In this document: positions 1 to 37,623 of the stretch, one piece after another | Position numbering within the stretch: the first letter of the stretch is position 1 | Layout of the letters: each line of letters begins with the position of its first letter | Origin: an uncultured Pelagibacteraceae bacterium | GTDB lineage: Bacteria > Pseudomonadota > Alphaproteobacteria > Pelagibacterales > Pelagibacteraceae | DNA length: 37,623 bases | Direction: 5' to 3' | Assembly (NCBI GenBank): GCA_902611145.1 | Contig: CACLYO010000010.1 | Span: 1 to 37,623 of the forward strand | Position numbers and translations under genes: made by a program | Notes under the pieces: model-generated | The model's database searches: none | The model's input: only the letters and a program-made list of their open reading frames with translations | What the model was told of the DNA's origin: nothing

Positions 1-403
1 GAGCATCAGCTTCACTTTTATCACGCCATTTTCTATCATAAATGTAAGGAATTTTTTTTTGTTTTGCTCTATTTTTTTGTTCTTCTATTTCTTCATTTGA
101 GCAATAACACTTATAAGCATTTCCATTCTTTAATAGTTCATTTGCAACATCAACATGACTCTTTATTTTAGTAGACTGTATATATTCGCTACCATCGTAT
201 TTGATACCTATCCACTTTAAGGATTTAATAATCTGATCTTTGTATTCATCTTTTGATCTTTCTTTGTCTGTGTCTTCTATTCTTAAATGAAAAGAACCTT
301 TTTGATTTTTTGAATATAACCAATTAAACAAAGCTGTTCTTACTCCACCTATATGCAAAGGCCCTGTTGGGGAAGGAGCAAATCTAGTTGCTACTTTTTT
401 CAT
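1..403 (-). CDS. gltX: Glutamyl-tRNA synthetase, N-terminal part (cut by window edge)
   Basis: The reverse-strand frame from the ATG at 403 is open to the window edge (about 134 codons). It begins with a class I aminoacyl-tRNA synthetase nucleotide-binding region: the motif FAPSPTGPLHIGG holds the HIGH-type signature, followed by RTALFNWL and LRIEDTD, typical of GluRS. The enzyme attaches glutamate to tRNA-Glu (or also tRNA-Gln in organisms that use the amidotransferase route). The KMSKS region and anticodon-binding domain lie outside the window. The start is 22 bp after the lexA stop on the same strand, so it is probably co-transcribed with lexA. A lexA-gltX neighbourhood is common in Alphaproteobacteria. 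Family assignment is firm; GluRS against the related GluRS2/GlnRS forms cannot be fully settled from this fragment. Confidence 0.92.
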   Translation of the reverse strand, partial: MKKVATRFAPSPTGPLHIGGVRTALFNWLYSKNQKGSFHLRIEDTDKERSKDEYKDQIIKSLKWIGIKYDGSEYIQSTKIKSHVDVANELLKNGNAYKCYCSNEEIEEQKNRAKQKKIPYIYDRKWRDKSEADA

Positions 404-425
404 CCTATTTATTTAGTATATTTTT

Positions 426-1103
426 TTAGAAGTTTCTATATAAAGATACTAGTACACCTTGGACTTTAACTCTATCTGGACCAAAAATTTTAGTCTCATA
501 ATTTCTATTAGCACTCTCTAATGCTACAGTTTTGCCTTTTCTACGAATTCTTTTGAGCATAGCCTCATGATCATCAATTAAAGCCACAACTATTTTTCCA
601 TTATCTGCTGTATTTGTTTTTTTTACTATAACAGTATCGCCATCATTAATACCAGCTTCAATCATTGAGTCACCTTCAACTTTTAATCCGAAAAATTCAC
701 CTTTTTTTTCTATGTTTTCAGGCAAAGGAACTCTAGAAACTTCATTTTGAATCGCTTCAACAGGTGTTCCAGCAGCAATTTTTCCTAAAACTGGTATTTC
801 AGATCCTTTATTAGCTGAACTTTCTTCATCTAAACCACCTTTAATAACACTAGGCGAAAAACTGTTATAAATGTCATTTGCTGAAGCAGTTTCAGGTAAT
901 TTTACAACCTCAAGAGCTCGAGCTTTATGAGCCAATCTTTTAATAAAGCCTCTTTCTTCTAGAGCACTTATTAATCTATGTATTCCAGATTTTGATTTTA
1001 AATTTAAAGATAGCTTCATTTCTTCGTAAGAAGGAGATATTCCTGTAGATCTCAACTTTTTGTTGATGAAAATTAACAGGTTTTTTTGTTTTTTAGTAAG
1101 CAT
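426..1103 (-). CDS. lexA: LexA SOS-response repressor / autoprotease
   Basis: A 225-residue protein starting [10 protein letters not shown], the usual alphaproteobacterial LexA N terminus; a frame-open extension to 1172 would add 23 hydrophobic residues not seen in the family and is rejected. Residues 1-65 are the winged-helix DNA-binding domain. The C-terminal S24-type peptidase domain carries the Ala111-Gly112 self-cleavage bond (IAAGTPVEA), the nucleophile Ser146 (EGDSM) and the general base Lys184 (AMLKRI). LexA represses DNA-damage genes until RecA filaments trigger self-cleavage. It lies 83 bp downstream of trpC on the same strand, and the bases just before its start contain a dyad compatible with autoregulation. 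The moaC and moeA genes often found between trpC and lexA in Alphaproteobacteria are absent. Confidence 0.95.
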
Positions 1104-1104
1104 A

Positions 1105-1129
1105 GAACAAATTACGTACATTAATGTTC
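1105..1129. promoter_or_regulatory. Candidate LexA operator upstream of lexA
   Basis: A 25-bp imperfect dyad begins GAACA and ends TGTTC, one base before the lexA start codon. Inside it, GAAC-N7-GTAC differs by one base from the alphaproteobacterial SOS box GAAC-N7-GAAC (equivalently GTTC-N7-GTTC). Its position would block transcription or a near-leaderless start of lexA, fitting autorepression. No ribosome binding site is visible before this ATG. The match is imperfect, so this is a candidate only. Confidence 0.4.
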
Positions 1130-1186
1130 TATAAAAGTTCTTCAAATAAAACAATAGCTTAAAAATGGCCAAATAAGCTACTAATT

Positions 1187-1978
1187 TTAGGCCAGGACAG
1201 AGAAAATAGGATTATTTTTTAAATTTTTTAAAAGTGATTCACCTATTAAAAAAGTTTTTATATTAGTTTTATTATTTAATTCTATAAGTTCGTCTTTTGT
1301 TTTTATTCCACTTTCAGAGATCAAGGGGCTTGAGTGATTAATCAAAATATTATGAATATCATAAGTTGTATTAATATCAGTTTTTAATGTTTTTAGATTT
1401 CTATTATTAATTCCAATTAAAGCTTCAGAAAACTTTAATGCATTTTTAGCTTCATCAACAGTGTGAACTTCAATAATTACAGACATGTTTAATTTTAATG
1501 CCTCATTGTATAAATTTTCAGCAACATCATTATTAATACCAGCAAGAATAATTAAAATTGCATCAGCACCATAGCTTTTGGCTTGATAAATTTGAAATGG
1601 ATCAACGAAAAAATCTTTACAAAGAATAGGGAGTTTAATTTCTTTTTTAATTTGATCAATATGTTTTAAACTTCCTAAAAAATGATCTTCTTCAGTCAAG
1701 ACCGATAAGCAGGTAACATTATTATCATTATAAATATTAGCTATTTTTAAAGGTTGATAATCATCAAATATAATACCCGCAGATGGGCTTGCTTTTTTTA
1801 TTTCAGCAATTAACGAAATCTTATTATTATTAACATTATTAGAAATTTTTTCTTTGAAATTTAAAAAAGAATTATTTCTAGCAATTTTATCTTTTAAAAG
1901 ATCAAGCGATATATTTTTTTTTGTTTCTTCAAGTTTTTGAATTTTTTTTTTTATAATTTTTTCTAAAATATTACTCAT
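1187..1978 (-). CDS. trpC: Indole-3-glycerol phosphate synthase
   Basis: 263 residues, the normal length for a monofunctional TrpC. The enzyme closes and decarboxylates CdRP to indole-3-glycerol phosphate, the fourth step from chorismate to tryptophan. The (beta/alpha)8-barrel motifs are clear: [13 protein letters not shown] near residue 60 with the catalytic Lys, LCKDF with the second Lys near 120, a central VIIEVHT strand, GINNRNL and the phosphate-binding LISESGI toward the end. The gene overlaps trpD by 8 bp and is the last trp gene of this unit. There is no trpF fused to it; trpF, trpB and trpA are not in the window. Confidence 0.96.
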
Positions 1979-2966
1979 TTGTTTGTAGTTTTTTTAAATG
2001 ATTATAAGCTTTTCCACTTAAAATATGTTTTCTAGTAATTGAATATGCTTCTAAAATATTTTTTTGATTTTCAGATACAATTAAACCAGCTGAAGCATTT
2101 AAGCAAACAGCTTTTGAAAAATCATTATCTTCGCCTTTAAAAATATCTATTATTTTTTTTGCATTAAATATTTTGTCACCACCTAAAATATTTTTAAAAT
2201 TTTCTGCATCGACATTCATTTCTTTTGGATCAATTATAATATTTGATATTTTTCCATTTTTTAATTGTATAACATTAGTTTTTGCATAAGGAGATATTTC
2301 ATCTAACCCATCGTCACTATGAACTATCCATGCAAATTTAATATTTAAGCTTTTTAATCCATCAGCAAAAATTTTTAGTAATTTTTTATCAAAAACACCA
2401 ACAACTTGTCTTTCTACAAAAGCTGGACTGCTTAATGGTCCTATCATGTTGAATATTGTTCTTTTACCAATTTTTTTTCTACTTGGACCAACGTATTTCA
2501 TTGCACTGTGATAATTTGGTGCAAACATAAAACCAAAATTATTTTTTTTTATTTCATTTTCTATTTCTTTTGGTTCTAAATTAATTTTTATTTTTAATTC
2601 TTCCAAAACATCACCTGAGCCACATTTAGATGAAACTGCTTTATTACCATGTTTTGCTACCTTAATGCCCATACTTGATAATAGTAAAGCTGAAGCTGTA
2701 GATATATTAAGTGTATTCTTTCCATCTCCACCGGTTCCACATGTATCAATACAATCTAAAATATTTACTCTCTTAGCTTTGTTTCTTAATACATAAACTC
2801 CCCCAGCAATTTCATCTGAAACTTCACCTTTTTCCGATAAATTAGTAAGAAAATCAAAAATTTCTTCTTCAGAAGCTTTTCCTTCCATTAAAATTTTAAA
2901 TGCAGACTTAGTCTCATCAAAAGTTAAATTTTTATTATTTTTTATTTTTTCTATAAAGTTTTTCAT
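1971..2966 (-). CDS. trpD: Anthranilate phosphoribosyltransferase
   Basis: 331 residues, normal for a stand-alone TrpD. It transfers phosphoribose from PRPP to anthranilate. The PRPP-binding glycine motif DTCGTGGDG lies at residues 74-82, followed by NISTAS and KHGNKAVSSKCGSGDVLEEL, the canonical anthranilate/PRPP site; FAPNYHSAMKYVGPSRKKIG and GPLSSPA follow. Homodimeric cytosolic enzyme. The gene starts 6 bp after trpG and overlaps trpC by 8 bp, so it is translationally coupled to both. Not fused to the glutaminase as in enteric bacteria. Confidence 0.97.
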   Translation of the reverse strand: MKNFIEKIKNNKNLTFDETKSAFKILMEGKASEEEIFDFLTNLSEKGEVSDEIAGGVYVLRNKAKRVNILDCIDTCGTGGDGKNTLNISTASALLLSSMGIKVAKHGNKAVSSKCGSGDVLEELKIKINLEPKEIENEIKKNNFGFMFAPNYHSAMKYVGPSRKKIGKRTIFNMIGPLSSPAFVERQVVGVFDKKLLKIFADGLKSLNIKFAWIVHSDDGLDEISPYAKTNVIQLKNGKISNIIIDPKEMNVDAENFKNILGGDKIFNAKKIIDIFKGEDNDFSKAVCLNASAGLIVSENQKNILEAYSITRKHILSGKAYNHLKKLQTNE

Positions 2967-2972
2967 TGTTTA

Positions 2973-3542
2973 TTAGTATTTTAAAAAATTGTTTAATATT
3001 TTAATTCCAATACGAGTTTTAATACTTTCAGGATGAAATTGAACCCCATGAATATTAAATTTCTTATGTTTAATACCCATAATTACACCATCATTAGTTT
3101 CAGCTGTAACTATAAGGTCTTTTGAAAGTGTTTTTTTATCGATAATTAGACTATGATATCTAGTAGCAACAAATTTTGATGGGATATTAGATAAAATTCC
3201 AATTTTTTTAGATTTAATTACACTTGTTTTTCCATGCATTAATGTTTTTGCTTGTACTATTTTAGAACCAAAAACTTGGCCAATAATTTGGTGACCAAGA
3301 CATACACCTAGAATAGGAATTTTTTTATAAAGGGATCTAACAATTTTTATACAATTACCTGATTGGTTAGGGTTGCCTGGACCTGGAGAAATAACAATTT
3401 TTTTATATTTTTTTTTTAAAATTTCATTAGAATTAATTTTATCATTTCTTATAACTTCAACATTAGTTTTTAATGATGATAAATAATGGTAAAGATTGAA
3501 AGTAAAACTATCGTAATTATCAATTAATAAGATTTTTATCAT
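2973..3542 (-). CDS. trpG: Anthranilate synthase glutaminase subunit (component II)
   Basis: 189-residue class I glutamine amidotransferase that supplies ammonia to TrpE. The N terminus LLIDNYDSFTFNLYHYL is diagnostic of TrpG/PabA. The catalytic triad is visible: Cys81 in GVCLGHQ, His170 and Glu172 in GVQFHPES. The oxyanion motif SPGPGNP is at residues 52-58. It overlaps trpE by 4 bp (ATGA arrangement) and precedes trpD by 6 bp, which favours TrpG over PabA, though a shared role in folate synthesis is possible because small genomes often use one subunit for both. Confidence 0.95.
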   Translation of the reverse strand: MIKILLIDNYDSFTFNLYHYLSSLKTNVEVIRNDKINSNEILKKKYKKIVISPGPGNPNQSGNCIKIVRSLYKKIPILGVCLGHQIIGQVFGSKIVQAKTLMHGKTSVIKSKKIGILSNIPSKFVATRYHSLIIDKKTLSKDLIVTAETNDGVIMGIKHKKFNIHGVQFHPESIKTRIGIKILNNFLKY

Positions 3543-4996
3543 TTTAATGAACTCAAGAGAGCTTTAGCTTTATTAACAGTTTCTTCAAATTCTTTTTTTG
3601 GCTTGCTATCCGCAACGATACCAGCTCCTGCTTGCACATAAAATTTATTATTTTTAGCAACAGCTGTTCTTAATGCTATACATGTATCAAACTCACCATT
3701 TGCAGAAAAATAACCAATGCCACCCGCATAAACTTTTCTTCTAGATGTCTCTAATTCATCAATAATTTCCATTGCGCGAATTTTAGGTGCACCAGATACT
3801 GTTCCAGCAGGAAAACCAGATAGTAAAGATTTAAACTTAGATAATTTGTTATTAAATTCACCCATAACATTCGATACTATATGCATTACGTGAGAATACT
3901 TTTCTACATTAAAGGTTTCAGTTACTTTTACGGAGTTAATTTTTGAAACTTTTCCAACATCATTTCTTCCAAGATCTAAAAGCATTAAATGTTCTGCTAA
4001 TTCTTTTTTATCTTTTAAAAGATCTTTAGCATAAAAAAGATCTTGCTTTTTATTCTTTCCCCTAGGTCTTGTACCAGCAATTGGTCTGATTGTAATTTTG
4101 TTATTTCTTAATCGAACTAATATTTCAGGGCTAGCACCAATAATTTGAAAATCAGGAAAATTGAAGAAGAACATGAAAGGAGAAGGATTAGTAACTCTAA
4201 GCTTTTTATAAATTTCCAATGGTTTTTTGTTTAATTTTGCTTCAAATCTTTGACTTAAAACAACTTGAAAAATATCTCCAATTTTAATGTAATTTTTAGC
4301 TTTGTTTACCATATTTAAAAATTTATTTTTAGATGTGTTAGATTTAACAACAATTTTTTTTAAATTATTAGAAATAACTATTTTATTATTTTTATTGGAA
4401 GCTTGAAAAATTAATTCTTCAAGTTCCTCCTTAATTTTATTATATTTTTTTCTGTAATTTAAAATTTTTTCATCTTTGTAAACATTAATTATATAAAAAA
4501 TTTTTTTTTTAAAATTATCATGTATTACCAATACTGTAGGCCTCAAAAGTCTAACATCAGGTAGTTTAAGATCATCTTTACATTTATTTGGAATTTTTTC
4601 CAAATATCTTATGCAATCGTATGAAAAATATCCTGATAATAAAGAACTAATAGGGGGTAAAGATGAAGGTATTTTAAATTTAAAATTTTGAATTAAATTT
4701 TCTATTATTTTTTTAGGTTCACCTTTTATTTTCTTTTTATTATTACCATTAATGTAAAATGAGTTTGAATTATTAAATTCCCATATTTTGTCAGGTTTTT
4801 TTCCAAAAATTGTATATCTTCCTTTGATGATTCCTTTTTCTACAGATTCAAATATAAAGCTATTTTTTTCTTTAAGAAAATTTTCAATAAGATTTAATAT
4901 TTCTTTATCACCGTTAATTTTTTTTGATGTAAATAATATTTGATTTTGTTTTTTTTTATGTAGAAATTCAAAATCTTTGAAGTTCCGATTTATCAT
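3539..4996 (-). CDS. trpE: Anthranilate synthase component I
   Basis: 485 residues, normal for TrpE. It converts chorismate to anthranilate with ammonia from TrpG, the committed step of tryptophan synthesis. The N-terminal regulatory domain has FIFESVEKG, which matches the family tryptophan-feedback motif LLES with the serine kept. The C-terminal chorismate-binding domain shows DIFQVVLSQRF, PSPFMFF, RPIAGTRPRG, LLDLGRNDVGKV, VMHIVSNV, FPAGTVSGAPK and GGIGYFS, all classical. The gene abuts the PpiD-like gene (one-base overlap at 4996), so there is no space for a trp leader peptide or attenuator before trpE; control, if any, must act at the upstream promoter or on the enzyme. Confidence 0.97.
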   Translation of the reverse strand: MINRNFKDFEFLHKKKQNQILFTSKKINGDKEILNLIENFLKEKNSFIFESVEKGIIKGRYTIFGKKPDKIWEFNNSNSFYINGNNKKKIKGEPKKIIENLIQNFKFKIPSSLPPISSLLSGYFSYDCIRYLEKIPNKCKDDLKLPDVRLLRPTVLVIHDNFKKKIFYIINVYKDEKILNYRKKYNKIKEELEELIFQASNKNNKIVISNNLKKIVVKSNTSKNKFLNMVNKAKNYIKIGDIFQVVLSQRFEAKLNKKPLEIYKKLRVTNPSPFMFFFNFPDFQIIGASPEILVRLRNNKITIRPIAGTRPRGKNKKQDLFYAKDLLKDKKELAEHLMLLDLGRNDVGKVSKINSVKVTETFNVEKYSHVMHIVSNVMGEFNNKLSKFKSLLSGFPAGTVSGAPKIRAMEIIDELETSRRKVYAGGIGYFSANGEFDTCIALRTAVAKNNKFYVQAGAGIVADSKPKKEFEETVNKAKALLSSLK

Positions 4997-6426
4997 TATT
5001 TAAAATAGTTTTTTACTCGTTCAATTGTTTTTTCGTTAATTTTAATTTTATATTTTGAATTTAAAAAAATATCATAAGATGAATATAAGTTTTTTTTAAT
5101 ACTAGAAGATGATTGTTCTTCATAAAGTTTTATAATTTTGTCAGTTTTAGAAACTTCTTTAAAATCCTCTTTTAAAATTTTAGCTATAAAAATGTTGTCA
5201 TTATCATCAGCAATTAATACATAACTATTTATCGGCAAAGAATAAATTATTTTAACAGAATTTATATTGAATGTTTTATTATCACGAATTGAATTAAAAG
5301 TAAGATTTTGTATTTTGTTTTTATCGCCATCAGCTATTTTTTCAAATTCATTATCGTTAAAATCATTTTTATTAATTTTCTCTAGCAAATTTTTATTGTA
5401 TTCATATTTACCTTTTTGAAATAATATTCTTCTAACATCTTCTACGAATATTTTATCATTTAGATTTGGTACTTTAGAATTAATTTTTTCTATTTTAAAT
5501 AATAAATAGTATTCATCTTTGTCAATTAAAGCAAAATTATTATCTTTTCTTAATTCATAAATTATATTTTCAATACTTTCTTCATCATTTATAGGTATAA
5601 AGTTTTTAACTGAATTTTTTGTTAATTTATATTCATTGACTAAATTGTTAAATTCAACATTATTTGAAATTTTATTTTCAATAGTGTCAATTTTGTTAAA
5701 AAATTCATTACTATATTCATTTGAATCTATCAAATTATTAGGTGTTATTTTAACGTAAGAAAAGTCAATATAATCTTTTTTAAGATCATTTTTATTATCC
5801 ATAATAAAACTATTAATTTCTTTAATTTTATAGCTATCTTTTGATTTATAAGTTTCTTCAAGGTTAATATATTTTATTTTAATTTTTTTTGTTTCATTTT
5901 TATAAGTTTTGTTAGTAATAAAAAAAGGAGTTTTAATTCCTCCACTTATATATTCAAAAAGATTTTTTTGCATTTCATTATCTTTTAGCTCTTTTTCAAA
6001 ACTTGGTGCAGTATAATTATTTGACAATAAAAACTTTTCATATTTTGTTCTAGAAAAAATATTGTTTTCATCAAGAAAATTTTTATTTTTTTTTATTTTT
6101 TGAACTAAAGTTTTGTCAGAAATAAAAATATTTAAATTTTTAATTTCTAAGGCTAACAGTTCTTTTGATATCAACGCAGTTAATATTTCTTCTAAAATGT
6201 TTTCGTTAATTTTTTCTCTTATGGTATCTTCATCTATATTTAAATTATTAAGATGATCTATAAAATCTTGTGTTGAAATATTAACATTATTTATTTTTGC
6301 AAGTGAATTTGTATTACCACTACTAAAGACACCTCCCATCCCCCAAAACACAAAAGGAATTATTATAATTACCAATAGTATTCTGGCAAAAAAAGTTTTT
6401 GAAAATTTTCTAATATTTCTTAACAT
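4996..6426 (-). CDS. PpiD/SurA-N-like membrane-anchored periplasmic chaperone lacking a clear rotamase domain
   Basis: 476 residues. A short cytoplasmic N terminus (MLRNIRKFSKTFFAR) is followed by one transmembrane segment at about residues 14-34 (ILLVIIIIPFVFWGMGGVF) and a long, Asn/Lys-rich periplasmic part. The N-terminal pattern (anchor, then a substrate-binding helical region with AKINNVNISTQDF) is that of the PpiD / SurA_N family of chaperones that assist proteins emerging from the Sec translocon. I see no recognisable parvulin (PPIC) motif in the C-terminal part, and the protein is shorter than the 600-plus residues usual for PpiD. It is the first gene of the trp unit and lies divergent to tpiA-secG, an arrangement shared with other Alphaproteobacteria. 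Fast sequence evolution makes the exact role uncertain. Confidence 0.75.
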   Translation of the reverse strand: MLRNIRKFSKTFFARILLVIIIIPFVFWGMGGVFSSGNTNSLAKINNVNISTQDFIDHLNNLNIDEDTIREKINENILEEILTALISKELLALEIKNLNIFISDKTLVQKIKKNKNFLDENNIFSRTKYEKFLLSNNYTAPSFEKELKDNEMQKNLFEYISGGIKTPFFITNKTYKNETKKIKIKYINLEETYKSKDSYKIKEINSFIMDNKNDLKKDYIDFSYVKITPNNLIDSNEYSNEFFNKIDTIENKISNNVEFNNLVNEYKLTKNSVKNFIPINDEESIENIIYELRKDNNFALIDKDEYYLLFKIEKINSKVPNLNDKIFVEDVRRILFQKGKYEYNKNLLEKINKNDFNDNEFEKIADGDKNKIQNLTFNSIRDNKTFNINSVKIIYSLPINSYVLIADDNDNIFIAKILKEDFKEVSKTDKIIKLYEEQSSSSIKKNLYSSYDIFLNSKYKIKINEKTIERVKNYFK

Positions 6427-6483
6427 GATATTTTTTAATTTATTGAACTATAAAAGACAAACCTATAGATTATAAATCTCATT
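6427..6483. promoter_or_regulatory. Divergent promoter gap between ppiD-like/trp and tpiA
   Basis: The 57-bp gap must drive two long divergent units. On the plus strand TTGAAC (6443-6448) is followed 15 bp later by TATAGAT (6464), with a second TATAAA at 6471. A 13-bp dyad, AGATT-ATA-AATCT, spans 6467-6479 just before the tpiA ATG. The region is so A+T-rich that single promoter elements cannot be assigned with certainty. Confidence 0.35.
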
Positions 6484-7236
6484 ATGACAAATAAATTTAG
6501 ATATTTTATAGCAAATTGGAAAATGTATGGGAATTTAAATTCTCTAAAATCAATTAATAATGTAATTAAATTTACTAAATCAAATAGCAAGAAAAGGTTT
6601 AAACTAATCTATTGTCCTCCATATACATTATTAAGTGCTTTTTGTGCAAAATTACAAAAGTCATCTATTTCTGTTGGTGCTCAAAATTGCCATGAAAAAA
6701 ATGAGCATGGAGCATTTACTGGAAGTGTAAATGCACAAATGATAAAAAATTTGGGTGTCAAATATGTAATTTTAGGACATTCTGAAAATAGAATAAATGG
6801 TGATACAGACGATATAATAAATAAGAAAATTAAATCAGCTTTAAATCAAAAACTAACAGTAATTTTTTGTATTGGCGAAACTCTTTACCAAAGAAATAAT
6901 AAAGGAACAAATAAAATTATAAAAAAACAAATTATCAAAGGCTTAAAAGGATTAAAAAAAAATAGTAAAATAATTATTGCTTATGAGCCAGTTTGGTCTA
7001 TCGGTACTGGCATAATTCCTAAAAATTATGAATTAGAAAAAAATATTAAATTTATTAATTCTATTATTTTAAAGAACACAAAACTTAAAAAATTTAGAAT
7101 TTTATATGGAGGTTCTGTAAACCCAAAAAATATTGAAAATTTAAATACAATTAGTATGATAGATGGTTATTTAATTGGTGGGGCTTCACAAGACCCCAAA
7201 AAACTTATTGATATCATAAAAAAATCATATAATTAG
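6484..7236 (+). CDS. tpiA: Triose-phosphate isomerase
   Basis: 250 residues, normal length. Interconverts dihydroxyacetone phosphate and glyceraldehyde 3-phosphate. Catalytic residues are all present: Lys13 (ANWKMYGN), electrophile His99 (ILGHSENR) and base Glu168 (AYEPVWSIGTG); the phosphate-binding loop YGGSV occurs near residue 210. HSENR replaces the more common HSERR. First gene of the plus-strand tpiA-secG-pyrG-kdsA-eno run; secG begins 5 bp after its stop. Confidence 0.97.
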   Translation: MTNKFRYFIANWKMYGNLNSLKSINNVIKFTKSNSKKRFKLIYCPPYTLLSAFCAKLQKSSISVGAQNCHEKNEHGAFTGSVNAQMIKNLGVKYVILGHSENRINGDTDDIINKKIKSALNQKLTVIFCIGETLYQRNNKGTNKIIKKQIIKGLKGLKKNSKIIIAYEPVWSIGTGIIPKNYELEKNIKFINSIILKNTKLKKFRILYGGSVNPKNIENLNTISMIDGYLIGGASQDPKKLIDIIKKSYN

Positions 7237-7241
7237 TCTGC

Positions 7242-7544
7242 ATGGAAAATATTTTATTGACAATCAATGTTTTGCTTGCAGTAATTTTAGTTTTGTTAAT
7301 TCTTTTTCAAAAATCCGAAGGCGGAGCGTTGGGAATTGGAGTTTCTCAAGATAATTTTATGTTTTCAAGAACTGCTGGAGATTTTCTAACAAAATCAACA
7401 GCTGTTGTTGCAACTTTATTTATTATTTGCAGTCTTTGTTTAACAATAATTTCCAGAGGTGAACTGGAGCCAACAACATCAGTAATTGATAAAATTGAAG
7501 AAAAATCTGAAGATACACCAAAAATTCCAGAAAATAATAATTAA
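7242..7544 (+). CDS. secG: Preprotein translocase subunit SecG
   Basis: 100 residues with two hydrophobic segments (about residues 2-22 and 52-70) joined by a loop containing LLILFQKSEGGALGIG and the following TAGDFLTKSTA, the hallmark of SecG. The C-terminal tail is acidic and low in complexity. SecG assists SecYE and SecA in moving proteins across the inner membrane. Lies 5 bp after tpiA, the conserved alphaproteobacterial tpiA-secG-pyrG order. Confidence 0.93.
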   Translation: MENILLTINVLLAVILVLLILFQKSEGGALGIGVSQDNFMFSRTAGDFLTKSTAVVATLFIICSLCLTIISRGELEPTTSVIDKIEEKSEDTPKIPENNN

Positions 7545-7584
7545 TCCTTTTCATTTTAATAATTTATCGCTATAAAGTAATTCC

Positions 7585-9204
7585 ATGGCGCGATATATAT
7601 TTGTCACTGGCGGCGTGGTTTCTTCACTAGGTAAAGGTTTGTCATCAGCATCTCTAGCATATTTATTACAATCGAGAGGTTACAAAGTAAGAATTAGAAA
7701 ACTAGATCCTTATCTAAATGTTGACCCAGGAACAATGAGTCCATTTCAACACGGTGAAGTTTTTGTTACAGATGACGGCGCAGAAACTGATTTAGATTTA
7801 GGACATTATGAAAGATTTTCTGGAATTTCTGCAAAAAAGTCTGATAATATAACGACTGGCCAAATATATAGTGATGTTTTAAAAAAAGAGAGAAAAGGAA
7901 AATATTTAGGTAAAACTGTTCAAGTTATTCCCCATATTACTGATCGTATAAAACAATTTATCAATAGTGATATTAAAAATGAAGATTTTGTAATTTGTGA
8001 AATTGGAGGAACAGTAGGAGATATAGAGAGCTTACCTTTTATAGAGGCTATTAGACAATTTTCTAATGATATTGGAAAAAAAAATACATTATTTATTCAC
8101 CTAACTTTAGTTCCTTTCATGAAAGCTTCAGATGAAATCAAAACTAAACCAACACAACATTCTGTAAAAGAACTAAGAAGTATTGGTATTCAACCAGATA
8201 TAATAATATGTAGATGTGAAAAAAATATTCCACTTGACCAAAAAAAGAAAATTTCACTTTTTTGCAATGTAGATATTAAAAATGTCATTCAGACTATTGA
8301 TGTAAAAACTATTTACGAAGCTCCAATAAGTTTCAATAAAGAAAATCTTGATAAACAGGTACTTAGTTATTTTAATATTAAATCAAAGAAAAATGTTAAT
8401 TTAAATCCTTGGAAAAAAATTACAAAAATTGTTCTTAGTAACAAAAAAAAAGTTAATATTGCAATAATTGGTAAATATGTAAATTTAAAAGATGCTTATA
8501 AATCTTTAGATGAAGCACTAGTACACGGTGGTATTTATAATAATTTGAAAGTTAATTTGGTAAGAATTGAATCAGATAATTTAAAACCTTCAGAAATCAA
8601 AAATAAATTAAAAGGTGTTTCAGGAATATTAATTCCAGGAGGCTTTGGTAAAAGAGGAACTGAAGGAAAAATTGAAGCTATTAAATATGCGCGAAAAAAC
8701 AAAATACCTTTTTTAGGTATTTGTTTTGGTATGCAAATGGCTATAATTGAATTTGCTAGAAATGTTTTAAAAATTCAAAAAGCTTCATCTAGTGAACTTA
8801 ACTCTAAATGTGTACCAGTTGTAGGATTAATACACGAGTGGAAAAAAGAAGGAAAAATTATTAAAGGAACTAACAAAGAACTAGGTGGAACCATGAGACT
8901 TGGCTCTTATCCAGCTGAATTATTAAATAACTCCTTAATTAGAAACATATATAAATCCAAGATAATTACAGAAAGACATAGACACAGATACGAAGTCAAT
9001 ATGAATTATAAAGATCAATTTGAAAAAAAAGGTTTGTTATTCTCAGGAAATTCACCTGATAAAAGTTTACCTGAAATTATTGAATTAAAAAATCATCCCT
9101 GGTTTATTGGTGTTCAATTTCATCCAGAATTTAAATCTAGACCTTTAACACCACATCCTTTATTCTCATCTTTTATAAAAGCAGCAAAAAATCATAAAAA
9201 ATGA
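7585..9204 (+). CDS. pyrG: CTP synthase
   Basis: 539 residues, normal length. Makes CTP from UTP, ATP and glutamine. The N-terminal synthetase domain starts [19 protein letters not shown] and continues [20 protein letters not shown] and LDLGHYERF. The C-terminal glutaminase domain has the nucleophile Cys in [10 protein letters not shown], the oxyanion region [10 protein letters not shown], and the His/Glu pair in GVQFHPEF. Leader of only 40 bp after secG with no obvious Shine-Dalgarno. Its last 4 bp overlap the kdsA start. Confidence 0.98.
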
Positions 9205-10025
9205 AAAATTTAACTGTAAAATGTGAAGATTTAGACATATCAAATACTAATAAATTTTGTTTAATAGCTGGTCCATGTCAACTTGAATCTGAACAACACG
9301 CTTTGGACATGTCTGGAAAAATTAAAGAGATTACATCCAAACTTAATATTGGTTTTATTTATAAAACGTCTTTTGATAAGGCGAACAGAACAAGCTTGAA
9401 AGGAAAAAGAGGTATAGGTTTAGAACAATCTTTGCCAATATTTGATAAAATTAAAAAAGAGATGAATGTTCCAATACTCACTGATATTCACAATACTGAA
9501 CAATGTTCAATTGTTGCAGACCATGTTGATATTTTACAAATTCCAGCCTTCCTTTGCAGACAAACAGATTTATTAATAGCAGCAGCAAAAACCAAAAAAA
9601 TTATTAATGTAAAAAAAGGTCAATTTTTAGCACCTTGGGATATGGTTAACGTGACAAAGAAAATTTCAGAATCTGGTAACAATAATATTCTTGTAACTGA
9701 AAGAGGTGCAAGTTTTGGATACAACACATTAGTTTCTGATATGAGATCTTTACCAATAATGGCTAAAAATGGTTACCCAGTTATTTTTGATGCAACACAT
9801 TCCGTTCAACAACCTGGTGGACTAGGTGAAAAAAGTGGAGGTCAAAGAGAATTTGTTGAACATTTATCAAGAGCAGCAGTGGCAGTAGGTGTTGCAGGTA
9901 TATTTATGGAAACTCACCAAGATCCTGATAATGCACCATCAGATGGCCCTAATATGATTCCATTATCTAATCTTGAAAGTTTATTAAAACAATTAACAGA
10001 AATTGATAACGTAATAAAAAAATAA
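9201..10025 (+). CDS. kdsA: 3-deoxy-8-phosphooctulonate synthase (KDO-8-P synthase)
   Basis: 274 residues. Condenses phosphoenolpyruvate with arabinose 5-phosphate to give KDO-8-phosphate for the lipopolysaccharide core. Motifs: AGPCQLES at residues 23-30, [83 protein letters not shown] and the late [16 protein letters not shown]. The NVKKGQ region has Asn where metal-dependent forms have Cys, which suggests the metal-independent class. Coupled to pyrG by a 4-bp overlap and 3 bp ahead of eno. Confidence 0.97.
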
Positions 10026-10028
10026 CTA

Positions 10029-11294
10029 GTGAGTAAAATTAACAAAGTTTATGCAAGGCAAGTCTTTGATAGTAGAGGAAATCCAACTGTTGAAGCTGAA
10101 GTTATTTTACAAGATGGTTCAGTTGGAAATGCAATTGTCCCATCGGGTGCATCAACTGGTCGTTATGAAGCTCACGAACTTAGAGATAAAAATAAAAATT
10201 ATTTGAATAAAAGTGTTTTCGAAGCTGTAAACAATATAAATAATAAAATTTCTGTAGCATTAATAAATAAAAGTTCAACAAATCAAAATGAAATTGATAA
10301 AATATTAATAAATTTGGACGGAACAGAAAATAAATCAAATATTGGTGCAAATGCTATCTTAGCAGTATCAATCGCAAATCTAAAAGCTGCTGCAAAATTT
10401 TCAAAAAGAGAAATATATAGATATATAAATAATGGTGGAATGAATAATATTAACTATCAAGAAAAATTTAAAAACGTAGGAATAACTGAGCCTACTTTTT
10501 TAATACCTTATCCCTTAATGAATATTATTAATGGAGGTGCACATGCTAATAATTCTTTAGAAATTCAAGAATTTATGATTAGACCGGATGGAGCAAAAAG
10601 TTTTAAAGACTGTATGCAGATGTCTTTTTTAGTAATTCAAAATTTAAAAAAGAATTTAGAAGATAAAAAAATTTCTACAAGTGTAGGCGATGAAGGTGGA
10701 TTTGCTCCATCTCTAGGTTCTGATGAAGAGGCAATTGAAATTATAATGAAATCAATATCTTCTGCCGGATTTAAACCAGGCAAAGATATATCAATTTGTT
10801 TAGATGTGGCTGCAAATGAATTAAAAACACCTAAAAGTGTAGAGTACTTTGTAGGTTTATCTAAAAAATATCCAATAAAATCCATAGAAGATCCATTTTC
10901 AGAAGATGATTGGAGTAACTGGAACAAATTAACTGAAAAAATTGATATACAAATAGTTGGTGATGACTTATTTGTCACAAATAAAAAAAAATTGGAAAGA
11001 GGTATTAAGGAAAAATCTGCCAACTCTATTTTAATAAAACCAAATCAAATTGGAACAGTAAGCGAAACACTAGAAACAATTTTACTAGCTCAAAATAGTG
11101 GTTTTAGAACGATTATTTCTCACAGGTCAGGTGACTCAGAAGATACATTTATTGCAGATTTGGCTGTTGCGACAAATTCCTCTCAAATAAAAACTGGCTC
11201 ATTAGCAAGATCTGAAAGAGTGGCTAAATATAACCGTTTATTAAAAATAGAAGAACAACTTGGAAATAAAGCAAAAATGAATAAGATTCATTAA
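10029..11294 (+). CDS. eno: Enolase (GTG start)
   Basis: 421 residues. Interconverts 2-phosphoglycerate and phosphoenolpyruvate. The start is GTG at 10029, three bases after the kdsA stop; the N terminus MSKINKVYARQVFDSRGNPTVEAE aligns with the family, so no upstream ATG is needed. Motifs: GAIVPSGASTGRYEA-like region (here NAIVPSGASTGRYEAHE), NGGAHANN, EFMIRP, GDEGGFAPSL, SIEDPFSEDDW, VGDDLFVTN, SILIKPNQIGTVSET and SHRSGDSEDTFIADLAV. Supplies PEP to the neighbouring kdsA product. Its stop overlaps the ftsB start by one base. Confidence 0.98.
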   Translation: MSKINKVYARQVFDSRGNPTVEAEVILQDGSVGNAIVPSGASTGRYEAHELRDKNKNYLNKSVFEAVNNINNKISVALINKSSTNQNEIDKILINLDGTENKSNIGANAILAVSIANLKAAAKFSKREIYRYINNGGMNNINYQEKFKNVGITEPTFLIPYPLMNIINGGAHANNSLEIQEFMIRPDGAKSFKDCMQMSFLVIQNLKKNLEDKKISTSVGDEGGFAPSLGSDEEAIEIIMKSISSAGFKPGKDISICLDVAANELKTPKSVEYFVGLSKKYPIKSIEDPFSEDDWSNWNKLTEKIDIQIVGDDLFVTNKKKLERGIKEKSANSILIKPNQIGTVSETLETILLAQNSGFRTIISHRSGDSEDTFIADLAVATNSSQIKTGSLARSERVAKYNRLLKIEEQLGNKAKMNKIH

Positions 11295-11593
11295 TGCTAG
11301 CAAAATTAAGAAAAAACTATCCTTTAATTATCTCAATTTTTTTGATCATATATTTTTTAGTTAATTTATTTGGAGGGGAAAGAGGGTTATTTTCTTATAT
11401 TCAAAAAAAAGAAACTATTCACAAGTTAAAAATAAAAGAAAATGAACTAACAAAAAAAATTATTGATCTTGAACATATAAATTCACTATTATCAGATAAT
11501 TTGGACCCAGATTATATTGATATCTTGATAAGAGAAAAATTTATGTTTGGAAAAAAAGGTGAAAGTACTTATATAGTTAATAATGACAGTTAG
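11294..11593 (+). CDS. ftsB: FtsB/DivIC-family cell division protein (septum formation initiator)
   Basis: 99 residues. One transmembrane segment at about residues 9-28 ([20 protein letters not shown]) is followed by a coiled-coil stretch ([24 protein letters not shown]) and a C-terminal [21 protein letters not shown], the usual FtsB ending (family pattern D-x-D/E-x-x-E-E-x-A-R-x-x-L/F-x-x-x-x-x-x-E). FtsB joins FtsL and FtsQ in the divisome. Location directly after eno is conserved in Proteobacteria. The stop lies inside the start of lipA (11-bp overlap). Confidence 0.85.
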
Positions 11594-12521
11594 ACACCCA
11601 GAAAAAATAAATAAACCTATAAATCCAATTAAAAAGAAACCAAATTGGATACGGTCAAAACTTATAAATAGTAAAGAGTTTTTTTTAACAAAAAGTATAG
11701 TTAATCAGCATAAATTAAAAACTGTTTGCCAAGAAGCAAATTGCCCAAATATCACCGAATGTTGGAGTAAAAGGCATGCAACTTTTTTAATTATGGGAGA
11801 GATATGCACTAGAGCTTGTGCTTTTTGTGATGTTGCAACCGGTAAGCCTAAACCACTTAATCCCTTAGAACCACTAAGCATTGCTTTTGCAGTTAAAAAA
11901 CTAAATTTAAAGCATACTGTAATAACCTCAGTAGATAGAGATGATCTAGTTGATGGAGGAGCTAATCATTTTCATGATGTTATTATTGAAACAAGAAAAC
12001 AAAATCCTGAAACTACTATAGAAGTTTTAACACCTGACTTTTTAAGAAAGGGAGACTCTTATAAAATTGTTGTTGATGCTAAACCAGATGTTTTTAATCA
12101 CAACATTGAAACTGTACCAGGCTTATATAGACAAGTAAGACCTGGTTCTAGATATTTTTCTTCGTTAGAGCTTTTAAAAAATACAAAAAAAATAAATAAA
12201 AATATTTTTACTAAATCAGGATTGATGGTTGGGCTAGGTGAAAATAAAGATGAAATTGTTCAAGTAATGGATGACTTAAGATCTGCTGAAGTTGATTTTT
12301 TAACCATCGGTCAATATTTACAACCTTCTACCAAACATCACCCATTAGAAAGATATTATAAACCTGAAGAGTTTGACGAATTAAAAACAATTGCGATGTC
12401 CAAAGGTTTTTTATTAGTATCATCATCACCGCTAACAAGATCTTCTTATCATGCAGATGAAGACTTTGCTGCACTTCAAAAAAATAGAATAGCCCAAACT
12501 AATGCCCAAAGCATCAGTTAA
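11583..12521 (+). CDS. lipA: Lipoyl synthase (radical SAM)
   Basis: 312 residues, normal length. Inserts two sulphur atoms into octanoyl groups on lipoyl domains. The auxiliary [4Fe-4S] cluster ligands Cys49, Cys54, Cys60 ([12 protein letters not shown]) and the radical-SAM ligands Cys75, Cys79, Cys82 (CTRACAFC) are all present, as are [21 protein letters not shown]-type motif ([19 protein letters not shown]), [10 protein letters not shown] and the C-terminal RSSYHADE with the cluster-ligating serine. Overlaps ftsB by 11 bp and ratA by 20 bp. In many Alphaproteobacteria pdhA-pdhB-pdhC-lpd sit between ftsB and lipA; here they are missing. Confidence 0.97.
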
Positions 12522-12951
12522 AAGATCTATCGAATGTAAAAAAGAACAATTAATTGATTTAGTTTTAGACATAGAAAAATATCCAGATTTTGTTCCTTTT
12601 TGTATGGGAGCAAAAGTACATGAAAAAAAAGAACAGGGTGATTTATTATTGATAATTGCTGATTTAACCATTGGCAAAGGTCCATTTAAGGATACTTATA
12701 AAAGTGATGTTAAATTTAATAAAAAAAAAGATTCCATATATGTAACAAATCTTGACGGACCTCTGAAACATTTAGAAAATAAATGGCAATTTAAAGAAGA
12801 AAATAAAATTACCAAAGTTTCATTTGAGGTTGATTTTGAACTGAAAAATGATTTTTTAAATATTGTTATGACTAAATCTTTTCAATTTGGTTTAGATAAA
12901 ATTGCTGATGCTTTTGAAGAAAGAGCAAAAAAACTATTTAGCAAAACTTAA
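12502..12951 (+). CDS. RatA/Coq10-like START-domain protein
   Basis: 149 residues, single polyketide-cyclase/START-type domain (SRPBCC fold). The N terminus [30 protein letters not shown] is the typical opening of the Coq10/RatA group, and the C-terminal helix [27 protein letters not shown] is also typical. Coq10 homologues bind ubiquinone or its precursors and support respiration; the E. coli homologue RatA was reported to bind 50S ribosomal subunits. The conserved location after lipA in Alphaproteobacteria supports a Coq10-like role here. It overlaps lipA by 20 bp and runs tail to tail into pncC with an 18-bp overlap. Confidence 0.85.
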
Positions 12952-13407
12952 AATTAGATTTAAAGCCTTATTAACAGTAGATTTTTGAATTGAGACTCTT
13001 TTTTTATTTTTAAATAAGTGTTTTTTAATCAATATTTTATTACCTTTTTTAATACCAATAAATACTAGACCTACTGGTTTTTGTTTAGTTCCACCTTTAG
13101 GTCCTGCAACTCCTGTAATTGATAGAGAAATATTAGTTTTACTAATTTTATTTAAATTTTTGACCATTGATAAACAAGTTTCATAGCTAACCGCACCATG
13201 CTTCATTATTATTTTTTTTGGAATTTTAAGTGTATTTATTTTAGATTGATTAGAATAGGTGACTAAACCAAGCGTAAAAACCTTAGAAGAACCACTAATT
13301 GAAGTTATTGTGCTTGAAAGTAAACCACCAGTACAAGATTCGGCAAATGAAACTTTAAGTTTTTTTTTGCTTAATAATTTTACTAATTTTTGAGAAAGTT
13401 TTTTCAT
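12934..13407 (-). CDS. pncC: CinA C-terminal domain protein, nicotinamide-nucleotide amidase
   Basis: 157 residues, the size of a stand-alone CinA C-terminal (PncC) domain; the N-terminal molybdopterin-binding-like domain of full CinA is absent. Signature SFAESCTGGLLSS at residues 20-32 with the catalytic Ser, then GLVTYSNQSK, GAVSYET and SITGVAGPKGGTKQKPVGLVFIG. PncC deamidates nicotinamide mononucleotide to nicotinic acid mononucleotide for NAD recycling. Last gene of the ispDF-pgpA-pncC unit, overlapping pgpA by 4 bp and the convergent ratA by 18 bp. Confidence 0.92.
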   Translation of the reverse strand: MKKLSQKLVKLLSKKKLKVSFAESCTGGLLSSTITSISGSSKVFTLGLVTYSNQSKINTLKIPKKIIMKHGAVSYETCLSMVKNLNKISKTNISLSITGVAGPKGGTKQKPVGLVFIGIKKGNKILIKKHLFKNKKRVSIQKSTVNKALNLILSFAK

Positions 13408-13898
13408 GAAATAAAAACCATATACAAAACAAGAACAGCTACAACGTATAATCCAGCTGCAACGTCATCCATAATCACTCCAAAACTGTTCTTAAAATTT
13501 TTATCGTAGTAGCTTATAGGGTAGGGTTTTACTATGTCGAAAATTCTAAATAAAATAAACATAATGAAATAAAATGTTAAGACTTGGCTAGTTTCTTTTG
13601 TACCTTCATGAGCAATTTCATAAAGACATATAGGAATAGATTGACCAATGAATTCATCGATGACAACTTCTTTAGGATCTTTATTATCTAAATTTTTTAT
13701 AAAAATATTTACTGCATAAAGAGCTATTAAGAATATTATTATTACAGATATTAAAACAAAATTTGGTGAAATTTTTAAAATATGAAGTAAAAAAAATAAA
13801 AATATAGTTGTAACTAACGATGCAACGCTACCTGGTATTTTTTTAATTTTTCCAATACCAAAAAGAGTAACAAATAAAAAAATAATTTTACTAATCAT
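13404..13898 (-). CDS. pgpA: Phosphatidylglycerophosphatase A
   Basis: 164 residues, normal for PgpA. Dephosphorylates phosphatidylglycerol phosphate to phosphatidylglycerol in the inner membrane. Motifs: GIGKIKKIPGSVASL near the N terminus (family G-x-G-x-x-P-x-x-P-G-T-x-G-S-L), VIDEFIGQSIP around residue 75 and FGVIMDDVAAGLYV near the end, where the paired Asp are the probable metal ligands; DIVKPYPISYYDK precedes this. Four hydrophobic segments are visible. Overlaps ispDF by 8 bp and pncC by 4 bp. Confidence 0.93.
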   Translation of the reverse strand: MISKIIFLFVTLFGIGKIKKIPGSVASLVTTIFLFFLLHILKISPNFVLISVIIIFLIALYAVNIFIKNLDNKDPKEVVIDEFIGQSIPICLYEIAHEGTKETSQVLTFYFIMFILFRIFDIVKPYPISYYDKNFKNSFGVIMDDVAAGLYVVAVLVLYMVFIS

Positions 13899-14997
13899 AT
13901 TTCGTAACTGAAGTTATCACTTCGCAGGCAATAGCTTTCTCTTTTCCAATTAAACCTAATTTTTCTGTTGTTTTGCCCTTTATATTAATTTGATTTTTTT
14001 GTATTTCACAAATATCTGAAATCAGTTGAATCATTTTTTTTTTAAATTTTGAAATTTTTGGTGTTTGTGTAATTATGTTTATATCAAGATTATTTATATA
14101 GTAATCTTTTAATTTTATTTCATTAATAATTTTTTTTAAAAGAATCGTAGATCTTATATTTTTATATTTTTTATTTTTGTCAGAAAATTTTTGACCAATA
14201 TCTCCCATATTGCATGCTCCAAGAATAGAATCTGTAATTGCATGTAATACAGGGTCACCATCAGAATGTCCTAAAGTTCCTAAATTTGATTTAATTTTTA
14301 AACCACCCAAGTATAACTTTCTTCCAGGAACCAATCTATGAACATCAAACCCAATACCATAAAAAATTTTCTTTTGTTTAATATCTTTTTTGTATGTAAT
14401 TTTATAATTTGTATTTTCACCTCTAATGAATTTTATTTTAAGGTTTCTATCAATAAATAATGTAGCTTCATCTTGAACATTTTTTTTATTATTTAATGCA
14501 ATTTTATATAAATCTTTGAACCTAAATCCTTGAGGTGTTTGCGTTAAAAGAGCATTTTTTCTTAGCAAATTATATATAGTATTTTTAAAATTATATTTTA
14601 TGGAGTCTGTTGCATTTGTATAAGGTACAACTGCTTTATTTTTTTTTAAATAATTAAGAATATTTTTTAGTATTTTAATTGAAAAGTTTGGTCGAGCAGA
14701 ATCATGTATCAATACATTTTTTACATTTAATTTTTTTGCATATTTTAACCCTATTAATGATGAATCGCTTCTTTCCCTCCCACCTTTGATTATTTTAATT
14801 TTTTTAGAAAATTTTCTTTTGATAAAAAAGTTATTTTTAACAACTAGAATAACATGTTTAAAAAGACCTGATTTTAGAACCTTATCTACTGAATGTTCAT
14901 AAATAGGTTTGTTTTTATACAATATATATTGCTTAGGTTTGTTAGATTTAAACCTTTTGCTTTGTCCCGCAGCTAGTATTATAAAACAATTACTCAT
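13891..14997 (-). CDS. ispDF: Bifunctional IspD-IspF enzyme of the MEP isoprenoid pathway
   Basis: 368 residues with two fused domains, the usual alphaproteobacterial form. Residues 1 to about 205 are IspD (MEP cytidylyltransferase): ILAAGQSKRFKSNKPKQY at 7-24 and HDSARP at 98-103, with TQTPQGF later. Residues about 212-368 are IspF (MEcPP synthase): GFDVHRLVPG with metal ligands Asp218 and His220, LGHSDGDPVLHAITDSILGA with His252, and the C-terminal KGKTTEKLGLIGKEKAIAC. Together they carry out non-adjacent steps of isoprenoid precursor synthesis. The ATG is only 34 bp from the divergent ntrY start. The dusB and ntrBC genes often found beside ispDF in related bacteria are absent. Confidence 0.97.
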   Translation of the reverse strand: MSNCFIILAAGQSKRFKSNKPKQYILYKNKPIYEHSVDKVLKSGLFKHVILVVKNNFFIKRKFSKKIKIIKGGRERSDSSLIGLKYAKKLNVKNVLIHDSARPNFSIKILKNILNYLKKNKAVVPYTNATDSIKYNFKNTIYNLLRKNALLTQTPQGFRFKDLYKIALNNKKNVQDEATLFIDRNLKIKFIRGENTNYKITYKKDIKQKKIFYGIGFDVHRLVPGRKLYLGGLKIKSNLGTLGHSDGDPVLHAITDSILGACNMGDIGQKFSDKNKKYKNIRSTILLKKIINEIKLKDYYINNLDINIITQTPKISKFKKKMIQLISDICEIQKNQINIKGKTTEKLGLIGKEKAIACEVITSVTKYD

Positions 14998-15031
14998 ATC
15001 AATATATTTGAGATTATAAAATTATTACATA

Positions 15032-16819
15032 ATGTTTGAATTTATCAAAAAGAATATATTTATTATTTTAATTTTCTTTGTCACCTTATTTGTTGGTTTT
15101 TTCACATTTTTAACATTTATTGGCAAAAGTTTTATTGAATTAAATGATGCAAATCTACAATATTTGTTAATAGCAAATATAATCTTGCTTATATTCTTCT
15201 TTCTTTATGTTTTTATAGAAATTAAAAAGTCTATAAAAAATGACATTGATGTTGAGGGCTCCAAATCAAATAAAAAATATATTACTTTTTTTGCCTTATT
15301 TACATTAATACCTTCAATATTAATTTCTATTTTTTCACTTTTTTTATTTTCTTTTGCCCTAGAAAAATATTTTGATAAAAAAATTACAACCACAGTTAAT
15401 AACTCATATGAACTGGCTAAGAAATATGTTCAAGATGTGAGAAATAAAATTGAGTCTGATATTATAATGATTGCGTTTGATATAAATAAAAGTGGAAATA
15501 TTTATAAAAGTAAACCAAAAGATTTTTTAGTATTTTTAAGAAATCAAAAAATATTAAGAGAGGTTGATGAAATTCATATAATTAATGATGAGAAAAAAAT
15601 AATAATGTCAACATTAAGCAATTTAAATAAATTTAATCCTCCTCCAGATAATGCCTTTAATTTAGTTTTAAATGACGATAGACCCCTAAAAATTATAAAT
15701 GCTTTTGAAAATAGATCCTCAGCAATACTTAAGCTACCCAATTATAAAAACACATATATATATGTTGTTAAATTTTTAGAAAAGGATATTTCTCAGTATT
15801 TAACAGAGTCTCAAGAAGCTCTTAATTTTTATTATAGAGTAGAGAATAAAAGGTCAGGAATTAAAATTTCTTTTGCTCTAATTTATCTAATAGTTGTTTC
15901 ATTGATGCTATTTTTATCAGTAAGTATAGCAATTAGATTTTCATCTAGATTTTTCAGATCTATAAATAATTTAATTTCTGCATCCAAAAATATCGGAAAG
16001 GGAAATTTAGATGTAAAAGTTCCTGAAGTGAAAACTGATAAAGAATTGGAAATATTAAATAAAAATTTTAATTTAATGACACAAAAACTTAAATCACAAC
16101 AAGATAAACTATTACTTAACGAACGTCATGAAGCTTGGGAAAGTGTTGCACGTAAACTTGCTCACGAAATTAAGAATCCACTAACTCCAATTCAATTAAT
16201 TGTTGATAGATTAAATTCTAAATTTTCTAAATTTTTAGATAGCCAGCAAGATAAAAGAAATTTTGATGAAAATCTTAAAACTATAAATAAGCAAATTAAA
16301 CAAATAGAAAATTTAGTTAATGAGTTTTCAGATTTTGCTCGGATGCCAAAACCAATATTTAAAGAATATAATTTAATAAAAATAATTAATGAAAATATAT
16401 CATTAATGAGCGAGCTTGATTCTACTGTTAATATAAGTTTTAAATGTAAAGAAGAAAATATTTTTATAAAATGTGATGCTGAACAGTTAAATAGAATTTT
16501 TATTAATTTATTAAAAAATTCTATTGAGAGTATTAATGAAAAATTTGCAAAACAACCTGATTTTACTAAGAAAATTGATATAGAAATTAGTGTAAAAGAT
16601 GATTATATAGAAATCTGTATAACCGATAATGGCACTGGATTTGAAGATAAAGATTTAAACAATATTCTTAAACCATACTTTACAACAAAAAAAAACGGGA
16701 GTGGTTTAGGTTTACCAATAGTTAATAAAATAATTAATGATCATAATGGTACTTTAAAAGTTTTACCCAATTTAACAGGAGCAAAAATAGAAATAAATCT
16801 ACCTAAACATGTCCACTGA
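15032..16819 (+). CDS. ntrY: NtrY-like membrane sensor histidine kinase (no PAS domain seen)
   Basis: 595 residues. Three N-terminal transmembrane segments (about 8-32, 43-63, 83-110), a periplasmic sensor region (about 111-278) and a fourth segment (about 279-301). A HAMP linker follows (about 302-355), then the HisKA helix with phospho-acceptor His378 (ARKLAHEIKNPLTPIQL) and an ATP-binding domain with N-box Asn496, DNGTGF at 532-537 and GSGLGLPIV at 556-564. This matches NtrY, which senses nitrogen or redox state and phosphorylates NtrX. HAMP runs almost directly into HisKA, so the PAS domain of longer NtrY proteins (700-plus residues) seems to be missing. Overlaps ntrX by 11 bp. Confidence 0.9.
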   Translation: MFEFIKKNIFIILIFFVTLFVGFFTFLTFIGKSFIELNDANLQYLLIANIILLIFFFLYVFIEIKKSIKNDIDVEGSKSNKKYITFFALFTLIPSILISIFSLFLFSFALEKYFDKKITTTVNNSYELAKKYVQDVRNKIESDIIMIAFDINKSGNIYKSKPKDFLVFLRNQKILREVDEIHIINDEKKIIMSTLSNLNKFNPPPDNAFNLVLNDDRPLKIINAFENRSSAILKLPNYKNTYIYVVKFLEKDISQYLTESQEALNFYYRVENKRSGIKISFALIYLIVVSLMLFLSVSIAIRFSSRFFRSINNLISASKNIGKGNLDVKVPEVKTDKELEILNKNFNLMTQKLKSQQDKLLLNERHEAWESVARKLAHEIKNPLTPIQLIVDRLNSKFSKFLDSQQDKRNFDENLKTINKQIKQIENLVNEFSDFARMPKPIFKEYNLIKIINENISLMSELDSTVNISFKCKEENIFIKCDAEQLNRIFINLLKNSIESINEKFAKQPDFTKKIDIEISVKDDYIEICITDNGTGFEDKDLNNILKPYFTTKKNGSGLGLPIVNKIINDHNGTLKVLPNLTGAKIEINLPKHVH

Positions 16820-18164
16820 AATACTAATAATTGATGATAATGCTGACATAAGAAGTATATTAAATGAGTTAATAAAAGATGCAGGTTATAAAACTCGTGT
16901 TGCTGCAAATTATAATCAAGCTCTTACAGAAATAGATAAAAAACTTCCCGATGTTGCTATTATTGATGTTAAACTAGATAAAGGTGACAACGATGGAATT
17001 GAACTTTTAAATCATATTAAAAAAAAAAATAAAGATATCCCGGTAATTATAATTTCAGGACATGCTAATATTGAAATGGCAGTTAAATCTTTAAAATCAG
17101 GAGCATTTGAATTTATACAAAAACCTTTTGACAAAGATAGACTAATGAATTTTGTAAAAAGAGCTGCAGAGAATTTTGATCTTAAAAAAGAAAATAAAGA
17201 ATTACAAACTAAACTATTTCATTCTTTTGAATTAATTGGTTCAAGTAATAACATTATAAAAATTAATGAACAGATTCAAAAATTATCAATAACAGAGAGT
17301 CGAGTGTTTATAAATGGTCCAACAGGTTCTGGAAAGGAATTAATAGCTAGAAAAATTCATAAACAATCTATTAGAAAACAAAAACCGTTTATAATTTTAA
17401 ATGGTGCTTTATTAGATGTTAAAAAATATGAACTTGAGCTATTTGGCGAAGAAAGATTAGATGGATCTATTTCATATGGTGCACTTGAAAAAGCTACAGG
17501 CGGTATTCTTTTAATCGATGAAGTTTCAGAAATACCTTTAGAAACACAATCTAAAATTTTGAGAGTTTTAATAGATCAAAAGTTTAAAAGAATTAATGGT
17601 AATCACGATATTAAAGTAAATGTTAGAATTATTTGTTCTTCCACTAAAGATATTAAAGAAGAAATTACAAAAGGAAATTTTAGAGAGGATTTATTTCATA
17701 GATTAAATGTTTTTCAAATAGATATAGAACCACTTAATAAAAGAGTTCAAGATATACCTTTATTAATTCAATATTTTTCAAAAAAAATTGCAGATATTTA
17801 TAATTTAAAAAAATTTAATATTGACCCAGATAATCATTACTTGATTGATTATTCTTGGCCAGGAAATGTTCGAGAGTTAAGAAATTTAATAGAACGTATA
17901 GCTATACTTTCACCAGAAAGTGATGAAAAAATATCAAATATTATTAAAGAATCATTAAAAGAGCAGAGTTTAGATGTATCTAGTTCTGAAAAATCATTAT
18001 CTGTACCGTTAAAAGAAGCTAGAGAACACTTCGAAAAAGAATATTTGACTAGTCAACTTAAAAAATTTGGTGGAAATGTATCCAAAATGGCAAAATTTAT
18101 TGGCATGGAGAGATCAGCTCTTCACAGAAAGTTAAAAGGACTTAACATTAAAGATCTTAATTAA
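16809..18164 (+). CDS. ntrX: NtrX-like response regulator with AAA+ domain lacking GAFTGA
   Basis: 451 residues. Receiver domain 1-120 with acidic pocket Asp9/Asp10, phospho-acceptor Asp53 and Lys105. AAA+ domain about 140-385: Walker A GPTGSGKE at 170-177, Walker B ILLIDE at 233-238, arginine-finger region FREDLFHRLN at 291-300 and YSWPGNVREL. C-terminal Fis-type helix-turn-helix (GGNVSKMAKFIGMERSALHRKLKGL). The GAFTGA loop that contacts sigma-54 is not present where expected; residues 213-228 read GEERLDGSISYGALEK. It probably controls promoters as a DNA-binding regulator rather than as a sigma-54 activator. One base separates it from trkA. Confidence 0.93.
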   Translation: MSTEILIIDDNADIRSILNELIKDAGYKTRVAANYNQALTEIDKKLPDVAIIDVKLDKGDNDGIELLNHIKKKNKDIPVIIISGHANIEMAVKSLKSGAFEFIQKPFDKDRLMNFVKRAAENFDLKKENKELQTKLFHSFELIGSSNNIIKINEQIQKLSITESRVFINGPTGSGKELIARKIHKQSIRKQKPFIILNGALLDVKKYELELFGEERLDGSISYGALEKATGGILLIDEVSEIPLETQSKILRVLIDQKFKRINGNHDIKVNVRIICSSTKDIKEEITKGNFREDLFHRLNVFQIDIEPLNKRVQDIPLLIQYFSKKIADIYNLKKFNIDPDNHYLIDYSWPGNVRELRNLIERIAILSPESDEKISNIIKESLKEQSLDVSSSEKSLSVPLKEAREHFEKEYLTSQLKKFGGNVSKMAKFIGMERSALHRKLKGLNIKDLN

Positions 18165-18165
18165 A

Positions 18166-19539
18166 ATGAATATTATAATTTGTGGTGCTGGTAGAGTTGG
18201 CTTTACTATAGCTAAATTATTAAGTGAACAAAATCACTCAATAACCGTTATAGATCAATCAAGTGAAGATATACAAAAAATCAAGGATAGTTTAGATGTT
18301 AATGCTATTGTTGGCAAAGCTACTTACCCTTCTATATTGGAAAAAGCAAAAGCTATTGATGCTGATATGATTATAGCGGTCACAAGAAATGATGAAATCA
18401 ATATGCTTATTTGTCAAATAGCTTATACAGCGTTTAATATTCCAAAAAAAATAGCCAGAATAAGATCTCAAAATTATTTGGATCCAAAATTTAAAAAATT
18501 GTATAATAAAGATAATTTACCTATTGATGTTATAATTTCCCCAGAATTAGAAATCGCTAAATCACTACAACGAAAACTTGAGGCGCCAGGTGCACTAGAC
18601 AATATACCATTTGCTGAAAATAAAATAAGACTTTTAGAAATATTAATAAATAAAGATTGTCCAATTAAAAATATTAAACTTAATGAGTTAACAAAAAAAT
18701 TTCCTGAATTAGAGGCTAATATTTTAGGAGTTATTAGAAATGACAAATTTATTCTTTTAAAGAAAAATGATATTATTGAAGAAAATGATAAAGCTTATGT
18801 TGTAATAAATTCTTCTCAAATGCAGCAAACATTAGCTGCTTTTGGTCATAATGAAAAAATTTCAAGTAAAATTTTAATTATTGGTGGTGGAAATATTGGA
18901 TTTAATTTGGCCAAAAATATAGAGGCATCTTTTGAATCTGCCAGAATCAAAATTATTGAAAAAGATAAAAATAGAGCTGAATTTATAGCGAATGAACTTA
19001 ATAATACTATTATAATTAATGGCAATGGATTAGATGAAGACGTACTTTCTGAAGCAAACTTGGAAGAAGTAGAAACTGTTCTAGCACTAACTAATGACGA
19101 TGAAGATAATTTAATGTTAAGTGTTTTGATTGAAAAATTTTCTAAAGAAAAAAGAACTATGGCATTAATTAATAAATCAAATTATTCACTACTTCAATCA
19201 TCTTTAAAAATTGATGATTTAATTGATCCACGTATGAGCACTGTTTCAAGTATACTTAAACATGTTCACAAAGGAACTATAGAAACTGCTTACAGTATTT
19301 TAAATGGAGAATATGAAGTTATAGAAGCCGAAATAATTGAAACATCTGAGTTGATTAATAAAGAATTAAAAAACGCTAATCTTCCCGATGAAATTAGAAT
19401 TGGAGCAATATTGCGTGGTAAAGATATTATTATCCCGCGTTCAAATTTTGTTTTTCAAAAAGACGATACCGTAGTTTTTTTAGCAAAAAATGACCAGATA
19501 CAAATTGTAGAAAATATGTTCCGTATTAGCGCTATCTAA
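18166..19539 (+). CDS. trkA: Trk potassium uptake NAD-binding regulatory protein
   Basis: 457 residues, normal length for two-repeat TrkA. Two RCK units: the first starts IIICGAGRVGFTIAKLL (GxGxxG dinucleotide site, residues 3-19) and the second starts KILIIGGGNIGFNLAKNI near residue 230. Each is followed by a TrkA-C subdomain (for example RLLEILINKDCPI and YEVIEAEIIETSELI). TrkA sits on the cytoplasmic face of TrkH and gates it with nucleotides. It lies directly after ntrX and 5 bp before trkH, so transporter and two-component system are probably transcribed together. Confidence 0.96.
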   Translation: MNIIICGAGRVGFTIAKLLSEQNHSITVIDQSSEDIQKIKDSLDVNAIVGKATYPSILEKAKAIDADMIIAVTRNDEINMLICQIAYTAFNIPKKIARIRSQNYLDPKFKKLYNKDNLPIDVIISPELEIAKSLQRKLEAPGALDNIPFAENKIRLLEILINKDCPIKNIKLNELTKKFPELEANILGVIRNDKFILLKKNDIIEENDKAYVVINSSQMQQTLAAFGHNEKISSKILIIGGGNIGFNLAKNIEASFESARIKIIEKDKNRAEFIANELNNTIIINGNGLDEDVLSEANLEEVETVLALTNDDEDNLMLSVLIEKFSKEKRTMALINKSNYSLLQSSLKIDDLIDPRMSTVSSILKHVHKGTIETAYSILNGEYEVIEAEIIETSELINKELKNANLPDEIRIGAILRGKDIIIPRSNFVFQKDDTVVFLAKNDQIQIVENMFRISAI

Positions 19540-19544
19540 AATTA

Positions 19545-20951
19545 ATGCTAAATTTTAATTTATACTATTTACGTTTTTTTACTTCATTAATTGGAATACT
19601 TTGTTTCTTTAATATTTTATATTCTTATTATTTTAATCTTTATTTAAATGTAGATAGTTATGTTTATACATTACTAACTTCTCTAATTCCTTTAATTACT
19701 TTTTTTTTTATAAGAAAAATAGATAGTAAAATTTCAATTTATTATAAAATAGTAACTGTCATTTCTGGGTATTTAATTTTACCAATTTTTATATCCTTAC
19801 CCTACTATTTAAGTATTTATAATATTTCATTTTTAGATGCATATTTCGAGTCTATATCTGGCTTTACTTCAACAGGATTTACTGTTTTTGATAATATTAA
19901 GCATTTAGATGAAAGTCTTATATTGTGGAGATCATCATCACAATGGCTTGGTGGTTTATACTTTTTGTTTTCTATTATATTGCTTATTGATATTTTTGAT
20001 GAAAATTTAAAAAAAAACTTAACAAATTTTTTATCATTTAATCAATTAGAAATATTTAAACAATCTCTAAAGATATTTATTTATTATACTTTTTTAACTT
20101 TTTTAATTTTTTTAATACTAAATATTTTTGATTTTAGATCTTTTGTTTCATTTAATTTATCAATGACAATAATTTCGTCAGGAGGTTTTTTACCAACAAA
20201 TACTTTGTCTGCTTTATTAAATACAAAAACAAAGGAGATAATTTTTTCTTTAGTAATGCTTCTTTCATTTTTTAGTCTTTTTTTTACTTATAATGTTGCA
20301 CTTTATAAAAAAAAAGGTCTCAAATTTATTCAAGAAGATATTTACTTAATTTTTTATTTACTAGTTATAACTTTTTGTTTCTTTGTTTTAATTGATAAAA
20401 GTATAGATTTTAGTTTAATCTTTTTAGCTATAAGTAGTAGTGTTTCTAATATTGGTTTATCGCTGGAAAAAACACCACATTACTTATCTTTTATTTTTTT
20501 AATTTTAATTATTATTGGTGGTTCTTTTTACTCTACTAGTTCGGGTTTAAGATTTATAAAAATTTATTCTTTATTTAAATTTTCAGTAAATGAAATGATC
20601 TCACATGCAAAACCAAAAAATGTTTTTATAAATAAACTACCATTATCTGAAAAAAATATGAACTTGGATGATTTTTATAAATATTTTTTATCAATAATGG
20701 TTTTTATTATTTCATTATCAGTTTTAACTAGTATTCTTTCAATTTCTGGTCTTAATATAGAAAATGCTTTTAAACTTTCAGTTTTGACCATTATGAATAC
20801 TGTGAATTCTTCAATGACAGGATTAAGTGATTTGAATTTTGAAGATATGCATTACATAGCTAAATATTCATTAATAATTTTTATGATTATCGGCAGAGTT
20901 GAATTATTAACAATACTTATAATTTGCAAAAAATTCTTCTTTAAAAATTAA
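19545..20951 (+). CDS. trkH: Trk potassium uptake channel/transporter TrkH
   Basis: 468 residues, strongly hydrophobic. The four pore-loop repeats of the SKT superfamily can be seen: SGFTSTGFT at about 105-113, SSGGFLPTN near 210, SSSVSNIGLSL near 300 and NSSMTGLSDL near 425, each carrying the selectivity-filter glycine. The segment ending in GGSFYSTSSGLRFIKIYSLFK is typical of TrkH. It takes up K+ with TrkA as regulator. Sequence is divergent and Phe/Ile/Leu-rich, as expected in such an A+T-rich genome. Followed 30 bp later by tRNA-Arg. Confidence 0.92.
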   Translation: MLNFNLYYLRFFTSLIGILCFFNILYSYYFNLYLNVDSYVYTLLTSLIPLITFFFIRKIDSKISIYYKIVTVISGYLILPIFISLPYYLSIYNISFLDAYFESISGFTSTGFTVFDNIKHLDESLILWRSSSQWLGGLYFLFSIILLIDIFDENLKKNLTNFLSFNQLEIFKQSLKIFIYYTFLTFLIFLILNIFDFRSFVSFNLSMTIISSGGFLPTNTLSALLNTKTKEIIFSLVMLLSFFSLFFTYNVALYKKKGLKFIQEDIYLIFYLLVITFCFFVLIDKSIDFSLIFLAISSSVSNIGLSLEKTPHYLSFIFLILIIIGGSFYSTSSGLRFIKIYSLFKFSVNEMISHAKPKNVFINKLPLSEKNMNLDDFYKYFLSIMVFIISLSVLTSILSISGLNIENAFKLSVLTIMNTVNSSMTGLSDLNFEDMHYIAKYSLIIFMIIGRVELLTILIICKKFFFKN

Positions 20952-20981
20952 ATTAATATTATAAGTATTCAATAAGATAAT

Positions 20982-21058
20982 GCGCCCTTAGCTCAGCTGG
21001 ATAGAGCATCGGTTTTCTAAACCGAGGGTCGGAGGTTCGAATCCTCCAGGGCGCGCCA
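20982..21058 (+). tRNA. tRNA-Arg (anticodon TCT)
   Basis: 77 nt including an encoded CCA. Acceptor stem GCGCCCT pairs with AGGGCGC; D arm TTAGCTCAGCTGGATAGAG; anticodon stem TCGGT/ACCGA closes the loop TTTCTAA, giving anticodon TCT for AGA/AGG; T arm GGAGG-TTCGAAT-CCTCC. Discriminator G at 21055. AGA is a very common Arg codon in this A+T-rich window, so this is likely a major tRNA. Confidence 0.97.
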
Positions 21059-21122
21059 AAATGAGCACTATTTATTAAAATACATTGCATAAATTGAACA
21101 AAAAAAATTAATTTTATTATTG

Positions 21123-21173
21123 ATGGCTGATATAGATCGTGCTTTAATTATGAAAATTCAAAAGAGATTTTGA
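21123..21173 (+). other. Possible 16-codon leader ORF upstream of aapJ
   Basis: In the 157-bp gap between tRNA-Arg and aapJ, an ATG at 21123 opens a frame for MADIDRALIMKIQKRF and stops at 21171-21173. No ribosome binding site precedes it, and short ORFs arise by chance, so it is not called as a gene. Its last six codons fall inside the hairpin at 21155-21176, the sort of overlap seen in translation-coupled leader control. Confidence 0.2.
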
Positions 21174-21190
21174 ATTATTTGTTAACAAAT
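21155..21190 (+). promoter_or_regulatory. Paired dyads in the aapJ upstream region: GNRA-type hairpin plus 14-bp palindrome
   Basis: Bases 21155-21176 form a perfect 9-bp inverted repeat (AATTCAAAA / TTTTGAATT) around a GAGA tetraloop, which fits the GNRA class of stable RNA loops. Directly after it, 21177-21190 is a perfect palindrome ATTTGTTAACAAAT. The Shine-Dalgarno AGAGGGAAGA lies 15-20 bp downstream, just before the aapJ ATG. The first element could be an RNA structure and the second a protein-binding operator for nitrogen or amino-acid control. No known riboswitch class is recognised. Confidence 0.4.
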
Positions 21191-21215
21191 AAACTTAATA
21201 ACAAGAGGGAAGAAT

Positions 21216-22256
21216 ATGTTAAAAGTTATAAAAAGTTTGACTTCTTTTGTTGCTATGGTTGCAGTTCTGTTTGTTTTTACAACAGAAACTATGGCTGCTA
21301 AGAAATCAAAAACACTTAAAAACACTCAGAAAAAAGGTTTCGTAAGATGTGGTGTTTCTCAAGGTCTTCCAGGATTTTCAAATGCTGATGCATCTGGAAA
21401 TTGGACTGGTGTTGACGTTGACGTATGTAGAGCGGTTGCTGCTGCAGTACTAGGTGATGCGAACAAAGTTAAGTTCACTCCACTAAGTGCTAAAGAAAGA
21501 TTTACTGCTTTAACTTCTGGTGAGATTGATATCTTATCAAGAAACACAACTTGGACACTTTCTAGAGATGCTGACATTGGTCTTACTTTCGTTGGAGTAA
21601 ACTTCTACGATGGTCAAGGTTTCATGGTTAGAAAATCTTCTGGAATAACTTCTACGAGCCAATTTAAAAGTGGAATTTCAGCATGTACAAACATCGGTAC
21701 AACAACTGAGCTAAACATGAGAGACTTCTTTAATTCAAAAGGAATTTCTTATGAGCCAGTAGCTTTTGAAAAAGCTGACGAAGTTGTTGCTGCTTATGAT
21801 GCTGGTAGATGTGATACTTACACTACTGATAAATCAGGTCTAGCTGCTCAAAGAACAAAATTGAGCAATCCAGATGATCATATAGTATTACCTGAAACGA
21901 TTTCAAAAGAACCTTTAGGTCCTGTTGTTCGTCAAGGTGATTCAGTATGGGAAGATATCGTAAGATGGTCTTTGAACGTAATGATCGAAGCTGAAGAATA
22001 CGGTATTACTTCTGGAAATGCAGATTCTATGAAAACTTCTGAAAACCCAGCTATTAAAAGACTTGTTGGTGCAGAAGGTGAATTAGGAGCAGCATTTGGT
22101 CTAGATAATGACTGGAGTTTAAGAATTATCAAACAAGTTGGTAACTATGGTGAAAGTTATAAGAGAAATATAGCTGATACTGGTATTTTACCTGACAGAG
22201 GTCCAAACCAATTATGGACTAAAGGCGGAATACTTTACGTACCACCTGCAAGATAA
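21216..22256 (+). CDS. aapJ: General L-amino-acid ABC transporter, periplasmic binding protein
   Basis: 346 residues. Signal peptide about residues 1-27 (hydrophobic core FVAMVAVLFVFTTETMAA). The mature part follows the AapJ subfamily: GFVRCGVSQGLPGFSNADASG, WTGVDVDVCRAVAAAVLGD, VKFTPLSAKERFTALTSGEIDIL, RNTTWTLSRD, YDAGRCDTYTTDKSGLAAQR, and C-terminal DRGPNQLWTKGGILYVPPAR. It captures a broad set of L-amino acids in the periplasm for AapQMP. Start chosen at the ATG after AGAGGGAAGA. Its base composition is visibly less A+T-rich than its neighbours, with more GCT, GGT, AAC and TTC codons, which suggests very high expression, as is known for SAR11 binding proteins. Confidence 0.96.
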   Translation: MLKVIKSLTSFVAMVAVLFVFTTETMAAKKSKTLKNTQKKGFVRCGVSQGLPGFSNADASGNWTGVDVDVCRAVAAAVLGDANKVKFTPLSAKERFTALTSGEIDILSRNTTWTLSRDADIGLTFVGVNFYDGQGFMVRKSSGITSTSQFKSGISACTNIGTTTELNMRDFFNSKGISYEPVAFEKADEVVAAYDAGRCDTYTTDKSGLAAQRTKLSNPDDHIVLPETISKEPLGPVVRQGDSVWEDIVRWSLNVMIEAEEYGITSGNADSMKTSENPAIKRLVGAEGELGAAFGLDNDWSLRIIKQVGNYGESYKRNIADTGILPDRGPNQLWTKGGILYVPPAR

Positions 22257-22277
22257 TTTTTATCTTAATAAACTTTA

Positions 22278-22309
22278 AAAAGGGCTAGATTTATCTAGCC
22301 CTTTTTTTT
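22278..22309 (+). terminator. Intrinsic terminator between aapJ and aapQ
   Basis: An 11-bp stem, AAAAGGGCTAG with CTAGCCCTTTT, closes a six-base loop (ATTTAT) and is followed by more T residues. It starts about 20 bp after the aapJ stop and ends 14 bp before aapQ. It is likely to stop most transcripts after aapJ and allow partial read-through, giving more binding protein than permease. Confidence 0.85.
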
Positions 22310-22322
22310 AATATCAGTCTTT

Positions 22323-23474
22323 ATGAATATTAAAGTTAGAAAAATAATCCCACAATTAATCACAGTATTAGTAGTAGTTTTAATTTTTGGTTTTTTTACA
22401 TTTAATGCTCAAATTAATATGGATAATAGGGGTATTGAATTTGGCTTTGGTTTTTTAAGTCAAGAGTCTTCATTTGATGTTCAGTTTTCTTTAATTGATT
22501 ACGATGGATCACATTCATATGCTAGAGCATATTTAGTAGGTCTTTTAAATACCCTTTTAGTTGCTTTCATAGGAATTATAATTTCAACAATATTAGGTGT
22601 TATTATTGGAATAGCGCGTTTATCACCTAATTATTTAATCGAGAGAAGTGCAGCTTTTTATGTAGAGTTTTTTAGAAACATACCTTTGTTATTACAGATA
22701 TTTTTTTGGTATTTTGCTGCGCTCAGAGCTCTTCCTTTGCCACAAGATACAGAGCCAATGTTTGGAGTTTTCTTTTTAACAATTAAAGGTTTATTTGTAC
22801 CTCGTTTTGTATGGGAAAATTTAGATATACTTTTCTATTCTATATTAGCTGCAGTAATTTCTATTATAGTAATAAAAAATTATGCTAGAAAATTACAAGA
22901 AAAAGAAGGAAAGCAGCTACCAGTTTTATATATTTCCATAGGCTTATTAATCATTTTACCATTATTAACTTTTCTAATTGGAGGAGTTTCTTTAAATTTT
23001 GAAATACCAGTTATAAAGCAATTATCAGCAGGATCATATATTTATGAAGGCGGTCTTGGTATACCACCAGAATTAATTGCCTTAACATTAGCATTAGCTT
23101 TATATACTGCAACATTTATAGCAGAATGTGTAAGAGCTGGAATTCAAGGAATTAGCAAAGGACAAAAAGAGGCTGCTGCATCGATAGGCTTAACACCAAA
23201 TCAGGTTTTAAAATTAGTTATAATGCCTCAAGCATTAAGAATTATAATTCCACCAACCACTAACCAATATTTAAATTTAACTAAAAATTCTTCACTTGCA
23301 GCTGCTATAGCATATCCTGATCTAGTTTTAGTTTTTGCTGGTACTGCTTTAATGCAAACTGGAAGGGCAATCGAAATAGTTTCAATAACTATGCTTACAT
23401 ACTTATCAATTAGTTTATCAATTTCTGTTTTAATGAATTGGTACAATAAAAAAATAGCAATTAAAGAAAAATAA
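22323..23474 (+). CDS. aapQ: General L-amino-acid ABC transporter permease AapQ
   Basis: 383 residues, a HisM/GlnP-type permease with the long insert typical of AapQ. Starts with a transmembrane segment (about 10-27), then the periplasmic FNAQINMDNRGIEFGFGFL and FDVQFSLIDYDGSHSYARA that characterise the family. The C-terminal EAA loop, ECVRAGIQGISKGQKEAAASIGLTPNQ near residue 265, docks to the ATPase, followed by VIMPQALRIIIPPTTNQYLNLTKNSSLA. Forms a heterodimeric channel with AapM. The ATG lies 14 bp after the terminator; the stop and the aapM ATG overlap by one base. Confidence 0.95.
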   Translation: MNIKVRKIIPQLITVLVVVLIFGFFTFNAQINMDNRGIEFGFGFLSQESSFDVQFSLIDYDGSHSYARAYLVGLLNTLLVAFIGIIISTILGVIIGIARLSPNYLIERSAAFYVEFFRNIPLLLQIFFWYFAALRALPLPQDTEPMFGVFFLTIKGLFVPRFVWENLDILFYSILAAVISIIVIKNYARKLQEKEGKQLPVLYISIGLLIILPLLTFLIGGVSLNFEIPVIKQLSAGSYIYEGGLGIPPELIALTLALALYTATFIAECVRAGIQGISKGQKEAAASIGLTPNQVLKLVIMPQALRIIIPPTTNQYLNLTKNSSLAAAIAYPDLVLVFAGTALMQTGRAIEIVSITMLTYLSISLSISVLMNWYNKKIAIKEK

Positions 23475-24745
23475 TGAACAAATTAAATTTTTTAAAACCT
23501 GACAGACAAAATTTAAGTACATTTTTGTATATAGGTTCTTTCTTATTTTTTATAGCTGTATTTGATGTATTTTTAACATCTTTCTTTAAAACAAATATTA
23601 CGTCATTTTTACCCAATATTTTAAGTTTTTTACTTCCTTTAATTTTAGGAACTATAGGATTGCACCTTATTAGAATTGAATTTTCAGGAATACCAAAATT
23701 AGATTTAATAAATAAAAATATTAATACTAATCATTTTAATGCAATTTTAACTTTGTTAATTATATTTACTATTATTAAATCAACTCCACCAATATTAAGT
23801 TGGTTTATTATTGATGCAAATATATCAGGAGATACGAAGGAGGCTTGTACTGGTAGTGGTGCTTGTTGGACATATATTAAGATTTGGTTAAGAAGATTTG
23901 TTTATGGAATGTATCCTAATGATTTACAATGGAGAATAAATATATCTTTCATCTTATTGATCGCCTTAGCATTTGTTGGTTATTTTGCTACAGAAAAATT
24001 GAAGAAATTTTTAACTTTATATTACGTTGTTATTTATCCAATTATAGCTTTTATATTAATTTACTATTTAATATCTGGAGGTTCTTTTGGACTTATGTGG
24101 GTCGAGACAGGTGCATGGGGAGGTTTATCTTTAACATTTATAGTTTCTTTCTTTTGTTTAATTTTTTGTTTTCCATTAGGAATGTTTTTAGCTTTAGGAA
24201 GAAGATCAACATTACCTACACTTAGATATGTTTCTGTTGGATTTATCGAATTTTGGAGAGGAGTACCTTTGATTACTGTATTATTCATGTCATCAGTAAT
24301 GTTTCCAATGTTCTTGCCTGAGGATTTTTTCATGGATAAATTAGTTAGAGTAATTATTGCAATATCTTTATTTGAAGCTGCATATGTTGCTGAAGTTATT
24401 AGAGGTGGCTTGCAAGCATTGCCAAGAGGTCAGTATGATGCGGCCAAATCTTTAGGAATGGGTTATTGGAAGATGCACATTTTTGTAATTTTGCCTCAAG
24501 CTTTAAAACTTGTTATTCCAGGTATAGCCAATACTTTTTTAGCTTTAGTTAAAGATACACCATTAATTTTTGTAGTAGGTCTCTTAGAATTGGTAGGAAT
24601 GTTAAATTTAGCAAAAACAAATCCAAAATGGCTTGGTTTTGCAATGGAAGGCTATGTATTTGCAGCTATAATTTTCTGGATTATTTGTTATGCTATGAGT
24701 AGATATAGTCAAAATTTGGAATTAAAATATAAAACCGAAAGATAA
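23474..24745 (+). CDS. aapM: General L-amino-acid ABC transporter permease AapM
   Basis: 423 residues, second permease of the AapJQMP system. Its N-terminal half has several transmembrane segments and a periplasmic loop with two cysteines ([11 protein letters not shown] near residue 135), typical of AapM. The C-terminal permease domain begins near [30 protein letters not shown] and has the EAA loop [28 protein letters not shown] and [29 protein letters not shown]. Start ATG overlaps the aapQ stop; aapP begins 7 bp after its stop. Confidence 0.95.
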
Positions 24746-24752
24746 GATTGTA

Positions 24753-25487
24753 ATGTCAGATACAATAATACAAATAAAAAATGTAAATAAATGGTTTGGA
24801 GATTTTCAAGTATTAAAAGATATTAATTTAGAAGTTCAGCAAAAACAAAAAATAGTTGTGTGTGGTCCATCAGGATCAGGAAAATCAACTTTAATAAGAT
24901 GTATTAATAGACTTGAAGAGCATCAAGAAGGAAATATCACAGTTGATGGCAATGAACTTACCGAAGATACTAAAGATATCGAAAAAATTAGAGCAGAAGT
25001 TGGTATGGTTTTTCAGCAATTTAATTTATTTCCTCATTTATCAATTTTAGATAATTGTACCTTAGCTCCTATTTGGGTTAAAAAAATGCCAAAAAAAGAT
25101 GCTGAAGAACTAGCCATGAAACAATTAAAGCAAGTTCAAATTGATGACCAAGCAAGCAAGTTTCCTGGACAACTTTCTGGTGGTCAACAACAAAGATGTG
25201 CTATTGCTAGAGCTTTATGCATGCAGCCAAAAATAATGTTATTTGATGAACCCACTTCAGCTTTAGACCCTGAGATGATTAAAGAAGTATTAGATGCAAT
25301 GGTTAATTTAGCTAATGCTGGTATGACAATGATTGTGGTAACACATGAAATGGGTTTTGCTAAAGAAGTAGCTGATGAAGTTATTTTTATGGACGAAGGA
25401 ATGATAGTAGAAAAAAATAACACAAAAGATTTTTTTGCTAACCCAAAAAGTGATAGAACAAAGCTTTTTTTAAGCCAAATTTTATAA
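24753..25487 (+). CDS. aapP: General L-amino-acid ABC transporter ATP-binding protein
   Basis: 244 residues, the normal length for polar amino-acid ATPases. Walker [10 protein letters not shown] at residues 38-46, Q-loop in [12 protein letters not shown], signature LSGGQQQR, Walker [16 protein letters not shown] and H-loop VVTHEMGFA. As a dimer it powers AapQM. Its high similarity to GlnQ/GltL-type ATPases means substrate range comes from the neighbouring genes. Last gene of the aap unit, followed by a terminator-like hairpin. Confidence 0.96.
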
Positions 25488-25515
25488 CCATTCTAAATTA
25501 AATACCTTAATTTAT

Positions 25516-25537
25516 AAAAGAGATTGAGCTCTTTTTT
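25516..25537 (+). terminator. Terminator-like hairpin after aapP
   Basis: A 7-bp stem, AAAAGAG with CTCTTTT, encloses the loop ATTGAG and runs into T residues, 28 bp after the aapP stop. The stem is A+T-rich and therefore weak, but the position between aapP and the XRE regulator fits transcription termination. Confidence 0.55.
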
Positions 25538-25645
25538 AACCCTGTCAAGCTTATAAGTACGAATTTGAGGGTAAAAAAAAATAATTTTAGGGGTTGCATT
25601 AAGTATCAGGATAGAGTTGAATTGCGTTTTTTAAGAGGGGTCTTA

Positions 25646-26017
25646 ATGGAAGAAAATTTTAATAAACACTTGGGTAACAAGTTAAAACTAAGAAGATTAG
25701 CTCTAGGATTAACTCAAACGAAGGTAGCTAAAGCAATTAACGTAACATTTCAACAAATTCAGAAGTATGAGAAGGGAACTAACGGAGTAAGCTCAATTAG
25801 ACTACTCCAACTATCTAACTATTTAAAAGTTCCAATAAATTATTTCTTTGAAGACTTTTCTGAATACACAATCAATGCAGAAAGACTTAAAGAATCTCAT
25901 ATGACTGTGAATTATAACTTTTTAGTAAAAGTTTATAATGAACTAACTGCAGATCAAAAAATAAAGTTTGGAAAAAATTTACAAGCTACGCAGATTGGAA
26001 TTTCTAAAACAGGATAA
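25646..26017 (+). CDS. XRE-family helix-turn-helix transcriptional regulator
   Basis: 123 residues from the ATG at 25646, preceded by a good ribosome site (AAGAGGGG). A frame-open TTG at 25565 would add 27 basic residues not expected in the family. Residues about 9-65 form a Cro/C1-type helix-turn-helix: GNKLKLRRLALGLTQTKVAKAINVTFQQIQKYEKGTNGV, split here as two halves of the domain. TFQQ-Q-KYEKGTN is shared with alphaproteobacterial regulators of the PraR type. The C-terminal part is short and without a recognised ligand domain, though NYFFEDFSEY is typical of the group. It stands alone between aapP and two convergent tRNA genes; its targets cannot be read from the sequence. Confidence 0.85.
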   Translation: MEENFNKHLGNKLKLRRLALGLTQTKVAKAINVTFQQIQKYEKGTNGVSSIRLLQLSNYLKVPINYFFEDFSEYTINAERLKESHMTVNYNFLVKVYNELTADQKIKFGKNLQATQIGISKTG

Positions 26018-26020
26018 TTT

Positions 26021-26096
26021 TGGCTCCTCGGGCAGGACTCGAACCTGCGACCAATTGATTAACAGTCAACTGCTCTACCAACTGAGCTACCGAGGA
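26021..26096 (-). tRNA. tRNA-Asn (anticodon GTT)
   Basis: 76 nt on the minus strand including encoded CCA. Acceptor TCCTCGG pairs with CCGAGGA; the D arm reads GTAGCTCAGTTGGTAGAGC; anticodon stem GTTGA/TCAAT closes the loop CTGTTAA, giving GTT; T arm GCAGG-TTCGAGT-CCTGC. Discriminator G. Lies 3 bp from the end of the convergent XRE gene and downstream of tRNA-Cys on the same strand. Confidence 0.97.
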
Positions 26097-26147
26097 ATGT
26101 AAAAATCAAAACTTACTTTTTTTTAAGACTAAAACAACTATTATTTT

Positions 26148-26221
26148 TGGAGGCAACGCCCGGAATCGAACCGGGATACAAGGATTTGCAATCCTCTGCG
26201 TAACCATTCCGCCACGTTGCC
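26148..26221 (-). tRNA. tRNA-Cys (anticodon GCA)
   Basis: 74 nt on the minus strand including encoded CCA. Acceptor GGCAACG pairs with CGTTGCC; anticodon stem GAGGA/TCCTT closes the loop TTGCAAA, giving GCA; T arm CCCGG-TTCGATT-CCGGG. The discriminator is U, the identity base of tRNA-Cys. It is 51 bp upstream of tRNA-Asn on the same strand, so the two are probably one transcript. The remaining 127 bp to valS are A+T-rich leader in which I see no defined element. Confidence 0.97.
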
Positions 26222-26348
26222 ATGTAAATGGATAATAAATCAATTTAACACATGTTTATATAATTGTTTTTTCCAATTAGTCTATAAATTTTCACTAAAA
26301 ATTGATGATTGTTTATTCAAATGATTAATTTATAAACTAAAAAGGCTT

Positions 26349-28976
26349 ATGAGTTCTGATAAATATAATCATTCTGAAGTAGAAAATCGTATTTATAAAT
26401 ATTGGGAAAAGAACAATCTTTTTAAACCCAAGAAGAACAAAAAAAAATTTTCTATTGTTATACCCCCACCCAATGTAACTGGAAGTTTGCACATGGGCCA
26501 TGCTCTAAATAATTCTATCCAGGATTTATTAACTCGTTTTCATAGAATGAATAATTATGAAACTTTATGGCAACCAGGTACAGATCATGCTGGAATAGCA
26601 ACTCAGGCACTAGTTGAAAAAAAGTTAGAAAATGAAGGTATTAAAAAAACTGACCTTGGAAGAGAAGAATTTATTAAAAAAGTTTGGGAGTGGAAAAGTC
26701 AATATGGCGATATAATTATTAATCAGTTAAAAAAACTCGGTTGTTCTTGTGATTGGTCACGAAATGCTTTTACGATGGATGAGAATCTTTCGCAAAGCGT
26801 ACTTAAAGTATTTGAAGAACTTTATAAAAAGAAACTTATATATAAGTCAAAAAAATTAGTTAATTGGGATACTGTACTAAAAACAGCTATTTCTGATCTT
26901 GAAGTTGATCAAAGAGAAGTAAATTCAAAATTATATCATATTAAATATCCAATAATTGGAACTAGTGAATTTATAACTATAGCTACAACAAGACCTGAAA
27001 CTATGCTTGGTGATACAGCTATTGCTGTAAACCCAAAGGATAAAAGATATAAAAAATACAAAGGTAAAGTAGTAACTATTCCTTTAGTAGAAAGAAAAAT
27101 AAATATTATTTTTGATGACTATGCAGATCCTGAACAAGGAACTGGTGCTGTAAAAATTACACCCGCACATGATTTTAATGATTATGATGTTGGAAAAAGA
27201 AATAAATTAGAAATAATAAATATACTTACTGAAGATGGTAAAATTAATAAAAATGCTCCAAGTGAATATCAAGGTTTAGATAGATTTGATGCTAGAAAAA
27301 AAATTTTAGAAGATCTTTCAAATTTAGGTTTTTTAGTTAAAGAAGAAAACACTAAAAATAAAGTTCCATATGGTGACAGATCTAATTCTGTAATTGAACC
27401 ATTTTTAACAGAACAATGGTTTGTTGATGCAAAGAAATTATCAATTAAAGCAAAAAAAATTGTTAAATCAAAAAAGACTAATTTTTTTCCAAACAATTGG
27501 TCCAAGACATATTTTCAGTGGATGAATAATATTGAGCCATGGTGTGTATCAAGGCAACTTTGGTGGGGACATCAAATACCTGCATGGTACGGACCTGATA
27601 AAAAAATCTTTGTTGCTACTAATGAAAAAGATGCACAAAAAAGAGCTAATAAATTTTATAAAAAAAATGTTACTTTAGTTAGAGATCCAGATGTACTTGA
27701 TACTTGGTTTTCATCTGGCTTATGGGCTTTTGCTACACTAGGTTGGCCATCAAAAAATGAATATTTGAAAAAGTTTTATCCAACATCAGTTTTAGTTACA
27801 GGTTTTGATATTATTTTCTTTTGGGTTGCAAGAATGATTATGTTTGGAATGGAATTTTTAAATAAAGAACCTTTTAAAGATATTTATGTCCATGCCTTAG
27901 TAAGAGATGAAAAAGGACAAAAAATGTCTAAATCAAAAGGAAATGTTATTGATCCTTTAGATTTAATTAATAAATATAGTGCAGATGCATTAAGATTTAC
28001 TTTACTATCAATGGCTTCTCCAGGTCGTGATGTTAAATTGTCAGAGGAAAGAGTAAAAGGATATAGAAATTTTTTAAATAAGCTGTGGAATGCGAATAAT
28101 TTTTTAATCCATAACAAATGCAGTTTTAAGAAGATTAAAAAAGCACCAAAAGCCAAAGTCAACATCAATAAATGGATACATTTTGAATTAATAGAGACTA
28201 AAAAAATAGTAGAAAAAAACATTAAAGATTATCGTTTCGACGAAGCATCTAGAAACATATATCAATTTGTATGGCATTCTTATTGTGATTGTTATTTAGA
28301 GTTATCAAAAACAATTTTATTTTCTGATAATAAAAAAGACATTTTAGAAACAAAAGAAATGGCAAGTTATGTTTTTAAAGAAATATTAGTATTATTACAT
28401 CCATTTATACCATTCATAACCGAAGAAATTTGGCTAAAAAACAATCTTGATAGTTCAAATAAAAATTTTTTAATGCTGGCAAATTGGCCAGATGAAAAAG
28501 TTAATAAAGATAAGAGCAGTAAAGATGTTGAATATTTAATCCATATTATATCTGAAATAAGATCATTTAAAAATGAGCTAAATATAAGTCCGGGTTCCTT
28601 CATTGATGTATCAATGTCTAAGATTGATAAAAAAAACAGAGATTTTTTAAATAAAAATGAAACAGTTCTTAAAAAACTTGGTCGTATTTCTAACTTTTTA
28701 GAAAAAGATATAAATAAGCCATCTGCATCGTTGGTTATAAAAGGCAATGTTTTAAAACTTTATTTTGAAGAAAGTATCGATCTAAATTTAATAAAAGAAA
28801 ATTTATTAAATAAACAAAGTAAATATCAAGTAGAAATAGATAAAATTCACTCTAGATTGAAAAATAAAGACTTTGTTAAGCGTGCACCGAAACATATTGT
28901 TGAACAAGAAAAAACTAATTATAATAACCTACAAAACGATATAAAAAAAATATCACTTACAGTAAAAAGTTTATAA
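26349..28976 (+). CDS. valS: Valyl-tRNA synthetase
   Basis: 875 residues, normal for bacterial ValRS. Class I motifs: [18 protein letters not shown] with HIGH-type HMGH at 48-51, and KMSKSKGN near residue 525. The editing domain (about 190-330) has [17 protein letters not shown] and [33 protein letters not shown] and [12 protein letters not shown] are typical of ValRS. The C terminus is the coiled-coil tRNA-binding arm. First gene of a four-gene plus-strand run; its TAA overlaps the ilvD ATG as TAATG, linking translation of a valine-charging enzyme to a valine-making one. Confidence 0.98.
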
Positions 28977-30694
28977 TGCCAAAATTTAATAAAAAAAAAT
29001 TACCTAGTAGACATACTTCCGTTGGACCCGATAAAGCTCCTCAAAGATCATTTTATTATGCAATGAATTTAACAGAGAAAGATGTAGCCAAACCTTTCGT
29101 TGGAGTTGTATCTACATGGAATGAAGCAGCGCCATGCAATATTGCTTTAATGAGACAAGCTCAATCTGTTAAAAAAGGCGTTCATCAAGGAGGAGGGACT
29201 CCAAGAGAATTTTGCACAATCACAGTTACAGATGGTATTGCAATGGGACATGAGGGAATGAAATCTTCTTTAATTTCAAGAGACGTTATTGCTGACTCTA
29301 CAGAACTAACAGTAAGAGGGCATTGTTATGATGCTCTAGTTGGAGTTGCAGGATGTGATAAATCGTTACCAGGATTAATGATGGCAATGGTACGTTTAAA
29401 TGTTCCAAGTGTTTTTATTTATGGTGGATCAATATTACCAGGTAGATTTAATGGAAAAGATGTAACTGTAGTTGATGTGTTTGAAGGTGTTGGAAAATAT
29501 TCTTCAGGAAAAATGACAGAACACGCATTAAGAAAATTAGAATTAGTTGCATGCCCAAGCGCTGGAGCATGTGGCGGACAATTTACCGCTAATACTATGG
29601 CATGTGTTTCTGAAGCAATTGGTTTAGCTTTACCTTATTCAGCAGGAACACCTGCGCCATATGAACAAAGGGATAAGTATGCATTACAAAGTGGTAAAGC
29701 AGTAATGAATTTATTAAAAAGAAATATAAGACCAAGAGATATTGTTACTCGTAAATCATTAGAAAATGCAGCAACTATTGTAGCAGCTACAGGAGGATCT
29801 ACAAATGCAGCTTTACATTTACCTGCTTTAGCAAATGAAATAGGAATTAAATTTGATTTAATGGATGTTGCTAAAATATTTAAAAAAACTCCGTACTTAG
29901 CTGATTTAAAACCAGGTGGAAAATATGTTGCAAAAGATATGTGGAAAGCTGGAGGCGTTCCGATGCTTTTAAAAACTTTACTTGATGGTGGCTATATACA
30001 CGGCAACTGTATGACAGTGACTGGTAAAACAATGAGAGAAAATTTAAGAAAAGTTAAATTTAATCCAAAACAAAAAGTTATGCGAAAGTATAATAATCCT
30101 TTATCGCCAGATGGAGGAGTAGTGGGTCTTAAAGGTAATTTAGCTCCCGAAGGTGCAATTGTAAAAGTAGCTGGATTAAAAAAATTACAGTTTACAGGTA
30201 GAGCAAGATGTTTTGATACAGAAGAGGCTGCTTATAAAGCTGTTAAAAATAGAAAATACAAAGATGGAGATATCATAATAATTAGATACGAAGGACCAAA
30301 AGGTGGACCTGGTATGAGAGAAATGCTTCAAACAACAGGTGCAATTTATGGTCAAGGTAAAGGAGAAAAAGTTGCATTAATTACTGATGGAAGATTTTCA
30401 GGAGCAACAAGAGGTTTCTGTATTGGTCATGTTGGACCTGAGGCCTCTGTAGGAGGTCCCATAGCATTACTTAGAAATGGAGACATTATAGATCTAGATG
30501 CTAAGAAAGGCACAATTAACGTTCGTCTTTCTAAAAAAGAATTAGCAAAGAGACGTAAAAAGTGGAAACCGAAAAAAATGAACTTTGGTAATGGAACACT
30601 ATGGAAATATGCACAAACTGTTGGACCAGCTTACTTAGGTGCTCCTACACATCCTGGTGGTAAAAACGAAGTTAGGGTTTACGCAGATATTTAA
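28976..30694 (+). CDS. ilvD: Dihydroxy-acid dehydratase
   Basis: 572 residues, of the IlvD/Edd family in its shorter form. Dehydrates the dihydroxy acids to the 2-keto acids that give valine and isoleucine (and leucine and pantothenate indirectly). Candidate iron-sulphur ligands Cys54 (APCN), Cys127 (GCDKSLPG) and Cys199 ([13 protein letters not shown]) are in the expected places. Other motifs: [63 protein letters not shown]-like region (split), ending with [14 protein letters not shown]. Arabinonate and related sugar-acid dehydratases share the fold, but the overall pattern is IlvD. Coupled to valS by TAATG and to the next gene the same way. Confidence 0.95.
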
Positions 30695-31899
30695 TGAAAA
30701 TTAGACCTGTTATATTATGTGGTGGTGCAGGTACAAGACTTTGGCCAAACCAAAAAAACCATCAAGCTAAGCAATTTATCGATTTTGGCGGCTGGACATT
30801 AATTAAAAAAACCTTAGAAAGAATTAAAAATCCAATTTTTGATTACCCAATAATAAGTACAAATTTAAAATATCTAAGAGAGGTAAGACAATCTCTTAAA
30901 AAATCTAGAATAAAAAAATACAAAATAGTCTTAGAGCCGGCAAAAAAGAATACAGCTCCTGCAATATTAGCTTCTGCTTTAATAAAGGATATTCCTTTAA
31001 AACAACCTTTAATGTATTTTGCTGCTGATCATTTAATTGAAAAATCAAACATACTAAATAAGTCTATAAATAAAAATAAGAAGAATTTAGATGAAAAAAA
31101 TGTCTTTATTTTTGGTATTAAACCAACCAATCCATCGAGCGAATATGGATATTTTATAACTAAAAAAGTTAAGAATAATATTAATAAAGTTACTAAATTT
31201 ATTGAAAAGCCAAATTATTCAAGAGCAAAACAAGTCATTAAAAAAAAAGGTTATTGGAATTCTGGAATGTTTTTTTTAAGAAAAGATTCAATAATTAATA
31301 ATTTCAAAAAATACCAATCTAAAACTTACAAAAGTTGTTTAGCATCAGTAAATAAAGCTAAGTATAGAAACAATACTTATTATCTAAACAAATCATTATT
31401 TGTTAAATCTGTAGAAAAGTCTTTTGATTATGCAATTTTAGAAAAAACCAAAAACATTAATGCTATTAAACTTGATATTCCTTGGTCAGATTTAGGAAGT
31501 TGGAGGGAAATATCTAAAATTTATAATAAAGATAAAGCTAAATACTTTAAAAAAAAGAACGTTTATTACAGACCTTGGGGACGATATGTTAATTTATTTG
31601 AAGGTAAGAGCTTTTTAGTGAAGGAACTTATAGTTAAAGCAAAATCATCAATAAGCCTTCAAAAACATCATCATAGATCAGAACATTGGATGATTACTCA
31701 AGGTAAACCAAAAATAACAATAAATAAAAATAAATTTTACAAAAAACCTTTTGAATCAGTTTTTATTCCAACTGGTGCTATTCATAGAATAGAAAATAAC
31801 TTTAAAAAATCTGTTAAAATTTTAGAAATTCAAACAGGGCCTATTTTAAAAGAAACAGATATAGTTAGATATCAAGATATCTACGGAAGAATAAAATAA
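30694..31899 (+). CDS. manC: Mannose-1-phosphate guanylyltransferase / mannose-6-phosphate isomerase-type protein
   Basis: 401 residues. N-terminal nucleotidyltransferase with the pyrophosphorylase signature LCGGAGTRLWPNQKN at about residues 8-22 and QAKQFIDFGG; later EPAKKNTAPAI, YFAADHLI, FGIKPTNPSSEYGY, VTKFIEKPNYSRAK, WNSGMFFLR, SFDYAILEKT and IPWSDLGSW, all typical of GDP-mannose pyrophosphorylases. The C-terminal cupin (about 290-395), with RPWGRYVNLFEG, ISLQKHHHRSEHWMITQG and IPTGAIHRIEN, is the type II isomerase domain. It is shorter than the usual 470-480 residues, mainly in linker regions. Probable role: GDP-mannose supply for surface glycans. TAATG overlap with ilvD. Confidence 0.9.
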   Translation: MKIRPVILCGGAGTRLWPNQKNHQAKQFIDFGGWTLIKKTLERIKNPIFDYPIISTNLKYLREVRQSLKKSRIKKYKIVLEPAKKNTAPAILASALIKDIPLKQPLMYFAADHLIEKSNILNKSINKNKKNLDEKNVFIFGIKPTNPSSEYGYFITKKVKNNINKVTKFIEKPNYSRAKQVIKKKGYWNSGMFFLRKDSIINNFKKYQSKTYKSCLASVNKAKYRNNTYYLNKSLFVKSVEKSFDYAILEKTKNINAIKLDIPWSDLGSWREISKIYNKDKAKYFKKKNVYYRPWGRYVNLFEGKSFLVKELIVKAKSSISLQKHHHRSEHWMITQGKPKITINKNKFYKKPFESVFIPTGAIHRIENNFKKSVKILEIQTGPILKETDIVRYQDIYGRIK

Positions 31900-31918
31900 T
31901 TTTTTACAATTTATATTG

Positions 31919-32758
31919 ATGGATAATAATGTTTTTTTAATAGTGTTATTTGCATCAGCCATGCATGCTATTTGGAATGGAATGGTAAAAAATCATTCTG
32001 ATAAGGCTATAGCTATCTCAGGTATTGTATTTGGCCGACTTCCTTTATCATTAATAGCAATTATATTATTACCATTACCAAGTGCTGAAAGCCTTCCTTA
32101 CATGCTTGTAAGTGTTATTATCCATCAAGGCTATCAATGGTTTCTATTAAGTTCTTATGAGATTGGTGACTTAACTAAAGTATATCCTATTGCGCGTGGA
32201 ACAGGACCACTCGTTGCTACAGTTATTTCAATTTTTATTTTAGGATTGGTTCTTGATAATTTAATTATTTTATCTATTTGTTTAATTTGTGCTGGTATAA
32301 TATTTTTAAGTATATTTGATAGATCTTACAAAAATCACAAAATAATTAAATATTCGTTATTAACAGGTTTATGTATTGGCTTGTATTCAATTACCGATGG
32401 ATATGGAGCTAGAATTAGCTTGTCAGCTATATCATTTGTAAGTTGGACTTTTATTATAAATGCATTGTTTTTTCCTCTCATTATAAGTTTTAAAAATGAA
32501 AAAAATATAATTGAAAGAGTTAAAAAAAATGGAAAAAAAATGTTCTTTATTGGGGGTTCCTTAGATTATTTAACATACATGATAGTAGTCTGGGCATTTA
32601 CAAAAGCCCCAATTCCTATGGTAGGAGCTCTAAGAGAAAGTAGCATATTTTTCTCAATATTTATTGGGTATTTCTTTTTAAAAGAAAAGATTACTCCAGC
32701 TAAGATATTCTCGATTATATTAATCCTAGCTGGAGTTATCGGTTTAAATCTATTTTAA
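31919..32758 (+). CDS. EamA/DMT-superfamily transporter
   Basis: 279 residues from the ATG at 31919 (a TTG one codon upstream is the alternative). About ten hydrophobic segments in two EamA repeats: SAMHAIWNGMVKNHSDK opens the first, with YQWFLLSSYEIGDLTKVYPIARGTGPLVA ending it; the second has TDGYGARISL, VVWAFTKAPIPMVGALRESSIFF and FLKEKITPAKIFSIILILAGVIGLNLF. The YPIARG-P and AP-P-VGALRE-S motifs are the usual substrate-pathway signatures. Inner-membrane exporter of metabolites, substrate unknown. It runs tail to tail into the PiT-like gene with a 4-bp overlap. Confidence 0.88.
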   Translation: MDNNVFLIVLFASAMHAIWNGMVKNHSDKAIAISGIVFGRLPLSLIAIILLPLPSAESLPYMLVSVIIHQGYQWFLLSSYEIGDLTKVYPIARGTGPLVATVISIFILGLVLDNLIILSICLICAGIIFLSIFDRSYKNHKIIKYSLLTGLCIGLYSITDGYGARISLSAISFVSWTFIINALFFPLIISFKNEKNIIERVKKNGKKMFFIGGSLDYLTYMIVVWAFTKAPIPMVGALRESSIFFSIFIGYFFLKEKITPAKIFSIILILAGVIGLNLF

Positions 32759-33720
32759 AACCAATTGTTTGGAATAATTATATAGTGAATAGCAAGAACT
32801 ATTCCAACCGATACACTTAATCCAAAGATCATTTTAAGAAAGTCTTTTCCAATTAATGGGAAAACATATTTAAATTTATAATCCTTGTTCATCGTTGAAA
32901 TTGCTAATTCTCTACCGCATAATAAACCAACAAATACCCATGTCGTTGACATTGGTAAATCGTTTAGTTCTTTAAAGTAGAATAATACACCAGCATAAAT
33001 TACGTTAATAATTGTAGCTGATCTAGCATATCTTGTTCCTGTTTTTTCAAGTACAACTTTTTGTATTGGTCCACCTTGAATATAGAAAATGTAAAATAAC
33101 AATCCAGTAAAGTAAGCCATTACAATTAAAAGCAATGTTAAATCTAACTGTCTAGGTAGATATACTGCAATATTAGCTACATCGTGAGATAACCAAACCC
33201 ACCACAACCAACCTGATGAAATCCAAACAGCATTTCTCCAAAAGCCAATATATTTTTCATCAACTTCATCTAACTTTTCATTGATAAATTTTGATACAAC
33301 TATCCAAGCAATATATGCAACCATTGCTGCCAAACCATAGCCAACTACACTTTTTAAAAGCATTTTTTCAAGCACAACTGTTGAAGCAAATGCTGAAAGA
33401 ACTAAGAAAGTAGTAGATACTGGTATTCCTATTCTTGTTAATAATAATAGTATTGCAGGTGCTACTGCATGATACCATTGAATTTCTTGATAAGGTATTC
33501 TAGTTAATCTTCCATAAGAAATATCACCATCATACGCATACCATCCCCATGCTAACGCAAAAATCATAACAGCAGAAGCTGATCCTGCAAGAGTATACCA
33601 TTTAAACCACTTCTTTTTTGAAGCAATAAATGTTCCTAGTGTTTGAATTGAGTCGTTAGCGATTACGCTATAACCGGCAAGGGCAAACCCTATTACCGTA
33701 TATACTAAAGTCATTTCCAT
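32755..33720 (-). CDS. Divergent PiT (PHO4)-superfamily membrane protein, putative phosphate transporter
   Basis: 321 residues, about eight or more transmembrane segments. Two copies of the PiT signature can be seen: repeat 1 has IANDSIQTLGT (20-30; family GANDVANAFGT) and IPVSTTFLVLSAFAS (99-113); repeat 2 has LSHDVANIAVYLPR (177-190) and LPMSTTWVFVGLLCGRELA (255-273). Thus both ND/HD and P-STT motifs of the duplicated PiT core are kept, with His replacing Asn in the second. The known family imports inorganic phosphate with H+ or Na+. The protein is shorter than typical PiT and otherwise diverged, so substrate is inferred. A strong ribosome site (AAAGGAGA) precedes the ATG. Neighbour of an arsC-aquaporin cassette. 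Confidence 0.7.
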   Translation of the reverse strand: MEMTLVYTVIGFALAGYSVIANDSIQTLGTFIASKKKWFKWYTLAGSASAVMIFALAWGWYAYDGDISYGRLTRIPYQEIQWYHAVAPAILLLLTRIGIPVSTTFLVLSAFASTVVLEKMLLKSVVGYGLAAMVAYIAWIVVSKFINEKLDEVDEKYIGFWRNAVWISSGWLWWVWLSHDVANIAVYLPRQLDLTLLLIVMAYFTGLLFYIFYIQGGPIQKVVLEKTGTRYARSATIINVIYAGVLFYFKELNDLPMSTTWVFVGLLCGRELAISTMNKDYKFKYVFPLIGKDFLKMIFGLSVSVGIVLAIHYIIIPNNWF

Positions 33721-33882
33721 TTTTTATCTCCTTTATATTATTGTTTTCGGTTCCTATTGATTCATGACTTAAGTTCTATTTATTCAATGAATAAAAATAT
33801 TACTATCTTTAAATTTATTTATTTTGAGATTTTAAGCTGATTCATCAACATCTAAACTAATTAAGACGAATGTCTACAGTAA
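33721..33882 (-). promoter_or_regulatory. Leader of the PiT-like gene with a 17-bp palindrome
   Basis: A 162-bp gap, large for this window. At 33779-33795 lies a perfect palindrome TTTATTCA-A-TGAATAAA, about 60 bp before the PiT-like ATG, in promoter or operator position. The AAAGGAGA ribosome site ends 6 bp before the ATG. I found no direct repeat matching the PhoB box (CTGTCAT repeats). Confidence 0.45.
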
Positions 33883-34533
33883 TTATTTTATTAATCTTTT
33901 AATTATATACACAGCGACAATAGTACCCAGCAGTTCAGCAATAATATATGTTGGTGTATTTAGGTAATTAATACCAGTAAATGAATCTGTAAAAGTTCTA
34001 GCAATTGCAACTGCTGGATTTGCAAATGATGTAGATGAAGTAAACCAATAACCAGCAGATATATAAGTTGCAACACACGCAGCAACTGTATGTTTTCCAT
34101 CTTTTAATGTAGCAAAAATAATAAAAATAAGACCAAATGTAGCTACTATTTCTGCCAAAAATATATGAAAACCATCTCTACTTTTTGATGATAATTCTAA
34201 AATACTGTGTTCAAAAAAAACGTTAGCCAAAATAACCCCTAAAATACAACCTAAAATTTGTGCAGGAATATAGATTAATAAATCTTTTCCTTTAATTCTT
34301 TTAGTTAAATACATAGATAAACTTACAAAAGGATTTAGATGAGCACCTGAAATATTAGCAAAAGCTGTTATTAGCACAAATAAACCTGCTCCAGTAGCAA
34401 TCGTATTTGCTAATAGTCTAACCGCATTATCATTAGTTAGATTTTCAGCCATTATTCCAGAACCAACAATAACCATTACTAAAAAGCAGCAAGCTATAAA
34501 TTCACCTAAAAAAATTTTATTACTATTCTTCAT
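33883..34533 (-). CDS. MIP-family channel, AqpS-like aquaporin
   Basis: 216 residues with six transmembrane segments in two halves. Starts LGEFIACCFLVMVIVGSGIMAE. The first pore loop reads HLNPFVSLS (Asn67-Pro68-Phe69, so NPF instead of NPA); the second reads FANPAVAIART (NPA at 172-174). The position straight after the second NPA, which is the selectivity-filter Arg in most aquaporins, is Val175; Arg179 lies one turn on. This pattern, together with an overlap of 11 bp with arsC, recalls the ars-operon channel AqpS of Sinorhizobium meliloti, which lets arsenite out of the cell. Water or glycerol transport remains possible. Confidence 0.85.
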   Translation of the reverse strand: MKNSNKIFLGEFIACCFLVMVIVGSGIMAENLTNDNAVRLLANTIATGAGLFVLITAFANISGAHLNPFVSLSMYLTKRIKGKDLLIYIPAQILGCILGVILANVFFEHSILELSSKSRDGFHIFLAEIVATFGLIFIIFATLKDGKHTVAACVATYISAGYWFTSSTSFANPAVAIARTFTDSFTGINYLNTPTYIIAELLGTIVAVYIIKRLIK

Positions 34534-34954
34534 TTTTTATCCAATTAATGATTTTTTTGTTAATAACATTAAATGTATTTGAAATAATGTTATTTTTTTC
34601 GTTTTCATTTGAATTTATTAGTTTAGACACAGGATCTTCAATATCCCAGTGAATAACCTGATCCTTTTTAGGCCAAATAGGGCAAAGTTCATTGTTAGCA
34701 TTATTACAAACTGTAATCACATGATCCATTTTAATTTCACTATTGATAAAAATATCAAAGTTTTTTGATGATAAATTACTTAGATCGTAATTTTTCGTTT
34801 CTAAAAATTTTTTAATATCACTATTTATATTACCTGTAGGATTGCTACCTGCACTATATGCCTTGAATTTACTATTATGTTCATTGTTAATGATAGTTTC
34901 AGCTATGATACTTCTTGCTGAATTACCTGTACAAACAAATAAAATATTTTTCAT
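34523..34954 (-). CDS. arsC: Thioredoxin-type arsenate reductase (low-molecular-weight phosphatase fold)
   Basis: 143 residues. P-loop VCTGNSARS with nucleophile Cys8 and Arg14 (CX5R). Two further cysteines, Cys83 and Cys91 in TVCNNANNELCPIWP, match the resolving pair of pI258-type ArsC, and the following HWDIEDP contains the expected catalytic Asp. These three cysteines separate it from plain tyrosine phosphatases. The enzyme reduces arsenate to arsenite with thioredoxin. It is one base overlapped with the small membrane protein upstream and overlaps the aquaporin by 11 bp. No arsR, arsB or acr3 is found in the window. Confidence 0.9.
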   Translation of the reverse strand: MKNILFVCTGNSARSIIAETIINNEHNSKFKAYSAGSNPTGNINSDIKKFLETKNYDLSNLSSKNFDIFINSEIKMDHVITVCNNANNELCPIWPKKDQVIHWDIEDPVSKLINSNENEKNNIISNTFNVINKKIINWIKNEE

Positions 34955-35175
34955 TAAATTATGATTTTATAAATTCCTATTATAAACAATGGTATTTGTA
35001 ATCCAAAGTTAGTAAGTATCGCTTTATCTTTGCTAATAAATCCAGCGATAGTCCATCCAACAACACCTAATCCGTGAAAGTATATATTTAAAGGATATAT
35101 ATTTAGGTTTGTTAATAGAATACCAACTAAAACTAGAAATGTACTAATCCATTTAAGATATTTCTTAATAAACAT
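34954..35175 (-). CDS. Small membrane protein of unknown function
   Basis: 73 residues, three probable transmembrane segments (about 9-26, 29-46, 53-72) with basic residues at the N terminus (FIKKYLKW) and between segments (ISKDKA). No family recognised. A strong ribosome site (AAAGGAGA) sits directly before the ATG, which supports real translation. It is tightly linked to arsC (one-base overlap, TAATG) and 44 bp from zur, so it belongs to the arsC-aquaporin cassette and may help in metal or metalloid handling, but nothing in the sequence shows a function. Confidence 0.75.
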   Translation of the reverse strand: MFIKKYLKWISTFLVLVGILLTNLNIYPLNIYFHGLGVVGWTIAGFISKDKAILTNFGLQIPLFIIGIYKIII

Positions 35176-35219
35176 TCATTCTCCTTTCAGCTCTTTTAAT
35201 TTAGATTTTAGATAATAAT

Positions 35220-35627
35220 TTATCTACACTTTTTACATAATCCAAAAAACTCAAGATTGTATTTACTATATTTCATACCATCTTTGTCTTTGAAATTAGC
35301 TAAGTATTTAGACAGACCTGCACTACTTATTTCTGTTACTTTTTCGCAAATCTCACAGATTGAAAACGCAGTAGCTTTAGCTACCTGACAACTTGAATTT
35401 TGACATGCTATAAAGGCATTTCGACTTTCAATTTTGTGAATTTTACCAATTTCAACTAATTTATCTAATGCTCGATAAACTTGCAGGGGAGCTTTAATAC
35501 CTTTTTTTTGAACATTAAAAAGTATTGCATAGGCTTTTAATGGTTCAGATGATTTATCAATTAAATCAAAAATAATTTGCTGGTTTTTTGAAAGATTATG
35601 CATTTTATTTACTTTACTGATTCTCAT
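35220..35627 (-). CDS. zur: Zur, Fur-family zinc uptake regulator
   Basis: 135 residues. N-terminal winged helix with PLKAYAILFNVQKKGIKAPLQVYRALDKLVEIGKIHKIES, of which PLQVYRALD-L is the Fur-family recognition helix. The structural zinc site is formed by Cys91 and Cys94 (CEIC) with Cys131 and Cys134 (CKKC). Two more cysteines, Cys75 and Cys80, lie where Zur proteins place regulatory zinc ligands. The gene follows znuB without a single spacer base, and the znuC/znuA gap holds two Zur-type operators, so Zur is favoured over Fur or Mur. With zinc bound it should repress both znu units, including itself. A second ATG at codon 9 is an alternative start. Confidence 0.9.
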   Translation of the reverse strand: MRISKVNKMHNLSKNQQIIFDLIDKSSEPLKAYAILFNVQKKGIKAPLQVYRALDKLVEIGKIHKIESRNAFIACQNSSCQVAKATAFSICEICEKVTEISSAGLSKYLANFKDKDGMKYSKYNLEFFGLCKKCR

Positions 35628-36431
35628 TTAGTTTTTCAATTGAATGGATTGTTTTATTTTTAATAATGAAAGTATAAATAAAACCAATGATGCAGTTATT
35701 ATTGAAGGTCCTGATGGCGTGTTAAACTCTAGTGATGAAAATAATCCAATAATTACAGATAATACACCGCCAATGATTGAAAATAATACCATTTTTTGTG
35801 GATTGTCGGAAAGATTTCTTGCCATAGCAGCAGGTATAATTAGCATTCCTGTAATTAATAATAATCCTACCATTTTTATAGAAATAGCAATAATTCCTGC
35901 CATTAAAATTGTGAATATTGCTTTTGCTCTATCTGGATTGAGTCCTTCAGCTTCAGCTAATTCATAATTTACAGTAGATGCAAATAGAGGCTTCCAAATT
36001 AATTTTAGTACCAATAATATTAATGCTCCACCAATCCATATGGTAATTAAATCATTGATTGTTACAGCTAATATATCTCCAAACAATAATCCCATGATAT
36101 CAAATCTTATGAAAGTCAAAAACCCAACCACCACCAGTCCAACTGCTAGTGATGAATGAGCTAAAAGACCTAGTAGAGCATCACCCGGTAAATTAGTTTT
36201 TTTTTGAAGTTGAATTAAAATTAAAGCTATAATTGATGAAATTATAAATACTGAAAATGCAATATTAAACTCTAGAGTAAAAGCTATTGTTACACCAAGT
36301 AAAGCTGAGTGTGCAAGTGTATCTCCAAAGTAAGATAACCGTCTCCAAATTACAAAACAACCAAGCGGTCCTGTAACAATCGCAACTCCAATTCCAGCAA
36401 TTAATGCTCTTATAAAAAAATCATCTAACAT
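35628..36431 (-). CDS. znuB: Zinc ABC transporter permease ZnuB
   Basis: 267 residues, eight or so hydrophobic segments, ABC-3 permease family. Family motifs: FIRALIAGIGVAIVTGPLGCFVIWRRLSYFGDTLAHSALLGV (two parts of the first conserved block, about residues 6-47), LLAHSSLAVGLV, LFGDILAVT and the ATPase-contact segment AEAEGLNPDRAKAIF, then MVGLLLITGMLIIPAAMAR. Forms the membrane channel for zinc with ZnuC. It starts directly after the znuC stop and runs into zur, so the three are one unit. Confidence 0.94.
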   Translation of the reverse strand: MLDDFFIRALIAGIGVAIVTGPLGCFVIWRRLSYFGDTLAHSALLGVTIAFTLEFNIAFSVFIISSIIALILIQLQKKTNLPGDALLGLLAHSSLAVGLVVVGFLTFIRFDIMGLLFGDILAVTINDLITIWIGGALILLVLKLIWKPLFASTVNYELAEAEGLNPDRAKAIFTILMAGIIAISIKMVGLLLITGMLIIPAAMARNLSDNPQKMVLFSIIGGVLSVIIGLFSSLEFNTPSGPSIITASLVLFILSLLKIKQSIQLKN

Positions 36432-37178
36432 TTAATTTTTTTTAATATCCCCATCATTTGAATGAACATGATCATGTTTATGTTCATAAATTGAAAGTGT
36501 TTGAGAAGCCTGTTCTCCAAATAAAGCTTTATATTCTTTATCTTTAGCTACATCTAAAGGCGAACCAGAACAACATACATGACCATTCAAGCAAACAACA
36601 TAATCAGTAGCACTCATAACTGTATGTAAATCATGTGAAATTAATAAAATTCCACATTTTAACTCTTCTGATATTTTTTTTATTAATTCGTACAAAGCTA
36701 TCTCACCAGTAAAATCTACTCCTTGTACAGGCTCATCAAGCACCAGTAATTCAGGCTTTTTTGAGATGGCTCTAGCAAGCAAAACTCTTTGAAATTCACC
36801 ACCGGATAAATTTCCTAAATTTTTATTTTTAAGATGTACAACACCAGTTAATGATAAGGCCTCATCTATGGCTTCATCTTTAAGATTTTCTGTTAAAACC
36901 ATAAAATCGTTAACTCTTAATGGCAATGTCCAATCAATTGATACTTTTTGAGGTACATACCCAATTTTATTGGTATATTTTTCAACTTCACCTTCAATTT
37001 TCTTATAAATACCTAATGCAATCTTAGCAGTTGTACTTTTTCCAGAGCCATTTGGACCTATAAGGGTTACAATTTTTCCTTTTTTAACCTCTAAAGATAC
37101 ACCTTTTACTAGCCACTTATCATTTTGGCGAAAACCTACATTTTTTAATTTGACTAATATACTTGTATTTAAATTCAT
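36432..37178 (-). CDS. znuC: Zinc ABC transporter ATP-binding protein ZnuC with His-rich tail
   Basis: 248 residues. Walker A GPNGSGKST at 41-49, Q-loop IGYVPQ, signature LSGGEFQR at 124-131, Walker B LLVLDEPVQGVD and H-loop ISHDLHTV. The C-terminal tail has four alternating histidines (His233, 235, 237, 239 in YEHKHDHVHS), a feature of ZnuC that may bind zinc. It is the first gene of the znuC-znuB-zur unit and diverges from znuA across 73 bp. Confidence 0.95.
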   Translation of the reverse strand: MNLNTSILVKLKNVGFRQNDKWLVKGVSLEVKKGKIVTLIGPNGSGKSTTAKIALGIYKKIEGEVEKYTNKIGYVPQKVSIDWTLPLRVNDFMVLTENLKDEAIDEALSLTGVVHLKNKNLGNLSGGEFQRVLLARAISKKPELLVLDEPVQGVDFTGEIALYELIKKISEELKCGILLISHDLHTVMSATDYVVCLNGHVCCSGSPLDVAKDKEYKALFGEQASQTLSIYEHKHDHVHSNDGDIKKN

Positions 37179-37198
37179 TTTAACACTTGACTTATTTA

Positions 37199-37217
37199 AA
37201 CGTTATATTATTACACA
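37199..37217. promoter_or_regulatory. Zur box 1 (imperfect) in the znuC-znuA gap
   Basis: AACGTTATATTATTACACA matches 15 of 18 non-central positions of the perfect box next to it (AATGTTATA-N-TATAACATT). Its centre is 18 bp from that of box 2. It overlaps a possible znuA -10 element (TATTAC, 37209-37214) that lies 16 bp after TTGACT (37187-37192). Occupation by Zur would block this promoter. Confidence 0.65.
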
Positions 37218-37235
37218 ATGTTATAATATAACATT
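37217..37235. promoter_or_regulatory. Zur box 2 (perfect palindrome) in the znuC-znuA gap
   Basis: AATGTTATAATATAACATT is a perfect 9+1+9 palindrome and agrees with the core of the proteobacterial Zur operator (GAAATGTTATANTATAACATTTC in E. coli). It contains TATAAT at 37222-37227 and lies 17 bp before the znuA ATG. One dyad here can control both divergent genes; the zur gene itself is in the znuC unit. Confidence 0.85.
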
Positions 37236-37251
37236 AACCTAAAATTAAACT

Positions 37252-37623
37252 ATGAAAAACTTAAAAAAAATCCCATATATCTTATCAATTCTATCATTCT
37301 TAACATTTTTTACATCAGCAAATGCTGAAGTAAAGGTAGTTGCATCAATTAAGCCAATACATTCCTTAGCCAGTTATTTAATGGATGGGGTAAATAAGCC
37401 AGGCTTAATAGTTGATGGATATGCTTCACCACATGGTTTTGCACTAAAACCCTCTCATGCAAAAATGCTACAAGATGCTGATTTAATATTTTGGGTAGGT
37501 GAAGATTTAGAAAATTTTTTAGAAAAACCATTAGGTTCAATAGCAAAAAAAGCTGAAAAAATAGAATTATTGAATATCAAAGGATTAAATAAATTAAAAT
37601 TCAGAGAAAGAAATATTTTTGAT
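37252..37623 (+). CDS. znuA: Zinc ABC transporter substrate-binding protein ZnuA, N-terminal part (cut by window edge)
   Basis: The frame from the ATG at 37252 stays open to the window edge (124 codons). Signal peptide about 1-25 (core IPYILSILSFLTFFTSANA). The mature part has VVASIKPIHSLASYLMDGV with zinc-ligand candidate His37, and YASPHGFALKPSHAKMLQDADLIFWVGEDLENFL with His61, the classical SPH-x-x-x-L-x-P-S motif of cluster 9 metal-binding proteins. The His-rich loop and the second half lie outside the window. Transcribed away from znuC from a promoter overlapped by the Zur boxes. Confidence 0.93.
   Translation, partial: MKNLKKIPYILSILSFLTFFTSANAEVKVVASIKPIHSLASYLMDGVNKPGLIVDGYASPHGFALKPSHAKMLQDADLIFWVGEDLENFLEKPLGSIAKKAEKIELLNIKGLNKLKFRERNIFD

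Follow-up and report, generated by a model that had tools for sequence, protein, structure and literature searches.

The aapJ (yhdW) mRNA of Pelagibacter-type SAR11 bacteria would begin at the base of a short perfect hairpin that is directly adjoined by a second, palindromic hairpin, and among the relatives compared the first of these is kept as a structure while its letters change. We give a probability of about one in two to the reading that this leader serves as a protector of the 5′ end of the mRNA and as a spacer for the ribosome site, a function suggested by its structure and position. The preliminary description of this DNA had proposed a layered leader ahead of aapJ, and a conserved, structured and transcribed leader there is supported; the start mapped in a relative falls at the hairpin base.

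Binding proteins of the AapJ/YhdW type rank with the most abundant proteins that a dominant ocean bacterium makes. The window, that is, the whole stretch of 37,623 nucleotides that was analysed (contig CACLYO010000010.1, from an uncultured Pelagibacteraceae bacterium), is a SAR11 stretch of the Pelagibacter type. A reading of it gave ntrY, ntrX, trkA, trkH, aapJQMP and a gene for an XRE regulator, besides a tRNA, and domains were identified in the products of aapJ, ntrX and the XRE gene. The gene aapJ, for the periplasmic binding protein of an amino-acid ABC transporter, occupies positions 21216–22256 of the + strand and matches Pfam SBP_bac_3 (E 8.8e-16); in NCBIfam its product matched amino-acid-binding families, none above its cut-off. 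In the gap between aapJ and aapQ a terminator-like hairpin (22277–22306, + strand), formed by a 13-bp stem and then a T run, probably marks the 3′ terminus of a short mRNA of aapJ, and the XRE-type HTH gene, recognised by a match to the HTH_3 domain, lies 3′ of aapP at 25646–26017.

The leaders compared and the start of the mRNA

The leaders come from 230 loci at which AapJ was matched, and these yielded 224 leaders, 196 of them distinct over their last 90 nt. The exact core TTGTTAACAA of the palindrome is carried by 186 of the 196, and it was this core that selected the 186; the pattern TTTGTTAACAAA had been used to fetch the loci of twelve of the 224, which introduces a bias to the core, and without them it is found in 180 of 190 distinct leaders. 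The sampling is weighted to close relatives, and several genomes are present twice under different ids. By genus, the core-bearing leaders comprise 131 from g1, 32 from g8 and 23 from g9, the first figure including the unlabelled loci (67 of 180), whose AapJ is 93–100% identical and which were put in g1. Ten distinct leaders without the core, from the genera g5, g6 and g7 and the family f2, were set aside; the core is likewise absent in five leaders from outside the set of 224 (L174, L175, L185, L187, L188).

On the + strand of the window, a −35 box TTGATG (21120–21125) is separated by a spacer of 17 nt from an extended −10 element, TGC followed by TTTAAT (21140–21148). The latter is recognised by its sequence and appears as TGCTTAAAT/TGCTTTACT in many aapJ leaders; the former is assigned by its spacing across leaders, and its counterpart in HTCC7211, equally placed with respect to a mapped +1, reads TTGAAG. 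Of 186 leaders examined, 178 have a TTGA or TTGC, which in 170 of these stands 33–36 nt 5′ of the base of the hairpin (165 of 172, among 180 examined, when the pattern-fetched loci are removed).

The start itself is placed by comparison with published data on a Red Sea community, whose transcription starts were mapped on Candidatus Pelagibacter HTCC7211 (PMC5069720), the start reads being those of the natural community and not of a culture of HTCC7211 itself. Table 2 of that paper gives yhdW at 1014159–1015259 on the minus strand, with 215 start-site reads. In G223, a genome that fits HTCC7211, the ATG of aapJ lies at 1015199, and from the Table 2 end at 1015259 there follows a 5′ UTR of 60 nt, whose +1 is the first base of ATATTCAAAATACGTTTTGAATTATTTGTTAACAAATAA and lies 5 nt beyond the end of the extended −10 of HTCC7211. 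The Table 2 coordinates were taken as start sites because glcB, used as a control, gives the same value both ways: by count its Table 2 start is 162 nt ahead of the ATG, and the text of the paper also states 162 nt for this leader. Nor is the stretch of 60 nt an alternative gene start, because it contains an in-frame TAA. When the window is aligned with yhdW of HTCC7211, in which ATATTCAAAATACG begins at the published start, the +1 of the window would fall at 21154 (+ strand); the hairpin and the palindrome would thus belong to the 5′ UTR of the aapJ mRNA, because the orthologous +1 falls at the hairpin base. The preliminary description had made its proposal depend on a start no further downstream than 21176, and the start mapped in the relative lies upstream of that position.

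Conservation and covariation of the two hairpins

Hairpin 1 (21155–21176, + strand) has nine perfect base pairs, between the arms AATTCAAAA (21155–21163) and TTTTGAATT (21168–21176), and a GAGA loop of the GNRA type (21164–21167), just as first described from the letters. In all 186 distinct core-bearing leaders a stem of 7–14 bp with a loop of 3–6 nt stands directly 5′ of the palindrome, and without the pattern-fetched loci a stem of at least 7 bp is present in 180 of 180; of dinucleotide-shuffled upstream sequences, which were allowed loops of up to 12 where the real leaders have 3–6, 18% have a stem of at least 7 bp and 9% one of at least 8 bp. The arms are ATTCAAAA/TTTTGAAT in g1 and AAATTACA/TGTAATTT in g9, and in g8 they are TTTTGAATT/AATTCAAAA or TTTTGAAAC/GTTTCAAAA, with ACTGAAT/ATTCAGT in L233, such that arms are found swapped between genera; one pair forms the series U-A (L243), U.G (L226), C-G (L235). 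Loop 1 has no fixed length or sequence, and GNRA accounts for 48 of the 91 tetraloops, in five forms (46 of 86 in a recount). Hairpin 1 probably acts as RNA, because its letters change, its arms swap, its loop length varies and the U-A/U.G/C-G series is found, all with the structure kept. The stem finder selects paired stems, and hence the full pairing in the pair table arises by construction and the fair control is the shuffles; one pair table excludes L142, in which the finder chose a second stem although the ordinary hairpin exists there.

The palindrome (21175–21192, + strand) is TTATTTGTTAACAAATAA, perfect over 18 bp, and overlaps the arm of hairpin 1 by 2 nt; as RNA it would form hairpin 2, with a UUAA loop. 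The 14-bp palindrome reported earlier (21177–21190) is indeed perfect, but it is a part of this longer one. A perfect dyad of 14–22 bp occurs in all of the 186 leaders, which had been chosen for the exact core. Two flanking pairs differ on both sides between genera while the core is constant and the centre self-complementary, and in this hairpin 2 is ambiguous, as symmetric changes in the flanks fit both an RNA stem and the DNA site of a dimer; its formation in the aapJ mRNA is predicted. Against a background of 88 genes with an upstream gap of at least 45 nt, drawn from the window and ten 20-kb stretches of G223, a palindrome of at least 12 bp in the last 50 nt was found in six genes, aapJ among them and ranked second. 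The longest in this set is a perfect A/T palindrome of 24 bp in G223, upstream of L290:11152, a gene whose product begins MVPYDKRSGKIWYNSELLDW. Other palindromes made only of A and T, for example TTTAATTTAAATTAAA and ATTTAATTAATTAAAT, are seen just ahead of the Shine-Dalgarno sequence in five leaders of g5 and f2 that lack TTGTTAACAA (L171, L172, L183, L186, L187).

Comparative folding, which the preliminary description had called for, found both conservation and compensatory change among relatives. On cross-genus MAFFT alignments (25 of the 32 g8 leaders in one run, a hand-picked 22 in another) RNAalifold recovered hairpin 2 alone, because MAFFT misaligned the short hairpin 1, and for that reason covariation was measured on an ungapped alignment of g1 and g8 leaders, with 29 of 30 equal-span rows (L084, of ambiguous register, being omitted). 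In it 99.5% of cells are paired vs 83.3% in shuffles, 59 cells are changed on both sides vs 18.6, and the covariation score is 0.42 vs 0.135, values that 0 of 500 shuffles reach in each case; when slid, the alignment scores at most 0.08. For hairpin 1 taken separately, five of nine pairs have a two-sided change and 99.2% of cells are paired. Two measures show no excess over shuffles, namely how many pairs change on both sides (7 of 14, with 132 of 500 shuffles reaching 7) and how many further pair types occur (11, reached by 102 of 500), and the covariation leans mainly on one split between genera, with few independent events.

The 186 leaders have mean minimum free energies of −7.4 kcal/mol (37 °C) and −14.5 kcal/mol (15 °C), with a mean z of −2.3; z is below −2 in 113 of them and not in the other 73. 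In the 37 °C minimum of the window's own leader, the first half of the palindrome pairs with downstream sequence and hairpin 2 is absent, and at 15 °C hairpins 1 and 2 both fold. The Shine-Dalgarno sequence GAGGG, identified in A-rich surroundings (21205–21209, + strand), is unpaired in the 37 °C fold, and at 15 °C its GAG lies within a 3-bp stem.

Similar 5′ ends on other SAR11 mRNAs

Of the 28 genes with start reads in Table 2 of PMC5069720, 22 were examined, and the 15 with a UTR of at least 15 nt were tested for palindromes; the six left out are five whose listed start is the A of the ATG itself, and atpD, with 163 nt, which has no palindrome above 6 bp. At a nominal shuffle p of at most 0.05, uncorrected, a palindrome was found in 8 of the 15 HTCC7211 mRNAs, among them all five of those for substrate-binding proteins (yhdW, tauA, potD, opuAC and dctP), a sixth binding-protein gene, PB7211_130, being outside the test with a UTR of 10 nt; the mapped UTRs of acpP, amt, hupA, groS, glcB, atpE and PB7211_885 remained below the threshold. 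In several of the other binding-protein mRNAs the palindrome stands at +1 or +2. Palindromes of at least 12 bp occur in 6 of 15 mapped UTRs vs 5 of 87 other genes (Fisher p 0.001), and the shuffle threshold is reached by 5 of 5 binding proteins vs 3 of 10 others (p 0.026), in a small set that was examined once the idea had arisen and with the mapped UTR scanned on one side of the background comparison and the last 50 nt on the other.

The leaders of proteorhodopsin share the layout of those of aapJ with different letters, namely a changing hairpin and then a palindrome. Of 18 distinct leaders, 14 have a hairpin of at least 6 bp (shuffles: 19%), three have one of 5 bp and in one none was found, and the palindrome is built around TAGTTTATATAAACTA, which becomes TAGTTTAAATTTAAACTA in three leaders. 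These leaders (L287:117-190, which is HTCC7211, and L386–L414) also present a nearly invariant AAAAACTAAC...GAGGGAGTTTTTT ahead of the ATG. In HTCC7211, moreover, AAAAACU pairs with AGUUUUU around the Shine-Dalgarno sequence, a predicted hairpin that may possibly mask the ribosome site of this proteorhodopsin mRNA.

In opuAC (tmoX), palindromes of 12–16 bp whose letters change are found in 17 of 23 distinct leaders (shuffles give 2.7% at 12 bp or more); they stand 36 nt ahead of the ATG (L328–L355) and vary in length, as in CTTAATATTAAG, TATTAATATTAATA and ATTAATATATTAAT. As further support tauA is mixed, with at least 14 bp in 12 of 30 distinct leaders and at most 8 bp in 14 of 30, and the counts for potD were dropped as evidence, since they include T/A runs beside the Shine-Dalgarno sequence, outside the palindrome. 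The monomer hairpins of tauA and opuAC, at 0 kcal/mol at 37 °C, are predicted not to form, and for these two genes an RNA hairpin is therefore not the obvious reading.

It is conceivable, although we hold this only tentatively and would not bet on it at even odds, that self-complementary 5′ ends constitute a general class in SAR11, a post-transcriptional device shared by the abundant messages of binding proteins and proteorhodopsin. Such a device, spelled differently in each gene, would consist in protection or in dyad recognition, in a lineage where transcription factors are few.

A proposed protective leader and its alternatives

If the leader is a protector, the aapJ mRNA would start at the base of hairpin 1 with hairpin 2 adjoining it, and a 5′ UTR of some 60 nt would have little single-stranded sequence besides the A-rich stretch where the ribosome binds. 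An end paired in this way could hinder the removal of the 5′ pyrophosphate and the 5′-end-dependent attack of RNase E, an enzyme whose family (RNase E/G) was found in 5 of the 5 SAR11 genomes searched. Together with the terminator-like hairpin 3′ of aapJ, the leader would yield a short, long-lived mRNA, encoding a binding protein of which an excess is needed, and it would be constitutive rather than ligand-sensing; the proteorhodopsin mRNA would carry the same design in other letters. The step from structure to mRNA stability is one we infer, and the ratio of RNA-Seq to start-site reads in Table 2, tried as a proxy for half-life, gave no signal and neither supports nor opposes protection: palindrome-bearing and other mRNAs are alike in it (Mann-Whitney p 0.46), with 8.3 for yhdW and 0.4–0.5 for tauA, potD and proteorhodopsin.

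Stabilising stem-loops at the 5′ terminus have reportedly been described for the ompA and papA mRNAs of Escherichia coli by Emory, Bouvet, Bricker and Belasco. The aapJ leader resembles them in having a hairpin at or near +1 (within a few nt of it, by the HTCC7211 start and the −35 spacing), a free ribosome site after it and a gene for the envelope or surface, and differs in the second, palindromic hairpin that abuts on the first, in its mostly A-U pairs and in that its stabilising effect is deduced. A likeness also exists with the leaders of glcB and gcvT, in whose glycine riboswitches the reads begin where the first helix itself begins or at most 15 nt upstream (PMC5069720), but the glycine riboswitch leader has 162 nt and a known aptamer, and that of aapJ has some 60 nt and no aptamer that is recognised. 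With the structured RNAs of SAR11 described earlier (Meyer 2009, PMC2704228) the leader shares that these are cis elements of intergenic regions brought out by comparison; the motifs named there are, however, not at yhdW/aapJ, the word “yhdW” is absent from the main text of that paper, and its search was aimed at long, relatively GC-rich intergenic regions. In the open-licence literature searched, supplements apart, no description of a yhdW/aapJ leader was found.

A pure protector would not require the letter-for-letter conservation of TTGTTAACAA nor a self-complementary loop. In the main rival the palindrome at 21175–21192 is a DNA operator where a dimeric regulator, bound just 3′ of +1, blocks transcription, while hairpin 1 may still be RNA. 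We consider this reading rather unlikely, although it accounts for a dyad that is perfect through its centre, for a core shared by 180 of 190 distinct leaders and for changes in the flanks that are symmetric, as the site of a homodimer would show. In G000 and G012 the core would serve as a leader at aapJ alone: the further exact copies, two in G000 (in open frames of 457–550 codons) and one in G012 (185 codons), sit inside open frames, and on these two of 41 genomes a GTTAAC regulon was rejected. As for the regulator, the XRE gene (HTH_3) made a promising candidate by synteny, lying at most 2 kb from aapP in each of the 8 stretches from core-bearing genomes that extend beyond aapP, and near aapP in 0 of 4 stretches of g5, g6, g7 and f2, but it was weakened by the orthologs that exist elsewhere in 7 of 8 g5–g7 genomes, whose eight leaders are all without the core (in 7 of 7 f2 genomes the ortholog has no match). 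The other candidate is NtrX, with the motif CAAN2-5TTG (PMC9223101): in g8 an NtrX-like CAAN5TTG occupies a single position in 28 leaders, spanning the junction of hairpin and palindrome, and an NtrX site may exist there, but the motif is present in a minority of leaders (74 of 186), and its placement, constant in g8 only, is scattered in g1 and g9. The aapJ palindrome is like the operators of XRE/Cro-type regulators or of NtrX in being an AT-rich perfect dyad near +1; it differs in that its regulator is hypothetical, and from the sequences neither XRE nor NtrX is well supported. Finally, proteorhodopsin and other mRNAs have different palindromes at like places, a pattern that one operator cannot explain.

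That the leader senses a small ligand, as the preliminary description had thought plausible, or a protein, and thereby controls the translation of aapJ, we hold to be improbable. SAR11 does use riboswitches (Meyer 2009, PMC2704228), an uncoupling of YhdW protein and transcript is credited to Smith et al. 2013 in PMC13198564, and the conserved UUAA loop could be a protein contact. Against this, the sequences and lengths of loop 1 are many and no other long unpaired block is conserved in a leader of about 60 nt; in the folds examined the ribosome site is not covered by any strong competing stem; and in Rfam 15 no class is reached at the gathering score, with chance-level matches below it, so that the earlier statement that no known class is recognised still holds. 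With neither a conserved unpaired aptamer core nor an Rfam class, a metabolite riboswitch is unlikely.

Another proposal, to which we give very little credence, is that the self-complementary 5′ ends pair two mRNAs with one another, with effects on decay or localisation. The palindromes do include their centres, also in tauA and opuAC, which lack a predicted monomer hairpin, and dimers are predicted at −8.4 kcal/mol for tauA and −9.2 for opuAC at 37 °C and at −17.0 for the g1 palindrome; however, the number of copies of an mRNA in each tiny cell is expected to be low.

A translated leader peptide with coupling or attenuation, likewise unlikely and in our estimate close to negligible, would need the 16-codon frame reported earlier, ATG GCT ... 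TTT TGA (21123–21173), which does exist in the letters and yet does not stand as a gene or feature, with an ATG inside the −35 box, a beginning 31 nt upstream of the inferred +1 that leaves the frame mostly upstream of it, and little conservation, the TGA of the hairpin closing a frame of at least 14 codons in 9 of 186 leaders (8 of 180 without the pattern-fetched loci), so that neither a transcribed, conserved short ORF nor translation coupling through it is found.

To return to the proposed protective leader, transcriptional regulators are comparatively scarce in streamlined oligotrophs (PMC13198564), and a shared structured leader would offer one explanation for the uncoupling of YhdW protein and transcript that is reported there. 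If a structured 5′ end is indeed shared by these messages, it would provide a compact and testable account of how high levels of transporters are reached in a streamlined cell.
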